The notes under the pieces were generated by a model. That model did not search any database and was not told where the DNA came from. It saw only the letters and a list, made by a program, of their open reading frames with translations. Of a stretch of DNA of 64,000 nucleotides, positions 1 through 64,000 are shown in pieces. The translations under genes and the position numbers were made by a program. The DNA is taken from positions 286,224-350,223 of the forward strand of contig PASF01000002.1 of the NCBI GenBank assembly GCA_002711845.1, read 5' to 3'. Every line of letters begins with the position of its first letter. Position 1 is the first letter of the stretch. This DNA comes from Gammaproteobacteria bacterium (GTDB taxonomy: Bacteria > Pseudomonadota > Gammaproteobacteria > Pseudomonadales > Pseudohongiellaceae).

Positions 1-27
1 TGCCAAACCGGGGATAAAGTTGTTCAT
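1..27 (-). CDS. Partial unknown gene at left edge (N-terminus only)
   Basis: Only nine codons are visible, reading MNNFIPGLA. The ATG lies two bases after the stop of the DUF885 gene on the same strand, and a GAGG Shine-Dalgarno-like stretch sits about eight bases upstream, so this looks like the next gene of the same transcript. No function can be assigned from nine residues. Confidence 0.4.
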
Positions 28-29
28 TT

Positions 30-1880
30 TCAAACCTCGCTTGCCGCAGCAATGTAAGCATCAACTTCGCGCTCCAGTACCGTCAGCGGTACGACGCCCA
101 GGTTGAGCACAACGTTATGGAAGTCCTGCATGGAAAAGCGGTCACCCAGCGTCTCACGAGCCCGCTCGCGTAACTCGATGATGCGCAATTGGCCAATCAT
201 GTAGGACGTGGCCTGACCCGGATAAACGACATAACGATCCACTTCGCTGGGCGGAATGCCATAATCGATCGCCTGCTGGCGCGTCCATTGTTTGGCGTGC
301 AGCCCGGTGTCGACCACCAGGCGCCGGGCGCGGAACAGCTCCGAGTCCAACTGCCCGAGCAGGCCTTCAATGTCATCTTCGTACCAGCCTTCCTCGGCCG
401 CCAGTCTTTCGGCATACAGGGCCCAGCCTTCGGAACTGGCCGAGATGCCGCCGAAAGCACGTATTTGCATGAAACGTGGCAACTCGTCATTCTCGGTAAT
501 CAACGCAATCTGGAAATGATGACCTGGCACGGTTTCGTGATAAACGAGGGTGCGCAAGGTGAAATTGCTCAGTCGATCCTCTCGCAAAGGCATCTGAAAA
601 ATGCCGGGGCGTGAACCGTCCAGCGGCGGTGATGTGTAGGAAGCCGCAGCATTTGCCCAGCGGAACTCGGGGTAGGGCTGGGCAATGACCGGGGTGGTTG
701 GTCGATTGTCGAACAGGCTTTCAGCCCGGGACTCGGCGTCGCGCAGATAGATTTCGATATCGTCCATCAGTGCGGCCCGGCCTTGATCCGTATTCGGGTA
801 GGCGAGGCGCTGTTGCAGAGTCGTTGCGCGCTCTTCCACGGTGCCCTCATTGAGACCGATCTGGCGCATCAGCGCATCCATCTGCGTTTCGATGCGAGCC
901 ACTTCGCGCAGGCCAATCTGGTGGATCTCATCGGCGGTCAGGTCGGTTGTGGTAAAGCGTTTGAGCTGCGTCGCATAATAGGCGTCACCCCCTTCGATGG
1001 CCCACAATCCGGCATCATTGGTAGACGAGGGTAATTGTGCTTGCAATTCACCGATGGCATCGCGCCAGGCCGGGTAGACCTCTTCTTCGACAATCATGGC
1101 GGCACGTTCCAGCAGCTGAACGCGCTGGTCTTCAGTCAGTTCCTCCACGCTCCCGGTTTTGCTGAACAATGTTGTGGCCAGCGGATTGTCGCGTGGCGAG
1201 TTGGAGATAAACCGGTCCATCTGCTCGACGGTGGTCTGCAGAATGAACGTGGGCGGGATGATGCCGGTAGCGGCGCGCCGGGCGGCCTCTGCGGTAGCCT
1301 CGCGCATACGATCATCGAGCAGCTGCAGGCGGGTCAGGTAGTTTTCTGCATCATTGGCGGATCGCAAGGGATGAACCACGGTCAACTGATTGACCAGCCC
1401 CACATTGGCACCGTTCATCTGCTGCAGCGGGAACTCATACGCCAGAAACGCTTCGCTGTCGATCACGCGTTGCAGGGACCAGCGCATGACATCGGCCGAG
1501 ATGCGCACGGCATCGCTTTCCTGATCCAGGTCGTAGCGGTCCAGTTGCGCGAGCCCGTCACGGGCCAGCGCAATGATGCGCTGTTCCTGAGCAAGGGTCA
1601 GTGGCGTGATCTGCTGCTCCAGCTGATTCTGCTCATCGCCGTCAAAATAGCCGGTGCTGATCGCCAGGTTGGGGTTGGCGCGGACCCATTGATCGGTAAA
1701 CTGGGCAAAAAAGTCTTCGATTGCTGCCGGCGCTTCAGTGGTCGGGGTTTGCGCCGACGCCGGTTGCGTGTCTGTTGCTGGCAATGTGGTTGATGGCGGT
1801 GCGGGCTCGCTTGCCGGTGAACAGGCCAGCAGCAGGGCCAGCAGACTGACAGGAATGACGCGTCTCAGTGTGTGTTTCAT
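30..1880 (-). CDS. DUF885 family lipoprotein, putative metallopeptidase
   Basis: A 616-residue protein that starts with a lipoprotein signal peptide: basic start, hydrophobic LLALLLAC lipobox and the acylated Cys near residue 20. A Pro/Thr/Ala-rich linker follows. The rest matches the DUF885 family, usually annotated as exported proteins of about 600 residues with a predicted metallopeptidase fold. A HETVPGHHFQ motif, with its HE and GH pairs, lies near residue 450, and EGWALYAERL about 40 residues later could give the third metal ligand. The mature protein is probably membrane-tethered in the periplasm. The substrate is unknown; degradation of short peptides is an inference from the motif. 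It follows the asparaginase gene by 47 bases on the same strand, which suggests co-transcription. Confidence 0.85.
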   Translation of the reverse strand: MKHTLRRVIPVSLLALLLACSPASEPAPPSTTLPATDTQPASAQTPTTEAPAAIEDFFAQFTDQWVRANPNLAISTGYFDGDEQNQLEQQITPLTLAQEQRIIALARDGLAQLDRYDLDQESDAVRISADVMRWSLQRVIDSEAFLAYEFPLQQMNGANVGLVNQLTVVHPLRSANDAENYLTRLQLLDDRMREATAEAARRAATGIIPPTFILQTTVEQMDRFISNSPRDNPLATTLFSKTGSVEELTEDQRVQLLERAAMIVEEEVYPAWRDAIGELQAQLPSSTNDAGLWAIEGGDAYYATQLKRFTTTDLTADEIHQIGLREVARIETQMDALMRQIGLNEGTVEERATTLQQRLAYPNTDQGRAALMDDIEIYLRDAESRAESLFDNRPTTPVIAQPYPEFRWANAAASYTSPPLDGSRPGIFQMPLREDRLSNFTLRTLVYHETVPGHHFQIALITENDELPRFMQIRAFGGISASSEGWALYAERLAAEEGWYEDDIEGLLGQLDSELFRARRLVVDTGLHAKQWTRQQAIDYGIPPSEVDRYVVYPGQATSYMIGQLRIIELRERARETLGDRFSMQDFHNVVLNLGVVPLTVLEREVDAYIAAASEV

Positions 1881-1927
1881 GGTGACCTCGGATAACCGGT
1901 TACAGCCGGGCAGACAGGTTCAGCCGA

Positions 1928-2965
1928 TCAGCGGCGCATCTCGCCGGCGATCGGTGTTTTCATCTTTCTGGCAATGGTCTCAGCACTGTATCCCAGTGCG
2001 ATCAGGTAGTACAGTTTGGTCAAGGCAGCTTCCGTGGTCATGTCCCGGCCGCTGATGGCGCCCGCCCGCGCCAGCGCGCTGCCGGCGGCGTAGCTGCTCA
2101 TGCGCACAATACCGTCCAGCGGCTGGGACACGACCACCACCACGATGCCGCGACGCACCGCATCAGCAATGGTGTCCTGAAATGTCTGGTTCTGGCTGGG
2201 GCCATTACCCGCGCCGTACGCTTCCAGCACGATGCCACGCAGGTTGCTGTTGTCACAGATCGCGCGCAGTGTGGTGGCACTGAAGCCAGGGAACAGGCGG
2301 ATCAGGGCCACGGCATCATCGGGGGGCAGGCTGCCCTGTTTGCCAAAGTTGCCAAACGCGACCGGAAAGCGGCGGCGACGGTTGTACTCAACGTCGATAC
2401 CGATAGCGCCCAGATGCGGGTAGCGGGGTGAGTCAAACGCGTCATAGGCTTTGGCGGACACTTTGGTCGCACGATTGCCGCGCAGAATCCGGGGGCCGAA
2501 CACGACACAGACCTGGGTCATGGTGTCGGGCATATTGGCGGCCACTTCCAGCGCCGAGATCAGGTTGTTGCGGGCATCGCTGCGCGGCCAGGCAAAGGGC
2601 AGCTGCGCACCGGTCAGGACCACGGGCTTGTCGGTGCGTTCCAGGAAGAAACTTAGTGCGGATGCCGTGTAGGCCAGTGTGTCAGTGCCATGCAGCACGA
2701 CAAATCCGTCGTAGTGGCGATAGCGTTGCAGAATGTCCTGGGCGATCTGCACCCAGCGGCCGGGTGTCATGTCGGAGCTGTCCAGCAACGGGTCGTAGCT
2801 CAGGGTGTCCAGCACGGGTGGGTGGGTCTGGAAGGTTTGTCCAAGCTCGGGCATTTCCCGGATGTCGGCCGCCAGATCCCGCGCTGGCGCGAGTCCCTCG
2901 GGGGTCTGCTGCATGCCGATGGTGCCACCGGTATAAATGATCAATAAGCGTTTGCGTGCGTTCAT
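1928..2965 (-). CDS. ansA: Type I (cytoplasmic) L-asparaginase
   Basis: A 345-residue protein with both catalytic threonine motifs of the asparaginase/glutaminase family: YTGGTIG at residues 11-17 and VLHGTDTLAYTASAL around residues 94-108. It hydrolyses L-asparagine to aspartate and ammonia. The absence of a signal peptide and the length (E. coli AnsA is about 338 residues) point to the cytoplasmic type I enzyme rather than the periplasmic AnsB. It starts with ATG and lies 34 bases after the DedA-family gene, with the DUF885 lipoprotein gene downstream. All are on the minus strand, so a nitrogen-scavenging transcript is possible. Confidence 0.93.
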   Translation of the reverse strand: MNARKRLLIIYTGGTIGMQQTPEGLAPARDLAADIREMPELGQTFQTHPPVLDTLSYDPLLDSSDMTPGRWVQIAQDILQRYRHYDGFVVLHGTDTLAYTASALSFFLERTDKPVVLTGAQLPFAWPRSDARNNLISALEVAANMPDTMTQVCVVFGPRILRGNRATKVSAKAYDAFDSPRYPHLGAIGIDVEYNRRRRFPVAFGNFGKQGSLPPDDAVALIRLFPGFSATTLRAICDNSNLRGIVLEAYGAGNGPSQNQTFQDTIADAVRRGIVVVVVSQPLDGIVRMSSYAAGSALARAGAISGRDMTTEAALTKLYYLIALGYSAETIARKMKTPIAGEMRR

Positions 2966-2999
2966 GGTCCTGATTCGGTCGTGGTTGTACCGGGGCCTG

Positions 3000-3446
3000 C
3001 TAGCCTATCATGTTTTCAATGGCCCACAGTATGATGCCAAGACACACAGACCACAGCATACATGCCGCCACATCCAGCGCCGAGTAGCGAGTGGCGTTAA
3101 ATCCGCTGATGCCCAGCATGGCCGGCACCAGGCTACGAATGGCCGGCAAAAACCGTCCGATAAAAATTGCGTAGGGGCCATAGCGCAGAATCATGGCCTC
3201 GGATTTTTGCAGTTTTGCGCGATGTTTCTGAATAAAGCCTGCGCGATGAAAGTGAGGTCCCAGCCAGCGTCCGGTGTAAAATCCGACGTGGTCGCCAAGT
3301 AAGGCGCCGGCCAGCGCCAATGGCAGAATCTGGCCCAGAGTGGCAATGTCATTAGCCAGCAGCAAGGAGCCGACGGCGACCAGTATCGCCCCGGAAATCA
3401 GCAGACCGATGCCGACACAGGCTTCGGCAAAGGCGAATAGCGGCAC
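3000..3446 (-). CDS. DedA family (SNARE-associated) inner membrane protein, start uncertain
   Basis: DedA/SNARE_assoc proteins are polytopic inner-membrane proteins linked to lipid flipping and membrane homeostasis. The visible 148 residues carry the family hallmarks: a Gly-rich first segment, GALLGDHVGFYTGRWLG, and FIGRFLPAIRSLVPAMLG. The coordinates use the only canonical start, a GTG. However, the reading frame stays open for 24 more codons upstream and encodes DTFILDWLQRNRELAIYLV, which is exactly how DedA N-termini usually look. That points to a longer protein of about 167 residues starting at a non-standard codon such as ATA at 3501-3503, which would overlap the TAG stop of the peroxidase gene. 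An upstream GAGAG could serve that start. A sequence error or mutated start is the alternative. Confidence 0.8.
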   Translation of the reverse strand: MPLFAFAEACVGIGLLISGAILVAVGSLLLANDIATLGQILPLALAGALLGDHVGFYTGRWLGPHFHRAGFIQKHRAKLQKSEAMILRYGPYAIFIGRFLPAIRSLVPAMLGISGFNATRYSALDVAACMLWSVCLGIILWAIENMIG

Positions 3447-3499
3447 AAGGTAGATGGCCAGCTCTCGATTGCGCTGCAGCCAGTCAAGGATGAAAGTGT

Positions 3500-4801
3500 C
3501 TATTGGGTGACTCTCTGCTCAAGTGTCGCGTCGGATTGGATTGCGGCAGGCTGCGCACTGTGTGGCAATGTCGCCGGTGGCGCCAGCCAGTGTTCAGCGG
3601 TTGCCAGCGGCGCGGTGAGACTGCGCAGGAAACTCTCCAGTTGCCGTTTCTCCACGGCGCGCAGGTTCAGCGGCTTGGCCTCATTGTGGCCGAGCATTGC
3701 CAGCTCAGCATTATTGTAGTGTTCAATCACCTCGGCAAGCCCGGACATTTGCCCGGCGTGCATATAGGGCGCGGTTTGACTGACATCACGCAGGCTGGGT
3801 GTACGCTGTGCGCCGATCATGTCATCACCGCCCCGTGCAAAGCGCAGCTCCTGACAGTCATTGGTGCCGGCATCGCTGAATTCGCCCAGGCAATTGAACG
3901 GATCTGCCTGGGCGCGGCGCAATCCGTCGGCACGGCCCAGCGCCGGCAGCAGGCCCGGCGCGGACAGCACGGCAGTATTATGGAACGAATTATTGGTAAA
4001 CAGCGGGCCGTTGTGACAGTTGAGGCACTGAGCATTGCTGATGAACAGGCGCAGTCCGGCAAGCTCATCATCGTTCAGCAGGTTGTTCCCGGTCAGTGCC
4101 GGGGAGATGTCTGTATCGGTGTCAGTATCGTTGTTGGTATCAAGGCTGGCAACGTAGTGGTCGAACGGCGTGGCGCCCGGCATCAGCTTGCGCTGGTAGG
4201 CCGACAGCGCCTTGCCGACGTTGGCAAAGACCCGGTCGTCAGAATGCTGGTCGGGTTCAGGCCCGAAGACGCTGCGATAACGCTGGCGATAGTCTGCGTC
4301 GGACCGGATCAGGGTGGCGACCTCGCTGCGATGACTGCCGTGCTCCAGCGGATTCTCCAGTGGTTCCAGCGCTTGCGACCACAGGCTGTCCTTGCGGCCA
4401 TCCCAGAAAAACCAGGGGCTGTAGGCGATCCCCGCCAGTCCCATGGTATTGCGGTCAACTACTGCCAGCCCGACACCGACCGGGCGCTGATCGGTGAAAT
4501 GATGCTGGGGTTGGTGGCAGCTGGCGCAGGCAACACTGCCATCGGCACTCAGGCGTGTATCAAAGAACAGGTGATGCCCCAGTTGCGCGGCGTCCGGGTC
4601 ATCCGCGACGGCATTGCCCGGGTCTGGTGGCACGGGCGGCAGGTTATGCAACGCCAGTGATTGCAGTATTGCCACTTCCTGCGGACTCCAGCGCGCGGGC
4701 AGCGGCATGGGCAGCTGCTGCCAGGCCAGATAGGTCAGTGCAGCTACCAGGCTCGCTACCAGCGTCAGTGTGGTCAGTCTTTTCTGTCGCATAAGTGCCA
4801 T
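3500..4801 (-). CDS. Di-heme cytochrome c peroxidase (CcpA/MauG superfamily)
   Basis: A 433-residue protein with one N-terminal membrane segment (LTLVASLVAALTYLAW), so it is anchored with its body in the periplasm. It has two c-heme sites, CASCHQ near residue 92 and CLNCHN near residue 260, in the spacing expected of bacterial di-heme peroxidases. The family reduces hydrogen peroxide with electrons from c-type cytochromes; the MauG branch oxidises protein side chains instead. The length is above classic CcpA (about 330-350), partly because of the anchor and an Asn/Asp/Thr-rich insert (DTNNDTDTDTD). It lies downstream of a FixH-like gene and an unknown membrane-anchored periplasmic gene, all closely spaced, which suggests a shared periplasmic redox or metal role. 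Confidence 0.88.
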   Translation of the reverse strand: MALMRQKRLTTLTLVASLVAALTYLAWQQLPMPLPARWSPQEVAILQSLALHNLPPVPPDPGNAVADDPDAAQLGHHLFFDTRLSADGSVACASCHQPQHHFTDQRPVGVGLAVVDRNTMGLAGIAYSPWFFWDGRKDSLWSQALEPLENPLEHGSHRSEVATLIRSDADYRQRYRSVFGPEPDQHSDDRVFANVGKALSAYQRKLMPGATPFDHYVASLDTNNDTDTDTDISPALTGNNLLNDDELAGLRLFISNAQCLNCHNGPLFTNNSFHNTAVLSAPGLLPALGRADGLRRAQADPFNCLGEFSDAGTNDCQELRFARGGDDMIGAQRTPSLRDVSQTAPYMHAGQMSGLAEVIEHYNNAELAMLGHNEAKPLNLRAVEKRQLESFLRSLTAPLATAEHWLAPPATLPHSAQPAAIQSDATLEQRVTQ

Positions 4802-4806
4802 GTCTG

Positions 4807-5229
4807 TTACAGCGTCAGGTTGAACGTGGTTCGGTAGGTCACACTGTCATGTTGTATCTGCAACCGCAGTTCCCAGTCGCCATTCATGTGAAAGCGCACG
4901 CCCTGCAGGTGGTATCTGCCCTCGCCCAGCCTCCCGGTGACCTGCGGGCTGGTGGCCAGGCCGTGGTTGTGCAGTGGCATGCCGCCATCGACCTGGATGA
5001 CGGCGTCATTGATGGGCTCGCCCTGGGCATTGTGCAGGCTGATGACCCAACTGTGCATCTGATTGATGGCCAGCGGCTGCAGCTCGCTGACCATGGATAC
5101 GCGCAGGCCCGCTGGCTGGCTCACTGCCGTTAGCGGTTCGTCAACCGTGGCGCCCCTGGCGACGGTGGCAGGGACCAGCGCAAGGCTGGCAATGATGACA
5201 GTCAGACGCAGGTATTCAGACAGGTTCAT
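4807..5229 (-). CDS. FixH/YtkA-like periplasmic domain protein
   Basis: A 140-residue exported protein. I choose the ATG at 5227-5229, giving MNLSEYLRL and then a hydrophobic signal (VIIASLALVPATVARGA), because the longer upstream frame has no signal-like start. The mature part resembles the FixH/YtkA fold, an immunoglobulin-like domain. It has the typical pattern of a hydrophobic strand, GEPINDAVIQVDGGMPLHNHGL, then a Gly-rich turn and WELRLQIQ. The HNHG segment and nearby Met residues could bind copper, as suggested for some YtkA-like proteins; this is inference. It overlaps the upstream gene by 14 bases and ends five bases before the peroxidase gene, so the three are almost certainly one transcript. 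Confidence 0.7.
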   Translation of the reverse strand: MNLSEYLRLTVIIASLALVPATVARGATVDEPLTAVSQPAGLRVSMVSELQPLAINQMHSWVISLHNAQGEPINDAVIQVDGGMPLHNHGLATSPQVTGRLGEGRYHLQGVRFHMNGDWELRLQIQHDSVTYRTTFNLTL

Positions 5230-5887
5230 GATCTGCTCCGGACGCAAGGGGTTTGCGGCGTACCCGCCTGATGGCGAACCAGAGCAGTGCCAGCACGGGG
5301 ATACCCAGGGGCCAGTTCGACCAGACAGACGCACCTACGCTGAATGGAAACACCGCGTGGTAAACAATATCGTCAGTCGGGTGGGGTAGGCTGACGATGC
5401 CTATAAAGTCGCCGGGGGTTTCAAAATGATGCATCACCCGCGCGACGCCGTCCGTTTGCGGCGGCAGCGACTGCCGGAACACGGTATCAGCGCTGAGTTG
5501 CGCGGCGGGCATTGCGTCAATGTCCTGCCAGCGCACAAAGCGGCCCAGGCCACTGGTGTTGCGCATAAGCCGGAATTCAAGCGGAACCTGACGCATGGAG
5601 TCGTGCCGGTACTCCATGACAAACACACTTTCGCCTGCTTCCGGGATGTCTTCACAGAAACTCTGATGCGCGGAGACATGTGGCTGGAATATGGAAAAGT
5701 GGGCGCTGTAGAAGCCGAACTGGATCACGCAGGCATCACCTTCGTCGACCACACTGCCATGGGCATGAAGCTGCGCGGGTGCTGCGGCGAGGCAGCATAG
5801 CATGGCCAGGACGCACACAGCCTCCGGCAAAGAATGCTGTCCGACACAGGTGCTGAAAGCAGGTGTTGTGGTTCTGGTGCGCAGCAT
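5216..5887 (-). CDS. Conserved membrane-anchored periplasmic protein, function unknown
   Basis: A 223-residue protein starting at the ATG at 5885-5887. It has an N-terminal export signal (VLAMLCCLAAAPAQLHAHG), a periplasmic body of about 150 residues, and one C-terminal membrane segment (LGIPVLALLWFAI) followed by a basic tail (RRVRRK). The body has two cysteines, in GDACVIQFGF and SFCEDIP, that may form a disulfide, and several His and Met residues. I do not recognise a named domain. First position in a transcript with the FixH-like protein and the di-heme peroxidase suggests a partner role such as copper delivery or electron transfer. The upstream 158 bases are shared with the divergent amidase gene. 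Confidence 0.65.
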   Translation of the reverse strand: MLRTRTTTPAFSTCVGQHSLPEAVCVLAMLCCLAAAPAQLHAHGSVVDEGDACVIQFGFYSAHFSIFQPHVSAHQSFCEDIPEAGESVFVMEYRHDSMRQVPLEFRLMRNTSGLGRFVRWQDIDAMPAAQLSADTVFRQSLPPQTDGVARVMHHFETPGDFIGIVSLPHPTDDIVYHAVFPFSVGASVWSNWPLGIPVLALLWFAIRRVRRKPLASGADHEPV

Positions 5888-5990
5888 CACGACGATACCT
5901 GATCTGTTATTTTGTCTTTGAGGATAACGTATGCTGGAAAGAATGGGAAACGCACTGGCAACTGTTGTCAAAGCCCCCTATGATCAATCA

Positions 5991-6005
5991 CTTGGCAATG
6001 CCAAG
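5991..6005. promoter_or_regulatory. Perfect 15-bp palindrome in divergent intergenic region
   Basis: CTTGGCA-A-TGCCAAG is a perfect inverted repeat with seven-base arms around one central base. It lies between the divergent unknown membrane-anchored gene and the amidase gene, 41 bases before the amidase ATG. It is followed by TCCGCTTTTTTC, so a weak terminator is an alternative, but no gene on the plus strand ends here. An operator for a dimeric repressor is the simplest reading. Confidence 0.4.
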
Positions 6006-6045
6006 TCCGCTTTTTTCACAGAGACGCTTTTCAAAAGGTGACGGA

Positions 6046-7590
6046 ATGTTGTTGTGTCGACGATCGGTGTTGTTGGGTGCCCTGTTATTGCTGTCAGCCT
6101 GCAGCGACGATGAGCCGGCAGAACAACTCCGGTGGCTGGATGCGCGTGCGGCTTTGAGTGCGCTGGAACAGGGAGAGCTGAGCAGTGCGACACTGGTGTC
6201 TTACTATCTGGACACTATTGACCGCGACAATCGTCAGGGGCATGCATTGGCCGCCATCATTGATGTCAACGCCGATGCCCTGGCGCGTGCGCAGGTGCTG
6301 GACGCTGAACGCGCGGCGGGCAATATTCGATCGGCCTTGCATGGCTTGCCGGTGGTGTTGAAGGCCAATATTGCCACGGCAGATGACATGCCCACGAGCG
6401 CCGGTGCGCTGGCCCTGCAGGGGCACCTGACTGACCGTGATGCGCCACTGGTGGCGCAGCTGCGCGAGGCTGGCGCCATTATTCTGGCCAAAGCGAATCT
6501 GTCAGAGTGGGCAAACTTTCGTGGTGAAAACTCTATCAGTGGCTGGTCGGCGCTGGGTGGGCAGACGCGCAATCCGCACCTGCTGACCCATACGCCCTGT
6601 GGATCCAGTGCCGGTTCGGCAGTCGCTGTGGCGGCAGATATGACACTGCTGGCAGTAGGCACAGAAACAGACGGTTCCATTATGTGCCCGGCTGCCATCA
6701 ACGGGATCGTCGGCATCAAACCCACCCGTGGCAGTGTGTCGGGGGAAGGCATCATCCCCATCGCCAGTGCGCAGGATATCGCGGGGCCGATGGCACGTCA
6801 CGTATTCGACGCGGCACTGCTGCTGGATGCCATGCTGACGCCGGAGGCGCGCAGTCGCTTTGCCCGGCCATTGACGTACAGCGTCGATCAAACGCCGGAC
6901 CTGCAGAAAGTGGTGCTGGTGCGGGCCTATGATGAGCGCGAACCAGCCTTTGCCCCGGTTTTTGATCAGCTCTCGGCGATGTTTGAATCGCGCGGCGTTG
7001 ATGTCGTCCAGCTCACCGAATGGCAGCCGCCCCGGGAAATGGGGGCAGCCGAGTTCGAGGTGTTGATCTATGAATTCCGGCGCGATCTGGAGCAATGGCT
7101 GCAGGATTACGGGGTGGCCGAAGACGTCAACAGTTTTGCCGGGCTGGTCGCGTTCAACAACGCCCGCGGTGAAGAGGCGCTGGGCCCGTTTGGACAGGAA
7201 TACCTGGAGCAGGCCGCGGCCGTTGATCTCGACGCAGATCGGGCCTCCTATCAGGCAGCACTGGCCAGCAGCCGGCAGCTCGCAGAAGCCATGCTCAATG
7301 AGTTTCTGCAGGCTGAGGGCGCTGATGCCATCATCCTGCCGTCATACAGCAAGGCCTGGCCGATAGACCCCGACAGTGGCGACGGCTTTGGATTTGGCAC
7401 GTCCGGGCCGGCGGCCATTGCCGGGTATCCGTCGGTCACGGTGCCGGCAACCTTTACGGGCAATCTGCCATTGGGAATCAGTGTGGTGGGTTTGCCGTGG
7501 TCCGAGCCCACGCTGCTCAGCCTGGCGGCCGAGCTGGAGCGTGAACTGGATGCCTGGCAGGCGCCGCAATTTGTCATTGCGGCGCCGTGA
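6046..7590 (+). CDS. Amidase signature family enzyme, exported lipoprotein
   Basis: A 514-residue protein. The ATG at 6046 is preferred because it follows AAGGTGACGGA and gives a lipoprotein signal (RRSVLLGALLLLSACS) with the lipobox Cys near residue 18. The amidase signature catalytic set is visible: Lys in VVLKANIAT, the cis-Ser region CGSSAGSAVAVAAD, and the nucleophile segment GTETDGSIMCPAA. The family hydrolyses amide bonds through a Ser-cisSer-Lys triad. Most members are cytosolic, so the lipid anchor places this one in the envelope, where peptide amides or cell-wall-derived amides would be substrates. The gene ends nine bases from the convergent chemoreceptor gene, with no visible terminator between. 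Confidence 0.88.
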   Translation: MLLCRRSVLLGALLLLSACSDDEPAEQLRWLDARAALSALEQGELSSATLVSYYLDTIDRDNRQGHALAAIIDVNADALARAQVLDAERAAGNIRSALHGLPVVLKANIATADDMPTSAGALALQGHLTDRDAPLVAQLREAGAIILAKANLSEWANFRGENSISGWSALGGQTRNPHLLTHTPCGSSAGSAVAVAADMTLLAVGTETDGSIMCPAAINGIVGIKPTRGSVSGEGIIPIASAQDIAGPMARHVFDAALLLDAMLTPEARSRFARPLTYSVDQTPDLQKVVLVRAYDEREPAFAPVFDQLSAMFESRGVDVVQLTEWQPPREMGAAEFEVLIYEFRRDLEQWLQDYGVAEDVNSFAGLVAFNNARGEEALGPFGQEYLEQAAAVDLDADRASYQAALASSRQLAEAMLNEFLQAEGADAIILPSYSKAWPIDPDSGDGFGFGTSGPAAIAGYPSVTVPATFTGNLPLGISVVGLPWSEPTLLSLAAELERELDAWQAPQFVIAAP

Positions 7591-7599
7591 CAGTGAGGG

Positions 7600-9168
7600 T
7601 CAGGCGCGCTGCTGGCCCGGCTCATCACATTTGAAATGCCCAACCAGTTTCTGCAGTTCAGCGGCCAGTCGCGCCAGTTCACTGGCACCGGTGCTGATCT
7701 CGCGCGAACCGGTGGCGGTTTCGTTGGCGACATCGGAGATGTTGTTGATGTTGCGATTGATCTCCAGGCTGACGGCAGACTGTTCTTCTGAGGCGCTGGC
7801 AATCTGATTGCTCATATCCTTGATCACCGACACCGCGCGGGTGATGTTCTGCAACGATTGTCCGGCGCGGCTGGCGTGGTCAACACTTGATGCGGCCTGG
7901 TCCTTGCCCTTGACCATGACCTGCACAGCCTGGTTGGCACCGGACTGCAGCTTGGTAATCATGTTCTGGATTTCCTCGGTAGAGGCCTGGGTACGGCTGG
8001 CCAGGGTCCGGACTTCGTCCGCCACCACCGCAAAACCGCGGCCCTGTTCGCCCGCTCGCGCCGCTTCGATCGCCGCGTTAAGTGCCAGCAGATTGGTCTG
8101 CTCGGCAATACCCCGAATCACATCCAGTACCGACCCAATGCTGTCGGTTTCTTTCTGCAGGTTTGAGATCACCTCCGACGCCTGGTCTATGTCGCGGGCC
8201 AGCGCATTGATGGCGCCCATGGTCTGGGTCACCACGTCAGCGCCCTTGGTGGACTCGTCATCTGCCTGCTGGGCATCGTTGGCAGCCATGCCGACATTGC
8301 GGGCAACTTCCTCGACCGTGGTCGACATTTCCGACATCGCCTTGGCCACATGCTCAATTTCGCTTTGTTGCCGCAATGCGCCGGCGGAGGTCTTGGTGAT
8401 GGTGCCAGACAACTGTTCGGCAGCGGCGCTGAGATTGATGGCCGATTCCTTGAACTTGCCGACCACATCGTTGACGCGTGCGGCAAAGATATTGAACCAG
8501 TGTGCCAGTTCGCCCACTTCATCATTGCTGGACACATGAATGCGCTTGGTCAGATCACCTTCGCCCTCGGCCATATCGCGCAGGGCCTCAACCACCGCAG
8601 ACACCGGCCGTACAATGGAGCGCTGGATCAGGAACGAAATGGCCAGCGCCAGGGCGGTCACGCCCAGCACGATGAGGATGGAAATCAGCGTATAGGTTGC
8701 CATCACCTCCTGGCGCTCTGCCAGGCTCATGCGCATGTACAGGGTGCCGATCACATCGCCGTCCATGCGCACGGGCTCAAACAGCTCCAGATAACCAAGG
8801 TCGGCACGTTGCACCACTTCCTGGCGGCCTGGACTTTGCGGCAGCGAGCCGGCGCTTTGTCCATCAGCCAGGAATCGGGCAAACGGACTACCGCTGTCAT
8901 CAAACAGCACGGCGGCCATGATGTGGTCATTCACATCCAGCGCCCGCAATGTTTCGGTGGCAGAAGCATCATCGAAAAAAGCCAGGGCGCCGGTGGTATT
9001 GGCGCCGATCAGGCGGGCAGTGGTCAGCGCCTCCGTGCTCATTGACTCATCAAGGCGGCGCAGTTCAACAGAAACAAGAATGGCCGTCGATATCACTACC
9101 GCCAGGGCACTGGTCAGTGTGACACCCGTCAGCACTTTCCATTTCAGACTCCAGTTCATTTTTAACAC
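7600..9168 (-). CDS. Methyl-accepting chemotaxis protein with CHASE8-like periplasmic sensor
   Basis: A 522-residue chemoreceptor. It has one TM near residues 12-32, a periplasmic segment of about 120 residues, a second TM near 158-180, a HAMP domain (RPVSAVVEALRDMAEGEGDLTKR) and a full MCP signalling domain with the hairpin tip EQTNLLALNAAIEAARAGEQG. The periplasmic part (TTGALAFFDDASATETLRAL, then VLFDDSGSPFARF) resembles CHASE8, the sensor found in YfiN/DgcN diguanylate cyclases. The GTG start is supported by GGAGGA seven bases upstream. It follows a YfiR-like gene by 38 bases on the same strand. Since YfiR is the periplasmic regulator of CHASE8 in YfiN, the two probably work together here with a chemotaxis-type output. 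No C-terminal CheR-docking pentapeptide is seen. Confidence 0.9.
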   Translation of the reverse strand: MLKMNWSLKWKVLTGVTLTSALAVVISTAILVSVELRRLDESMSTEALTTARLIGANTTGALAFFDDASATETLRALDVNDHIMAAVLFDDSGSPFARFLADGQSAGSLPQSPGRQEVVQRADLGYLELFEPVRMDGDVIGTLYMRMSLAERQEVMATYTLISILIVLGVTALALAISFLIQRSIVRPVSAVVEALRDMAEGEGDLTKRIHVSSNDEVGELAHWFNIFAARVNDVVGKFKESAINLSAAAEQLSGTITKTSAGALRQQSEIEHVAKAMSEMSTTVEEVARNVGMAANDAQQADDESTKGADVVTQTMGAINALARDIDQASEVISNLQKETDSIGSVLDVIRGIAEQTNLLALNAAIEAARAGEQGRGFAVVADEVRTLASRTQASTEEIQNMITKLQSGANQAVQVMVKGKDQAASSVDHASRAGQSLQNITRAVSVIKDMSNQIASASEEQSAVSLEINRNINNISDVANETATGSREISTGASELARLAAELQKLVGHFKCDEPGQQRA

Positions 9169-9206
9169 GGTTTGGTCCTCCAGCGGCAGTCGTGTGGTTT
9201 ACACCG

Positions 9207-9776
9207 TCACTGAATGGCGCGCATAAGTTGTTCGCGAACGTTCAGGCCGGTATTCTCAATCAGAGTCCGGTTCATACGGATGGCAATACGATCCCCGCGC
9301 TCACCGCTCAGGCCGATCATGCCGCCGTCTTCGGGGAAGTTGCTGATCTCGCTGACCGTCAGCGCATGTGAGCCGGCCACGGCGCCGGTAATCTCGGCAG
9401 TCCGGCCGGTTTCACTGGAGCTGACATACACGATGTGGCAAGTACGGGCAGATGCCAGGTCACTGCCGGGCAGGTTGCTCACTGCGATCGTGCGGTCGCC
9501 CGCGCGCTTGCCATTGACGTGCTGGTCGAGGGAGCGGCCCAGTTCGTTTTCACCGAGCACGCAGACACGCAGGTCGCTGTCAGCGCTGCTGAAAGCGGCA
9601 TCCGGCCAGTCGATAAATCGACCGAAGTTCATCACAAAGCGCGCGATGGCGTCACTGCCACCGTCGCTGCGGGCAATCTGTCCCTGCTGTGCGTGCGTGA
9701 ACGTGGTGGCAAATGCCGACAGTAAACCGATGATCAGGGATCGGCGTAAGAGGGTACGGGTTGAAATGGAAGTCAT
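9207..9776 (-). CDS. YfiR family periplasmic protein (DUF4154)
   Basis: A 189-residue exported protein starting at the ATG at 9774-9776, after AGAGAAAG, with a signal peptide (LLRRSLIIGLLSAFATTFTHA). The body matches the YfiR/DUF4154 family: RFVMNFGRFIDWPDAAF near the start, DLRVCVLGENELG, RTCHIVYVSSSE and a C-terminal segment ending in LNVREQLMRAIQ. The two cysteines, in RVCVLG and RTCHIV, match the pattern of YfiR proteins, where disulfide state controls release of the inner-membrane cyclase YfiN. The gene lies directly upstream of a CHASE8-like chemoreceptor, not a cyclase, so its likely partner is that receptor. Confidence 0.82.
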   Translation of the reverse strand: MTSISTRTLLRRSLIIGLLSAFATTFTHAQQGQIARSDGGSDAIARFVMNFGRFIDWPDAAFSSADSDLRVCVLGENELGRSLDQHVNGKRAGDRTIAVSNLPGSDLASARTCHIVYVSSSETGRTAEITGAVAGSHALTVSEISNFPEDGGMIGLSGERGDRIAIRMNRTLIENTGLNVREQLMRAIQ

Positions 9777-9991
9777 GAGCTTTCTCTGCTTAAAAATGTT
9801 TGATAATGTCGCCTGACGGTAGGGCACGGATAACTGACTGACACCGCGCCGTCGAATTCAGGTTTAGGGGGGCGCTGCAAGACAGTAAACGGCCGAAATT
9901 CTGAAAGCTTTAGAAAAAACGTTTCACTATTTTGTGTCAATTGGCAACACTCGCGTCTGGCAGACGCTCTGGACTTGAATCAAGAGGAACA

Positions 9992-11566
9992 ATGATGTCC
10001 CAAGGCAACCCCGGACAGGTCTTCAGACGAGGCTGGTTTACGCGTTTTCTGGATGGCGTTGAATGGCTGGGTAATCTGTTGCCCCACCCTGTCACCCTGT
10101 TCGCCCTGCTGGCATTCGGCATGGTGCTGCTGTCCGGCCTGTTCGGCGCGCTCGGCGTTTCAGTTGAGGACCCCAGGCCCTCGGCGGCGGAGGGTGCCAC
10201 CATTCAGGCGGTAAGCCTGCTCAACGCGGAAGGCCTGCGTCTGATTCTGGGCAATCTGGTCAGCAATTTTGTCAATTTCGCGCCGCTGGGTGTGGTGCTG
10301 GTGGCCATGCTCGGCGTCGGTATCGCCGAGAAGTCGGGCCTGCTCTCTGCCATGGTGCGTGGCATTGTGCTCAGTGCGCCGCGTCATGTGGTCACAGTAG
10401 CGATCGTCTTCGCCGGGGTCATTTCCAACACCGCGTCGGAGATGGGTTATGTGGTGCTGGTGCCGCTGGCCGGTGCCATCTTTCTGGCGCTCGGACGTCA
10501 TCCCCTGGCCGGCATGGCCGCGGCGTTTGCCGGTGTCTCCGGGGGCTACAGTGCCAACCTGCTGATAGGCACCGTCGACCCGCTGCTGGCCGGTATCACG
10601 CAGGAGGCGGCGCGTCTGATCGACCCGACATATGAAGTCTATGCCACTGCCAACTGGTATTTCATGGCGGTCAGCACCTTCCTGATCACGGCGGTGGGTT
10701 CGCTGGTAACGATTTATATCGTGGAGCCCAAACTGGGCGACTACGATGACAGCCATGCGGATCCCAGCGTGCTCGACGGCAGCAGCATGGAGAAACTCAG
10801 GCCGGTTGAACGTCAGGGTCTGCTGGCCGCGGGCGTCGCGGCGGTGCTGGTGCTGGGGCTGATTGCCTGGCTGGCGGTGCCGGCGGGTGCGCCCCTGCGC
10901 GATCCGGTTGATGGCGGCGCCGGGCCTTTCTTCCGCAGCATCGTGGCCTTTATTTTTCTGTTTTTTCTGGTGACCGGATTTGCCTACGGCCGTGTTGCTG
11001 GCACCATGCGTAATGACCGCGACGTCATTGACGCGATGGCATCAGCGGTGTCAACCCTGGGTCTGTATGTGGTGCTGGTGTTTTTTGCGGCGCAGTTCGT
11101 CGCGTTTTTTGGCTGGACCAACCTGGGTGTCATTACCGCAGTGACGGGCGCTGAATTCCTGATCAGTGCGGAACTCACCGGCCCCCTGGTGTTTCTGTTT
11201 TTTATCATCATGTGCTGCTTTGTCAATCTGATGCTGGGCTCCGCATCGGCGCAGTGGGCTGTCACGGCGCCGGTGTTTGTGCCCATGCTGATGCTGGTCG
11301 GTTATGCGCCAGAACTGATTCAGGCTGCCTATCGCATCGGTGATTCCACCACCAACATCATCACGCCGATGATGAGCTACTTTGGTCTGATTCTGGCCTG
11401 GGCGACGCGCTACAACAAGAATATTGGTATCGGCACCATGATCGCCACCATGTTGCCATTCTCGATATTTTTCTTCATTTTCTGGATCCTGCTGTTTTAT
11501 GTCTGGGTGTTCCTGCTCGGGCTGCCGGTAGGTCCTGGCGCGGCAACTTACTATACCGTTCCCTGA
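9992..11566 (+). CDS. AbgT family transporter (p-aminobenzoyl-glutamate type)
   Basis: A 524-residue polytopic inner-membrane protein. I use the ATG at 9992, which follows AAGAGGAAC; a second ATG comes immediately after. AbgT family traits are clear: N-terminal FLDGVEWLGNLLPHPVTLF, the hairpin region SGLLSAMVRGIVLSAPRHVVT, GVSGGYSANLLIGTVDPLLAGIT, and SAQWAVTAPVFVPMLMLVGY followed by DSTTNIITPMMSYFGLI near the C-terminus. Family members import p-aminobenzoyl-glutamate or, in other species, export sulfonamides, using an ion gradient. No abgA or abgB hydrolase is adjacent, so the substrate is uncertain. The gene stands alone, divergent from the YfiR-like gene across 215 bases. Confidence 0.92.
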   Translation: MMSQGNPGQVFRRGWFTRFLDGVEWLGNLLPHPVTLFALLAFGMVLLSGLFGALGVSVEDPRPSAAEGATIQAVSLLNAEGLRLILGNLVSNFVNFAPLGVVLVAMLGVGIAEKSGLLSAMVRGIVLSAPRHVVTVAIVFAGVISNTASEMGYVVLVPLAGAIFLALGRHPLAGMAAAFAGVSGGYSANLLIGTVDPLLAGITQEAARLIDPTYEVYATANWYFMAVSTFLITAVGSLVTIYIVEPKLGDYDDSHADPSVLDGSSMEKLRPVERQGLLAAGVAAVLVLGLIAWLAVPAGAPLRDPVDGGAGPFFRSIVAFIFLFFLVTGFAYGRVAGTMRNDRDVIDAMASAVSTLGLYVVLVFFAAQFVAFFGWTNLGVITAVTGAEFLISAELTGPLVFLFFIIMCCFVNLMLGSASAQWAVTAPVFVPMLMLVGYAPELIQAAYRIGDSTTNIITPMMSYFGLILAWATRYNKNIGIGTMIATMLPFSIFFFIFWILLFYVWVFLLGLPVGPGAATYYTVP

Positions 11567-11631
11567 CCGACCGGTGTCCTGACAGGTGCAGGGTGTGGGA
11601 AATGATCAAGGTTTGTCAGGCGATTCTCTGT

Positions 11632-11653
11632 ATAATCAGCAAAACCTGATTAT
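11632..11653. promoter_or_regulatory. Inverted repeat overlapping a TATAAT box upstream of the CvfB gene
   Basis: ATAATCAG-CAAAAC-CTGATTAT is a perfect eight-base inverted repeat ending 11 bases before the CvfB start codon. A TATAAT hexamer at 11631-11636 overlaps its left arm. No good -35 box stands 16-18 bases upstream, so the promoter call is tentative. As RNA the repeat would fold next to the ribosome binding site; as DNA it could be an operator. Confidence 0.4.
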
Positions 11654-11664
11654 TTGAGCGTGAC

Positions 11665-12504
11665 ATGTTGCAGCTAGGCAAGGTCTATACCTTACAAGTT
11701 ATTGAATTCGCGGATTTTGGCGTGTATCTGGGCGCCGGCGAAGGCGATCGGCTCCTGTTGCCGCGCCGTCATGTGCCGGCGGGCACGGCCATCGGTGACG
11801 ACATCAAGGTGTTTGTTTATCTGGACAGCGAAGACCGGCCGGTAGCAACCACGCAAATGCCCAGGGCCACCGTCGGCCAGTTCGCCTACCTGACAGTGGT
11901 GGATCGCAATGCCGTGGGTGCCTTTCTTGACTGGGGGCTGGAGAAAGATCTGCTGGTGCCTTTCATGGAGCAGCATCGGCCCATGGAGGAAGAGCGCGCC
12001 TATCTGGTCTACATCTACGTCGACAAGGTGCACGGCCGTATTGTGGCGTCGTCAAAGATAGACAAGTTTCTTGATGACGATACGCCACATCGCTTCAATG
12101 CCGGACAGCCGGTCGATCTGATTATTGCCAACAGCACTGACCTGGGCTTCAAGGCCATTATCAATCACAGTCATTGGGGCGTATTGCACAGTGCCGACGT
12201 GTCGCAGCGGCTCAGTTTTGGTCAATCCATCAAAGGTTATATCAAACATGTTCGCCCGGACGGCCGTATTGATCTTTCGCTGCGACCTGCCACTGAAGTA
12301 CTGGATGAACAGGGCGCGCTGATCGTGGCCTATCTGAAAAAACAGGGCGGTTTCGCGCCGGTGCATGATAAATCCTCGCCTGACGAAATTGCCCGTTTGT
12401 TCCGCCTGAGCAAGGGGGCTTTTAAAAAAAGCATTGGTCGGCTGTACAAACAGGGTGTGATCGAGATTCGGTCCGACGGTATTCAACTCACGGCACAGAC
12501 GTAA
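11665..12504 (+). CDS. CvfB-type S1 RNA-binding protein
   Basis: A 279-residue cytoplasmic protein of the CvfB/YitL family, built from successive S1-like OB-fold domains and a C-terminal winged-helix domain. The first S1-like unit is seen as LGKVYTLQVIEFADFGVYLGAG, the second as VGAFLDWGLEKDLLVPFMEQ, and a third as IKGYIKHVRPDGRIDLSL. The tail, with DEIARLFRLSKGAFKKSIGRLYKQGVIEI, is the winged helix. Family members bind RNA and affect virulence factor expression in Gram-positive bacteria; in proteobacteria the role is not well defined. A short gap to the S4-domain gene suggests a small RNA-binding gene group. Confidence 0.88.
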   Translation: MLQLGKVYTLQVIEFADFGVYLGAGEGDRLLLPRRHVPAGTAIGDDIKVFVYLDSEDRPVATTQMPRATVGQFAYLTVVDRNAVGAFLDWGLEKDLLVPFMEQHRPMEEERAYLVYIYVDKVHGRIVASSKIDKFLDDDTPHRFNAGQPVDLIIANSTDLGFKAIINHSHWGVLHSADVSQRLSFGQSIKGYIKHVRPDGRIDLSLRPATEVLDEQGALIVAYLKKQGGFAPVHDKSSPDEIARLFRLSKGAFKKSIGRLYKQGVIEIRSDGIQLTAQT

Positions 12505-12532
12505 GCCAGACAATTCAGAAAAGTGGAAAATT

Positions 12533-12802
12533 ATGACCAGCAATACTCCCGATAATCCGGGCAGCCAGCCGCCATCAGACGCGCTGGATGTTGAAGTCAA
12601 CACGGTACCGGTAGAGCTTTACAAAATTCTCAAGTTCGAAGGCCTGGTCGGCAGTGGCGCCGAAGCCAAGGCTGTAGTGGCCGATGGCATGGTGCGCGTC
12701 AACGATATCGTTGAAATTCAGAAACGTAAAAAAATCGTGGCCGGTGATGTCATCGAGTTTGCCGGGCAGCGGCTGCGTATCGTCTTCACGGAGGCCGGAT
12801 AA
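12533..12802 (+). CDS. S4 domain RNA-binding protein (YbcJ-like)
   Basis: An 89-residue protein consisting of an acidic N-terminal lead and one S4 RNA-binding domain: YKILKFEGLVGSGAEAKAVV, then GMVRVNDIVEIQKRKKIVAGDVIEF. This is the architecture of E. coli YbcJ, a small RNA-binding protein with a possible ribosome-related role. The basic KRKK loop would contact RNA. It sits between the CvfB-type gene and the YehS gene, whose ATG overlaps its stop codon as TAATG, so translation of the next gene is probably coupled. Confidence 0.88.
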   Translation: MTSNTPDNPGSQPPSDALDVEVNTVPVELYKILKFEGLVGSGAEAKAVVADGMVRVNDIVEIQKRKKIVAGDVIEFAGQRLRIVFTEAG

Positions 12803-13329
12803 TGATCAACAATGATGTGTTGCGGCGCCTGCGTTACGCGTTCGATTACAGTGATCAGCAAATGATCGACGTTTTTGCCCAGGCGAATTGTCAGGTCACT
12901 CGGGATCAGGTCTGTAACTGGCTGAAAGCCGATGATGATGCCGACTTTGTATTTTGCGACGACGTCATGCTGGCGACGTTTCTCAACGGTCTGATCAATG
13001 CGCTACGCGGTAAAAAAGAAGGTGCTCAGTCGCCGCCGGAGCAGCAACTGAGCAACAACATGATCTTCATGAAACTGCGCATTGCCTTGAATCTCAAATC
13101 GGAAGATGTGCTGGCGATGCTGGACGATGTTGGCATGAGTCTGAGCCAGCATGAATTGACCGCACTGTTTCGCAAGCCGGGTCACAAGCACTACCGGGAG
13201 TGCAAGGATCAGCTGTTGCGTAATTTTCTGAAGGCCGTGCAGATCAAATGTCGTGACCAGCGCCAGCCAGCGGCGGCGAACCCGGAGGCGGCCCGGCACG
13301 AACTGTCGAACAGGGGAGGCCCGGCATGA
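12802..13329 (+). CDS. DUF1456 family protein (YehS-like)
   Basis: A 175-residue cytoplasmic protein made of two related DUF1456 units of about 65 residues. The first begins MINNDVLRRLRYAFDYSDQQMI, the second NNMIFMKLRIALNLKSEDVL. Both keep the pattern of an aliphatic helix, a D-rich turn and a second helix with LSQHELTALFRKPGHKHYREC in the second copy. E. coli YehS has the same two-copy design and no established biochemical role. The basic C-terminal tail is variable. It overlaps the S4 gene upstream and the dipeptidase gene downstream by a few bases. Confidence 0.88.
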   Translation: MINNDVLRRLRYAFDYSDQQMIDVFAQANCQVTRDQVCNWLKADDDADFVFCDDVMLATFLNGLINALRGKKEGAQSPPEQQLSNNMIFMKLRIALNLKSEDVLAMLDDVGMSLSQHELTALFRKPGHKHYRECKDQLLRNFLKAVQIKCRDQRQPAAANPEAARHELSNRGGPA

Positions 13330-14081
13330 GCATGCGATTGACGGTGATCGTCGCTGGTGCTGTCTTGTTGCTGACGCAGTGTGCCGGGTCCATCAATGCC
13401 CCGGCGCTGCCATCGGGTTTCAGCACGCTGACCCGGGTGGACGATACCATCGAGCTGGATATGCGGTATGTTGGCAGCAACAATTTTGTCGGGCGCCCCA
13501 TCAACGGCTATCTGGCGCCCGCCTGTGTCCTCACGACGCCGGCCGCCAATGCACTGGCGCAGGTGCAGGCCGAGGCCAATCTGCAGGGTTATTCACTCAA
13601 GGTTTACGACTGCTTCCGGCCTCAGCGTGCGGTGGATCATTTTGTTGCATGGGCGGCAGACCCGGATGATGACAAAATGAAAGCGGCTTTTTATCCCGAC
13701 GTGCCCAAAGACGAATTGTTCTCCCGTGGTTATATTGCCGAGCGCTCCGGTCACAGCCGGGGTAGCACGGTGGATTTGACACTGGTGCGGCTGGGTTCGC
13801 TGCAACCCCAGGCGGAGCCGATGGCGGATGACGATTGTCGCGGCAGCGAACCCCGCCGCTTTCCCGATAACAGCATAAACATGGGCACCAGTTACGATTG
13901 TTTCGACCCGCTGTCACATACCGATAACCCCGAGGTCGGCGCAGATGTGCTGGCCAACCGCCATCTGTTGCGTGAGCTGATGGAGGCCGCCGGTTTTGCC
14001 AACTATGATCAGGAGTGGTGGCACTATACCCTGCGTGACGAACCCTTCCCGGATCAGTATTTTGATTTTCCGATTCAGTAA
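13326..14081 (+). CDS. D-alanyl-D-alanine dipeptidase (VanX/DdpX family), exported
   Basis: A 251-residue zinc peptidase of the M15D family. The N-terminus is a lipoprotein-like signal (VIVAGAVLLLTQCAGS), so the enzyme is likely periplasmic and lipid-anchored. Core motifs are present: LDMRYVGSNNF, VYDCFRPQRAV, the zinc-binding SGHSRGSTVDLTL (His and Asp ligands), and the catalytic Glu/His region QEWWHY near the C-terminus. These enzymes cleave D-Ala-D-Ala; outside vancomycin clusters they recycle peptidoglycan dipeptides. No vanHA or vanRS genes are nearby, so resistance is not implied. The start overlaps the YehS stop as ATGA. Confidence 0.9.
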   Translation: MSMRLTVIVAGAVLLLTQCAGSINAPALPSGFSTLTRVDDTIELDMRYVGSNNFVGRPINGYLAPACVLTTPAANALAQVQAEANLQGYSLKVYDCFRPQRAVDHFVAWAADPDDDKMKAAFYPDVPKDELFSRGYIAERSGHSRGSTVDLTLVRLGSLQPQAEPMADDDCRGSEPRRFPDNSINMGTSYDCFDPLSHTDNPEVGADVLANRHLLRELMEAAGFANYDQEWWHYTLRDEPFPDQYFDFPIQ

Positions 14082-14098
14082 TCAGCAAAAGGCCTGTT

Positions 14099-15481
14099 GT
14101 GTCAGTCACCCGTTTTTCCGGTAGTCCGGGCCAAAAGGATTTATGGTTTCTGCCGCTGGGCGGCTGTGGCGAAATCGGCATGAACCTCAACCTGTATGGG
14201 CATGCCGGGCAGTGGTTGATGGTGGACTGCGGCGTCACGTTCGAGAAAATCGACGATCAGCCCTCGTCCGGCAATCGGGTGGAGATGCCTGATCCGATGT
14301 TTATTGCCAACCGCAGTGAGGCATTGCTGGGGATTGTTGCGACGCATGCACACGAAGACCATATCGGCGCCATACCGCATCTGTGGCAGCAGTTCCGCTG
14401 CCCGATCTACACCACACCGTTTACCCGTCAGGTCCTGCAGCGCAAGTTGCGCCAGGCCGGTGTCGACGCGCCACTGGTGACCGTGCAGCCGGGCGAGACA
14501 CTGGATCTGGGGCCATTTCGCCTGCGCTGGCTGCCGATCACGCATTCAACCCCGGAAACCAATGCTTTGCTGATCAGTACCCCGGTCGGGCAAGTGCTGC
14601 ATACGGCCGATTGGAAAATAGATGCCGCGCCGGTCGTGGGTGACGCCGTTGACCCGACACTGTTTCAGGCCGCCGGGCGCTCGCGTATTGATGCCATTGT
14701 GTGTGACTCCACCAATGCGACGCACGCCGGCAGTTCCGTGTCGGAGTCGGAATTGTTTGAAGGTCTGCTGGCAACCGTCAGGGAAAGCGAGGGCCGGGTC
14801 GTGGTGGCCTGTTTTGCCAGCAATATTGCGCGCCTGCAGACACTGGGCAATGTCGCGTGGCTGGCGAAGCGGTATCTGGGCGTGCTCGGGCGCTCATTGC
14901 ACAATATGACGGCCTGCGCCCGCGCGGCTGGATATCTGCAGGACAATTTCTCGGTGGTGGACAATGCCGATCTGGGCTATCTGCAACCGCAGGAGGTGCT
15001 GTTGCTGGCCACCGGCAGTCAGGGAGAAATGGGCGCTGCGCTGCACCGACTGGCGATGGACAACCATCCGGATGTGAATCTGTCTGCCGGGGATCACATC
15101 ATTTTCAGCGCCAAAACCATACCGGGTAACGAGGAGGACGTGACACGCCTGATTGCCGGGTTTGAGGCGCGACATATCAAAGTGACACATGCCGATCACA
15201 GTGAGCGCGCCCTGCATGCCTCTGGTCATCCCCATGCGGATGAGCTGGCGCAGATGTACCAGTGGGTCAGGCCGCGTATCGCCATTCCTGTGCATGGGGA
15301 GGCCCGGCACATGCGCTGCAATGCGGAGATTGCCAAAGCCGCCGGCGTGCCGGTGTGTTTACAGGGGAAAAACGGCGACGTGTTTGATATCGTCAGCAAC
15401 CGGGTGCACAGATCTGCGGTGCCGGTCGGGCGGCTGTGGTTTGATGAGCGCCGGCGCCGCCTGGAAAAAGTCGGAGTATGA
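14099..15481 (+). CDS. RNase J-like metallo-beta-lactamase-fold ribonuclease
   Basis: A 460-residue cytoplasmic protein with the beta-lactamase and beta-CASP core of RNase J. It has GGCGEIGMNLNLYG near residue 20, the metal motif HAHEDHIGAIPH near residue 83, a middle ATGSQGEMGAALHRLA segment, and the C-terminal HASGHPHADEL and IPVHGEARHM motifs. RNase J acts as an endonuclease and 5' exonuclease in RNA decay. At 460 residues it lacks the roughly 100-residue C-terminal domain of Bacillus RNase J, as do many proteobacterial members. The start is GTG, 17 bases after the dipeptidase stop. RNase E normally dominates RNA decay in gammaproteobacteria, so the role here may be specialised. Confidence 0.87.
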   Translation: MSVTRFSGSPGQKDLWFLPLGGCGEIGMNLNLYGHAGQWLMVDCGVTFEKIDDQPSSGNRVEMPDPMFIANRSEALLGIVATHAHEDHIGAIPHLWQQFRCPIYTTPFTRQVLQRKLRQAGVDAPLVTVQPGETLDLGPFRLRWLPITHSTPETNALLISTPVGQVLHTADWKIDAAPVVGDAVDPTLFQAAGRSRIDAIVCDSTNATHAGSSVSESELFEGLLATVRESEGRVVVACFASNIARLQTLGNVAWLAKRYLGVLGRSLHNMTACARAAGYLQDNFSVVDNADLGYLQPQEVLLLATGSQGEMGAALHRLAMDNHPDVNLSAGDHIIFSAKTIPGNEEDVTRLIAGFEARHIKVTHADHSERALHASGHPHADELAQMYQWVRPRIAIPVHGEARHMRCNAEIAKAAGVPVCLQGKNGDVFDIVSNRVHRSAVPVGRLWFDERRRRLEKVGV

Positions 15482-15518
15482 TCATTGTCTTGGCCATCGT
15501 GGCCACAGGAGTAGTGTT

Positions 15519-16298
15519 TTGATTGCGGTATTGTTGGGTGGGTTTGTCGGGTCACTGATGGGTGGCCCGCTGGGATTCGTGTTGGGCGCACTGGCAGGCT
15601 GGTTTTTGTCAGCCTATCTCAGAAAGCAGGCGGGTGCCGGTCTGGCCAGAATACAGTCTGGCTTTCTGGACTCCATGTTTGCTGTGATGGGTGCCCTGTG
15701 CAAGGCTGACGGCGTTGTTACCCAAAACGAAGTGAAAGCCGCAGAGGCGGTGTTTGCCCAGTTGCGGCTGTCCGGTCAGCAGCGCGAACAGGCAATTGCC
15801 GCGTTCAATCGTGGTAAAGCGCCGGGTTTCGACCTTGACGCTGAACTGTTGCGCTTTCGGCAGGTCGGCCGGGGCCACCCGGCCCTGCTGCGCATGTTCC
15901 TGCAAATCCAGATCAGCGCGGTAGCCGCTGACGGCCAGGTGCATCCGGCTGAGCACAAGATGTTATTGCACATCGCGCGCGGGCTGGGTTTGCCCGAGTC
16001 GCAGGTGGCGCAGCTGGAAGCCATGTTGCGGGGCGGGCAGGGTGGTGCCGGCAGCCGGTCGCCGGACCAGCAACTGGCCGATGCCTATCAGGTGCTGGGC
16101 GTGCCGGCCAGCATCAGCGATGCCGAGCTCAAACGTACTTACCGCAAGCTGATGAATGAGAACCACCCGGACAAACTGGCCAGTCAGGGCCTGCCGGACA
16201 GCATGCGCGAAATAGCGGAACGCAAGACCCGGGATATTGCCAGCGCGTATGACCTGATTCGCGATACCCGTCGCCGGCAGGGGACAAATTCCGTATAG
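15519..16298 (+). CDS. djlA: DjlA-type membrane-anchored DnaJ co-chaperone
   Basis: A 259-residue protein with one N-terminal Gly-rich membrane segment (GGFVGSLMGGPLGFVLGALAGWF), a TerB-like central domain (FAVMGALCKADGVVTQNEVKAAEAVF, later QISAVAADGQVHPAEHKML) and a C-terminal J domain with the HPD signature in NENHPDKLASQ. This order matches E. coli DjlA (271 residues), which stimulates DnaK at the inner membrane. The TTG start is chosen because AGGAG lies seven bases upstream and no ATG or GTG in frame gives the TM segment. It lies 37 bases after the RNase J-like gene. Confidence 0.9.
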   Translation: MIAVLLGGFVGSLMGGPLGFVLGALAGWFLSAYLRKQAGAGLARIQSGFLDSMFAVMGALCKADGVVTQNEVKAAEAVFAQLRLSGQQREQAIAAFNRGKAPGFDLDAELLRFRQVGRGHPALLRMFLQIQISAVAADGQVHPAEHKMLLHIARGLGLPESQVAQLEAMLRGGQGGAGSRSPDQQLADAYQVLGVPASISDAELKRTYRKLMNENHPDKLASQGLPDSMREIAERKTRDIASAYDLIRDTRRRQGTNSV

Positions 16299-16403
16299 CC
16301 ATTGCCGGCGCAAGACGATATTCTGACCGCTGATGGCTTGATGCCCGGCAGGTGTCTGCTTGTCTGACACCCCCGTCCAACTTCACAACAAGGCGCTGCT
16401 CCC

Positions 16404-19079
16404 ATGAAGAATACCGTCCTAACGTCCATTTTCCGCAATCAAAACACGGGTGACAGTCAGCTGTACAACAACGGCAGAAACAGGCCGTTGACGGGTTTAT
16501 GCGCAGCCCTGCTATTTGTTTTTGGCATTTGCGCGCCGCTGGCCAACGCGCAGAACCCGGCCGATGCCGTTGCCAGCATGGACTATTATCTGCCGCCGGG
16601 CGTGCAGTATGACCCGGCTATTCCGACACCGGAACAGGTGCTGGGCATGGTGCCCGGCGAGTGGCATGTGCGCCATGATCAACTGGTCAACTACATGTAT
16701 GCGGTCGCCGAGGCGTCCGACCGGGTCAGCATTGAACGTTTCGGCAGTTCCTATGAGAACAGGCCATTGCTGGTGCTGACCATTACCTCGCCCCAGAATC
16801 ATGGCCGGCTCGAACAGATCCGTCAGCAGCACCTGACCCTGAGTGATCCGTCACGGAGCGGTGCACTGAGCACGGCTGATATGCCTGTGGTGCTGTATCA
16901 GGGCTACAGCGTGCACGGTAACGAACCCAGCGGTGCCAATGCCGCCCTGTTGTACGTTTATCACCTGGCCGCTGCCCGGGGGCCGGAGATTGAGCAGGCT
17001 CTGGCCAACGCCGTGATTCTGGTGGATCCTTCGTTTAACCCGGATGGACTGGATCGTTTCGCCCAGTGGGCCAACAGCCGGCGTGCCATGACCCTGTCGT
17101 CCGACCCCAATAACATGGAGCACAATGAGCCCTGGCCGGGCGGCCGGACCAATCATTACTGGTTTGACCTGAACCGTGACTGGCTGCCCTTGCGTCATCC
17201 CGAAAGTCGTGCACGGTTGTCCAATTTCTATCGTTGGCGCCCGAATGTGCTGACCGATCATCATGAAATGGGGTCGGATAACACATTTTTCTTTCAGCCT
17301 GGTATTCCATCGCGCACGCACCCGATGACACCCGCGCGCAACCAGGAGCTGACTGAGGCCATAGCACAGTTTCATGCACAGATTCTGGATGCCGACCAAC
17401 GGCTGTATTACGCCCGTGAAAGTTTCGATGACTTCTATTATGGCAAGGGTTCAACCTACCCCGACATCAATGGCGCGGTGGGTATTCTGTTCGAACAGGC
17501 CAGTTCACGTGGACACGCCCGCGACACTGTGCACGGCGTGCTGCGCTTTCCGTTCACCATCCAGAACCAGTTCCTGAGTTCGTTGTCGACCCTGGAAGGT
17601 GCGCTGGCGCTGCGCACGGATCTGCTGGACTATCAGCGCGAGTTCTATCAGGAGGCGCTGGACATGGCCGATGCCGCCGATACCAAAGCCTATGTGTTTG
17701 GTGATGCGGATGACAGTGGCAGTGCCTACCGCATGGCGGAGATTCTGCGTCAGCACCAGATTGCCGTGCATGTACTGGATGAGGATGTGGAACAGGACGG
17801 GAAAACCTTCAGACGCGGGCTGGCCTATGTGGTGCCCACCGATCAGGGGCAGCATCGTTTGATCGAGTCCATCTTTGAGCGCCGCACAAGCTTTCCCGAC
17901 ACGCTGTTCTACGATGTCTCCACGTGGACGTTTCCGTACGCCTTCAATACGCCGTTTGCCGAACTGGGCAGTCGCCAGTTTGACAGTGCCCTGCTGGGTG
18001 AGCCGGTCGAAGCAGGGCAGTTCCCGACGGGTGAATTTGTCGGCGGTAGCAATGCCTACGCCTACCTGTTTGAGTGGGATGAGTTTTATGCATCGCGGGC
18101 GATGTATCGCCTGCTGGATGCCGGTGTCCGCGCCAAGGTCGCTACTGAACCGTTTACCGCCCCGACGGCCAACGGACCCCGTCAATTCGATTACGGCACC
18201 ATCATGGTGCCGGTCGGTCCGCAAGACGTATCGGCGGACCAGATTCACGCATTGATGCGACAGGCCAGTGAGGAAGAGGGCATGACGGTGTATGCCATGG
18301 AAACGGGCCTGTCCTCGGCCGGTATCGATCTGGGCAGTCCGAGCTTCAGTGATCTGCGACGGCCCAGCATTGCCCTGATTGCTGGTGAAGGGACCCGTTC
18401 ATCGGAAGTGGGTGAGGCCTGGCATACGTTTGATCAGAAGTTCCAGATACCCATTACCCTGTTGACCCAGTCACGCATGCGACAGGCTGACCTGAATCGT
18501 TACAACGTCTTGATCATGGCCAGTGGCAGCTATTCGCAGGTACAGACAGAACGCGTCAAGCAATGGATAGAGGCTGGCGGCACCCTGATCGTTTACAAGA
18601 CGGCATTGAATTGGGCGGCCGAGAATCAACTGGCCAATATCACGCTGATCGATAGCGGTGAACTGGCAAGTGATGCTCCCAGGGCGTATGCAGACATGAC
18701 GCGTGACCGTGGCGAACAACTGATCGGCGGCAGCATATTCAACACCCGCCTGGATCTGAGCCACCCGCTGGGTTATGGCTACAATACCCCGCTGCTGCGG
18801 GTCTTCCGTGACAGCACGCTGTTCATGGAACGGGCGGAGAATCCCTACGCCACCCCGTTGCAGTACACTGATTCGCCCCTGGCCAGCGGTTATGTGTCGC
18901 AGCAGAACATTGACCGGATGGCAGGCACGGCGGCCATTGTGGTGACCGCGCACGGGTCGGGCCGGGTCATTGCCATGACAGATAACCCGAACTTCCGGGC
19001 ATTCTGGTTTGGCACCACGCGGCTGTTCATGAATGCAGTGTTTTTCGGGCACACCATCGACAGTGCTGCATCCAACTAG
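16404..19079 (+). CDS. M14 family zinc carboxypeptidase, exported
   Basis: An 891-residue secreted or periplasmic protein. The signal peptide is near residues 30-50 (LCAALLFVFGICAPLANAQ), after an unusually long polar lead. The peptidase M14 domain follows: zinc ligands in VHGNEPSGAN (HxxE) near residue 173 and the third ligand in TDHHEMGSDN near residue 290. A long C-terminal part includes a class I glutamine-amidotransferase-like segment (YNVLIMASGSYSQVQTERVKQWIEAGGTLIVYK), common in these large M14 proteins. It probably removes C-terminal residues from peptides outside the cytoplasm. The stop codon overlaps that of the convergent REC-GGDEF-EAL gene by four bases. Confidence 0.88.
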   Translation: MKNTVLTSIFRNQNTGDSQLYNNGRNRPLTGLCAALLFVFGICAPLANAQNPADAVASMDYYLPPGVQYDPAIPTPEQVLGMVPGEWHVRHDQLVNYMYAVAEASDRVSIERFGSSYENRPLLVLTITSPQNHGRLEQIRQQHLTLSDPSRSGALSTADMPVVLYQGYSVHGNEPSGANAALLYVYHLAAARGPEIEQALANAVILVDPSFNPDGLDRFAQWANSRRAMTLSSDPNNMEHNEPWPGGRTNHYWFDLNRDWLPLRHPESRARLSNFYRWRPNVLTDHHEMGSDNTFFFQPGIPSRTHPMTPARNQELTEAIAQFHAQILDADQRLYYARESFDDFYYGKGSTYPDINGAVGILFEQASSRGHARDTVHGVLRFPFTIQNQFLSSLSTLEGALALRTDLLDYQREFYQEALDMADAADTKAYVFGDADDSGSAYRMAEILRQHQIAVHVLDEDVEQDGKTFRRGLAYVVPTDQGQHRLIESIFERRTSFPDTLFYDVSTWTFPYAFNTPFAELGSRQFDSALLGEPVEAGQFPTGEFVGGSNAYAYLFEWDEFYASRAMYRLLDAGVRAKVATEPFTAPTANGPRQFDYGTIMVPVGPQDVSADQIHALMRQASEEEGMTVYAMETGLSSAGIDLGSPSFSDLRRPSIALIAGEGTRSSEVGEAWHTFDQKFQIPITLLTQSRMRQADLNRYNVLIMASGSYSQVQTERVKQWIEAGGTLIVYKTALNWAAENQLANITLIDSGELASDAPRAYADMTRDRGEQLIGGSIFNTRLDLSHPLGYGYNTPLLRVFRDSTLFMERAENPYATPLQYTDSPLASGYVSQQNIDRMAGTAAIVVTAHGSGRVIAMTDNPNFRAFWFGTTRLFMNAVFFGHTIDSAASN

Positions 19080-20932
19080 CAGCCGGGTTCCCTGGTCAGT
19101 GCCTGTTCGAACGCTTTCTCGGAGACGGGTTTACCAAAATGGTATCCCTGAAACAGCGGGCAGCCCTGGTCTTTGAGGAATTGAAACTGTTCAGCAGTTT
19201 CCACGCCTTCAGCGATAACCTCGATATCGAGGTTATTGGCCATGCCGATGATGGTCTGCACAATCACGGCATTGACGGGTCTGTCATGCATTTTGTGAAC
19301 AAAGGACTGATCAATCTTCAGTTGATGCAAAGGTAACTGGGTGAGGTATGACAGTGACGAGTAGCCGGTGCCAAAATCGTCCATGGAAAAACGCACACCG
19401 GCAGCCGTCAGTGCATTCATTTTATCCACCGCTGAGTCGATGTTGTCGAGGATCAGGCTTTCGGTCAGCTCCAGTTTCAGACTGCCGGGGCGAACGCGGT
19501 TCTTGCTGAGCGCGGTCAGCACCTGGTCAACAAAATCGTCCTGGTGAAACTGTCGCGCGCTGACGTTGATCGCCAGTTGCAGGCTGGCGGTTACCGCACT
19601 GTTTTCCCAGATCTTGAGCTTGCGGCATGCCGCATTGAGTACCCAGTTACCGATGGGTACAATCAGCCCGGTTTCTTCAGCCAGCGGGATAAACTGAACA
19701 GGCGAAATAATGCCTTTCTCGGGCGAGATCCACCGGATCAGCGCCTCGGCGCCCACGACATTGCCATCCGTGTCGACCTGAGGCTGCAGATACAGGCAGA
19801 ACTGTGTCTCCTCCAGCGCGATACGCATGTCCGTTTCCATTTGCAGGCGTGCCTCAAGTGCCGCCTGCATGGCAGGGTCATAAAAATACAGGGTGTTGCG
19901 CCCGTTTCGTTTGGCCTGATACATCGCCGTATCGGCACGGCGAATCAATTCCTCGGCGCTGATATCCCGGTCTCGGAACAGGCTGACCCCGACGCTGGCG
20001 CTGCCGTGATAATCCTCGCCCTGCAACTGGTAGGGTTTGCTCATCGCGCGCAGTATTTTTTCGCCGGCGACTTCCGCCCTGCTGGCCGCCTGATCGACGT
20101 TGTCGCTGAGCGCTTCCAGTATCACCACAAATTCGTCACCACCAAAGCGGGCGACCGTATCACCTTCGCGGACACAACTGTCCAGGCGCTGCGCCGCCAT
20201 CATCAGTAATTTGTCGCCGGCGTTATGGCCCTTGGTGTCGTTCAGGGTCTTGAAGTTGTCCAGATCTATGAACAGCAGTGCCCCAAAGCGTTGCAAACGG
20301 GAGCTGGCGGCGATGCTGTGTTGCAGCCGGTCCTGCATCAGCCGCCGGTTGGGCAGGCCGGTCAGCGGATCGTAGAAGGCCAGCTGTTCGATCCTGTCCT
20401 CGGCCTCCCTGCGCCGGGCGATATCAAGCTGCAGCTCACGGTTGGCTTCCTCCAGCTGCAGCATTTTTTCTTCAAGCTTGCGGATCAGGGTCTCACTGTA
20501 CTCCTTGAGCAGCGCTTCCTGATTACCGCCGGACTGAGAGGGTGTGTTCAGGCTGTTGTCTATCACCCGTTGTTCCACGACACGCAGTTTGGCCAGGAAC
20601 ACCTCTGGCTCTGCCGGCTTGAGGATAAACGCATCGGCCCCCAGGTTGATCGCCAGCTCTTCATCTTCCGGTTCGGTATAAGTGGCGGTGTAGACAATAA
20701 ACGGTATTCCACGCAGGGCCTGGTCATGCTTCCAGTGGCGAAGCAGGGTATACCCGTCCATGACCGGCATCAGCAGGTCCGAAATCAGTATGTCTGGCGC
20801 CCGTTTACGCGCCTTGGTGAGGGCCTCGGCGCCATGGCGGGCAGTGATGGTCTGATACCCGTGTCCGCCCAGCAGTGACTCCAGGTAGTAGAGATTGTCT
20901 TCATTATCATCGACAAGCAGGATGAGTTTCAT
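19076..20932 (-). CDS. Response regulator with GGDEF and EAL domains
   Basis: A 618-residue cytoplasmic protein starting at the ATG at 20930-20932; the upstream open frame is a shadow of the preceding receiver gene. It has a receiver domain at residues 1-120 (phospho-acceptor Asp in ILISDLLMPVMDG), a coiled-coil linker (LIRKLEEKMLQLEEANRELQ), a GGDEF domain with intact VARFGGDEFVVIL, and an EAL domain with intact GAEALIRW and DDFGTGYSSLSYL. Both catalytic signatures are complete, so it may make and break cyclic di-GMP, with phosphorylation choosing between them. It is third in an operon after a hybrid-free kinase and a single-domain receiver, which probably form its phospho-relay. Confidence 0.93.
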   Translation of the reverse strand: MKLILLVDDNEDNLYYLESLLGGHGYQTITARHGAEALTKARKRAPDILISDLLMPVMDGYTLLRHWKHDQALRGIPFIVYTATYTEPEDEELAINLGADAFILKPAEPEVFLAKLRVVEQRVIDNSLNTPSQSGGNQEALLKEYSETLIRKLEEKMLQLEEANRELQLDIARRREAEDRIEQLAFYDPLTGLPNRRLMQDRLQHSIAASSRLQRFGALLFIDLDNFKTLNDTKGHNAGDKLLMMAAQRLDSCVREGDTVARFGGDEFVVILEALSDNVDQAASRAEVAGEKILRAMSKPYQLQGEDYHGSASVGVSLFRDRDISAEELIRRADTAMYQAKRNGRNTLYFYDPAMQAALEARLQMETDMRIALEETQFCLYLQPQVDTDGNVVGAEALIRWISPEKGIISPVQFIPLAEETGLIVPIGNWVLNAACRKLKIWENSAVTASLQLAINVSARQFHQDDFVDQVLTALSKNRVRPGSLKLELTESLILDNIDSAVDKMNALTAAGVRFSMDDFGTGYSSLSYLTQLPLHQLKIDQSFVHKMHDRPVNAVIVQTIIGMANNLDIEVIAEGVETAEQFQFLKDQGCPLFQGYHFGKPVSEKAFEQALTREPGC

Positions 20933-20939
20933 GGTGTTT

Positions 20940-21332
20940 TTATGAAGCCTCGTGTGCTGGGCGCTGGCCGCGCAGAAATTGCTCGATCTCGCTGACAAAG
21001 GTATCGGGGTTGATGGGCTTTTCGATATAGCCGTTGCATCCGGCTGTGAGGGTTTTTTCCCGGTCGCCAACCATGGCATACGAGGTAACGGCGATAATCG
21101 GCACCTGTTCCAGTTTCCCCAACTGGCGCAGTGCCCGGGCCACGGCATAACCGTCCAATCTGGGCAGCTGGATGTCCAGCAGAATAATATCAGGGGCACA
21201 GTGGTTGGCCAATTCTATGCCGCTCATGCCGTCAGGCGCCGAGATTACCGTGTAACCGTGCCGTTCCAGCAGGAAGGTAGTCAGGTAGCGGTTCTGTTCG
21301 TTGTCTTCAATCAACAGGACTGTTTTTGTCAT
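20940..21332 (-). CDS. Single-domain response regulator (CheY-like)
   Basis: A 130-residue stand-alone receiver starting at the ATG at 21330-21332, which overlaps the kinase stop as ATGA. It has the acidic pocket (LLIEDNEQN), the phospho-acceptor Asp in DIILLDIQLPRLDG, the conserved Thr/Ser in IIAVTSYAM and Lys in NGYIEKPINPD. There is no output domain, so it acts through protein contacts, most likely between the upstream kinase and the downstream REC-GGDEF-EAL protein, which begins seven bases later. The short His/Ala/Glu tail is unremarkable. Confidence 0.92.
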   Translation of the reverse strand: MTKTVLLIEDNEQNRYLTTFLLERHGYTVISAPDGMSGIELANHCAPDIILLDIQLPRLDGYAVARALRQLGKLEQVPIIAVTSYAMVGDREKTLTAGCNGYIEKPINPDTFVSEIEQFLRGQRPAHEAS

Positions 21333-23335
21333 GATGCATCCACCACATTGAGGGGGAGCAGGGCTGTGAAACGACTGCCGATCTCCCATTGACTGGATGC
21401 AGTGATACGACCACCCAGCAGTTCGGCCAGTCGTCGGCAGATGGTCAGTCCCAGGCCGGTGCCGTCATGCTGGCGGGTGAGGCCTGAGTCGACCTGTTGA
21501 AAAGGCTGGAACAGACTCGCCAGGTCGTCCGGTTTGATACCAATGCCGGTGTCGGCCACGCGTATGCGCAGCATGGCATCGTTTGCCACTGACACCTCCA
21601 GCGCGACGCCGCCGGTGTCGGTAAACTTGATGGCATTGCTAAGCAGGTTCAGCAGGATCTGCTCCGTGCGGCGCTTGTCGCCTCGCATGGTTTCAGGCAC
21701 CCCGGTAGCCAGCGTGCAGGTCAGATCAATGGCCTTGCGCTCGGCCATGGGCTGCATCGACTGGATCACCTGTGCCACCGACACCCGGATGTCGAAGGGT
21801 TCGCAGCGGACTTCCAGTTGCCCGGCCTCAATCTTGGACAGATCCAGTACATCATTGATCAGCTCCAGCAGATGACGGGCGCTGCCCTGAACCATGCCCA
21901 GTTGCTTCCTTTGCTCGCCGGTCAGTGGCCCCGCCAGTTCCTGCAGGACAATGCCGGTGAAACCGATGATCGAGTTCAGGGGCGTGCGCAGTTCATGTGA
22001 CATCGTTGCCAGAAATGCAGATTTGATACGGTCCGCGGCTTCAGCCCGGATCACTGCAGCCTGCAGCTCGTCAGTGCGTTCGGACACCAGGTGTTCCAGA
22101 TTTTCATTGAGTTCGCGCAACGCATCTTCGGCTTTGCGGCGATCGGAGATATCAATGCCGACGCCGACCAGACAGCTCTGCCCTTCATAGTTGACGCTGC
22201 GGCCGGTAAAGAAATACGGCCTTTTGTCGCCATTGCGGGAGCGAAAGAAAGCTTCAACGGACGCCTCGCCATGTGTAAACACTCTGGCAATGCTGCTTTC
22301 AAGCAGGGGTTGTTCGTCGACGTCGAAAAACTGCAACGGGTGCATCTGCGCCACTTCCTCGGCACTGTAGCCGGACACCACTTCAAAGTTCCGGTTCCAG
22401 CGCAGAAACCGCCCAGTTTCGTCGTAGAAGTAGACGATGCCCGGCATGCTTTCGATCATGGCCTGCGAAAACAGGCTCTCCTCATGGGCAGCCGCTTCAG
22501 CTTCTTGTCGCTCCTGCGTCAAGGCAAAATTGTCCAGTGCAAACGATACATCCAGTGACGCTTCCTCAAGAAGGTTGATCTCCTTGCGCCGGAAGAAATC
22601 GGGCTCGCTGGCGTAAACACACAATACCCCATGTACTTGGCCGGCAATGCGCAGTGGCAGCACCGCGAACGACTGCAGATTCTGCTTGATGGCTTCGCGG
22701 CGCCAACCTTGCGATGCCGGATCGAACAGCACATCATTGCAGATGTAGGGCACACCATCCCGGATGACACCGCCCCAGACGCCAGCGCTGAGATCTTCAC
22801 CGTGGGTCTGCTCAATGATGTAGTCGATGTAGTCTGTGCCGTCACCAAACGCCGCCAGCGGCGTCCATGCCGACTGTTCGGGCTGGTGCCAGCCAATCCA
22901 GGCCATTCGAAACCCGCCGTGGCTCACCAATGCCTGGGTGACCAACCGGAACAATTCGTCGCGATCGGCGGAGGTCACAATCGACTGGTTGATCTGGCTG
23001 AGTGCCTCGTATAGCCGGTTGCCGCGCTCAATCTCAAGTTTGTGGGATTTCAGGCTGACATAACCGTCTTCAATGGCGCCATAAGCGCGCTGCATCATGG
23101 TCAGCAGCAGTAGCGACGTCAGGGCTACAAAGCCAATGCCTTTATAGACGCTCCAGCGCACCAGCGCTGCCGGATCGGAGACAAAGAACGCGAGCACCTG
23201 ATCTGAGAACACAATCCACACCGTGGCAATCACCGCGTAGATACCGGCTATCCGCCACGCACGCCGATGCAGGCGGGTCCAACGGGGCCTGCGTTTGACG
23301 GGAGAACGGGTCAAGGGCGTTGACGATGGGTACAT
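21329..23335 (-). CDS. Membrane histidine kinase with GAF and PAS domains
   Basis: A 668-residue sensor kinase. A basic N-terminus is followed by two TM segments (IAGIYAVIATVWIVFSDQVLAFF and a second at about residues 65-85). A GAF-like domain follows (DELFRLVTQALVSHGGFRMAW), then a PAS domain (SMPGIVYFYDETGRFLRWNRNF, with a PAC tail), then HisKA with the phospho-His in MSHELRTPLNSIIGF, and HATPase with ADTGIGI and GTGLGLTI. It lacks its own receiver. It is the first gene of a three-gene kinase, receiver, REC-GGDEF-EAL operon, so its signal is converted to a cyclic di-GMP change. The ligand is unknown. Confidence 0.92.
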   Translation of the reverse strand: MYPSSTPLTRSPVKRRPRWTRLHRRAWRIAGIYAVIATVWIVFSDQVLAFFVSDPAALVRWSVYKGIGFVALTSLLLLTMMQRAYGAIEDGYVSLKSHKLEIERGNRLYEALSQINQSIVTSADRDELFRLVTQALVSHGGFRMAWIGWHQPEQSAWTPLAAFGDGTDYIDYIIEQTHGEDLSAGVWGGVIRDGVPYICNDVLFDPASQGWRREAIKQNLQSFAVLPLRIAGQVHGVLCVYASEPDFFRRKEINLLEEASLDVSFALDNFALTQERQEAEAAAHEESLFSQAMIESMPGIVYFYDETGRFLRWNRNFEVVSGYSAEEVAQMHPLQFFDVDEQPLLESSIARVFTHGEASVEAFFRSRNGDKRPYFFTGRSVNYEGQSCLVGVGIDISDRRKAEDALRELNENLEHLVSERTDELQAAVIRAEAADRIKSAFLATMSHELRTPLNSIIGFTGIVLQELAGPLTGEQRKQLGMVQGSARHLLELINDVLDLSKIEAGQLEVRCEPFDIRVSVAQVIQSMQPMAERKAIDLTCTLATGVPETMRGDKRRTEQILLNLLSNAIKFTDTGGVALEVSVANDAMLRIRVADTGIGIKPDDLASLFQPFQQVDSGLTRQHDGTGLGLTICRRLAELLGGRITASSQWEIGSRFTALLPLNVVDAS

Positions 23336-23407
23336 GGGGCGCTTGCCGGATCGTGATGAGTTTCACCTGAACTTATCGTCCCATAATTTTCTGCCATACA
23401 ACAGTAC

Positions 23408-23423
23408 CTGATTGGCTAATCAG
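23408..23423. promoter_or_regulatory. Inverted repeat between kinase and earP genes
   Basis: CTGATT-GGCT-AATCAG is a perfect six-base inverted repeat in the 153-base divergent region. About 65 bases separate it from the earP ATG. A weak promoter-like pair (TTGGCC at 23430-23435 and TATGCT at 23454-23459) lies just downstream on the plus strand. An operator is possible, but arms this short also occur by chance. Confidence 0.25.
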
Positions 23424-23488
23424 CTTGTCTTGGCCATGTCACATGGACTGCGTTATGCTGTTGCTTCCATTAGTCCTGTTGCGTCCCC

Positions 23489-24754
23489 ATGGCGCTGTTT
23501 ATGTCAGTTCCCGAACACGCGCCTGCCAACGTCGCGCCTGCTTGGTCATGCGACCACGATACCTGGCTTGTTTTTTGTACCGCCATCGATAATTTTGGTG
23601 ATATCGGTGTGTGCTGGCGTTTGGCCCGGCAACTGGTCGTTGAGCATGAGCAACAGGTTGTGCTCTACATCGATGACTGGCACAAGGCGCTGGTGTTTTT
23701 GCAGCGAGAGGATGGCTGCTCGCTGACGCACATCGAAGAACAGGGCGTCCTGTTGCGTCGCTGGCATGATGGCATTGACTGGACCGCGTCGCTGGCGTCG
23801 GCCGGCATGGTGATCGAGGCGTTCGGTTGCAGTCTGCCGGACACCCTGATCGAAGCCATGGCCAAAGAGGGGGGCCGCCGGGCCCCGCCCTGCTGGGTCA
23901 ATCTGGAATACCTCAGTGCCGAAGCGTGGGTGGAAGACTATCATGGTCAGCAATCTATTCAGTCAGCGCCGGTAACCGGGACTTGCGCAACCCCGGTTGT
24001 GCTCAAAAAAACCTTCTTTTTCCCCGGATTTACCGCCGCCACCGGCGGTCTGATACGCGAGCGGCATCTGCTGGCGTCACACCAGGCTTGGCAGGCAGAG
24101 CAAGCGCGAACGCGGGCCGAGCTGGTGCCGGCCTCAGGCTGCGCGCATGACAGGTCGCTGTGGATATCGTTGTTTGCCTATCCCAGACCACCTGGCAATG
24201 TCGCCCTCAGGAGCTGGTTTGCAGCGCTGGCAGAAGGCGCGGAGCCGGTGTTGTGTGTCGTGCCTGCGGGCAGTCTGCTGGTCGATGTGGCTGATGCACT
24301 GGAGCTGACGCATACCCCGGCCGTCGGCGAGGTGATCTGCCGGGACTCACTCAGCGTTGCGGTCATCCCCTTCTTGTCGCTGGACGATTATGATCGGCTG
24401 CTTAGCGTTTGTGACCTGAATCTGGTGCGGGGCGAGGATTCGTTTGTGCGCGCCCAGTGGGCGGCCAGACCGCTGATCTGGCATATCTATCCGCAGCAGG
24501 ATGACGCGCACCAGCTTAAACTGGATGCCTTTCTGGAGCGTTATGGTGAAGACCGGTGGTCACCTGGCAGCGCCGACAAACTGGCAAGATTTACCCGGTT
24601 CTGGAATCTTGATGCAGACTGCCGCAAATTATGGCATGATCTGCGCCCGCAACTCCCGGACCTTACCCACAGGGCCCGGAACTGGCAGCAAAAACTGGCT
24701 GCTTTGCCTGATCTGGCGAGCAGTCTGATGCAGTTCTACCGTAATCGGCCTTAG
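23489..24754 (+). CDS. earP: EF-P arginine rhamnosyltransferase EarP
   Basis: A 421-residue cytoplasmic glycosyltransferase of the GT-B fold. EarP transfers rhamnose from dTDP-rhamnose to Arg32 of elongation factor P, which lets EF-P rescue ribosomes stalled on polyproline. The diagnostic N-terminal motif is present in [21 protein letters not shown], including the conserved Asp and the Gly-rich nucleotide loop. Further family segments are [38 protein letters not shown] and the C-terminal [31 protein letters not shown]. The efp gene follows 29 bases later, the usual arrangement. No clear ribosome binding site precedes the ATG; a second ATG lies four codons in. Confidence 0.95.
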
Positions 24755-24783
24755 CCGTTACCCCATTATTTGAGTACGCATTC

Positions 24784-25350
24784 ATGAAAATCGCACAAGA
24801 AATCCGTGCCGGTCAGGTCATCATGGTCGGCGGGTCGCCCTGGAAAGTGCAGAAGACCGAGTTCAATAAATCAGGCCGCAATTCTGCCGTTTGCAAAATG
24901 AAGCTCAAGAACCTGCTCAACGGCGTCGCGACCGAGACGGTGTTCAAGGCTGACGACAAGCTGGAAAACGTGGTGCTGGAGCAAAAGGAAGTGACCTATT
25001 CCTACTTCGCAGATCCCATGTACGTGTTTGTCGATACCGACTACGAACAGATCGAGATTGAGAAAGACGACCTGGACAATGTCATCGACTATATTGAAGA
25101 CGGCATGGAAGATATCTGCCAGGCAGTGTTCTACAACGGCAAGGTCATCTCCATTGATCTGCCCAACTCGATTGTGCGTGAAATCGCCTACACCGAGCCT
25201 TCTGCCCGCGGTGATACCTCCGGCAAGGTGATGAAAACAGCACGGCTGAACAGTGGTTATGAGCTGTCCGTATCGTCGTTCTGCGAAATCGGCGATTCTG
25301 TTGAAATCGATACTCGCACCGGTGAGTACAAGTCACGCATCAAGCGCTGA
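24784..25350 (+). CDS. efp: Translation elongation factor P
   Basis: A 188-residue protein of normal length for EF-P, with the KOW-like N-terminal domain and two OB domains. EF-P enters the ribosomal E site and promotes peptide bonds within proline runs. The tip loop reads [10 protein letters not shown], placing Arg at position 32, the residue rhamnosylated by EarP; the lysine-type EF-P of E. coli has Lys34 instead. The C-terminal signature [18 protein letters not shown] is intact. Cys36 in the loop is slightly unusual. It forms an operon with earP, and a strong hairpin follows the stop. Confidence 0.97.
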
Positions 25351-25356
25351 TAAACG

Positions 25357-25387
25357 ACCGGTGAGCGCCGACATGGCACTCACCGGT
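25357..25387 (+). terminator. Hairpin after efp
   Basis: ACCGGTGAG and CTCACCGGT form a perfect nine-base stem around a 13-base loop that can itself pair GCC with GGC. It begins seven bases after the efp stop. There is no U-tract, so it may be a mRNA-stabilising or Rho-dependent 3' end rather than a classic intrinsic terminator. Confidence 0.5.
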
Positions 25388-25446
25388 TGACTTCGCTGGC
25401 TGAGCTGCCTTTAATGACCCGTCCCTAATCCTCGGAGGAGTCTGGT

Positions 25447-27063
25447 TTGTCCGATTCGGCAGGGCCGTCCATGCGCCCGCAAGCAACACCCCCGCCAGAA
25501 AAGTCAGCGCAACGCTTGCCTGACCACCCGTCTGCCCGTCACATCAATCCGGTGGTGATGGCTGGTTCCGCCGCTGGCATTCTGTTGTTTGCCCTGTGGG
25601 CGCTGATGTTCGCCGATCAGGCCATCGTGGTCATCAATGCGGTTCTGGCCCAGGTCTCGCGAAGCTTCGGCTGGTTCTACTTTCTGGCCGTACTGGTTTA
25701 CCTCTTGTTTGTCATTGCCATTGCGGTTTCACGGTTTGGTGATATTCGCCTGGGGCCGGACGGCTCCACCCCTGAGTTTCCGCTGTTGAGCTGGGCCGCC
25801 ATGCTGTTTGCAGCCGGTATTGGTATCGATTTACTGTTCTTCAGCGTCTCCGAGCCGCTGTTTCATTTCCTGATGCCCCTGGATCAGGCGCCAGGTAGCG
25901 TCGAGGCGGCCCGCCATGCCATGGAGCTGACATTTCTGCACTGGGGGCTGTCGGGCTGGGGTGTTTACACCCTGGTCGGCATGTCGCTGGCGTTTTTCTG
26001 TTATCGCCAGGGGCTGCCGTTGACCATCCGGTCGGCCCTGTACCCGATCTTCGGTAAACACATCAATGGCGCCGTGGGTCACACGGTCGATATCGCTGCT
26101 GTGCTGGGCACCGTGTTTGGCATCGCCACCAGTCTGGGTATTGGCATTATCCAGCTCAATTTCGGCCTGAACTATATGTTCGGACTCCCCGAGGGCCTTG
26201 CCGTGCAAACGTCGCTGGCAGTATTGATTGTGCTGTTTTCGGCGATGTCAGCGGTGACGGGTGTGGATCGTGGCATCCGTCGCCTGTCGGAATTCAACAT
26301 GGCCCTGGCCTTGCTGCTGGTGGTGTTCGTGTTGTTCAGTGGCAAGACCATTTTCCTGCTGAACGTGATGGTGACCAATGTTGGCGACTATCTCGGCGAT
26401 TTCTTCCAGTTGTCCACCGATACCTATGCCTTTGATCGCCCGGTGGAGTGGCTCAATGCCTGGACCGTGTTTTTCTGGGCCTGGTGGATAGCCTGGGGGC
26501 CATTTGTCGGCCTGTTTCTGGCACGTATTTCACGCGGGCGCACCATCCGTGAGTTTGTCGCCGGAACGCTGATACTGCCCTTGTGTTTCATGATGGTATG
26601 GATGTCGGTCATCGGTAACAGTGCCATCGATCTGGCCATGAGCGGTGCGGCCGGCAGTGAATTTGCCGAACAGGCCATCGACCACCCCGGCTCGTCCATC
26701 TATCTGTTTATGGAAAGCCTGCCCTGGTCGTCGGTGACCACGGTCGTGGTGAGTATTCTGGCGATTGTGTTCTTCATTACCTCGGGTGATTCCGGCTCGC
26801 TGGTGCTGTCCAACCTCACTGTCCGGCACCCTGTCATTGATGGCCGCGGCGTGCCCGGCAAGGTACGGCAACCGGACCCGGCATCATGGTTGCGTATCTT
26901 CTGGGCGATTGTTATTGGTGTGCTGACATTATCACTGTTGCTGGCTGACGGCTTGGCGACGCTGCAGGGCGCCGTGGTTATCATGGGCCTGCCTTTTGCC
27001 ATGGTGCTGATCCTGATGATGTTTTCCCTGTACAAGGCGTTAAAGCAGGAAGTATGTAAATGA
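25447..27063 (+). CDS. BCCT family betaine/choline/carnitine transporter
   Basis: A 538-residue inner-membrane transporter with about 12 TM segments. The BCCT signature is clear in [19 protein letters not shown], the Trp-rich TM8 segment, and [10 protein letters not shown] lies in TM10. BCCT carriers take up quaternary ammonium compounds such as choline or glycine betaine with sodium or protons. The start is TTG with GGAGGAG six bases upstream; no in-frame ATG precedes the first TM closely enough to compete. The stop overlaps the betA start as ATGA, which strongly suggests choline as substrate. The C-terminal cytosolic tail is short, unlike the long regulatory tail of E. coli BetT. Confidence 0.93.
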
Positions 27064-28742
27064 ACGAAGCAAACTTTGATCGCAGTGCCGATTACATTAT
27101 TGTGGGTGCCGGTTCTGCCGGTTGCGTGCTGGCCGACAGACTCAGCGCCGACGGGCAGCACGAGGTGCTGGTGCTGGAATTTGGTGGTATGGACAATTCG
27201 TTGTTCATTCAAATGCCTACCGCGTTGTCCATCCCCATGAGCAGCCCAAAATATGATTGGGGACTGCACACGCGGCCCGAACCCGGCCTGTGCGGGCGCG
27301 CGGTGCACCAGGCGCGCGGCAAGGTCATTGGTGGCTCGTCGTCGATCAATGGCATGGTGTATGTTCGCGGCAACGCGGGTGACTTTGAACAGTGGCGGGA
27401 ACAAGGTGCAGAAGGCTGGGGATACGCAGATGTGTTGCCCTATTTTCAACGTGCAGAAGATTGCCTTTACGGCACGGATGACTATCGCGGCGTTGAGGGG
27501 CCGGTTGGCATTGGAAATGGCAACAACATGCGCAACCCGCTCTACCGTGTCTTTATCGAGGCCGGTCGGCAGGCCGGTTATGGGGTGACCGAAGACTACA
27601 ATGGTTATCGCCAGGAAGGGTTTGGCCGCATGGACATGACGGTTCGTGACGGTGTGCGCTGTTCCACGGCCAATGCCTACCTCAAGCCCGCCCTGAGCCG
27701 ATCGAACCTGACCCTTCAGACTCATGCGCTGACCACGCGTGTCCTGATGGACGGCAAGCGTGCGGTGGGTGTGGAATATCGCCACCAGGGCGAGGTGGTG
27801 ACGGTCAGGGCGCGCCGCGACGTTATCCTGTCTGCCAGCGCCTTCAATTCACCGAAACTGTTGATGCTGTCAGGCATTGGCCCCAGGGCGCACCTGCAGG
27901 ACATGGGGGTGGGTGTTGTTCATGACCTGCCCGGTGTAGGCCAGAACCTGCAGGATCACCTTGAGGTCTGGATTCAACATGCCAGCCGCAAGTCAGGCAC
28001 ACTCAACGGCTGGCTCAATCCGCTGGGCAAGTTGCTGATCGGGGCGCGCTGGCTGCTATTCAAAACCGGGCTGGGCGCGACCAACCACTTTGAGTCCAAC
28101 GCCTATATTCGCAGTCGCGCCGGTCTGCAATACCCGGATCTGCAGTATCACTTTCTTGCCGGTGCCATCGCCTACGATGGTTCCAGCGCTCTGCAGGGCC
28201 ATGGTTTTCAGGTGCATCTGGGCGCCAACAAACCACTGAGTCGCGGACGTGTGCAACTGGCGTCAAGTGATCCGGAAACGCCCCCGGATATACTTTTTAA
28301 TTATCTTGACGAAGTCGCAGACAGGCAAGCCTACCGGGATGGTCTGCGGCTGACCCGCGAGATTTTTGCCCAGCCTGCGTTTGCCGACTACCTCGGCGAA
28401 GAGGTATCACCAGGTCCTGCGGTGCAGACTGATGACGATATCGATGCATGGGTAGCCGCCAGTGCTGCCACTGCCTATCACCCCTGTGGCAGTTGCCGAA
28501 TGGGCAGCGATGCGATGGCGGTCGTGGACACACACTGCCGGGTACATGGCATTGAGAATCTGCGAGTGGTGGACTCATCGGTAATGCCGACGCTGACCAA
28601 TGGCAACATCAATGCACCCACCATCATGATCGGCGAAAAAGCGGCGGATCATATTCTGGGCAGAACGCCATTGACGCCCAGCGCTGCACCCTCCTGGCAG
28701 GCGCCCGACTGGCAGCATCGTCAGCGCGAGTCAGTGAAGTAG
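27060..28742 (+). CDS. betA: Choline dehydrogenase (GMC oxidoreductase)
   Basis: A 560-residue flavoprotein of the GMC family. The FAD-binding motif is at the N-terminus ([19 protein letters not shown]), followed by the GMC signatures [18 protein letters not shown] and [18 protein letters not shown], and the active-site region [11 protein letters not shown] with the C-terminal [18 protein letters not shown]. BetA oxidises choline to betaine aldehyde at the inner membrane. Overlap with the BCCT transporter supports choline as substrate over other GMC alcohols. No betB or betI is nearby, so the second oxidation step is either done by BetA itself or encoded elsewhere. Confidence 0.92.
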
Positions 28743-28815
28743 GAGGTCTCCCGGCAATCCAGCGGTAATCCTGTGTTATGCATTCATTTTCCGAATCAAT
28801 GTCATAGTATTTTCG

Positions 28816-31115
<2,300 letters not shown>

Positions 31116-31123
31116 CTATGACC

Positions 31124-31147
31124 CTCAGGCCGGTTACCCGGCCTGAG
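31124..31147 (+). terminator. GC-rich hairpin after katG
   Basis: CTCAGGCCGG-TTAC-CCGGCCTGAG is a perfect ten-base stem with a four-base loop, starting eight bases after the katG stop. It is followed by an A-run rather than a T-run, so it may protect the transcript end or act with the second hairpin immediately downstream. Confidence 0.6.
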
Positions 31148-31154
31148 AACTGTT

Positions 31155-31197
31155 AAAAAAAGGCGATGCCTGTGAACACACAGCATCGCCTTTTTTT
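31155..31197. terminator. Bidirectional intrinsic terminator between katG and the cox operon
   Basis: AAAAAAAGGCGATGC and GCATCGCCTTTTTTT form a 15-base perfect inverted repeat with a 13-base loop. The A-run on one side and T-run on the other give a U-tract in both directions. It lies between convergent genes and can end both katG and the seven-gene minus-strand oxidase operon. Confidence 0.9.
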
Positions 31198-31201
31198 TTG
31201 A

Positions 31202-32071
31202 TCACTCCTGCACCGATTTCAGGTAGCTCAGCATGGCACGCGCGTGGGCCTCAGTGACACCCAGGTCGGGCATCAATGTGTCCGGGTCAACAGCGGATGG
31301 CGCTGTTACCCAGCGGACAAAATTTTCGTCACTGTATTCCAGAATTCCGGCGATGTAGTTGCGATGGGTCATGCCCGTCAATGGTGGCCCGACGTGCTTA
31401 CGTGCAGCCGTGATGCCGGTAATGACGTGGCAGCTGACGCAGTTGTATTGCTGCAGGGCGACTTTCCCCGAGTCAGTCAGCGAGTCTTGCTGCTCATCGC
31501 TGGTGGATGCAGACACCTGTGCCCCCTGCTGCGATGCCTGACCTGTCGCTGCTGCGCTGGCCTGGCGCAGAAGGCGATCATAATCTGCCCGGGTCATATC
31601 GGCGAGCTGTTTGACCAGTGCCACGACCTGCCACATTTCCTCTGCACTCATGCGATAGGCCCAGGCCGGCATGCCGGTCATTCTGATGCCCTGCTCAACC
31701 ACGGTATATATTTCCTGCGGGGTTCGGGTTCGCGCCAGTTCCACGATGGCTGTGGGAGACGGTTTCATGCCCAGCGAAAAACTGTCCGGGGCGCGCCCGG
31801 GCGCACCATGACACTGCCGACAATTGGCTTCGTATTGCACGATGCCGGCATGCTGCCAGTCCAGCGACGCAAGGTCCGGTGCTTCGTAATCACTGCGTGC
31901 TGCCACTGATCGAGAGCGCACCACCGCCATCGATTCATAAACAAGAGATGTATGCTGCCTGAGCGCCGAGGTGTCATACACACCCGCATAAACAAAGATA
32001 CCGGCACCGATGGCTGCAAATGCAGCCACCAGCACCACGGCAAGGTAAACACGCCTGGTTTCAGTTTTCAT
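31202..32071 (-). CDS. Membrane-anchored di-heme cytochrome c
   Basis: A 289-residue protein with an N-terminal TM anchor (LAVVLVAAFAAIGAGIFVYAGVY) and two cytochrome c domains. The first heme site is CRQCHGAPGR near residue 85, with a Met ligand candidate in IRMTGMPAWAY. The second is CVSCHVITG near residue 212, with LMPDLGVTE as the Met region. The linker is rich in Ala, Ser and Gln. It is the last gene of the caa3 oxidase operon, so it most likely carries electrons to the subunit II heme. Its start overlaps the stop of the preceding cytochrome gene. Confidence 0.88.
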   Translation of the reverse strand: MKTETRRVYLAVVLVAAFAAIGAGIFVYAGVYDTSALRQHTSLVYESMAVVRSRSVAARSDYEAPDLASLDWQHAGIVQYEANCRQCHGAPGRAPDSFSLGMKPSPTAIVELARTRTPQEIYTVVEQGIRMTGMPAWAYRMSAEEMWQVVALVKQLADMTRADYDRLLRQASAAATGQASQQGAQVSASTSDEQQDSLTDSGKVALQQYNCVSCHVITGITAARKHVGPPLTGMTHRNYIAGILEYSDENFVRWVTAPSAVDPDTLMPDLGVTEAHARAMLSYLKSVQE

Positions 32072-32451
32072 CGTCCTTCCATCGTATACAAATAAGCCGC
32101 GATATCTTCCGCAGCAGCCCGATCGAGGCCGCTATCCGGCATGACCGTTTCCGGTGCTACGTCCCGGGGGTGTTGCAGCCAACGCACCAGATTGGTGAAG
32201 TTGTTGGGCAATATGCCGGCAAGGTAGGCGCGCCGTGCCAGGTTGGTCAAAGGCGGCCCCACGCGGCCGTCGGCGCTATCAATGCCAGGGATCTCATGAC
32301 AACTGCCGCAGCCACTGAGCCTGATGGCTTGCATGCCGCGTTCGGCGTTACCACTGGGCGCCTGTGACACCGTTTCGGGTTTGCATCCGGCCAACAGCAT
32401 GCCGGCCAGCATCACCGAGACAAACAGGGTCGTTGTGGCGCTGTTGCTCAT
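32068..32451 (-). CDS. Mono-heme cytochrome c lipoprotein
   Basis: A 127-residue lipoprotein starting at the ATG at 32449-32451, whose bases overlap the CtaG stop. The signal ends in a lipobox (VMLAGMLLAGC), giving a lipid-anchored periplasmic protein. One heme site, CGSCHEIPG, is followed by VGPPLTNLARRAYLAGILPN and the Met-ligand motif ETVMPDSGL. This layout matches small class I cytochromes found with caa3-type oxidases. Its sequence resembles the second domain of the next gene (VGPPLTGMTHRNYIAGILEY), so the two share ancestry. Confidence 0.88.
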   Translation of the reverse strand: MSNSATTTLFVSVMLAGMLLAGCKPETVSQAPSGNAERGMQAIRLSGCGSCHEIPGIDSADGRVGPPLTNLARRAYLAGILPNNFTNLVRWLQHPRDVAPETVMPDSGLDRAAAEDIAAYLYTMEGR

Positions 32452-33395
32452 GAGTGAGAGTGCTCCGTGTTGGCCCTTGGCCGCGTCGATGCGCGCCGGG
32501 GTGAGGGCTGGTCGGGCTCGCTGCTGCGCATGACGGCGGCCAGCGACACCAGCCCGGCAAGCAGAAAAACGATGCCCGCCGGCATCCACATGATCAGCCC
32601 GCCCAGTTGCTGGTCCTGCAAGGCGGTAAAGCCCCATTGCGGCGCAGAGGTTTCGTACGGGGTGTACCAGATCCGTGAGGAGAAAGTGAGCAGTGCCCCC
32701 AGCATTGATGCATGCAGCGCCGTGGTAAACAGATAGATGACATTGGCTGCCGGTGCGGTTTGCTTCGGTTTAAGCAGCGCGAACCAGAACACCAGTGCGA
32801 TAAACAGGAAGCTGATGTGCTGCGCTGTGTGCACCAGGTCGCTCTGCAGACCTGCGTTGAACAGCACCGGAATATGCCAGCCCCAGAGCCCGACGGCATG
32901 AATGATCCAGGCGTTGATCGGCGCGCCCAGCCAGGCAAGCCAGCGCGATCCCCCGGTCCTGCGCAGCAGGGTGCCGATGGCGCGCGCCGTCGGGCGTGGC
33001 AACCCGCGCAACAGGTTGGCTGACGGCCGGCTCATTACCAGCAACGGTGCTGCACCGAGCATCATCAGCTCGTGTTGAATCATATGGACCGAGAACAGCG
33101 CATTGCCCATCGGATCAATCGGTGGGCTTAGCGCCACCGCCAGCAGTATCCAGCCTGCCCAGAACCAGTATTGCCGGTTTTTTTGTTCAGCGGGCAAGGT
33201 CTCCGGGGTTCGCTGGCCGCGCCAGTACAGCAGCGCGGTTGTCAGCAGCAGCACGGTGGTCAGCGCATCCGGTCGCCAGGGGTTAAAATCACTGCCGTCA
33301 CCGTATGTGTGAGCACTGGCGCTGCTGATCAAGATCAGGGTGGCGAGCATCGCAAATGTCGGCAACAGCGACTTGGGCCAGACCATTACATGCAT
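32448..33395 (-). CDS. ctaG: Cytochrome c oxidase assembly factor, caa3-type CtaG
   Basis: A 315-residue polytopic membrane protein of the caa3_CtaG family, distinct from the Cox11-type CtaG. Family motifs are SPPIDPMGNALFSVHMIQHELMM, PLLVMSRPS, IHAVGLWGWHIPVLFNAGL, HTAQHISFLFIALVFWF and WTP-like YTPYETSAPQWGFTALQDQQLGG near the C-terminus. Its several His residues are likely copper-related. It is needed for active caa3 oxidase in Bacillus. I take the ATG at 33393-33395; a second in-frame ATG lies three codons on. The extra upstream frame is not plausible protein. The start overlaps the end of the small membrane protein gene by ten bases. Confidence 0.88.
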   Translation of the reverse strand: MHVMVWPKSLLPTFAMLATLILISSASAHTYGDGSDFNPWRPDALTTVLLLTTALLYWRGQRTPETLPAEQKNRQYWFWAGWILLAVALSPPIDPMGNALFSVHMIQHELMMLGAAPLLVMSRPSANLLRGLPRPTARAIGTLLRRTGGSRWLAWLGAPINAWIIHAVGLWGWHIPVLFNAGLQSDLVHTAQHISFLFIALVFWFALLKPKQTAPAANVIYLFTTALHASMLGALLTFSSRIWYTPYETSAPQWGFTALQDQQLGGLIMWMPAGIVFLLAGLVSLAAVMRSSEPDQPSPRRASTRPRANTEHSHS

Positions 33396-33760
33396 GGTGG
33401 CACCACCAGCAGAGGAAGTGTCTGCATCAGTATGGAGGCGATCATGAATATGCCCAGCAGCAGTCCGGATGTGGCGATAAAAAGACCCCGTCGCTGACTT
33501 TCGGGTGCCAGGCGGATGGCACGCCGATTCTGATAGCAGCGCACACATCCCAGGATGGCCATCAACAGCATGGCCGCGGTGAACAGAGACAGGATGACCA
33601 GTGCCGCGCGGTCGCCCAGGGCGGAGAGTTGCTGGCAATACAACTCCACAAACGCATAACTCACTGAGACATGAAGGGCCCACGCCAGCACCGGCGCAAA
33701 AGCACTCAGCCACAGGCGCAGATTGCTTATTCTCTGCTGCTGGCGGGGGCCAGTCTGCAT
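33386..33760 (-). CDS. Small membrane protein of the cox operon, unknown
   Basis: A 124-residue protein with three predicted TM segments: FAPVLAWALHVSVSYAFVEL, AALVILSLFTAAMLLMAILG and FIATSGLLLGIFMIASILMQTL. Two cysteines flank the middle region (LYCQQLS and GCVRCYQNRRA). I do not recognise a named family. Its position between subunit III and CtaG, with four bases separating it from subunit III and a ten-base overlap with CtaG, argues that it is an accessory or small subunit of this oxidase, in the place where a subunit IV-like gene is often found. Confidence 0.75.
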   Translation of the reverse strand: MQTGPRQQQRISNLRLWLSAFAPVLAWALHVSVSYAFVELYCQQLSALGDRAALVILSLFTAAMLLMAILGCVRCYQNRRAIRLAPESQRRGLFIATSGLLLGIFMIASILMQTLPLLVVPPCM

Positions 33761-33764
33761 GCAA

Positions 33765-34403
33765 TTATCCTCCTGCTGTTTGTGTCATTCGGGGCGCCCA
33801 GTACAGGATCAGGTAGAACGGTATCCATGCCAGGGCGACAAAATTCCAGTACAGGGTATCCACGACCACGCCGATGCGTTGTTTGCTGTTGAAAAATTTC
33901 TTCATGCCGAGCAATGCAACAACCGAGGTGCCGGTGGCTGCGGATACCACATGCAGGAAATGGAAACCGGAAATGGTCCATACCAGGGAGCCATACACAT
34001 GGTCATTCCAGCTGAAGTCGAAGGTCTGGAACTGCAGCCAGCGGATGACCAGCACCACAGTGGCCAGCGCCACGGAGGCCCAGGTATAGATGACAAAGGC
34101 GGTGACCCGGTCACGATTGACGGATTTACCTGCCAGGTACATGGTGACGCAACTCACCAGTAACAGAACCATGGAGACGGTGGGCCACAGTAGTTCCGAT
34201 GCCGGTTGCCCTTCCGGAGGCCATGTCGGATTGACCATTACCAGATAAAAATAGCTGATCACAAAGGCGGCTACGACGCTCATTTCGATCAGAATCAGAC
34301 CCACGATACCCCACCAGATCGGCGCATCGGTACCGCCGTGAAATCGGCTCAGCTGGGTCGCATCGACACTGAATTGTGGCTCAGTGACTTCAGACATTGA
34401 CAT
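33765..34403 (-). CDS. Cytochrome c oxidase subunit III
   Basis: A 212-residue membrane protein of the heme-copper oxidase subunit III family. It has five TM segments: WWGIVGLILIEMSVVAAFVI, LWPTVSMVLLLVSCVTMYLA, FVIYTWASVALATVVLVIRW, GSLVWTISGFHFLHVVSAAT and TLYWNFVALAWIPFYLIL. The HFLHV and YWNFVALAWI segments are typical. Five rather than seven helices is usual for the caa3 and quinol-oxidase type. I choose the ATG at 34401-34403 because GGAGGTG lies just upstream. It follows subunit I by 18 bases. Confidence 0.9.
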   Translation of the reverse strand: MSMSEVTEPQFSVDATQLSRFHGGTDAPIWWGIVGLILIEMSVVAAFVISYFYLVMVNPTWPPEGQPASELLWPTVSMVLLLVSCVTMYLAGKSVNRDRVTAFVIYTWASVALATVVLVIRWLQFQTFDFSWNDHVYGSLVWTISGFHFLHVVSAATGTSVVALLGMKKFFNSKQRIGVVVDTLYWNFVALAWIPFYLILYWAPRMTQTAGG

Positions 34404-34421
34404 AATCACCTCCGCACAACA

Positions 34422-36326
34422 TCAGTTCTCCTTCGTACTTATCCATGGCTTTCTGGGCCACAGCCAGCCGGTGATCGCGAAAAAGCTGAGGGCGAAACCG
34501 ACGACAAACAGCAATGGCTGAAACATGAAACCGAGAAAACCAAAACCCACAACCAGGGCCAGCAGGAACGGCCAGATGCTGGGGCCGGGCATGATCAGCA
34601 CACTTTGCGGCTGCGCCTCCAGCAGGGTAGTTACCAGCAGTTCGCGGCGATCAGCACGCAGACCTTTGACATATTGACGGCGCGTCAGGTCTGCTTCATC
34701 CCACAGCGGATGCCGGCTGTTAACAACGGGCAGGTGTCGGAAGTTGTAGTTTTGCGGCGGTGACGTCGCTGCCCATTCCAGGGTGTCCGCCTGCCATGGA
34801 TTGTCGCCAGCCTCGGCGCCACGGGTGCGGCTGATAACGGCATTGATCAGCGTCAGCAGGAAACCGGCGGCCAGCACAAATGCTGCGAGCGTGATGGCGA
34901 AATTGAGGTCGCCCCAGCCCATGCCTTCCAGATAGGTGTAGATCCGCCGCGGCATGCCCTCCAGACCCAATTGATGCATGGGGAAAAATGTCAGGTTGGT
35001 ACCAATAAATATCAGGGCAAAGCTCCATTTGCCCAAGCGCTCGGACATCAGGCGCCCGGTCATCTTGGGGTACCAGTAGTACAGGCCGGCAAAGAACGGA
35101 AAGACCGCGCCGCCGATCAGCACATAATGCAGATGCGCAACCACAAAATAACTGTCATGCACCTGGGTATCGAATGGAATGGAGGCAACCATGACGCCGG
35201 TGAGACCGCCGATGATAAAGATGGCAAAGAAGCCCAGTACAAACAGCATGGGGGTTGCGAAACGGATACGGGTGCCCCACAGCGAGGCGATCCAGCAGAA
35301 AACCTGCACGCCACTGGGGATGGCGATCATCGCCCCGGCGGCGGTGAAAAAGCTCAGCCCCAGGTGCGGCAGGCCGGTGGTAAACATATGGTGAACCCAC
35401 AGGCCGAAGGACACAAAGCCGGTGGCAACCAGGGCCAGCACCAGTGCGGTGTAACCAAAAACCGGCTTGCGGGTAAACGTGGCAATGACAGTGGAGATGA
35501 TGCCCAGCGCCGGGACCATGATGATATAAACTTCCGGGTGTCCGAAGAACCAGAACAGGTGCTGCCACAACAACGGATCACCGCCACCGCTGGCGACAAA
35601 AAACTGCATGTCAAAGGCCCGGTCAAGCGCCAGCAGCACACTGCCGGCCATAACGGTGGGCATGGCAAACAGGATCATGAACGACATCACCAGGATGGAC
35701 CAGACGAACAGCGGCATGCGGTTGAGTGTCATGCCGGGCGCTCGCTGTTTGAGTATGGTGACGATCAGCTCAACAGCCGCAGCCAGCGCGGAGATTTCAA
35801 TGAAGGTGATCATCGAGGTCCAGAAATCCATGCCCTTGCCGGGGGAAAACGCGATGTTGGCGAGAGGCACATAGCTGAACCAGCCAGCCGCCGGCGCCAT
35901 ACCGAGGAAAAGCGCGACGAACAGCGAGACACCGGCGATCAGGTAAACGTAATAGCCAAAGGCATTGAGGCGCGGAAAACTCATGTCGCGCGTCCCGATC
36001 ATCAGTGGCACCAGATAGATGCCCAGCCCTTCCATGGCGGGCACGGCAAAAAAGAACATCATCGTGGTGCCGTGCATGGTGAACAGCTGATTGTAAAAAT
36101 CGGCACCGAGCAGGGTGTTTTCCGGGGCGATCAGCTGCAGGCGCATGATTAACGCCAGCACGCCGGCCAACGCGAAGAATATCAGCGAGGTGACCACAAA
36201 GCGGTAGCCAATCTGGCGCTGATTGACGTGCGTAAACCAGCTGACAAACCCCGGCGGCGATTGCCAGGTCTGCGACAGCGGCGCTGTTGCCTCGGGTGTC
36301 TGGTCATATGTTGGTGACTTATGCAT
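34422..36326 (-). CDS. Cytochrome c oxidase subunit I, long caa3-type
   Basis: A 634-residue membrane protein holding the catalytic heme-copper centre. The low-spin heme His is in TMHGTTMMFFFAVP, the CuB and cross-linked Tyr region in WFFGHPEVYIIMVPALG, further CuB His residues in WVHHMFTTGLP, and the heme ligands in VHDSYFVVAHLHYVLIGG. After the 12-helix core the C-terminus adds about 80 residues with two more helices (FLLALVVGFGFLGFMFQPLLFVVGFAL), as in long subunit I proteins such as CoxN-type or caa3 enzymes. The ATG at 36324-36326 overlaps the subunit II stop as TAATG, so translation is coupled. Confidence 0.96.
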   Translation of the reverse strand: MHKSPTYDQTPEATAPLSQTWQSPPGFVSWFTHVNQRQIGYRFVVTSLIFFALAGVLALIMRLQLIAPENTLLGADFYNQLFTMHGTTMMFFFAVPAMEGLGIYLVPLMIGTRDMSFPRLNAFGYYVYLIAGVSLFVALFLGMAPAAGWFSYVPLANIAFSPGKGMDFWTSMITFIEISALAAAVELIVTILKQRAPGMTLNRMPLFVWSILVMSFMILFAMPTVMAGSVLLALDRAFDMQFFVASGGGDPLLWQHLFWFFGHPEVYIIMVPALGIISTVIATFTRKPVFGYTALVLALVATGFVSFGLWVHHMFTTGLPHLGLSFFTAAGAMIAIPSGVQVFCWIASLWGTRIRFATPMLFVLGFFAIFIIGGLTGVMVASIPFDTQVHDSYFVVAHLHYVLIGGAVFPFFAGLYYWYPKMTGRLMSERLGKWSFALIFIGTNLTFFPMHQLGLEGMPRRIYTYLEGMGWGDLNFAITLAAFVLAAGFLLTLINAVISRTRGAEAGDNPWQADTLEWAATSPPQNYNFRHLPVVNSRHPLWDEADLTRRQYVKGLRADRRELLVTTLLEAQPQSVLIMPGPSIWPFLLALVVGFGFLGFMFQPLLFVVGFALSFFAITGWLWPRKPWISTKEN

Positions 36327-37402
36327 TATTCCAGCGTCCCCAGGTATGCCAGCAGATTGTTCATGTCCTGCGGGGAGAGCAGGGTGCGGGGCATTTTGTT
36401 GCCGGGTTTGACGCGCTGGGGATCGCCGATCCACCCGGCCAGATGTCCCTGGTTATTGGTGAGTGTCGCGGCGGCAAGTGTCCGCCTGGACGCCAGATGC
36501 GTGAGATCCGGACCGATTACGCCAACGGCCCGGGTGCCCCGGACGCGGTGGCATTGACCACAGGACTGCTCGAAAACCTCAAGGCCCTGCTGCGCGGCGT
36601 CGGTGGTCGGGGTGGGGGCAGGTTCGGCCTGATGCGCCAGCCAGGCATTAAATTCGGCCTCGGGCCGGGCAACCACCACAAAAGCCATCAGGGCGTGTTG
36701 CAGCCCGCAAAACTCTGCGCACTGTCCCCGGTATTGACCTGCTTCGGTGGCAACGAACCAGCTGCTGTTGACCTTGCCGGGCACCATGTCGGTTTTGCCC
36801 TGCAGTTGCGGCACCCAAAAGCTGTGAATGACATCGCCTGAGACCAGCTCAATGGCAACCGGTCGGTCGACCGGCACATGCATTTCATTGGCGGTGGTGG
36901 CCGTGACGTTGCCGGCGCTGTCGAGGTATTCAATTTCCCACCACCACATCCAGCCGGTGACGCGGACCTGAATGGCATCAGGAGGCGGCGTTGACGCAAT
37001 GCTGCGGCCCAGCAGCAGGCTGCCGCCGACCAGAATCACCAGTACCAGTGCGGGGATGGCCACGCCGGCCAGCAGCACAAAATTTTTGCTGGCGGTCAGG
37101 CCCAGTGGCGATTCACGGTGTCGTCCATGCCACAAGGCCCAGGCCAGCAAAGCCATCACCGCGAGGAAAATCGCAACGCCGGCCCAAAGCATGATCCACC
37201 ACAACAGCTCGATGCTCTGTGCCTGTGTACTGGCCGGTTGCAGGGTGGACTGGCGCGCGCCTTGCTGTGCGGCGGTGCCACCGGACAGCAGACACAACCC
37301 GATCAGTCCGCAGCCATCGGGCAAGCCCTGACGGGCTGCGGAAGTGAGGGATGACAAAATCCTGCTTGTCTGTCGCTTCACTGGCTCTTTCCCTGCCACC
37401 AC
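36326..37402 (-). CDS. Cytochrome c oxidase subunit II fused to cytochrome c (caa3-type)
   Basis: A 358-residue protein with a signal-like start (CGLIGLCLLSGGTAAQQ), two TM helices, a cupredoxin domain and a C-terminal cytochrome c. The aromatic electron-entry stretch is GWMWWWEIEYLD, and the CuA ligands are in HSFWVPQLQGKTDMVPG and CAEFCGLQHALM. The fused heme site is CGQCHRVRG, with a Met ligand in NKMPRTLL. This fusion defines caa3 oxidases, which accept electrons without a soluble cytochrome. The start is GTG; an alternative GTG at 37381, preceded by GGGAAAGAG, would shorten it by seven residues. It is the first gene of the oxidase operon. Confidence 0.94.
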   Translation of the reverse strand: MVAGKEPVKRQTSRILSSLTSAARQGLPDGCGLIGLCLLSGGTAAQQGARQSTLQPASTQAQSIELLWWIMLWAGVAIFLAVMALLAWALWHGRHRESPLGLTASKNFVLLAGVAIPALVLVILVGGSLLLGRSIASTPPPDAIQVRVTGWMWWWEIEYLDSAGNVTATTANEMHVPVDRPVAIELVSGDVIHSFWVPQLQGKTDMVPGKVNSSWFVATEAGQYRGQCAEFCGLQHALMAFVVVARPEAEFNAWLAHQAEPAPTPTTDAAQQGLEVFEQSCGQCHRVRGTRAVGVIGPDLTHLASRRTLAAATLTNNQGHLAGWIGDPQRVKPGNKMPRTLLSPQDMNNLLAYLGTLE

Positions 37403-37514
37403 AATCGTTTTTCTGATTGGCTGTGGCCGGTCTGGTGCATTTACTACAACCTAAAGATACCGTCTGCATCTCCGATTGTCGAATGCTCGAGCCGGTGCGT
37501 CATGTCCACCGATG

Positions 37515-38687
37515 TCAAATCGGGTCTGCGGCCTGCACTGAAAATTTGAAGTCACCCAGGTGGCGCAAGGTGACATTGAAGGTTTCCAGTCCGACCTTTA
37601 CCTGCGGCAAAATCAGCACGTTATTGGGGCCGTCAAAGAATGACGGTATCGCGTCGGGATCGTCAGCCGTGTTCTCATCGGCGGTGGCCAGGAAAAAATT
37701 CAGGTCGCCGGTGTGCTTCAGCGTCACAGAGAAATTCTGACTGTCTACATAGACTTTGGGAATGGTGACCGTATCGGTTGCGCCATCAAACACATTGCGC
37801 AGTGCGCGTATATCGGACAGAGAGTTGATCGCCGTCATGCCGGTGGCATTGTCGTTGATGAAACTGTAAAGCTCGGCAATACTGGCATAGACACCGGGCG
37901 AGCCAGGCGTGCCACAGTTGGCCGTCTCACTGCCGCCGAAACTGGTAATGCCCAACTGCACGGCGCCCTGGCCCGGCGCCAGGTTGACAAACAGGGGACC
38001 ACCACTGTCGCCCTGGCAAGTGTCCGAGGTGTCGGTATTGGTGTACCCGTCCGCGCAGAACATGTTGGACGTAATCACACCCTCATGCGCTGAATTGCAG
38101 AGCGCCGCGGTGCTGACACGTTGCTGCGTCTGCAGCAGGGTGTCAGAGGGGGCGCTGCCATCGTTGATGGTGGCGCCCCAGCCGGCAACAATGGTCGGCA
38201 AATGCGCCGGTATCGCGCCCGTGAAGAGCTTGACTGGCGTGACACTGACCGCTGATGACAGCTCCACCAGCGCAATGTCAAAGTCATTGGTGTTGGCGCT
38301 GGTCTCTGTGTCGGGTTGATAGCTGGGGTGAATCAGCACGCGGCTGGCGCTGCGTTCGATAGCCCCGGCTGCAATGTCAACAATATTGTCGGTGTTCAGG
38401 GTGACCGTGGTCAGCGAGGCCGGATCGTCGGCAATCGCATCACCGGCTTCATTGAGAAAGCAGTGTGCCGCCGTCAGTACCCAGTTGGGGGCGATCAGGC
38501 TGCCGCCGCAGCCACCGCCATTGTCACTGTCCTTGCCGCCTTGGATAAAAAAACTGGCCATCCAGGGGTAGGTTGCTGTGGATGCGGGCTTGCCATTGAT
38601 GATGCGGGTCTGTTGCTGTGAATTTGCAGGAAGCGAGACCAGCGCTGTACAAAACAGCAAGCCGGTGGCCAGGTAAACATGTTTCAT
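37515..38687 (-). CDS. Secreted trypsin-like serine protease with C-terminal repeats
   Basis: A 390-residue protein with a signal peptide (LATGLLFCTALVSLPANS) and an S1A trypsin domain. The activation-type start RIINGKPASTATYPWMAS is followed by catalytic His in VLTAAHCFL, Asp in TNDFDIALVEL and Ser in CQGDSGGPLFV, plus several cysteine pairs. After the protease domain, residues of about 304-388 hold two copies of a 36-38 residue unit, each beginning FDG and containing IP-V-V, F-VTL-H-GD and A-D. The repeats are predicted beta-strand and may bind a surface or substrate. The gene is alone, between the cox operon and the divergent cysD gene. Confidence 0.93.
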   Translation of the reverse strand: MKHVYLATGLLFCTALVSLPANSQQQTRIINGKPASTATYPWMASFFIQGGKDSDNGGGCGGSLIAPNWVLTAAHCFLNEAGDAIADDPASLTTVTLNTDNIVDIAAGAIERSASRVLIHPSYQPDTETSANTNDFDIALVELSSAVSVTPVKLFTGAIPAHLPTIVAGWGATINDGSAPSDTLLQTQQRVSTAALCNSAHEGVITSNMFCADGYTNTDTSDTCQGDSGGPLFVNLAPGQGAVQLGITSFGGSETANCGTPGSPGVYASIAELYSFINDNATGMTAINSLSDIRALRNVFDGATDTVTIPKVYVDSQNFSVTLKHTGDLNFFLATADENTADDPDAIPSFFDGPNNVLILPQVKVGLETFNVTLRHLGDFKFSVQAADPI

Positions 38688-38776
38688 GAGTGTCAGTCTC
38701 CCTGCCTGGGGCAGAAACCAGCGTGTTGGTGAGAGAATGTGCGACGTTCGGACGCCATACCAGGGGATCAGCCGTT

Positions 38777-38806
38777 ATAATCGGATACAAGTAAACGAAA
38801 GGTCAA
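38777..38806 (-). promoter_or_regulatory. Possible promoter for the serine protease gene
   Basis: On the minus strand TTGACC (38801-38806) is followed 18 bases later by GATTAT (38777-38782), overlapping TTATAA. The -35 match is good and the -10 match modest. It would start transcription about 80 bases before the protease ATG. Tentative. Confidence 0.3.
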
Positions 38807-38893
38807 GCATGTATTCGTCTATCGGGCGCCGCCGTTACGGGCTCTGGGTTGCCGGGCGTTATAAGTTCGTAAAAAAAGAATAAATAGTGATGT

Positions 38894-38919
38894 AATATCT
38901 ATTTTACAGATGAGATATT
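38894..38919. promoter_or_regulatory. AT-rich inverted repeat upstream of cysD
   Basis: AATATCT and AGATATT form perfect seven-base arms separated by 12 bases, about 80 bases before the cysD ATG, within the most AT-rich part of this region. It may be an operator controlling cysD and possibly the symporter operon behind it. Confidence 0.35.
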
Positions 38920-38997
38920 TTGCCTGAAGATGGCACACGGCGGTCAAAGCTTCTCGCTGAGCACGTTTTGGTCGATGGAAAATCACAGGAGACAGGC

Positions 38998-39918
38998 ATG
39001 TTCAACCTCACGCATCTGCGTTCGCTGGAAGCAGAGTCCATTCATATCATTCGCGAAGTTGTCGCCAGTTTCGACAACCCCTGCATGTTTTATTCCATTG
39101 GCAAGGACTCCACGGTGATGTTGCATCTGGCGCGTAAGGCACTGTACCCGTCCCCGGTCCCGTTGTCGCTGCTGCACATTGACACGACCTGGGAATTTGC
39201 CGAAATGGCGCGCTTCCGGGATGCGCTGGCGGACAGGTATGGCTTGAACATGATCGTGCATACCAACACCGACGCCCTGGCCGCTGGCGTGCACCCGGTC
39301 GAGTCGGGCTCCGTGCAGTACAACGACCAGATGAAAACGGCTGCGCTCAAGCAGGCGTTGGCCCGCTACGGCTTTGATGCTGCGCTGGGTGGCGCGCGCC
39401 GGGACGAAGAAAAGTCCCGGGCAAAAGAGCGCGTGTTTTCGGTCAGAGGGAAAAACCAGGTCTGGGACCCGAAGAATCAGCGCCCAGAGTTGTGGAACAT
39501 CTTCAATACCAAGGTCGGTCAGGGTGAGAGTGTCCGCGTATTCCCATTGTCCAACTGGACAGAGCTGGATGTCTGGCAATATATCATGCTGGAGAAGATT
39601 GATCTGGTTGACCTGTATTTTGCCGCGCCCAGAAACAGCTGGGTGGCCAGCGACAGCGGTCAGATATTCGCGCTGGATGATGAACGCATGCTGCCCTATC
39701 TGAATGCAGCAGAGCGTGATTCCATAGCCACCCGGCATATTCGCTTTCGCACACTGGGGTGTTATCCGCAGACCGGTGCCGTACTCAGCCAAGCGCAGAC
39801 CGTTCCGGATATCATCCAGGAGCTGCTGCTGGACAAATCCAGCGAGCGCCAGGGGCGTACTCTGGACAAAGACCAGGTGGCATCGATGGAGAGAAAAAAG
39901 CGCGAAGGCTATTTCTAG
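38998..39918 (+). CDS. cysD: Sulfate adenylyltransferase subunit 2 (CysD), without CysN
   Basis: A 306-residue PP-loop ATP pyrophosphatase-fold protein. The ATG at 38998 follows AGGAG by seven bases and gives [20 protein letters not shown], aligned with the start of E. coli CysD. The PP-loop reads [19 protein letters not shown], then come [49 protein letters not shown] and the C-terminus [20 protein letters not shown]. CysD makes adenylylsulfate from sulfate and ATP together with the GTPase CysN. No cysN, cysC or cysNC is present within the window on either side, which is unusual. A sodium symporter operon follows 127 bases later. CysN may be encoded elsewhere. Confidence 0.92.
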
Positions 39919-40045
39919 CGCCTCATCCGGCCTGTCGAGGTCCGGGCCGAGCTAACGGGCGCGTTGTTCTCGCATGGTTTGACGCTGGCAGCGGAATGCG
40001 GTATCACTGCACACCGTTTATCCGTGAACAATAACTGAGCATTTA

Positions 40046-41761
40046 GTGGCAACCAGTGACCTTTTAGCAACGCTGTTGAGCTGTGCATTTTTCATGGCGC
40101 TGGTGGCGTGGATATCGTTCCGCAAAAGTCGCGGCGAGGTCAGCACGCAAGATGGCTATTTTCTCGCCGGCCGCGGGCTCAACGCGGTCTTTATCGCCGG
40201 CTCCATGCTGCTTACCAACCTGTCTGCGGAGCAGTTGATCGGCCTGAACGGGTCGGCCTACGGTTTCAACATGAGCAGCATGGCCTGGGAAGTAACGGCC
40301 GCGTTCGCGACCATCTGCATGGCATTCATTTTCCTGCCGCGCTATCTGGCTGGCGCCTTCAGCACCCTGCCGGCCTTTCTCAATAACCGGTTTGATGATG
40401 GCGTGCGGCGGCTGTCGGTGATCCTGTTTATGGTGGGTTATGGGCTGGTAACCATTCCTTCCGTACTCTATGCCGGTTCCATTGCAGTTCTGCAGTTGTT
40501 TGATGTGCCCGGTTTGCTTGGTGTCAGTTATAGCCAGGCGTTATGGATGACCATTATCGCCATTGGCTTCACCGGCAGTCTGTATGCGGTGTTTGGCGGC
40601 CTGAAGGCGGTCGCGGTCTCCGACACATTGAATGGTGCGGGGCTGCTGCTGATTGGTATCGCAGTGCCATTGCTGGGACTGTCGGCACTGGGCGAGGGCA
40701 GCATCCGCGAGGGTCTGGCAATCATTACCAGTACCGACACGCAAAAGCTCAATGCCATCGGCGGGCCCACCGATCCGACGCCTTTTGGCACGCTGTTTAC
40801 CGGCATGGTGCTGGCCAACCTGTTTTACTGGTGCACCAATCAGTACGTGATCCAGCGGACCCTGGCGGCAAAAAACCTTGCTGAAGGTCAGAAGGGCGTG
40901 TTGTTTACCGGCTTTTTCAAGGTCCTGGTACCGTTTCTGATGATGATACCGGGCGTGATTGCCTTTCATATGTACGGGCCTGGTTTGAGCTCGATAGATC
41001 TTGCCTATCCCAGACTGGTGCGTGATGTGTTGCCGGTGTATGCCTCCGGGTTCTTTCTGGCGGTGTTGCTGGGTGCAGTATTCAGTTCCTTCAATTCGCT
41101 GCTGAACAGTGCTGCAACCCTGTTTTGCCTGGATGTCTATGCCCCGCTGAAGAAGCAGCCGGTTGATGACAGATCCATGGTGCGCGTTGCCAAGCTCGCC
41201 AGTGTGGTCATTGCCCTGTTCTCCTTTGCCATCGCGCCGCTGTTGCAATACGCGCCGGAAGGGCTGTGGCAGCTGATTCGCATGTTCACCGGGTTCTACA
41301 ATATTCCGGTGATTGCGGTGGTCATCGTGGGCCTGTTCACCACACGCGTGCCGGCACTGGGCGCCAAGGTGGCGATCGTGTTTCATGTCATCGCCTACGG
41401 TTTGCTGCGCTTTGTCTTCGATGACGCGGTGACTATCCATTTCCTGCATGTCTACGCGATACTGTTTGTGATAGAAGTTGCCATCATGCTGTTGTTCGGC
41501 TGGATGCGGCCACGCCGTGAGACGTGGACCTATCAGCCCCGGCAGCTGCTGGACCTGACGCCGTGGCGGTTTGCCCTGCCCTGCGCGGTCACATTGATGT
41601 CCTGCGTGGTGGCGCTGTATCTGCTGTTCTCGCCGGTCGGGCTGGTCGGCGGTTTTACGACGGCCTTCTGGCCATTGCTATTGCTACTGGTAGGCGGCAA
41701 TATTTTTATCTGGACATGGCAGGTTTACCGGCAGACACAAGCCGGTTCGTCCATGGCCTGA
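40046..41761 (+). CDS. Sodium/solute symporter (SSS, SLC5-like)
   Basis: A 571-residue inner-membrane protein with about 14 TM segments. SSS traits are FLAGRGLNAVFIAGSMLLTNLSAEQLIGLNGSAY in TM1-2, YAVFGGLKAVAVSDTLNG, NLFYWCTNQYVIQRTLAAKNLAEGQKG and GAVFSSFNSLLNSAATLFCLDVY in the sodium-site helix. The WCTNQYVIQR motif is shared with sugar and inositol symporters of the SGLT branch, so a sugar-like substrate is likely. The start is GTG; the first TM follows directly. It heads a tight operon with an oxidoreductase, an AKR and a dioxygenase, which presumably process the imported compound. Confidence 0.92.
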   Translation: MATSDLLATLLSCAFFMALVAWISFRKSRGEVSTQDGYFLAGRGLNAVFIAGSMLLTNLSAEQLIGLNGSAYGFNMSSMAWEVTAAFATICMAFIFLPRYLAGAFSTLPAFLNNRFDDGVRRLSVILFMVGYGLVTIPSVLYAGSIAVLQLFDVPGLLGVSYSQALWMTIIAIGFTGSLYAVFGGLKAVAVSDTLNGAGLLLIGIAVPLLGLSALGEGSIREGLAIITSTDTQKLNAIGGPTDPTPFGTLFTGMVLANLFYWCTNQYVIQRTLAAKNLAEGQKGVLFTGFFKVLVPFLMMIPGVIAFHMYGPGLSSIDLAYPRLVRDVLPVYASGFFLAVLLGAVFSSFNSLLNSAATLFCLDVYAPLKKQPVDDRSMVRVAKLASVVIALFSFAIAPLLQYAPEGLWQLIRMFTGFYNIPVIAVVIVGLFTTRVPALGAKVAIVFHVIAYGLLRFVFDDAVTIHFLHVYAILFVIEVAIMLLFGWMRPRRETWTYQPRQLLDLTPWRFALPCAVTLMSCVVALYLLFSPVGLVGGFTTAFWPLLLLLVGGNIFIWTWQVYRQTQAGSSMA

Positions 41762-41787
41762 ATCGATGCCGCAAATTGAGACATTAA

Positions 41788-43017
41788 ATGACCAAACCAC
41801 GATTACGATTCTTTGAAAACGCCCCAGGTCAGCGCCATATTGTTGAGTCTGACCGCTATCTGTACCGACAGGACGCACCGAGCCACAACCTGGTGGTGAT
41901 TGGTACCGGCACTATGGGGCAGGAGCACATGCGTGTAGCCGCGTTGCTGGGCCGGGCGAAGGTGCTGGGCATCTATGACCCGCAACCGGCGAGCATGGAC
42001 GCTGCCGAGGCGCTTTACGCCACGATCTGCCAGGCGCCGCTGCGCCGTTACCCCGACCTGGCCTCGGCCTGCAATGACCCGGACGCCGATGTGTTGATGA
42101 TCTGCACGCCGAACGTTACCCACCTTGAGGTGTTAAAAACCGCCTTGGCCAGTGGCAAGCCCATTTTTCTCGAAAAACCGATGGCAACGACACTGGCGGA
42201 TGCCGCGGCGCTGATGGACGCCGTGCGCACACACAGCGCGTTTGTGCAGATCGGCCTGCAATACCGCTACAAAGCCCAGTACCGTGAAGCGTTTCATGAA
42301 GTCAAGGTCCGTGGCAGTCTCGGCCCTGTGCATACCATCAGCATGAGTGAGTATCGCCCGCCGTTTCTGGACAAGGTGGCGCAATGGAACAAGTTCAATA
42401 AGAACACCGGCGGTACGCTGGTGGAGAAATGCTGCCATTACTTTGATCTGATCAATCTGATGGCAGACTCCCGCGCGATTCGGGTTTATGCCAGTGGCGG
42501 GCGCGCAGTCAATTTTCTGGACTTTGAAAAGGACGGTGTACCGGCTGACATTGATGACCATGCATTTGTCAGCATTGACTATGCCAATGGCATCCGCGCC
42601 AGTTTCACGCTTAACATGTTCTGTCCTGACTTCAGCGAGGAGCTGATTGTGGTGGGTGAACGGGGCCGGCTGATTACCCATGAACGCTTTGATTTCCACG
42701 CCCTGCAGCCCACGCAAACATCGGTCAACGTGGAGTTGGGCGAATCCGGCGCATCGCGTCGCACCGCATTGTCATACCCGGCGTTAATCGAACAAAGCGG
42801 ACATCATGGCGCGACCTATTTCGAGCATATCGCGTTGATGGATCAACTGGATGGCAGGTCGGTCGATTGTGCGACCGTGCAGCAGGGGTTGTGGTCCATG
42901 ATCGTGGCCTGCGCCGCACAGGAGTCCATACGCAGTGGACAGGCCGTGGCGATCGATGGCTTCCTGGCCGCGCAGCAACTGACTCATTTACTGGCACCGG
43001 AAGGCGGGCAATCATGA
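41788..43017 (+). CDS. Gfo/Idh/MocA family oxidoreductase
   Basis: A 409-residue NAD(P)-dependent dehydrogenase. The Rossmann motif is VVIGTGTMGQEHM near residue 37, after an unusual 30-residue N-terminal lead. The family EKP motif is in KPIFLEKPMATT, and the catalytic Asp/His region is GGTLVEKCCHYFDLINLM. Members oxidise inositols, sugars and sugar acids; some act as glycosidases through transient oxidation. It begins 26 bases after the symporter and overlaps the AKR gene by four bases (ATGA), so it should act on the imported compound or a derivative. Confidence 0.9.
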   Translation: MTKPRLRFFENAPGQRHIVESDRYLYRQDAPSHNLVVIGTGTMGQEHMRVAALLGRAKVLGIYDPQPASMDAAEALYATICQAPLRRYPDLASACNDPDADVLMICTPNVTHLEVLKTALASGKPIFLEKPMATTLADAAALMDAVRTHSAFVQIGLQYRYKAQYREAFHEVKVRGSLGPVHTISMSEYRPPFLDKVAQWNKFNKNTGGTLVEKCCHYFDLINLMADSRAIRVYASGGRAVNFLDFEKDGVPADIDDHAFVSIDYANGIRASFTLNMFCPDFSEELIVVGERGRLITHERFDFHALQPTQTSVNVELGESGASRRTALSYPALIEQSGHHGATYFEHIALMDQLDGRSVDCATVQQGLWSMIVACAAQESIRSGQAVAIDGFLAAQQLTHLLAPEGGQS

Positions 43018-43991
43018 AAGACAGCATCAAGGTAAACAACGAGCAAATGCCGGCCGTCGGTTTCGGTCTGTGGAAGATTGCCAGGGAAGATACCGCAGCC
43101 ATGGTCAGCCACGCCTTGCATGCCGGCTATCGGCATCTGGACAGTGCCGCTGATTACGGCAATGAAGCCGAGGCCGGGGAGGGCATCCGCCGTGCTATCG
43201 ACCAGGGTATCTGCACGCGCGAGGATCTGTGGTTAACGTCCAAATTGTGGAACACCTTTCATCGACCTGAGCATGTGCGTGAGGCCTGCGAAAAAACGCT
43301 GGCCGATCTGGGTGTCGACTATCTGGATCTGTACCTGGTGCACTTTCCCATTGCCCTGAAGTATGTGCCAATCACCGAACGCTATCCGCCGGAATGGATA
43401 TTCGACCCCGAGGCAGAGCCGCCGACGATGGAAACGGATCCGGTGCCTTTATCGGAGACGTGGCGAGCGATGGAGGCACTGGTGCATGCCGGCTTGGTGC
43501 GCAATATCGGTGTGTGCAATTATAACAGCGCCCTGCTTCACGATCTGATGGCTTACGCGACGGTAAAACCGGCCATGCTGCAGATCGAGTCGCATCCTTA
43601 TCTGACGCAGGCGCGGTTGATCAGGCTGGCCCAGCAATATGACCTTGCCGTGACCGCTTTTTCGCCGCTGGGCGCCGGGTCCTATGTGGAGCTGGCCATG
43701 GCCAGTGAGCAGGAGTCGGTATTCAGCGAGGCAGTCGTGGTCAAGATCGCCGAACGCCTGCAGCGCTCACCCGCGCAAGTGATTCTGCGCTGGGGCATTC
43801 AGCGCGGCACCGCGGTCATTCCCAAAACCTCGCGGGTTGAGCGGCTTGCCGAGAACCTGGCGGTGTTCGATTTTACCCTGAGTGACGAGGAGATGGCGGC
43901 GATTTCCGCCTTGAACCGTCATCGAAGATTCAATGATCCGGGTGCTTTTTGTGAACAGGCCTTTGGCCATTTCTACCCCATTTATGACTAA
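43014..43991 (+). CDS. Aldo/keto reductase, xylose reductase-like (AKR2-type)
   Basis: A 325-residue NAD(P)H-dependent reductase with a TIM-barrel fold. The catalytic tetrad falls at Asp43, Tyr48, Lys77 and His110, in HLDSAADYGNE, LTSKLWN and LYLVHFPI. The sequence is strikingly close to fungal xylose reductases: HFPIALKYVPITERYPPEW, QIESHPYLTQARLI, the cofactor loop VIPKTSRVERLAENL, and a C-terminal RFNDP. Most bacterial AKRs lack that YPP insert. It probably reduces an aldose or 6-oxo-sugar. The ATG overlaps the previous stop, and the dioxygenase gene begins nine bases after its own stop. Confidence 0.92.
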   Translation: MKDSIKVNNEQMPAVGFGLWKIAREDTAAMVSHALHAGYRHLDSAADYGNEAEAGEGIRRAIDQGICTREDLWLTSKLWNTFHRPEHVREACEKTLADLGVDYLDLYLVHFPIALKYVPITERYPPEWIFDPEAEPPTMETDPVPLSETWRAMEALVHAGLVRNIGVCNYNSALLHDLMAYATVKPAMLQIESHPYLTQARLIRLAQQYDLAVTAFSPLGAGSYVELAMASEQESVFSEAVVVKIAERLQRSPAQVILRWGIQRGTAVIPKTSRVERLAENLAVFDFTLSDEEMAAISALNRHRRFNDPGAFCEQAFGHFYPIYD

Positions 43992-44000
43992 GGTCAAGCA

Positions 44001-44999
44001 GTGAGTATCGATATGCAGAGAACCGAGCTGGCAGTAGAGACGCGGGCCGTGGCGGGTCAGCAGTCCCACCCGGAAGCCTTTCCACGCGTCTACCTGATGC
44101 CTGCTGGCAGCCGTGCGGAGATGCCTGCCGTCGCCAGCTGGGTGCAACAGCATCTGGAGACATTGCAACGTGAGCTGGCCGAGCACGGGGCCATTCTGTT
44201 TCGTGGTTTCCCGCTGGTTTCGGATCAGGATTTTGACGCGTTCATACAGTTCTTCGGGCTGAGAAACTTCACCTACACTGATTCATTGTCCAATGCGGTA
44301 AGACGCAACCGGACTGAGCGGGTCTTCACGGCCAACGAGGCGCCGCCTGATATTGCCATCTACCTGCATCACGAAATGGCGCAGACGCCCGTCTATCCTT
44401 CCGGGCTGTTTTTCTTTTGTGAGCATGCCGCTGCCAACGGCGGCGCCACGCCGTTGTGCCGCTCGGACATATTGCTGCAGCAGATGGAGGAGCAAGTTCC
44501 AGCATTTGTGGCAGATTGCGAAGCTAAAGGCGTCAAGTACACCAATACCATGCCTGATGTGGAAGATCTGCAGTCCGGGCAGGGGCGAAACTGGCGCAGT
44601 ACGCTGAATGCGACGGATAAAGAGACTGCTGAACGCAAACTGCAGAGCCTGGGTTATCACTGGCAATGGCTGCCGGAAAACAATCTGCGTGTGACCACAC
44701 CGGTGCTGCCTGCCGTACGGATGCTGGGTGACGGGCGCCGGGTGTTCTTCAATCAATTGATTGCTGCTTTTCAGGGGTGGCAGGACAAGCGCAATGTGGC
44801 CCAAAAATCGATCTGTTTTGGTGATGACAGTGTGATTGATCCTCAGGCCATGGCGACGGTGATCGAGTTGGCTGAAAACCTGTCGTTTGACCTGGCATGG
44901 CAAGCTGGGGATGTGGCCTGGGTGGATAACTCGCTGGTCATGCACGGCCGTCGGCCGTTTAAGGGTGAGCGCCGGGTGCTGGCTTCCCTGCTGGCTTGA
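44001..44999 (+). CDS. TauD/TfdA family Fe(II)/2-oxoglutarate dioxygenase (SyrP-like)
   Basis: A 332-residue non-heme iron oxygenase. The facial triad is His123-x-Glu125 in YLHHEMAQTP and His315 in VMHGRRPF; the Arg of RVLASLL would bind 2-oxoglutarate. The His-x-Glu form and the segment FFFCEHAAANGGATPLCRSD place it nearer the SyrP-like hydroxylases than taurine dioxygenase TauD, which has His-x-Asp. It hydroxylates, or cleaves by hydroxylation, an unknown substrate. GTG is the start, with AAGG seven bases upstream; an ATG four codons in is an alternative. It is the last gene of the symporter operon. Confidence 0.88.
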   Translation: MSIDMQRTELAVETRAVAGQQSHPEAFPRVYLMPAGSRAEMPAVASWVQQHLETLQRELAEHGAILFRGFPLVSDQDFDAFIQFFGLRNFTYTDSLSNAVRRNRTERVFTANEAPPDIAIYLHHEMAQTPVYPSGLFFFCEHAAANGGATPLCRSDILLQQMEEQVPAFVADCEAKGVKYTNTMPDVEDLQSGQGRNWRSTLNATDKETAERKLQSLGYHWQWLPENNLRVTTPVLPAVRMLGDGRRVFFNQLIAAFQGWQDKRNVAQKSICFGDDSVIDPQAMATVIELAENLSFDLAWQAGDVAWVDNSLVMHGRRPFKGERRVLASLLA

Positions 45000-45010
45000 G
45001 CCGGATTGTT

Positions 45011-45031
45011 GTATTTCGTATTATGAAATAC
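45011..45031. promoter_or_regulatory. Inverted repeat upstream of ilvD
   Basis: GTATTTC-GTATTAT-GAAATAC has perfect seven-base arms, 11 bases after the dioxygenase stop. A TTGACA -35-like box at 45036-45041 follows immediately, though no good -10 is seen at the expected distance. It could be a weak terminator of the upstream operon or an operator for ilvD. Confidence 0.35.
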
Positions 45032-45067
45032 TTGATTGACAATATTTCACTTCCGTCATGGCATGGT

Positions 45068-45098
45068 TTTCCGCACAATTGTGTTCGGTTTCCGCACA
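45068..45098 (+). repeat. Two direct TTTCCGCACA repeats upstream of ilvD
   Basis: TTTCCGCACA occurs at 45068-45077 and again at 45089-45098, a 21-base step that equals two turns of the DNA helix. Both lie between the TTGACA-like box and the ilvD ribosome binding site. Same-face direct repeats suggest tandem binding of an activator or repressor. Confidence 0.45.
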
Positions 45099-45129
45099 TT
45101 TGACTGCATAGCACAGGAAGGACGACGAC

Positions 45130-46980
45130 ATGCCAGTATACCGTTCCCATACCTCGACCCAGGGCCGCAACATGAGCGGCGCGCGCGCGCTGTGGCGTGC
45201 CACCGGCATGAAGACGGAGGATTTCAGCAAGCCCATTATTGCTGTTGCCAACTCCTTTACCCAATTCGTACCCGGCCACGTCCATCTCAAGGACATGGGG
45301 CAACTGGTGGCGCGCGAAATAGAGCAGGCCGGTGGCGTTGCCAAGGAATTCAACACCATTGCCGTCGATGACGGTATCGCCATGGGCCATGATGGCATGC
45401 TCTACAGTCTGCCGTCGCGCGAAATCATCGCAGATTCGGTTGAGTACATGGTCAATGCGCACTGTGCTGATGCGCTGGTGTGTATTTCCAACTGCGACAA
45501 GATCACCCCCGGTATGTTGATGGCAGCACTGCGCCTGAACATTCCGGTGGTCTTTGTGTCGGGCGGACCCATGGAAGCCGGCAAGACAAAGCTGGCTGAT
45601 CAGATTATCAAACTGGATCTGGTGGACGCCATGGTCGCGGCCGCCGATGACAGTGTCAGCGACGAGCAGGCCGCCGAATATGAGCGCTCAGCCTGCCCCA
45701 CCTGTGGTTCCTGCTCCGGCATGTTCACCGCCAACTCCATGAACTGCCTGGTGGAGGCACTGGGGCTGGGGCTGCCGGGCAATGGTTCGACGCTGGCGAC
45801 ACATGCTGATCGTCGCGAGCTCTTCCTGCAGGCCGGCCGCACCATCGTTGATATCACCAGACGCTACTATGAGCAGGACGATGACGCCGTCCTGCCGCGC
45901 AACATCGCCAGCTTTAAAGCCTTCGAAAATGCCATGTCGCTGGATATTGCCATGGGTGGCTCCACCAACACCATCCTGCACCTGCTGGCCGCTGCACAGG
46001 AAGCGGAACTGGATTTTACGCTGAAAGATATCGACCGGTTATCGCGTCAGGTCCCGCAGTTGTGCAAGGTGGCGCCGTCTACACCCAAATATCATATGGA
46101 GGATGTGCATCGCGCTGGCGGCATCATGGCCATTCTCGGCTCTCTGGAAAGGGCTGGGCTGTTGCACAGCGAGGTGCCCACCATTCATAGCGACAGCATG
46201 CTGGCGGCGCTGGATCAATGGGACATCAAACGCAATGCCAGCGCGGCGGTGAAGCAGTTTTTCCGGGCCGGCCCTGCCGGTATACCAACACAGACTGCAT
46301 TCAGTCAGTCTACGCGCTGGGAGACGCTGGACGATGATCGACAGAACGGCTGTATTCGCGACATCGAGTCGGCGTACAGCCAGGAAGGCGGCCTCGCCGT
46401 GCTGTATGGCAATATCGCCGAGAACGGTTGTATTGTGAAAACGGCCGGCGTTGACGAGAGTATCTTTACCTTCAGCGGCCCGGCGCGGGTGTTTGAGAGT
46501 CAGGACAGTGCCGTCAAAGCCATCCTCAGCGATCAGATCAAGGCCGGCGACGTGGTCATTATCCGCTACGAGGGGCCCAAGGGCGGGCCCGGCATGCAGG
46601 AAATGCTGTACCCCACCAGCTACCTGAAATCCAAAGGCCTGGGCAAAGCGTGCGCGCTGCTGACCGATGGCCGGTTCTCGGGCGGCACGTCAGGGCTGTC
46701 GATCGGTCATGCCTCGCCAGAGGCGGCCCAGGGTGGTGCCATTGGCCTGGTTGAGGAGGGCGATATTATCCAGATCGACATCCCCGGCCGCAGCATCCGG
46801 CTGGACGTCAGTGAAGAGGTGCTGGCACAGCGCCGCACCGACATGTGCGCCAAAGGCAAGGAGGCCTGGAAACCCGCGGAAGACCGGCCCCGTAAAGTCA
46901 GTGCGGCACTCAAAGCTTACGCGGCGCTCACCACCAGTGCCGATAAGGGCGCGGTGCGTGATATTACCCAGCTGGATTGA
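45130..46980 (+). CDS. ilvD: Dihydroxy-acid dehydratase
   Basis: A 616-residue iron-sulfur enzyme, the same length as E. coli IlvD. It dehydrates 2,3-dihydroxy-3-methyl acids in valine, isoleucine and pantothenate synthesis. The cluster cysteines lie in [25 protein letters not shown] and [10 protein letters not shown]; the C-terminal [20 protein letters not shown] is intact. Near-colinear similarity to the E. coli enzyme from start to end makes the biosynthetic IlvD more likely than a sugar-acid dehydratase, although it lies behind a sugar-like catabolic operon. It has its own 130-base upstream region with repeats and a good AAGGA site. Confidence 0.96.
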
Positions 46981-47120
46981 TGCCTCGCCCCGCAGCGTGG
47001 TTGCAGGCCTGGTCGCAGAATACCGACTGTCTGACGCTTTCCGGGTGTCGTTGGCGAGTACCGCTGTGTAAAGTGCTGTGTAACGTGAAGCGGATATTCA
47101 ATCTTGATCAGGGGGGCGCT

Positions 47121-48173
47121 ATGAACAGGATTTTCAGGTTACGTCGACTCAGCGGCAGCGCACTGGCGCTGTGGTTATTGTCAGCCGGGCAGCTGGCACT
47201 GGCAGCTGATGTTCTGGGTGTGGTGTGTGAAACACCGCCGCCCTTGCACTGCGCCGAGGGTGACTGTGCTGCCAGAACTGCAGCGCCAGGCAACGTTACC
47301 GAGCCGGAGAGCGGTCGCCAGTATTTTCTGGATTACCCGTGTGATCTGCAGCCGGGCGAGGACGTGATGTTTGTGCTCAATATTCATGGTGCCGGCTCCA
47401 TCGCCAACTGGCAGCGGCACTATTTTCCGGTCATGGATTACAAGGAAGAATACCGCCTGGTGGTAGCGACACCCAGTGCTGCCGGTTCGGCGTCGATGGG
47501 CGGTGGCAGCGGCGTGCGGGTCTGGACGCCACAAACCGACGACGCCTACCTGCAGGCGATTACCCGTCAGGTTACCGAGGCGTTCGGTGCCGACAACATC
47601 AGGTCGTTCTGGCTGGCCGGTCATAGCCAGGGTGGCATGACGTCGCGTCGCCTGGTGTGCAGCGAGTTCTTTGCGGACAAGGTCGATGGCATGCTCAGTC
47701 TGTCTGGTGGTCGCATTGGTCAGGCACCGTTTGTCGACAATTTCGGGCCTCCCCTGGCCGATGGTTCACCGCCGCCGTCACGACCGCGCAGCACCGCTGA
47801 TGAAACACTGCCGGATTGCGATTTCTCCCACATCTTCGCCATTGGTGAATATGAAATTGAGTCTTTGCCAGACAGCTCGCCCTGGGCACAGCGCTACCAG
47901 TGCGAGGCACGGCAACACAGCCAGGTCGTCGACACCGAGCCGGGCTGGATTTACGACACCGGCCGTGCTGGCTACCCGGTCTGGGGCCGTGAAGTGGCAC
48001 CCGGAACGGCCGATGTGTTCGAGTACCCTGCGTGCGCTGATGAACGCGTGGTCGCAGATGTGGTGCGCCTGGACAAGGGACATACTGAAGGCCTGGAGCC
48101 TGAGATCACGCAACGCATTCTGCAATTGATGGCATCGGCTCGGGGCGGAAAAATCCAGGCTCAGGCGGACTGA
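47121..48173 (+). CDS. Exported alpha/beta hydrolase (esterase/PHB depolymerase-like)
   Basis: A 350-residue protein. The ATG at 47121 gives a signal peptide (LSGSALALWLLSAGQLALAAD); the frame upstream is not protein-like. Mature cysteines near the start (VVCETPPPLHCAEGDCA) suggest disulfides. The nucleophile elbow is LAGHSQGGMTS, an oxyanion strand is FVLNIHGAGS, and a likely catalytic His is in RLDKGHTEGLE. This resembles secreted polyhydroxybutyrate depolymerase or feruloyl esterase types, though a conserved substrate cannot be named. It lies between ilvD and the amidoligase gene, with 140 and 63 bases on either side. Confidence 0.8.
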   Translation: MNRIFRLRRLSGSALALWLLSAGQLALAADVLGVVCETPPPLHCAEGDCAARTAAPGNVTEPESGRQYFLDYPCDLQPGEDVMFVLNIHGAGSIANWQRHYFPVMDYKEEYRLVVATPSAAGSASMGGGSGVRVWTPQTDDAYLQAITRQVTEAFGADNIRSFWLAGHSQGGMTSRRLVCSEFFADKVDGMLSLSGGRIGQAPFVDNFGPPLADGSPPPSRPRSTADETLPDCDFSHIFAIGEYEIESLPDSSPWAQRYQCEARQHSQVVDTEPGWIYDTGRAGYPVWGREVAPGTADVFEYPACADERVVADVVRLDKGHTEGLEPEITQRILQLMASARGGKIQAQAD

Positions 48174-48216
48174 TCCGGAGCGCAGGTGTTTGCCGGCCTC
48201 CGGGAGAGCGGGTAGA

Positions 48217-48242
48217 CTGCAAGTATCCCCAAAAACTTGCAG
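48217..48242 (+). promoter_or_regulatory. Hairpin over the presumed amidoligase start
   Basis: CTGCAAGT and ACTTGCAG form a perfect eight-base stem with a ten-base loop. Its right arm contains the TTG used as start codon of the amidoligase gene, so the folded RNA would bury that codon. An AGAGG sequence follows the stem, which hints at a start further downstream or at translational control. Confidence 0.45.
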
Positions 48243-49217
48243 ACAGAGGTTCCCATCCAATACCGGCAGGCTCCAACACTGAACGATCACAAAGGCGACG
48301 AGCGCACCGTAGGCTTCGAGCTCGAATTCACTGGCCTGAGTCTCAGCCAGGCCAGTGAGGCAGTCAGGCAGGCGTTGGGCGGTGACGTCACCAAAAAGCA
48401 CAAGGCCCTGCATCTGGTCACGGTTGATGGGCTGGGCGAGTTTCATGTCGAACTGGACTGGAGCTACCTGAAAAAAACCGCAGAACAAAACCCCGACGCC
48501 GATCATGTGACTCTGTTGCGTGATGCGGCGAGTCTGGTGGTGCCGATCGAAGTCGTGTGTCCGCCGATTCCTGTGACCGTCCTGCATAAGCTTGACCCGA
48601 TGGTGCGCGAGCTGCGCCTGGCGGGCGCCATGGGCACAGAAGACTCCGTGCTGGCCGCCTTTGGCGTTCACGTCAATGCCGCGCTGCCAGCGCTCGATGC
48701 GGATACCATACACCGTCATATCAAGGCGTTTTCACTGTTGCAATGGTGGCTGGTGCAGGCTCATGACGTCAATGTCTCGCGCCGTATCACCCCTTATGTT
48801 GATCTTTATCCGGAAGCTTACGTTAGAGACATCATCAATACCCGGGCGCCCGATATCGATCGCGTTTTTGACAGTTATCTGGAACACAACGCAACTCGCA
48901 ACCGGGCCCTGGACATGCTGCCTTTGCTGGCCCATCTTGACGAGGATAGAGTTAAAAAGGCCGTAGACGATGAGCGCATAAAGGCGCGCCCGACATTTCA
49001 CTATCGTCTGTCCAATTGCTCGATTGATGACGCGCAATGGGATTTGGCACAGAGCTGGAACCTTTGGGTGGTCGTGGAGAAGCTGGCTTGCCAGCCAGAC
49101 CTCATGGATCAGCTCGGCAAGGATTTTATCGCGGCTTCACGGCCGCTGTTGGGCATCAACGAACAACGCTGGATTGAGAGAGTCGATCGATGGATAAAAG
49201 ACCACGGATTGGTGTGA
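48237..49217 (+). CDS. Putative amidoligase (GS-like COOH-NH2 ligase fold)
   Basis: A 326-residue cytoplasmic protein of the amidoligase family (PF12224 type), distant relatives of glutamine synthetase that join carboxyl and amino groups using ATP. GS-like markers are seen: GFELEFTGL with Glu28 and Glu30 on the first strand, FHVELDW (Glu72, Asp74), PIEVVCPPI (Glu105), FGVHVNAAL (His145), and an Arg in FHYRLSNCSID. Glu and His residues would hold metal and ATP. No canonical ATG precedes the domain; TTG is used, but ATC after AGAGG is possible. It overlaps the C26 hydrolase gene by 28 bases. The acceptor and donor are unknown. Confidence 0.85.
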   Translation: MQTEVPIQYRQAPTLNDHKGDERTVGFELEFTGLSLSQASEAVRQALGGDVTKKHKALHLVTVDGLGEFHVELDWSYLKKTAEQNPDADHVTLLRDAASLVVPIEVVCPPIPVTVLHKLDPMVRELRLAGAMGTEDSVLAAFGVHVNAALPALDADTIHRHIKAFSLLQWWLVQAHDVNVSRRITPYVDLYPEAYVRDIINTRAPDIDRVFDSYLEHNATRNRALDMLPLLAHLDEDRVKKAVDDERIKARPTFHYRLSNCSIDDAQWDLAQSWNLWVVVEKLACQPDLMDQLGKDFIAASRPLLGINEQRWIERVDRWIKDHGLV

Positions 49218-49852
49218 CCGGCAACAGCCGCCGCTGGGCGCCAAGCTGGGTCTGTACCCGGCTGGCGCTGTTTCTTGTCGGCGCCGATGCGGTTCGCATC
49301 AGCGTACGCCATGATCCGGGCGAGGTCGATCTTCAGGGCCTTATTATCGGCGGCGGGGATGACATTTCGCCAGAGCACTATGGGCAGGACATGGATGCGA
49401 AAGTCAAACCGGACCCGCAACGCGATGAGCTGGAAATTCGCTGGATCAAACGAGCCCTGAAGCAAAGCATACCGCTGTTGGGCATATGTCGCGGTGCCCA
49501 GTTGATCAATGTGGTATTGGGCGGCACCCTGCACCAGGATATTCGTCCGCTGCGCGTCCGCACCTACAACCGGCCAGGACTGATGCCAACCAAGCAGGTT
49601 CGGCTGGAATCCGACAGCATGTTGGCTTCATTGATGGGTAAACTGCGGATCCGGGTAAACAGCCTGCATCATCAGGCGATCGACAAAGCAGGCGAAAACC
49701 TGCGGGTCGTAGGGCGCGACCTGGACGACATCGTGCAGGCCATACAGGCAACGGACAAACGGCGCATCATTGGCGTTCAGTGGCACCCTGAGTACCTTTT
49801 TTATCTGCCCGGGCAGCTTGCGCTGTTCCGTTGGCTGACTCAGAGAAACTGA
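49190..49852 (+). CDS. Class I glutamine amidotransferase-like hydrolase (peptidase C26, PuuD-like)
   Basis: A 220-residue cytoplasmic protein with the class I amidotransferase triad: Cys100 in LLGICRGAQLIN, and His/Glu in VQWHPEYLF. The segment GLIIGGGDDISPEHYG gives the oxyanion loop. Such proteins hydrolyse gamma-glutamyl amides (for example gamma-glutamyl-GABA) or feed ammonia to a ligase. It overlaps the amidoligase gene by 28 bases, a pairing known in amidoligase loci, so it either supplies ammonia or reverses the ligation. Its stop overlaps the YqaA-like start as TGATG. Confidence 0.9.
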   Translation: MDKRPRIGVTGNSRRWAPSWVCTRLALFLVGADAVRISVRHDPGEVDLQGLIIGGGDDISPEHYGQDMDAKVKPDPQRDELEIRWIKRALKQSIPLLGICRGAQLINVVLGGTLHQDIRPLRVRTYNRPGLMPTKQVRLESDSMLASLMGKLRIRVNSLHHQAIDKAGENLRVVGRDLDDIVQAIQATDKRRIIGVQWHPEYLFYLPGQLALFRWLTQRN

Positions 49853-50280
49853 TGCTGGCTTCCTATTTCGGACTTTTCATCAGTGCCTTTCTGGCTGCCA
49901 CCATTCTGCCGTTCTATTCCGAGGTGGTGTTGTTTGCGCTGTTGCGCGCGGGTGGCGACCCGTTGCTGCTGGTGATCATCGCAACGCTGGGCAATACGCT
50001 GGGGGCGGTTGTGAACTGGGTCATGGGCCTCTACCTGCTGCACTTCCAGGACCGGCGCTGGTTCTATTTCAAAAAAGAACAGGTGGCACGTGCGCAGCAA
50101 TGGTACGGCCGGTACGGCTACTGGTCGTTGCTGCTTGCCTGGCTTCCTGTTGGCGGCGATGCATTGACGTTTATTGCCGGAACCATGAAAGTCCGGCTGT
50201 CCGTGTTTCTGGTACTGGTCGGGCTGGGCAAGGCCGGGCGTTATATGTCGATTGTGTATCTGAACAACTGGTTCGGGTAG
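49852..50280 (+). CDS. YqaA family (DedA-related) membrane protein
   Basis: A 142-residue inner-membrane protein similar to E. coli YqaA. The pattern is LFISAFLAATILPFYSEVVLFALLRAGGDP, then TLGNTLGAVVNWVMGLYLL, a short soluble loop with RAQQWYGRYGYWSLLLAWLPVGGDALTFIAGTM, and GLGKAGRYMSIVYL at the end. The PxxSE and LPVxGD signatures are those of the SNARE_assoc fold. A TTG seven codons upstream is an alternative start; the ATG overlapping the C26 stop is preferred. A role in lipid or osmotic homeostasis is possible, but function is not established. Confidence 0.88.
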   Translation: MLASYFGLFISAFLAATILPFYSEVVLFALLRAGGDPLLLVIIATLGNTLGAVVNWVMGLYLLHFQDRRWFYFKKEQVARAQQWYGRYGYWSLLLAWLPVGGDALTFIAGTMKVRLSVFLVLVGLGKAGRYMSIVYLNNWFG

Positions 50281-50284
50281 TGCG

Positions 50285-50299
50285 GATAGGCAGCCTATC
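50285..50299 (+). other. Small hairpin after the YqaA-like gene
   Basis: GATAGG-CAG-CCTATC is a perfect six-base stem with a three-base loop four bases after the stop codon. It lacks a T-run. It may mark the end of the three-gene amidoligase transcript or be a processing site. Confidence 0.35.
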
Positions 50300-50358
50300 G
50301 CTGGCCAGATGTGCTAAATTCGCGGAAGCACACTGGAGCAGAGCAGGGAAAGGTAAAG

Positions 50359-50381
50359 ATTGCCTCTGGTGAAGAGGCAAT
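50359..50381 (+). promoter_or_regulatory. Strong hairpin in the leader of the nitrilase-family gene
   Basis: ATTGCCTCT-GGTGA-AGAGGCAAT is a perfect nine-base stem with a five-base loop, 43 bases before the ATG. It is followed by TCTTC rather than a U-run. It could be an attenuator, a mRNA stabiliser, or an operator. Confidence 0.45.
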
Positions 50382-50424
50382 TCTTCATGGTTCCACCAGG
50401 CAACACAAAAGAGGAAAGTTGATT

Positions 50425-51300
50425 ATGATTGTTCGCATTGCAGCTGTGCAATATCTATTGCGCCAGATTAATGACTGGGCAGGCTTCGAGAATCAGGTGC
50501 GTTTCATCATGCAGGCGGCCGGGGATTACAAGCCACATTTTGTGTTGCTGCCTGAGATTCTGACCACACAACTGCTGTCGTTCATGGACACGTCGGACCT
50601 GCGTGCCTCGGTCAGGAACATGAACGATTACACACGCCGTTACAAGGACCTGATGCAGGAGCTTTCGGCACAGTGGCAGGTTCACTTGATCGGGGGCAGT
50701 CACCCGACATTAAAGGAAGATGGGCGGCTACTTAACACGGCGTATTACTTTACGCCCAATGGCGACATATTCGAGCAGGACAAGATCCATCGCACACGTT
50801 GGGAACGTGAAAAATGGGAAACGGATGCAGGCGACAAACTGCATTTGTTTGAGACGCCTTATGGCAATATCGCGATTCTGATATGTTACGATATTGAATT
50901 CCCCGAACTGGCACGCCTGGTGTGCGAAGCTGGTGCTGATATACTGATGGTGCCGTCGTGCACAGACGACCGACAAGGGTTTCTTCGTGTGCGCTACTGT
51001 TGCCATGCGCGGGCCATTGAAAACCAGGTCTTTGTCGCCATGACCAGCACGGTTGGCAATCTGGCGGTCGAAGGGCTGGGTATGCACTACGGTCAGGCCA
51101 GTGTCATTACGCCATCCGATTTTTCGTTCGCACGTGATGGCATTGCCGCAGAAGGGACGCCCAATATCGAGCAGATCGTGGTTGCCGATGTTGACCTGCA
51201 AGACCTGGTGACCAATCGCCTAAGCGGTACCACTATTCCTTTGTACGACAAGCGTAAAGAGATATATGAGCGGCCGGTGGAGATTATCAAGATCAAGTAA
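50425..51300 (+). CDS. Nitrilase superfamily carbon-nitrogen hydrolase
   Basis: A 291-residue cytoplasmic enzyme. The ATG at 50425 follows AGAGGAAAG. The catalytic Glu-Lys-Cys triad is complete: Glu44 in VLLPEILT, Lys120 in QDKIHRTRWER, and Cys154 in ILICYDIEFPE. It hydrolyses a non-peptide C-N bond such as an amide. It appears 144 bases after the amidoligase-C26-YqaA group on the same strand, so it may break or trim what the amidoligase makes. The substrate is unknown; amidases acting on omega-amides or carbamoyl-polyamines are the nearest ideas. Confidence 0.92.
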   Translation: MIVRIAAVQYLLRQINDWAGFENQVRFIMQAAGDYKPHFVLLPEILTTQLLSFMDTSDLRASVRNMNDYTRRYKDLMQELSAQWQVHLIGGSHPTLKEDGRLLNTAYYFTPNGDIFEQDKIHRTRWEREKWETDAGDKLHLFETPYGNIAILICYDIEFPELARLVCEAGADILMVPSCTDDRQGFLRVRYCCHARAIENQVFVAMTSTVGNLAVEGLGMHYGQASVITPSDFSFARDGIAAEGTPNIEQIVVADVDLQDLVTNRLSGTTIPLYDKRKEIYERPVEIIKIK

Positions 51301-51363
51301 GTATGTCGTCCATGAGTCCGATGCCGGGCTGCGTTGGACCGGCATTTCCTGACGGCGCATATC

Positions 51364-52212
51364 ATGGACTTCTCCAGCCGCATGACGATCGTACTGCTAT
51401 TCATGCTTGTCGTGACAGTGGCGGTGTGGTTGTTTGTCTATCCCGCTTGGCGTCGCAAACGTCTCGATGCCAGAGCGTTTCCTGCTCACTGGGAGAAAAT
51501 AGTCAGGCAGCGTCTGCCTTTCTACGACCGGATGCCGGCAAAGATGAAGCTGGCCCTGCAAAACCGGATCACACATTTTGTTGCAGGCAAGCGCTTCGAA
51601 GGTTGCGCCGGTCAGCCCATTGATGACAATGTCAGGGTCAGTATCGCGGCGCAGGCCTGTCTGCTGATACTTAACCGTTCCGGTGACTACTATTCCGACC
51701 TGCATTCCATCCTGGTTTACCCGACCGGCTTTCTGGTAAGGCACGGCGATGTCGATGATCATGGCCTGGTCTCACACGGTGAGCAGGCGCTGGCGGGCGA
51801 ATCCTGGAACAACGGCCGTATCGTTTTGTCGTGGGAGGATGTGCAGCGCGGCGCCAGTGATTTCAGCGATGGCTATAATGTTGTGCTGCATGAGTTTGCC
51901 CACCAGCTTGACCATCAAAGTGGTGCAACCAATGGCGCGCCATTGTTGGCCAGCCGTGTTGCCTACCAGCAATGGGCAGAGGTATTCAACGACGAGTTTA
52001 CCCGCCTGCGGGAAAGAGCGCAGAACGTTGATTCGCACCCGCTCTGGGTCGAAGAGGTGCTGGATTTCTATGGTGCAACAGAGCCCGCTGAGTTCTTCGC
52101 CGTGGCCACGGAAACGTTCTACGAAAAACCGGCGCAACTGCTGGAGCAGCATCCGCAATTGTTCGAACAGTTGCGCCTGTACTACGGCGTGGATCCTCGT
52201 GAATGGCTCTGA
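51364..52212 (+). CDS. MtfA-type zinc metallopeptidase (M90)
   Basis: A 282-residue peptidase. The ATG at 51364 gives an N-terminal TM segment (MTIVLLFMLVVTVAVWLFVYPAW), so the body is probably cytoplasmic and membrane-bound. The zinc motif is VVLHEFAHQLDHQSG, and the third ligand Glu is in PAEFFAVATETFYE. E. coli MtfA is an aminopeptidase that also titrates the repressor Mlc. The preceding gene ends 63 bases upstream, so it may belong to the amidoligase neighbourhood or simply border it. Confidence 0.9.
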   Translation: MDFSSRMTIVLLFMLVVTVAVWLFVYPAWRRKRLDARAFPAHWEKIVRQRLPFYDRMPAKMKLALQNRITHFVAGKRFEGCAGQPIDDNVRVSIAAQACLLILNRSGDYYSDLHSILVYPTGFLVRHGDVDDHGLVSHGEQALAGESWNNGRIVLSWEDVQRGASDFSDGYNVVLHEFAHQLDHQSGATNGAPLLASRVAYQQWAEVFNDEFTRLRERAQNVDSHPLWVEEVLDFYGATEPAEFFAVATETFYEKPAQLLEQHPQLFEQLRLYYGVDPREWL

Positions 52213-52350
52213 CCGATAGCTAGTCAATCTCAGCGAGACGTCCTGTTTGCGCGTCATCCGGCCTGTGGCGCATCCGCAGACGTATATCGGCGAGCGTTTT
52301 CTCCCGGGGACAGAGAATTAACGGGTGGGTGGATTGGGCCTGAGTCAGCT

Positions 52351-52974
52351 TCACTTCCAAAGTTCCTCAAGTCGCTCATCACGGCCGCAGTTCCAGCGGT
52401 AAAATTTGTATCTCACCGAATGCTCCTGATAGTAGTTCTGATGATAATCCTCGGCGCGATAGAATTCATCCGCCGGCGCTGACACAATCTCTGTGACAAT
52501 GGGTCCTGGCAGCCCGGCCTGCTCTTCCAGCCTGTCGCGAGATGCCTGCGCCAGTTGCTGCTGTCGATCATTGTGATAAAAGATCGCGCTGCGATACTGG
52601 CTGCCCCGGTCACAGAACTGTCCGCCGACATCCAGGGGATCGATATTGCGCCAGAACACTGTCAGTAGCTCTTCATAACTGATCCGATCAGGGTCGTACT
52701 CAACCTGGACTGCCTCGGCGTGGCCAGTGCGTCCGGTCAATACCTGCTCGTAGCTGGGATCTGGAACAGAGCCACCAATGTATCCTGACGTGGTTGACAG
52801 CACGCCGTCCAATTCGTCGTAAGGTGGCTCCATGCACCAGAAGCAGCCGCCGGCAAATGTGGCCACGGCTGTTTGTGGTGGCTGCGTATCCTGTGCCTGC
52901 ACAGCCAGGGTGCCAGCCAGGACAGACATGAGCAACAAGGTATTTGGGATAAAAGTTCTAATTGATATATGCAT
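52351..52974 (-). CDS. msrA: Peptide methionine sulfoxide reductase A, exported
   Basis: A 207-residue protein that reduces the S-epimer of methionine sulfoxide. The signal peptide (NTLLLMSVLAGTLAVQAQ) places it in the periplasm, unlike cytosolic E. coli MsrA. The catalytic motif GGCFWCMEPPYDELDGV follows soon after, with GYIGG, the GHAEAVQVEYDP core and a C-terminal EFYRAEDYHQNYY. A resolving Cys may be that in WNCGRDERL at the end. It is a single gene, convergent with the MtfA gene, and pairs logically with the other periplasmic peroxide defences here. Confidence 0.95.
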   Translation of the reverse strand: MHISIRTFIPNTLLLMSVLAGTLAVQAQDTQPPQTAVATFAGGCFWCMEPPYDELDGVLSTTSGYIGGSVPDPSYEQVLTGRTGHAEAVQVEYDPDRISYEELLTVFWRNIDPLDVGGQFCDRGSQYRSAIFYHNDRQQQLAQASRDRLEEQAGLPGPIVTEIVSAPADEFYRAEDYHQNYYQEHSVRYKFYRWNCGRDERLEELWK

Positions 52975-53165
52975 GCCAGTTAACCTCGTGGTTGGTCAGC
53001 GATGCAATCCACTTCTCTGGCGTTTTGACGGGGGGACAGGCACCCTGACATGGTGAATGTCGTGTGGGTTTTCTCTACCTTTTCAGCATGAAACAATGGC
53101 GACCTCGCACCAATTTACTGACCTCTTTTGTACGCGTTTTTGCTTCTCAATGCAACCCGCGACGT

Positions 53166-53810
53166 CTAAGGCGCTATCAGCCCGGCCCGGATGGCGATGA
53201 TCGCCAGCTCGGCGCTGTTGCCTGCATCCAGCTTCTGTTTGATGTTGTATAGATGCGTGCCGATGGTGCGGGGGCTCAATGACATGACGTCAGCTATTGC
53301 CTGTACCGATTCGCCTTTGGCCAGTGCCATGAACACCTTGAATTCCTTTTCGGTCAGGGCATCCACTGGGTTTTTCGACCCTGACACTTGTTCGACGGCC
53401 ATGACCTGGGCAATGTCGGGTTCCAGGTAAACCTGGCCCTTGTGAACCGCACGTATGGCCTGCATCAGCACGTCGGCGGCACTGCGTTTGGTCACATAGC
53501 CCGCCGCGCCGGCTTTAAGTACCCGCCGTGCGTGCATGACATCTTCGTGGGCTGATAGCACCAGTATTTTCTGTTTTGGCGCCTTGGCCAGCACCCGCGC
53601 GATGGTTTCCAGGCCGCCGATGCCGGGCATGGAAATATCCAGTACCAGGACATCCGGCGCCAGCGCCTGAAACTGTTTGACGGCATCTTCACCGCATTGC
53701 GCTTCACCGATGACTTCAATGTCGGCCGATCCTTGCAGCAGCAGCTTGAAGCCCATACGCACGACGGTGTGGTCGTCAACCAGCATGACCTTGATGGGTT
53801 TGTTATTCAT
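53166..53810 (-). CDS. NarL/LuxR-type response regulator
   Basis: A 214-residue regulator with an N-terminal receiver and a C-terminal LuxR-type helix-turn-helix. The phospho-acceptor Asp is in DVLVLDISMPGIGG, with the acidic pair in VMLVDDHTVV and the Lys in YVTKRSAADV. The HTH reads QAIADVMSLSPRTIGTHLYNIKQKLDAGNSAELAIIAIRAGL. This is the GacA/UvrY type of layout. Its ATG overlaps the stop of the kinase gene, so the two form a clear pair. Targets are not visible, but the pair lies across a short gap from the pqq operon. Confidence 0.94.
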   Translation of the reverse strand: MNNKPIKVMLVDDHTVVRMGFKLLLQGSADIEVIGEAQCGEDAVKQFQALAPDVLVLDISMPGIGGLETIARVLAKAPKQKILVLSAHEDVMHARRVLKAGAAGYVTKRSAADVLMQAIRAVHKGQVYLEPDIAQVMAVEQVSGSKNPVDALTEKEFKVFMALAKGESVQAIADVMSLSPRTIGTHLYNIKQKLDAGNSAELAIIAIRAGLIAP

Positions 53811-55204
53811 GATACGCCCCGATGTAGCGGTAGCGTGGCAATCAACGTCGTCCCGGCGCGGAGGTCCGATTCAAGGCGTACGTCGCCCCCAAAAGCCTGC
53901 ACACGCTCCTTGATGCCGATGAGACCGAAGCGTTGACTTTCGGCGAGTTCGCTGTCCATGCCTTTGCCGTTATCGCTGACACGGATCTCCAGCCTGTCCG
54001 GATCACCGACCTGCCATGTCAGCGCCACGTCTACACGGGTCGCTTCGGCATGTTTGACTGCATTGGTCAGGCATTCCTGAATGACGCGATACACAGTGAT
54101 ATTGACGTTTTCATCAAAATTATCAAGGCCGTCCTCCGACGACAATTCAATAGCAAGCTGCGGATGCTGCCGACGGTATTGCGAGATAAGCTCAACGATG
54201 GCATCACTCAGACCAAGGTGGTCGAGTGCGCTGGGCCTGAGTTGGCGAATCATGGCATGAACAACATCGTAAATGTGCGACGCGACCTCTACGATTGTCT
54301 GCGCGTTCTGACGGGTTTCTGTCTGGCTGTCGCGCTCGCGCGAGGCAATGGCAGTACCGATGGTTTTGATGGCGGTGACGCACTGACCAAGTTCATCATG
54401 CAGCTCTCGGGCGATGGCACGTCGCTCCTCTTCCAGCCTGACCTGAATCAGCTGGGTAAAGCGGCGGTTCTGTTCCAGCTCCAGTTCGGCCGCCAGTCGT
54501 TGCTGCTCTTCCTTGGCCAAGCGCGCATTTTCGATCAGTGCATCCTGTAATGATGACGTCATTCTGTTAAACGTTTGCGAAATGGTATCAAACTCCGGTA
54601 GCCGGTAGCTGTCCAGTCTCACGTGATAGTTGCGCTGCTCAATCTGCGACAGTGCTTTGACAATGTCTTTCATGGGTTTCAGCGTGTGCCCCAGTATCAG
54701 AAAAACCGCAACAATAAGCAGCAGGAAAAAGACCAGAAAAAACAGCGAGAATTGCCAGAGTTCATCCCAGGCATCCAGTACGGACCGGGATGAGTCAGGG
54801 GTAATCAGGATCGAACCTTGTGCAATCGGCAGGCGAACTTCTTCAGCGCCGGGCGCCACCAGTGCGGTAAACCAGTCAGGTGCCCAGCGGCCCTGCTTGT
54901 ATTCGGATGGCGGCGATTCGTACAACAGGTTATTGTTGCTGTCGAACAGTCGGACCTCGTTGGCGCGAACCCGGCCGACATTGCTCAGGTATTCGGTCAT
55001 GCTTGCCAGCGGGTCGGTGCTTACGGCTGCTTCAATCGGTGAAGGCAAAATGGCCTGCAGCAGTTGAATGGCAACACGCGTGCCGGCTTCGATTTCCTGG
55101 TCAATGGATTTGCGTTTGTAGTCGATCAGCATGTACGCCATGACAGCAACGCAGGCAATACCGATCACTGATATGGTCAGGCTGACGCGCAAACGCAGAT
55201 TCAT
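53807..55204 (-). CDS. HAMP-containing histidine kinase (HisKA_3, NarX/UhpB-like)
   Basis: A 465-residue sensor kinase starting at the ATG at 55202-55204. TM1 is VSLTISVIGIACVAVMAYMLI, followed by a periplasmic domain of about 130 residues and TM2 (FSLFFLVFFLLLIVAVFLIL). Then come HAMP, a coiled coil (ARLAKEEQQRLAAELELEQN), HisKA_3 with the phospho-His in IARELHDELGQCVTAIKTIG, and HATPase with ECLTNAVKHAEATRVDV and SDNGKGMDSE. It overlaps the NarL-type regulator gene. The upstream neighbour is a proline iminopeptidase gene, 13 bases away, so the three are probably co-transcribed. Confidence 0.93.
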   Translation of the reverse strand: MNLRLRVSLTISVIGIACVAVMAYMLIDYKRKSIDQEIEAGTRVAIQLLQAILPSPIEAAVSTDPLASMTEYLSNVGRVRANEVRLFDSNNNLLYESPPSEYKQGRWAPDWFTALVAPGAEEVRLPIAQGSILITPDSSRSVLDAWDELWQFSLFFLVFFLLLIVAVFLILGHTLKPMKDIVKALSQIEQRNYHVRLDSYRLPEFDTISQTFNRMTSSLQDALIENARLAKEEQQRLAAELELEQNRRFTQLIQVRLEEERRAIARELHDELGQCVTAIKTIGTAIASRERDSQTETRQNAQTIVEVASHIYDVVHAMIRQLRPSALDHLGLSDAIVELISQYRRQHPQLAIELSSEDGLDNFDENVNITVYRVIQECLTNAVKHAEATRVDVALTWQVGDPDRLEIRVSDNGKGMDSELAESQRFGLIGIKERVQAFGGDVRLESDLRAGTTLIATLPLHRGVS

Positions 55205-55217
55205 GGCAACTTCTCCG

Positions 55218-56180
55218 TCATTGACTGAGCAGGCGGTCGCGCAACGCATCGACCTCTTCACGCAGCGCGGGCGCAAGCTGGTCGGACAGACCGCCATGGC
55301 CGGCATTGTTGACCATGCGCAATCGACTATTTGGAAGACTCTGGTTCAGGCGCCAGGCAGTGATCGGTGGGCACACAAAATCCAGTTCTCCGTGCACGAT
55401 GGTGGTCGGTACCTGGATGGTCTGTGCCGTGTCCAGCAAAGAGGTATCAGCGAGAAAGCTCTGGTTCTTCAGAAAGTGCAACTGCACACGGGCCCGGTTC
55501 AGAAGTGCCAGGCTGGCCTGCGGCGCAGGTATCGGGTCCGCGCCTGGTGCCTGAGTCCCGATACCCATTATCTGCATCTCGAACGCTGTCCAGCGTCTGG
55601 CGGCTTCGCTGGCGCTGCGTTCATCGGTGCTAAAAACAGCCTGATAGTAAGCGTCGATCAGGTCATCACCCATACCGTCCGTCAGTTGCTGCCAGGCCTT
55701 GGGAGCAAAACGCGCCACTCCCTGAGTGAACCATGAGATTTCGTTTGTGGAAGCCAGAAATATGCCGCGCAGTATCATGGCCGCGATATTTTCAGGGTAG
55801 TGCAGCGCGTACACCAGTGCCAGTGTGCTGCCCCAGGAACCGCCGAACAGGCTCATCCGACCACGGATATCCAAAGCCTCACGGATTGTGTTGATGTCTT
55901 CGACCAGAGCCTGGGTGTTGTTGTCCTGCGTCTCGCCGGCCGGCATCGATTGACCGCAGCCGCGCTGATCAAACAGCACAATGTCAAAAAATTCAGGGTC
56001 AAAGTAACGCCGATGGGCGGCTCTGACCTGACTGCCCGGGCCGCCATGCAGGAAGATGATGGGGTGGCCGCCTTGTTTGCCGCTGCGCTCTACATACAGT
56101 GAATGACGTGGGGAGACGGCCAGTGTATCCGTAAAAAACGGCTCTATTGGGGGGTATAAGCTGTTGATGAGCAACTCCAT
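55218..56180 (-). CDS. pip: Proline iminopeptidase (alpha/beta hydrolase, S33)
   Basis: A 320-residue enzyme that removes N-terminal proline from peptides. Motifs are PIIFLHGGPGSQVRAAHRRYFDP (oxyanion), VLFDQRGCGQSMPAG, the nucleophile elbow LFGGSWGSTLALVYAL, an acid residue in VHGELDFVCPP and catalytic His in NNAGHGGLSD. These match bacterial proline iminopeptidases closely. It is the first gene of a transcript with the kinase and regulator and lies 238 bases from the divergent pqqA. In some pqq loci an accessory peptidase processes PqqA; this neighbour could have that job, but the link is only positional. Confidence 0.93.
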   Translation of the reverse strand: MELLINSLYPPIEPFFTDTLAVSPRHSLYVERSGKQGGHPIIFLHGGPGSQVRAAHRRYFDPEFFDIVLFDQRGCGQSMPAGETQDNNTQALVEDINTIREALDIRGRMSLFGGSWGSTLALVYALHYPENIAAMILRGIFLASTNEISWFTQGVARFAPKAWQQLTDGMGDDLIDAYYQAVFSTDERSASEAARRWTAFEMQIMGIGTQAPGADPIPAPQASLALLNRARVQLHFLKNQSFLADTSLLDTAQTIQVPTTIVHGELDFVCPPITAWRLNQSLPNSRLRMVNNAGHGGLSDQLAPALREEVDALRDRLLSQ

Positions 56181-56418
56181 GGGTTCGTTGTAGCGCTTTT
56201 TTACAGCGATACCGACATTTTGCCAAGAGTGCAGTCAGTAATCTAATGAAAATCATGAGTGGCTTTTACTGAAAATGCGGCAGCGCGCGGGGCGCTGGCA
56301 GGGGCAGAATCGAAACGTCTTGTGCTCAGGTAATTGAAACTGACTGTGCATGAGCCCCCGGGGACCCGGGATAACCCAGCTCTTGCGAAAGGGCTTAACT
56401 ACTTTGGAGATGACTCTT

Positions 56419-56490
56419 ATGTGGACTAAACCAGACTATACCGAAATGCGTTACGGCTTTGAAGTGACCATGTATTTCGCCAGCCGTTAA
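56419..56490 (+). CDS. pqqA: PQQ precursor peptide PqqA
   Basis: A 23-residue peptide, [23 protein letters not shown], written in two parts because it is short: [13 protein letters not shown] then [10 protein letters not shown]. Glu15 and Tyr19, in the conserved E-V-T-M-Y core, are the residues joined and cut out to form pyrroloquinoline quinone. The ATG at 56419 is preferred since GGAG lies nine bases upstream; an in-frame ATG at 56410 is too close to that site. A hairpin separates it from pqqB, consistent with higher expression of the precursor than of the enzymes. Confidence 0.96.
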
Positions 56491-56521
56491 TTGGCCGGTT
56501 GATGCATGGAGATTGACCCCG

Positions 56522-56558
56522 GAGAGAAGGTCGACTCCCCGCGAGGAGGCTTTCTCTC
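56522..56558 (+). other. Two-part hairpin between pqqA and pqqB
   Basis: GAGAGAA pairs with TTCTCTC, and inside it CTCC pairs with GGAG around a six-base loop. It begins 31 bases after the pqqA stop. There is no long T-run, so partial termination or mRNA stabilisation of a short pqqA transcript is more likely than full termination. Confidence 0.45.
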
Positions 56559-56630
56559 TCTTTGAGTTAGCGACTGTAAGCTTTTTGAAACATTAAGCCT
56601 TTTGAAAAAGACAGTGTGTAAGGAAAAACC

Positions 56631-57548
56631 ATGAGAGTACGCGTTCTGGGTTCTGCCGCCGGTGGCGGGTTCCCGCAGTGGAATTGCAATTGCCCGAATT
56701 GTGACGGTGTGCGTAAAGGCACCATTGAGGCGTCACCACGTACCCAGTCCTCCATTGCCATCAGCAGCGATAATATCAACTGGCTGCTGTTCAACGCGTC
56801 ACCCGATATCCTGGCGCAGTTCCAGCGCTTCCCCGAGCTGCAGCCGGGTCGTGCCATCCGTGATACGGCTGTCAAAGGCATCGTCCTGATGGATGCACAA
56901 ATTGATCACACCACCGGTCTGTTCATGTTGCGCGAAGGCAACACGCCGCTTGATATCTATTGCACGGACATGGTCCATGAGGATCTGACTCAGGGCAATC
57001 CAGTCTTTAAAGTGCTGGAGCATTTTTGTGGTGTGGCCTGGCATCAGATTCCGACAGCTGCCGGGCGAACGTTTCAGGTTAAGGGCATTGACGATATCCG
57101 CATCACCGCAGTGCCCCTGAGTAGCAAGGCGCCACCGTTTTCGCCGCATCGCCACGATCCACACGAGGGCGACAATATCGGCATACAACTGGAAGACACG
57201 CGCACCGGCAAGAAACTTTTTTATGCCCCTGGCCTGGCCTCCATCGAGCCGCACCTGTTGCCTTATATGCAGCAGGCAAATTGCCTGATGGTGGATGGCA
57301 CCTGTTGGACCAACGATGAAATGCAGGCGCTGGGCATCAGCAACAAACTGTCGCTGGACATGGGGCACATGCCGCAGTCGGGCGACGGTGGCATGATCGA
57401 AGCGCTTAGGCCATTGAGCGCGTCACGCAAGGTCCTCATCCATATCAATAATACCAACCCCATCCTGCGTGAAGACTCCAGCGAACGTCGGATGCTGCAG
57501 CAGGAAAATATCGATGTCGCCTTTGATGGCATGGACTTCAGTCTTTGA
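56631..57548 (+). CDS. pqqB: PQQ biosynthesis protein PqqB
   Basis: A 305-residue metallo-beta-lactamase-fold protein, the usual PqqB length. It starts MRVRVLGSAAGGGFPQWNCNCPNC, with the cysteine cluster for an extra zinc site, followed by SSIAISSDNINWLLFNASPDI, DAQIDHTTGLFMLREG, FYAPGLASIEP and LDMGHMPQSGDGG. PqqB acts as an iron-dependent hydroxylase on a late intermediate of PQQ synthesis. AAGGA precedes the ATG. It is followed by pqqC after 57 bases. Confidence 0.96.
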   Translation: MRVRVLGSAAGGGFPQWNCNCPNCDGVRKGTIEASPRTQSSIAISSDNINWLLFNASPDILAQFQRFPELQPGRAIRDTAVKGIVLMDAQIDHTTGLFMLREGNTPLDIYCTDMVHEDLTQGNPVFKVLEHFCGVAWHQIPTAAGRTFQVKGIDDIRITAVPLSSKAPPFSPHRHDPHEGDNIGIQLEDTRTGKKLFYAPGLASIEPHLLPYMQQANCLMVDGTCWTNDEMQALGISNKLSLDMGHMPQSGDGGMIEALRPLSASRKVLIHINNTNPILREDSSERRMLQQENIDVAFDGMDFSL

Positions 57549-57605
57549 CAGCCCTTTCAACCGATTTTCCAGCAGATTTTTTCGAGAAAACGCAGGAGTT
57601 TGTGC

Positions 57606-58346
57606 ATGACAACTGATATCGCTGCACCATGGTCAGCCGGGGAGTTCGAAGCCCGGTTGCGCGGCAAAGAATCCTGTTATCACATTTTCCACCCGTTCCA
57701 CATTGCCATGAACAGTGGGCAGTGCACCAAGGCACAGGTGCAGGGCTGGGTACTCAACCGTTTCTATTACCAGGTCATGATTCCGGTCAAGGACTCCGCT
57801 GTCATGTCGAATATGCCGGACCGGGACCACCGTCGCCTGTGGATACAGCGTATCCTTGATCATGATGGCGCAGACGGGGAAGAAGGTGGCATCGAAGCCT
57901 GGCTGGCACTGGCCGAGGCGGTAGGCCTGGACCGTGATGAAGTGATTTCCCTGGAAAGCGTGACACCTGGCGTTAAATTTGCGGTCGATGCCTATGTCAA
58001 TTTTGCCAGAACAGCCCCCTGGCAGGAGGCTGTGTGCTCGTCACTGACCGAACTGTTTGCGCCGACCATCCACCAGAAGCGTCTGGACAGCTGGCCGCAG
58101 CATTACCCGTGGATTGACGCGGGCGGCTATCAGTACTTCCGTAAGCGTCTGTCGGAAGCACGACGCGATGTTGAACATGGCTTGCGGGTAACCCTGGCCC
58201 ACTTTAAAACCCGGGGGGAACAACAGCGGGCTTTGACTATTCTGCAATTCAAACTTGATGTGTTGTGGACCATGCTGGACGCCATGCAGGTCACCTACGG
58301 TATCGGTGAAACCAACAGCGGTGCGATTGCGAGGATGGCGACATGA
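57606..58346 (+). CDS. pqqC: Pyrroloquinoline-quinone synthase PqqC
   Basis: A 246-residue oxidase that carries out the last ring closure and oxidation of PQQ without metal or cofactor. The ATG at 57606 has AGGAG eight bases upstream. Family motifs are [60 protein letters not shown] and [13 protein letters not shown], including the active-site His, Tyr and Arg residues. The stop overlaps pqqD as ATGA. Confidence 0.97.
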
Positions 58347-58615
58347 GTCTGGCCAACGACCGGCCGCTGCGATTCGCCCGGCAATACAAACTGCAGTGGG
58401 AAACAGCCCAGAATGCCTGGGTGCTGCTGTACCCTGAAGGATTGATCAAGCTGACTGAAAGTGCCGGCGAGATTCTCCAGCGCATCGATGGCCAGCGCAC
58501 TGCCACAGACATTATCAGCAGTCTGCAGGCCGCCTTTCCGGGTGCCGATCTGCAGCAAGACGTTAGCGACTTTCTGGAGCATGCCCATGACAAAGGCTGG
58601 ATCATCACCCACTGA
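58343..58615 (+). CDS. pqqD: PqqA peptide chaperone PqqD
   Basis: A 90-residue protein that binds PqqA and presents it to PqqE. It has the RiPP recognition fold: [28 protein letters not shown], then [28 protein letters not shown] and a C-terminal helix ending [10 protein letters not shown]. It overlaps pqqC at its start and pqqE by 29 bases at its end, so the three proteins are made together. Confidence 0.95.
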
Positions 58616-59747
58616 CACCACCAACGTACCTCAGATCAAACCACCCCTTTGGGTCAATGCCGAGATCACCTACAAGTGCCCCCTGCATTGTGTGTTCTGC
58701 TATAACCCGCTGAATTACGCCTCGACGTTTGAAAAAGAGCTGACCACCGAAGAGTGGCTGAAGGCGTTGGGCGAGGCGCGTGAACTGGGCGCCGTGCAGC
58801 TGGGTATCTCCGGCGGTGAACCGTTGATGCGCGATGACGCCGAAGAGATTGTCGCCGAAGCCAGCAAGATGGGTTACTACGTCAATCTGCTGACCTCCGG
58901 CATCGGCCTGACTGAAAAACGCATTGCCGCCTTCAAGGCCGGTGGCCTGGACCAGATTCAGCTGTCGTTTCAGGACTCCACGAAAGAAATGAACGATTTT
59001 CTGTCCAGCACCCGCACCTTTGACCTGAAACTCAAGGTTGCCAGGCTGATCAAACAGTACGATTACCCGATGGTGCTGAATGTGGTGCTGCACCGGCTCA
59101 ATATCGATCATATTGAACAGATCCTGGAAATGGCAGAAGAGATGCAGGCGGACCATGTGGAACTGGCCAACAGCCAGTATTATGCCTGGGCACTGAAGAA
59201 CCGCGAGCACCTGATGCCCAGTCGCGAACAGCTGGAGCACGCAGAGGCGGTCTGCAATCAATTCCGTGCCCGTCTGGGCAACAAGATGAAACTCTATTTT
59301 GTGGTGCCCGATTATTATCAGGATCGACCCAAGGCCTGCATGAATGGCTGGGGTACCGTGTTCCTGAATATCGCCCCGGACGGGCTGGCGCTGCCGTGCC
59401 ACGAAGCCCGGATGCTGCCCGGCCTGGAATTCCCCAACCTGCGCGACCACGATGTGCGCAGCATCTGGTACGAGTCGGATGCCTTTAACGCCTATCGCGG
59501 CGATGGCTGGATGAAGGAGCCCTGCCGCAGTTGTGACGAAAAGCACAAGGACTTCGGCGGTTGCCGTTGTCAGGCATTCATGTTGACCGGTGACGCCCGC
59601 AATGCGGATCCGGTATGCAGCAAGTCTCCGCACCACGCGCTGGTCACCGATCAGGTAGCGCTGGCGCAGCAACCGCGGGCGTCTGACGACGACGTGCGCC
59701 CCCTGATCATCTTTCGTGATGACGGCAACTCACGCCGGCTGTCGTAA
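58587..59747 (+). CDS. pqqE: PqqA peptide cyclase PqqE (radical SAM)
   Basis: A 386-residue radical SAM enzyme that forms the C-C bond between Glu15 and Tyr19 of PqqA. The SAM-cluster motif is YKCPLHCVFCYNP (Cys31, Cys35, Cys38). GISGGEPLMRDD follows, and the SPASM region holds ALPCHEARMLPG and PCRSCDEKHKDFGGCRCQAFM for the auxiliary clusters. The ATG at 58587 is preferred, eight bases after GGAG; another ATG lies six bases earlier. No pqqF or quinoprotein dehydrogenase gene follows in this window. Confidence 0.97.
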   Translation: MTKAGSSPTDTTNVPQIKPPLWVNAEITYKCPLHCVFCYNPLNYASTFEKELTTEEWLKALGEARELGAVQLGISGGEPLMRDDAEEIVAEASKMGYYVNLLTSGIGLTEKRIAAFKAGGLDQIQLSFQDSTKEMNDFLSSTRTFDLKLKVARLIKQYDYPMVLNVVLHRLNIDHIEQILEMAEEMQADHVELANSQYYAWALKNREHLMPSREQLEHAEAVCNQFRARLGNKMKLYFVVPDYYQDRPKACMNGWGTVFLNIAPDGLALPCHEARMLPGLEFPNLRDHDVRSIWYESDAFNAYRGDGWMKEPCRSCDEKHKDFGGCRCQAFMLTGDARNADPVCSKSPHHALVTDQVALAQQPRASDDDVRPLIIFRDDGNSRRLS

Positions 59748-59853
59748 ACACGGATCCGCGTCAAGGTTTTCGAAACTGGACAACGTGGCCTATCAGTAAT
59801 ACGTTCTACTCATCTGATACATTCAATGTTCCTACGCAGACAGGAGGACACAG

Positions 59854-60570
59854 ATGAGTAGCAGTGTGCACAACGACAGGCCGGTGATGGTCATCACCGG
59901 TGCATCTTCAGGCATTGGCGCCGCAACCGCCAGGGCCATGGCCGATGCCGGCTACCGGCTCGTGCTGGCCGCTCGCTCTGAGGACAGGCTGAAAGACCTG
60001 CAGCAGGAGCTGGGAGGCGATCAGCATGTGATTACCGTGGCCTGCGATGTGCAGCAGGTCGCCGACCAGCAGGCCATGGCAGGCGAAGCGATCAAGGCGT
60101 TCGGCCGGATCGATGCGGTCTTCGCCAACGCCGGCCGCGGCGGCGAGCCGGGGGGCTTCAGCGGTGCCGACCCTGAGATCTGGAAGGATATGATTCTCAC
60201 CAATATTCTCGGTGTCGGTATTACCCTGCAGGTGTGCCTGCCCGAACTCAGAAAGTCCCGGGGACACGTGGTGATTACCGGTTCAGCAGCAGGTCGGGCA
60301 ACGATCCCCGGTTCCATGTACAGCGCCACCAAATGGGCCGTATCAGCGATCGGCTACGGCGTCCGAGAAGAGCTGCGCGGCAGTGGCATCCGGGTAACAC
60401 TCATTGAACCGGGTATGGTAGACACGCCATTCTTTGACGAATCCCCCGACAACGCGCTGCGCCCTGATGATATCGCCGAAGCCGTCAGGTACGCCCTGGC
60501 TCAGCCGGCCCATGTTGATGTGAACGAGCTTCTGATCAGGCCAACGCCAAAGACGCAGGAGGCTGGTTGA
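59854..60570 (+). CDS. Short-chain dehydrogenase/reductase
   Basis: A 238-residue NAD(P)-dependent oxidoreductase with a full SDR core: VITGASSGIGAATARAMA near the N-terminus, VFANAGRGGEP, the catalytic Ser in VVITGSAAGRA and the YSATKWAV motif with Tyr and Lys. The basic Arg after the Rossmann strand (AARSEDRL) favours NADPH. It resembles the YdfG-like or 3-oxoacyl reductase-type SDRs of unknown substrate. AGGAGG precedes the ATG. The CHAD protein gene begins immediately after its stop codon. Confidence 0.9.
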   Translation: MSSSVHNDRPVMVITGASSGIGAATARAMADAGYRLVLAARSEDRLKDLQQELGGDQHVITVACDVQQVADQQAMAGEAIKAFGRIDAVFANAGRGGEPGGFSGADPEIWKDMILTNILGVGITLQVCLPELRKSRGHVVITGSAAGRATIPGSMYSATKWAVSAIGYGVREELRGSGIRVTLIEPGMVDTPFFDESPDNALRPDDIAEAVRYALAQPAHVDVNELLIRPTPKTQEAG

Positions 60571-61527
60571 ATGGCTTTTAAATTCAAGGTCGGCGAATCA
60601 GCAGGGAAGGGTATCCGGCGCATGGCAACCGAGCAGATCGACAAGGCGCTCGACGAGGCCACTGACCGTAGCCTGGACAGGCACGACACGGTGCATCAGG
60701 TGCGCAAGCGCTGTAAAAAAATCCGTGCTTTATTGCGGCTGGCCCGCGGCGACCTGGAACATGGCGACAACGTGTACAAACTGGAGAACAAATGCTTCCG
60801 CGATGCCGCACGCAGCCTGTCCTATGTGCGGGATGCGGAGGCATTGCTGGAAACCTACGACATGGTGATCGACATATTCGCCAGACAGAGCAACCGTCAG
60901 CGCCTTGGCAAGGTGCGCGATGCGCTGGTGGTTCGCAAGCAGCAGGTCTCCGAAGAAGAGGTCAGTCTGGATGAACGGATTGAGCTGTTCGCCGACACGC
61001 TCCGCGAGGCGCGGACGCGGGTCAACGGGTGGCCAATTGGCGACGGGTTTGAGTCGCTGGCACCGGGGCTGAAACAGACCTACCGGCGGGGTCGCAAGGC
61101 GATGGCAACGGCGGCTGAAACGCCAGCGACCGAGAACTTTCACGAGTGGCGCAAGCGTGCCAAGTATCATCGTTATCATGTCCGTGTGCTGCGTCCGATC
61201 TGGGACGATGTGCTGGATGAATGGCAGCATCAAGTGCACGACCTGACAGACGATCTGGGCGACGACCATGACCTGGCGGTGTTTGGACAGGCCCTGTCCG
61301 AAGAGCCGGCACGTTTCGATGCCGATCGCGATCTGCAGGCGCTGCTGGGTCTTTGTGACCGTCGGCGTGCGCAGCTGCAGGCCCGGGCGTTCCCGTTGGG
61401 CCAGCGCCTCTATGCGGAAAAGCCCAACCACCTGGTGCGTCGCTTCAATGTCTACTGGCAGGCCTGTCGCGCGGATCTGGCGCGCGAGACCAGCAAGCCG
61501 GGCGTCCTCAATCCGGGGGTGCGCTAA
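60571..61527 (+). CDS. CHAD domain protein
   Basis: A 318-residue alpha-helical protein with two CHAD half-domains, each bearing conserved His and basic residues: HDTVHQVRKRCKKIRALLRLARGD near residue 35 and NFHEWRKRAKYHRYHVRVLRPIWDD near residue 190. CHAD domains bind polyphosphate. There is no ygiF-type CYTH domain, so it lacks the triphosphatase part. The start abuts the SDR stop, and the ABC transporter follows after four bases, which suggests one transcript. A role in polyphosphate-linked stress response is inferred. Confidence 0.9.
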   Translation: MAFKFKVGESAGKGIRRMATEQIDKALDEATDRSLDRHDTVHQVRKRCKKIRALLRLARGDLEHGDNVYKLENKCFRDAARSLSYVRDAEALLETYDMVIDIFARQSNRQRLGKVRDALVVRKQQVSEEEVSLDERIELFADTLREARTRVNGWPIGDGFESLAPGLKQTYRRGRKAMATAAETPATENFHEWRKRAKYHRYHVRVLRPIWDDVLDEWQHQVHDLTDDLGDDHDLAVFGQALSEEPARFDADRDLQALLGLCDRRRAQLQARAFPLGQRLYAEKPNHLVRRFNVYWQACRADLARETSKPGVLNPGVR

Positions 61528-61531
61528 ATCG

Positions 61532-62269
61532 ATGATTGCAATACAGGACGTCAGTAAGGTCTACGGTCAGACCACCGTGCTTGCGGGAATCTCTCTGACC
61601 GTGCCGGCGGCCACGACGCTGTCGCTGATTGGTCCAAGTGGCTGTGGCAAGTCAACCCTGCTGCGCATTGTCATGGGCCTGCTCACGGCTGATCAGGGCC
61701 AGGTGAGCATTGATAACGAGGTGGTGACGCCGCAAAACCGACTGGCACTGCGCCGGCGCATGGGCTACGTGATCCAGAGTGGCGGGCTGTTCCCGCACCT
61801 GACGGCGCATGACAATCTCACGCTGGTCACCCGCTTTCTGGGCTGGCGTGCTGACCAGGAAAACACACGCATAGACGCGCTGTGTGATCTGACCGGTATT
61901 GACCCGTCCCTGCTGACGCGTCGTCCCGGAAAGCTCTCTGGTGGCCAGGCCCAGCGTATCAGTCTGATGCGCGCACTGATGCTGGATCCCCCTGTATTGC
62001 TGATGGATGAGCCGCTGGGCGCCATCGACCCTCTGGTGCGCTATGAGCTGCAGAATGACCTGCGCAGCATCTTCCGCAAGCTGGGTAAAACCGTACTGCT
62101 GGTGACCCATGACCTTGGCGAAGCGGCATTTCTGGGAGACCGTATCGCGCTGATGCAGGAGGGCCGGGTCATCCAGGACGGGCCGGCGCGGGAACTGATG
62201 CGCAGCCCGGCAACCGCGTTTGTGGAACAGTTTGTCACCGCGCAGCGCAGTCCGCTGCAGGATCTTTGA
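61532..62269 (+). CDS. ABC transporter ATPase, glycine betaine/choline type (OpuCA-like)
   Basis: A 245-residue ATPase starting at the ATG at 61532. Walker A is LIGPSGCGKSTLLRIVMGL, the signature is LSGGQAQRISLMRALM and Walker B is PPVLLMDEPLGAIDP, followed by VLLVTHDLGEAAFLGD. The Q-loop is VIQSGGLFPHLTAHDN. The length is short, lacking the C-terminal CBS domains of OpuA, as in YehX or OsmV-like ATPases. It pairs with the next gene, a fused binding protein and permease. Confidence 0.93.
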   Translation: MIAIQDVSKVYGQTTVLAGISLTVPAATTLSLIGPSGCGKSTLLRIVMGLLTADQGQVSIDNEVVTPQNRLALRRRMGYVIQSGGLFPHLTAHDNLTLVTRFLGWRADQENTRIDALCDLTGIDPSLLTRRPGKLSGGQAQRISLMRALMLDPPVLLMDEPLGAIDPLVRYELQNDLRSIFRKLGKTVLLVTHDLGEAAFLGDRIALMQEGRVIQDGPARELMRSPATAFVEQFVTAQRSPLQDL

Positions 62270-62270
62270 C

Positions 62271-63743
62271 ATGTGGCGTTCTATTTACGTGTACGCCTGG
62301 TGCCTGACTCTGTTGTCCCCGGGAGTGCTGGCCCAGTCCCAGTCCCAGACCCAGCCCCTGACGATTGGCAGCAAGCTGTACACTGAAAATGTGCTGCTGG
62401 GCCATCTGGCAGCGCAGTCACTGGAAGAGGCCGGTTATTCAACCTTCCATAACGAACAGCTGGGCGGCACCCGAATCCTCTGGAATGCTCTGCTCAGCGG
62501 TGGAATCGATGTCTATCCTGACTATACCGGCACCATCACTGAAGAAATCCTGGCAGGTCAGGGCATCAGCAGCCGGCAGGACATGGTGACGGCATTGTCG
62601 GCTGTCGGGGTGGGTGTTACCGGCAACATCGGGTTTAACAACACCTACGCCCTGGGTATGCGACGTGAACAGGCCGAGGCGCTGGGGATTGAGACGATCA
62701 GCGATCTGCGTGCCCATACGGATCTGCGTTTTGGTTTCAGCAATGAGTTCATGGAGCGACAGGACGGCTGGCCGGGGGTCCGCGCCGAGTACGGACTGGC
62801 GCCGCTGAGCGTGACCGGGCTCGATCACGCCCTGGCCTATCGCGGCATCGCCAGTGGCAACATAGATGTGCTGGATCTTTACTCCACAGACCCGGAGATT
62901 GCCTTTTACGATCTGGTGGCACTGATCGATGATCAGCAGTTTTTCCCTGATTATGACGCGGTGTTTCTCTATCGGGACACTCTGTCGCCTGCTGCGGCGG
63001 CCGCGCTGGAACGTTTTACCGGCGCAATCGATGAAACGGCCATGATCGCCATGAATGCGGCCGTCAAACTCGACCAGCGCGACGATGCCATGGTCGCCGG
63101 CGACTTTATGAGCAGCCGCTTCGGGGTTGTCTCCGAACCATCGTCAAGCGGGCTGTGGCCGCGGTTTGTGCAAAACACGCTGGATCACCTCACGCTGGTA
63201 TCGATCTCTCTGGGAATGGCCATTTTGGTGGCTATTCCAATGGGTGTGCTGGCGGCCAAGGTACGCAGTCTGGAGTCCGTGTTGCTGGGCATCAGCAGCG
63301 TCCTGCAGACCATTCCGTCACTGGCGCTGCTGGTGCTGATGATACCGCTGTTCGGTATCGGCGCCCTGCCTGCCATCGTGGCCATGTTTCTGTACAGCCT
63401 GTTGCCGATTGTGCGCAATACCCATGCCGGGATCAGGCAGATACCGGCAACGGTGATGGAGTCAGCCTGGGCGCTGGGCTTGCCCAATTCCCTGATCCTG
63501 AGACGCATTGAATTGCCCATGGCGATCCCGTCAATTCTATCCGGCATCAAGATATCAGCCGTCATGAACGTCGGCGTCGCGACCCTGGGTGCTTTGATTG
63601 GTGCCGGAGGTTACGGACAGCCTATCCTGACCGGCATTCGTCTGGATAACACCGCACTGATTCTGGAAGGGGCGATTCCTGCCGCGGTGCTGGCGCTGCT
63701 GGTTCAGGGTTTTTTTGACCGGGTGGAAAAGCGGATACGGTAA
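62271..63743 (+). CDS. Fused substrate-binding protein and permease of osmolyte ABC transporter
   Basis: A 490-residue fusion. A signal-like start (YVYAWCLTLLSPGVLAQ) is followed by an OpuAC/ProX-like binding domain (LTIGSKLYTENVLLGHLAAQ, ALLSGGIDVYPDYTGTITEEI, GFNNTYALGMRREQA), and then at about residue 305 by an OpuCB-type permease with five helices and the EAA-like loop SAWALGLPNSLILRRIELPMAIPSI. Binding domain first and permease second is the reverse of the OpuABC or BusB order. It begins one base after the ATPase stop. Substrates should be betaine-like compounds; aromatic residues for the cage are plausible but not proven. Confidence 0.92.
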   Translation: MWRSIYVYAWCLTLLSPGVLAQSQSQTQPLTIGSKLYTENVLLGHLAAQSLEEAGYSTFHNEQLGGTRILWNALLSGGIDVYPDYTGTITEEILAGQGISSRQDMVTALSAVGVGVTGNIGFNNTYALGMRREQAEALGIETISDLRAHTDLRFGFSNEFMERQDGWPGVRAEYGLAPLSVTGLDHALAYRGIASGNIDVLDLYSTDPEIAFYDLVALIDDQQFFPDYDAVFLYRDTLSPAAAAALERFTGAIDETAMIAMNAAVKLDQRDDAMVAGDFMSSRFGVVSEPSSSGLWPRFVQNTLDHLTLVSISLGMAILVAIPMGVLAAKVRSLESVLLGISSVLQTIPSLALLVLMIPLFGIGALPAIVAMFLYSLLPIVRNTHAGIRQIPATVMESAWALGLPNSLILRRIELPMAIPSILSGIKISAVMNVGVATLGALIGAGGYGQPILTGIRLDNTALILEGAIPAAVLALLVQGFFDRVEKRIR

Positions 63744-63834
63744 GCAGACCGATGTCAGCAACGTACCTCAATATCGGTTACACTTGCCGGCTAAACAGAC
63801 ATCAATCCACGCAAAACGAATCTACGGGAGCTAC

Positions 63835-64000
63835 ATGACCACACCCTCTACCCATCTGCAAATGTTTTCCACCGTCAGTGAGTCTGGCGAACTGCGCCTG
63901 GAACTGAAAGAAAAGTCCATTCCGGCACTCGAGGCCAACCAGGTGCTGGTGCGCATTGAGGCCACACCGATTAACCCGTCGGATCAGGGCGTGATGTTTG
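63835..64000 (+). CDS. MDR-family (zinc-type alcohol) dehydrogenase, N-terminus only
   Basis: The first 55 residues are present before the window ends. They read as a medium-chain dehydrogenase N-terminus: a strand with ELRLELKEKSIPALEANQVLVRIE followed by the typical TPINPSDQGVMF segment. CGGGAG precedes the ATG. The INPSD motif is common to quinone oxidoreductase and zinc-dependent members, so the subgroup cannot be decided here. Confidence 0.8.
   Translation, partial: MTTPSTHLQMFSTVSESGELRLELKEKSIPALEANQVLVRIEATPINPSDQGVMF

Follow-up and report, generated by a model that had tools for sequence, protein, structure and literature searches.

Three adjacent genes, which code for an Amidoligase_2 ligase, a C26-type hydrolase and a YqaA-type DedA membrane protein, constitute a unit that recurs in bacteria, its probable function being to make, break and move a small molecule with an amide link. 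These genes were studied in a DNA stretch of 64,000 nucleotides (hereafter, the window). As shown by the neighbourhoods of related ligases, positions 48237-50280 of the window correspond to a three-gene module, and the nitrilase and MtfA genes that follow are bystanders. The tight ligase-YqaA operon with its gamma-glutamyl hydrolase points, together with the genome-by-genome association between the ligase and an anchored cyclotransferase, to a gamma-glutamyl amide as the probable product. The module also makes both the PF12224 and the COG1238 family testable.

Gene Organization

The preliminary description was right as regards the sequence itself: all five open reading frames (ORFs) are present on the forward strand and match Pfam families (Table 1). 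The end of the ligase ORF and the beginning of the C26 ORF share 28 bp. Regarding the start codons of the other genes, the following can be said: (i) the longest YqaA ORF begins at TTG 49831, ATG 49852 being the likely start; (ii) for the nitrilase, ATG 50425 is the most likely start, versus the longest-ORF start at 50311, and consequently leaves a gap of about 145 bp after YqaA; and (iii) for MtfA, ATG 51364 is a possible start, versus TTG 51334. A search of the window for Rfam families and tRNAs returned no features, and the counts of a promoter and terminator scan fell inside the spread of shuffles.

Table 1. Genes of the module and its immediate downstream neighbours.
Gene product	Positions	Strand	Pfam match	Bits	Location
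Amidoligase_2 ligase, 326 aa	48237..49217	+	PF12224	239	Part of module
C26 gamma-glutamyl hydrolase-type enzyme (PuuD-like)	49190..49852	+	Peptidase_C26 PF07722	165.9	Part of module
YqaA-type DedA (COG1238) small membrane protein	49852..50280	+	VTT/DedA PF09335	48.5	Part of module
Nitrilase-type amidase	50425..51300	+	CN_hydrolase PF00795	106.5	Neighbour, outside module
MtfA/M90 peptidase	51364..52212	+	Peptidase_M90 PF06167	296.2	Neighbour, outside module

Conservation of the Ligase Neighbourhood

Ligase neighbourhoods were compared in 88 loci, namely the best 80 of at least 571 confirmed relatives from a pattern scan and eight regions of near relatives; this sample leans towards window-like loci and includes one pair (L011 and L036) that is apparently the same locus. 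A C26 gene is present in 81 of them. Among the seven loci without C26, four (L014, L015, L016, and L093) are real absences, and three (L047, L068, and L018) are fragments or end too soon. In L059 and L080, the C26 ORF was called with an overlong start.

YqaA was found in 42 of the 88 loci and, in all 42, it is the next gene downstream on the same strand, at most 324 nt after C26; in L016, it lies downstream of the ligase, not of C26. The YqaA-bearing loci span Gammaproteobacteria, Rhodocyclaceae, Limnobacter and sulfate-reducer records; in Microbulbifer, ligase, C26 and YqaA are present together in L022, L024, L028, and L031. These data support the initial suspicion that YqaA is an addition to the basic pair. 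The gene is absent from the other 46 loci (a few of these end too soon to tell). Ten representatives of the other recurrent clusters were scanned and proved to be varied neighbours.

Two less biased samples were also read, with about 1.5 kb of flank, a range at which MtfA could be missed, and with three loci missed by the ligase model (L099, L117, and L200) counted as lacking C26: (i) in the class sample, 18 of 21 matches (window included) have C26 next to the ligase, and YqaA is intact in six and a remnant in one; and (ii) in the phylum sample, of which 19 new loci (L182-L200) were examined and four from one genome (L201-L204) left out, C26 is present in 16 of 19 and YqaA in none. Pairwise distances of ligase and C26 are correlated (r 0.87), those of ligase and YqaA less so (r 0.65), shared species history being uncorrected in both values.

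The Membrane Protein and the Anchored Cyclotransferase

The YqaA protein is 42% identical to Escherichia coli YqaA (E 9e-30), falls within the COG1238/YqaA group of the DedA family and carries an acidic residue, E24, that is invariant in 20 of 20 aligned sequences. Against the equivalog for the undecaprenyl-phosphate transporter UptA, it reaches 32.5 bits, below the cut-off of 300. A Rhodanobacter YqaA is linked to indium resistance (PMC8679861), and COG1238 DedA proteins are described as having little known function (PMC10127716). In E. coli K-12, yqaA adjoins gshA; this adjacency was rejected as a general rule, since a check of 30 YqaA loci revealed no neighbouring GshA at a distance of up to about 1.5 kb.

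A membrane-anchored gamma-glutamyl cyclotransferase (GGACT) was searched for with a single sequence at 1e-8 and with a four-row model at 1e-6. Within the same order, it occurs in 12 of 18 ligase-positive versus 0 of 66 ligase-negative genomes (Fisher 1.6e-10, phylogeny ignored). The anchor is present in each of these 12; the gene adjoins the ligase in three genomes and is unlinked in nine. These carriers belong to three families of one order, and the search of 27 ligase-positive genomes from outside it gave no strong match. Within those 18 genomes, GGACT and a YqaA inside the module never occur together: GGACT is present in 0 of 4 genomes with such a YqaA versus 12 of 14 without it (p 0.005, or 0.02 by genus, ancestry being ignored). 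This alternation is not absolute, since one locus (L023) combines ligase, C26 and YqaA with a soluble GGACT 2.7 kb off, and one genome (G419) has the anchored GGACT and an unlinked YqaA. In two genomes, the ligase is accompanied by a cyclotransferase, and C26 is missing next to it.

Both this alternation and the fixed position of YqaA across diverse lineages argue against a core formed by ligase and C26 only, in which YqaA would be a frequent passenger with a separate membrane job. Such an arrangement is somewhat improbable, even with (i) 46 of the 88 loci and all 19 phylum loci examined lacking YqaA; (ii) YqaA-model matches, among which other DedA proteins are probably counted, in 186 of 369 class genomes (E up to 1e-3), with copies apart from the ligase that have varied genes beside them; and (iii) the lower distance correlation of YqaA on its side.

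The C26 Hydrolase

This enzyme, whose Peptidase_C26 score exceeds the Pfam cut-off, is the only strong C26 match in its genome, where other matches score 20.8-39.2 bits. It is 34% identical to E. coli PuuD over 158 residues, resembles PuuD as well as other CRG-type hydrolases and scores 78.4 bits against the PuuD equivalog NF008471 (cut-off 266): judging from its sequence, it is a PuuD-like protein and not PuuD. The Cys-His-Glu triad recognized earlier corresponds to C100/H199/E201, and both the triad and the CRG nucleophile motif are kept in 82 of 82 sequences; when aligned with C26, PuuD likewise has CRG at the nucleophile.

The enzyme also matches the GATase family (PF00117) with 58.7 bits. 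It might then be a glutaminase subunit, the ammonia from glutamine being used by the ligase to amidate a carboxylate, like in class I amidotransferase synthases, an idea that agrees with the frequent overlap of the ligase and C26 genes and the correlation of their distances. Nevertheless, the C26 profile fits far better than the GATase profile, GATases typically differ from the CRG that all 82 sequences share with PuuD at the nucleophile, and the cyclotransferase of the two genomes without C26 beside the ligase would supply no ammonia, all of which makes a glutaminase clearly unlikely.

The Ligase

The ligase is the sole PF12224 match in its own genome and belongs to this family, with a score far above the cut-off of 22 bits and profile positions 2-245 of 245 aligned. 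The motifs first noticed in the sequence (E28, E30, E72, E105, and H145) recur in 46 homologues, among which E28, E30, E72, D74, and E105 never vary and the conservation of H145 is 90% or higher. The AF2 model (pLDDT 92.9) is weakly consistent with a GS/GCS-superfamily fold: the first 20 Foldseek rows are all of GS/GCS type, led by 1tt4, YbdK and plant glutamate-cysteine ligase and with GS among them, the best match having an E-value of 2.1e-3 and a TM of about 0.34, and none reaching E <=0.001. The entry 1tt4, titled predicted glutathione synthase, is presumably YbdK-like. Compared with single E. coli GshA, YbdK and PuuA sequences, the ligase profile gave nothing significant except a short GVHxN match to GshA, and sequence links to solved structures yielded none useful for ligase or YqaA. 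A role as GshA substitute was ruled out, as GshA (PF04262) is present elsewhere in this genome; GshA occurs in 11 of 20 ligase-positive genomes versus 161 of all 369 class genomes.

A viral-contig scan with alignment A2, from which row L092 was omitted because of a stop codon in that stretch, confirmed no relative. Phage UFV-P2 is reported to carry PF12224 in the vicinity of genes for a COOH-NH2 ligase, a GATase and an ATP-grasp protein. In the literature searched, no assayed product was found for any PF12224 ligase. The phage locus, along with PafA, a GS-fold ligase that carries out protein tagging, would suit a ligase that modifies proteins with an amino acid or peptide and a C26 enzyme that removes it. 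Tagging is nonetheless very unlikely here: among ORFs of at least 70 aa, whose clusters were not all named, nothing small and tag-like stood out, and the similarities of the partners are to gamma-glutamyl enzymes of small molecules.

The Nitrilase and MtfA Genes

In the preliminary description, all five genes were taken as one set, and neighbourhoods keeping only ligase and C26 were said to reduce it to that pair; this is what happened to nitrilase and MtfA, but not to YqaA. Neither gene was found in any of the 88 ligase neighbourhoods, within about 8 kb a side at most (single-sequence phmmer at 1e-6, ORFs of at least 70 aa, many loci being shorter than the full flanks). Three relatives without the ligase have nitrilase orthologues 91-93% identical, and in a range of about 1.5 kb around these none of the four other genes (ligase, C26, YqaA, MtfA) is present; MtfA orthologues in relatives lie at other sites. 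The two genes look like unrelated neighbours, and a five-gene system, for which their consecutive arrangement on one strand in the window would speak, has a negligible chance of being real.

Proposed Mechanism

The overall reading, to which an even chance is given, is that the ligase makes a gamma-glutamyl amide, C26 cleaves the same bond and YqaA moves the amine or the conjugate. Most likely, the GS/GCS-fold ligase would use ATP to link an amine with the gamma-carboxylate of glutamate or with a carboxylate like it. The C26 hydrolase would then cut that bond, recycling the amine or limiting the conjugate. YqaA may move the amine or conjugate across or within the inner membrane, this being the weakest step. 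In sister lineages, the anchored GGACT is present where the module has no YqaA, and two genomes have it in place of C26 too; it would split the conjugate to give pyroglutamate and the amine, possibly on the outer side of the membrane, as its N-terminal anchor suggests. Since two unrelated types of enzyme that cleave gamma-glutamyl amides track the ligase, a gamma-glutamyl amide is indicated as product, with YqaA as membrane partner. The make-and-break role and the gamma-glutamyl product guessed at the outset thereby gain indirect support.

In a more speculative and rather unlikely version, the amine would be joined to glutamate in a gamma-glutamyl shuttle finished at the membrane by either YqaA transport or anchored periplasmic GGACT splitting, the two being interchangeable. 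The amine of this shuttle might be an aminolipid headgroup, given that a role in moving neutral or cationic lipids has been proposed for COG1238 proteins. If true, this would provide a substrate class for the orphan COG1238 DedA family.

Comparison With Known Systems

The membrane protein resembles other COG1238 DedA proteins (E. coli and Rhodanobacter YqaA) in its identity to the former and its invariant E24; by contrast, the available parts of the literature on them make no mention of an amidoligase operon (PMC8679861, PMC10127716). The YbdK and glutamate-cysteine ligase families have the folds closest to the ligase model, with weak E-values, but the ligase is not detectably similar in sequence to E. 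coli YbdK. As for tagging systems of the PafA/Dop type, a small tag protein was not noticed nearby among ORFs of at least 70 aa.

In the putrescine Puu pathway, the GS-type ligase PuuA makes a gamma-glutamyl amide which is then cleaved by the C26 enzyme PuuD. The module shares with it a ligase of predicted GS-like fold and a PuuD-like C26 hydrolase, but the ligase profile has no significant similarity to E. coli PuuA. Besides, the E. coli Puu locus has PuuB, PuuC and PuuE, and no such set recurs beside the ligase: the clusters scanned held no oxidase-dehydrogenase set, and one aldehyde dehydrogenase cluster occurred in four loci.

Finally, the ligase-C26 pair is already on record: Iyer et al., in 2009, reportedly described a proteobacterial pair of Amidoligase_2 and thiol peptidase, and a Firmicutes pair of Amidoligase_2 and AIG2/GGCT. 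The literature searches did not find the YqaA partner or the link of anchored GGACT to the ligase. The module studied here has the same ligase family, a C26-type partner and an AIG2-type cyclotransferase as alternative partner; it appears to differ from those pairs in having a YqaA/COG1238 third gene (42 of 88 loci) and an anchored GGACT that tracks the ligase in one order.

Genes of the window

The five same-strand genes named in the preliminary description hold up: ORF reading of the window finds all of them, and Pfam agrees with the family given to each.

Features of the window, with strand and Pfam family
Feature	Position	Strand	Pfam
Amidoligase	48237-49217	+	PF12224
C26 peptidase	49190-49852	+	PF07722
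VTT/DedA protein (YqaA)	49852-50280	+	PF09335
9-pair hairpin	50359-50381	- (as scored by scan)	
Nitrilase, carbon-nitrogen hydrolase (most likely start, ATG 50425)	50425-51300	+	PF00795
M90 peptidase, MtfA (start may be ATG 51364)	51364-52212	+	PF06167

With this nitrilase start, a gap of about 145 bp therefore separates YqaA from the nitrilase. The hairpin lies inside the gap and is consistent with separate transcription units for these two genes; overall counts from the scan are within the spread of shuffled sequences. In the window's own genome, the Pfam profile search matches PF12224 once, in the module ligase, and strong C26 matches are limited to the module gene, the six other PF07722 matches scoring 20.8-39.2 bits.

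Boundaries of the module

Ligase, C26 and YqaA form a three-gene unit. A ligase-alignment scan of named genomes confirmed at least 571 relatives. Among 88 ligase loci (the best 80 of 571 relatives, with flanks of up to 8 kb, plus eight regions of close relatives; one pair looks identical), C26 occurs in 81, YqaA in 42, a gamma-glutamyl cyclotransferase (GGACT)-type protein in four, and nitrilase and MtfA in none. Of the partner genes proposed for the amidoligase, C26 and YqaA recur beside it and nitrilase and MtfA do not. In 42 of 42 cases, YqaA is the next same-strand gene downstream, at most 324 nt past C26; in one locus without C26 (L016), it directly follows the ligase. A ligase/C26 overlap of 28 or 49 bp recurs across loci, start-codon choice accounting for part of it. 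Beyond the module families and their antisense or overlapping ORFs, unsupervised neighbour clustering left clusters found in 16 loci or fewer each, and ten cluster representatives scanned against Pfam were varied (chemotaxis receptor, beta-lactamase-type, transporter, regulators and others; one without a Pfam match).

Less biased samples were also considered: (i) in the class sample, 18 of 21 matches (window counted) have C26 next to the ligase, and six have an intact YqaA there, plus one remnant; and (ii) in the phylum sample, 16 of the 19 loci examined have C26 next to the ligase, and none of the 19 showed a YqaA within about 1.5 kb of it. The ligase itself is patchy, being present in 8/56 relatives, 20/369 class genomes and 24/398 phylum genomes (own genome counted each time).

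Several loci show other arrangements. Directly after ligase and C26, L113 (3096-3323) carries a YqaA remnant of 76 aa that matches the profile in two separate parts. On a relative's contig (L121:1443-2254, - strand), YqaA is preceded by no ligase and by just the C-terminal end of a C26 gene, which looks like a decayed module. At L118 (1378-3568, - strand), PF12224 has other partners: the amidoligase there, a second and divergent one, comes after ExoD and Amphi-Trp-domain genes that overlap, and C26 is absent. Finally, the divergent PF12224 ligase at L099 (318 aa) has neither C26 nor YqaA within about 1.5 kb; its adjoining 305-aa ORF looks phage-like by eye.

Nitrilase and MtfA were previously counted as parts of one make-and-break system. 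This is not borne out, as both are missing from the 88 loci and their orthologues lie apart in relatives, and they are excluded from the module. Nitrilase orthologues (91-93% identity) occur in three genomes without ligase (G013, G014 and G029), with no ligase, C26, YqaA or MtfA within about 1.5 kb on either side. Orthologues of mtfA are at other sites in relatives: the nitrilase and mtfA genes of G013 sit on separate contigs, and in G023 about 54 kb separate ligase and mtfA. Same-genus genomes hold nitrilase paralogues (about 40% identical) whose reading frames span about 520 aa or more, suggestive of fusion between a nitrilase and a further domain.

A membrane-anchored cyclotransferase

In two same-genus genomes (G007 and G009), the ligase has no adjacent C26 but an overlapping GGACT gene (PF06094), whose product begins with a hydrophobic anchor. 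N-terminally anchored GGACT-like proteins are seen at L005:927-1451, L208:1444-1932 and L209-L216. Among 56 relatives searched with this GGACT, the four carriers all belong to the eight ligase-positive genomes. A four-sequence model (strong match, 147 bits or more) found strong matches in 8/37 further ligase-positive genomes, all of the same order (8/10 inside it, 0/27 outside), and none in 80 ligase-negative genomes (18 same-order; one weak match, 29.5 bits). Weak matches occurred in five other ligase-positive genomes, and the two inspected lack an anchor.

Within the order, anchored GGACT is therefore found in 12/18 ligase-positive vs 0/66 ligase-negative genomes. It adjoins the ligase in three of the 12 carriers and lies elsewhere in the genome in nine, so simple hitchhiking fails to explain the link. 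Among the 18, it is present in 0/4 with YqaA in the module and 12/14 without (p 0.005; 0.02 by genus, in tests that ignore shared ancestry). Two cases run contrary to strict alternation. In L023 the module includes YqaA, and a soluble GGACT lies 2.7 kb off; G419 combines anchored GGACT with a YqaA elsewhere in the genome. All 12 carriers have a hydrophobic stretch ahead of the catalytic domain, as assessed from hydropathy and visual inspection, not with a topology predictor. Since the tests ignore ancestry, the carriers come from three families and the anchors were assessed in this way, the co-occurrence of anchored GGACT with the ligase across one order, mostly unlinked, and its alternation with YqaA are strong hints, not proof.

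Fold and proposed function

Structure prediction supports a glutamine synthetase/glutamate-cysteine ligase (GS/GCS)-type fold for the ligase. The model is confident (mean pLDDT 92.9, pTM 0.91), and the first 20 Foldseek rows against the PDB are all of GS/GCS type, led by 1tt4 (a YbdK-like protein with the title predicted glutathione synthase), YbdK and plant glutamate-cysteine ligase, with glutamine synthetases after them. No row reaches E 0.001 (best 2.1e-3; leading TM-scores about 0.34). The ligase profile has no significant similarity to single E. coli GshA, YbdK and PuuA sequences, bar a short GVHxN match to GshA. The carboxylate and histidine positions named earlier are conserved among homologues.

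The ligase would form a gamma-glutamyl amide in an ATP-dependent manner, C26 or GGACT would cleave it, and YqaA may serve a membrane step. The PuuD and GGACT families, unrelated enzyme types, act on gamma-glutamyl amides.

Comparison with known systems

Pairs of a PF12224 ligase and a thiol peptidase (proteobacteria) or an AIG2 cyclotransferase (Firmicutes) were reportedly described by Iyer et al. in 2009 and in the Pfam text. Among the papers listed on amidoligases, on their possible glutamine synthetase, ATP-grasp, gamma-glutamyl, C26 and cyclotransferase links, and on YqaA and DedA, available mostly as titles and abstract starts and thin for subscription papers, neither YqaA as a partner nor an anchored-GGACT link was found reported.

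In E. coli K-12 (L119:6884-8941), yqaA lies upstream of gshA at a distance of 72 bp; the gshA product, gamma-GCS, is also among the Foldseek rows for the ligase model. GshA was not seen beside YqaA at 30 other YqaA loci, and no literature was found on the yqaA-gshA pairing. COG1238 proteins, of little-known function, have been proposed as possible movers of uncharged or cationic lipids (Todor et al., PMC10127716), and in Rhodanobacter a YqaA has an effect on the accumulation of indium (PMC8679861).

The module YqaA and its E. coli namesake share 42% identity; by score, the module protein is not an UptA. The module C26 shares 34% identity with E. coli PuuD over 158 residues but scores well below the PuuD equivalog cut-off; its catalytic triad and CRG motif are kept in 82/82 sequences.
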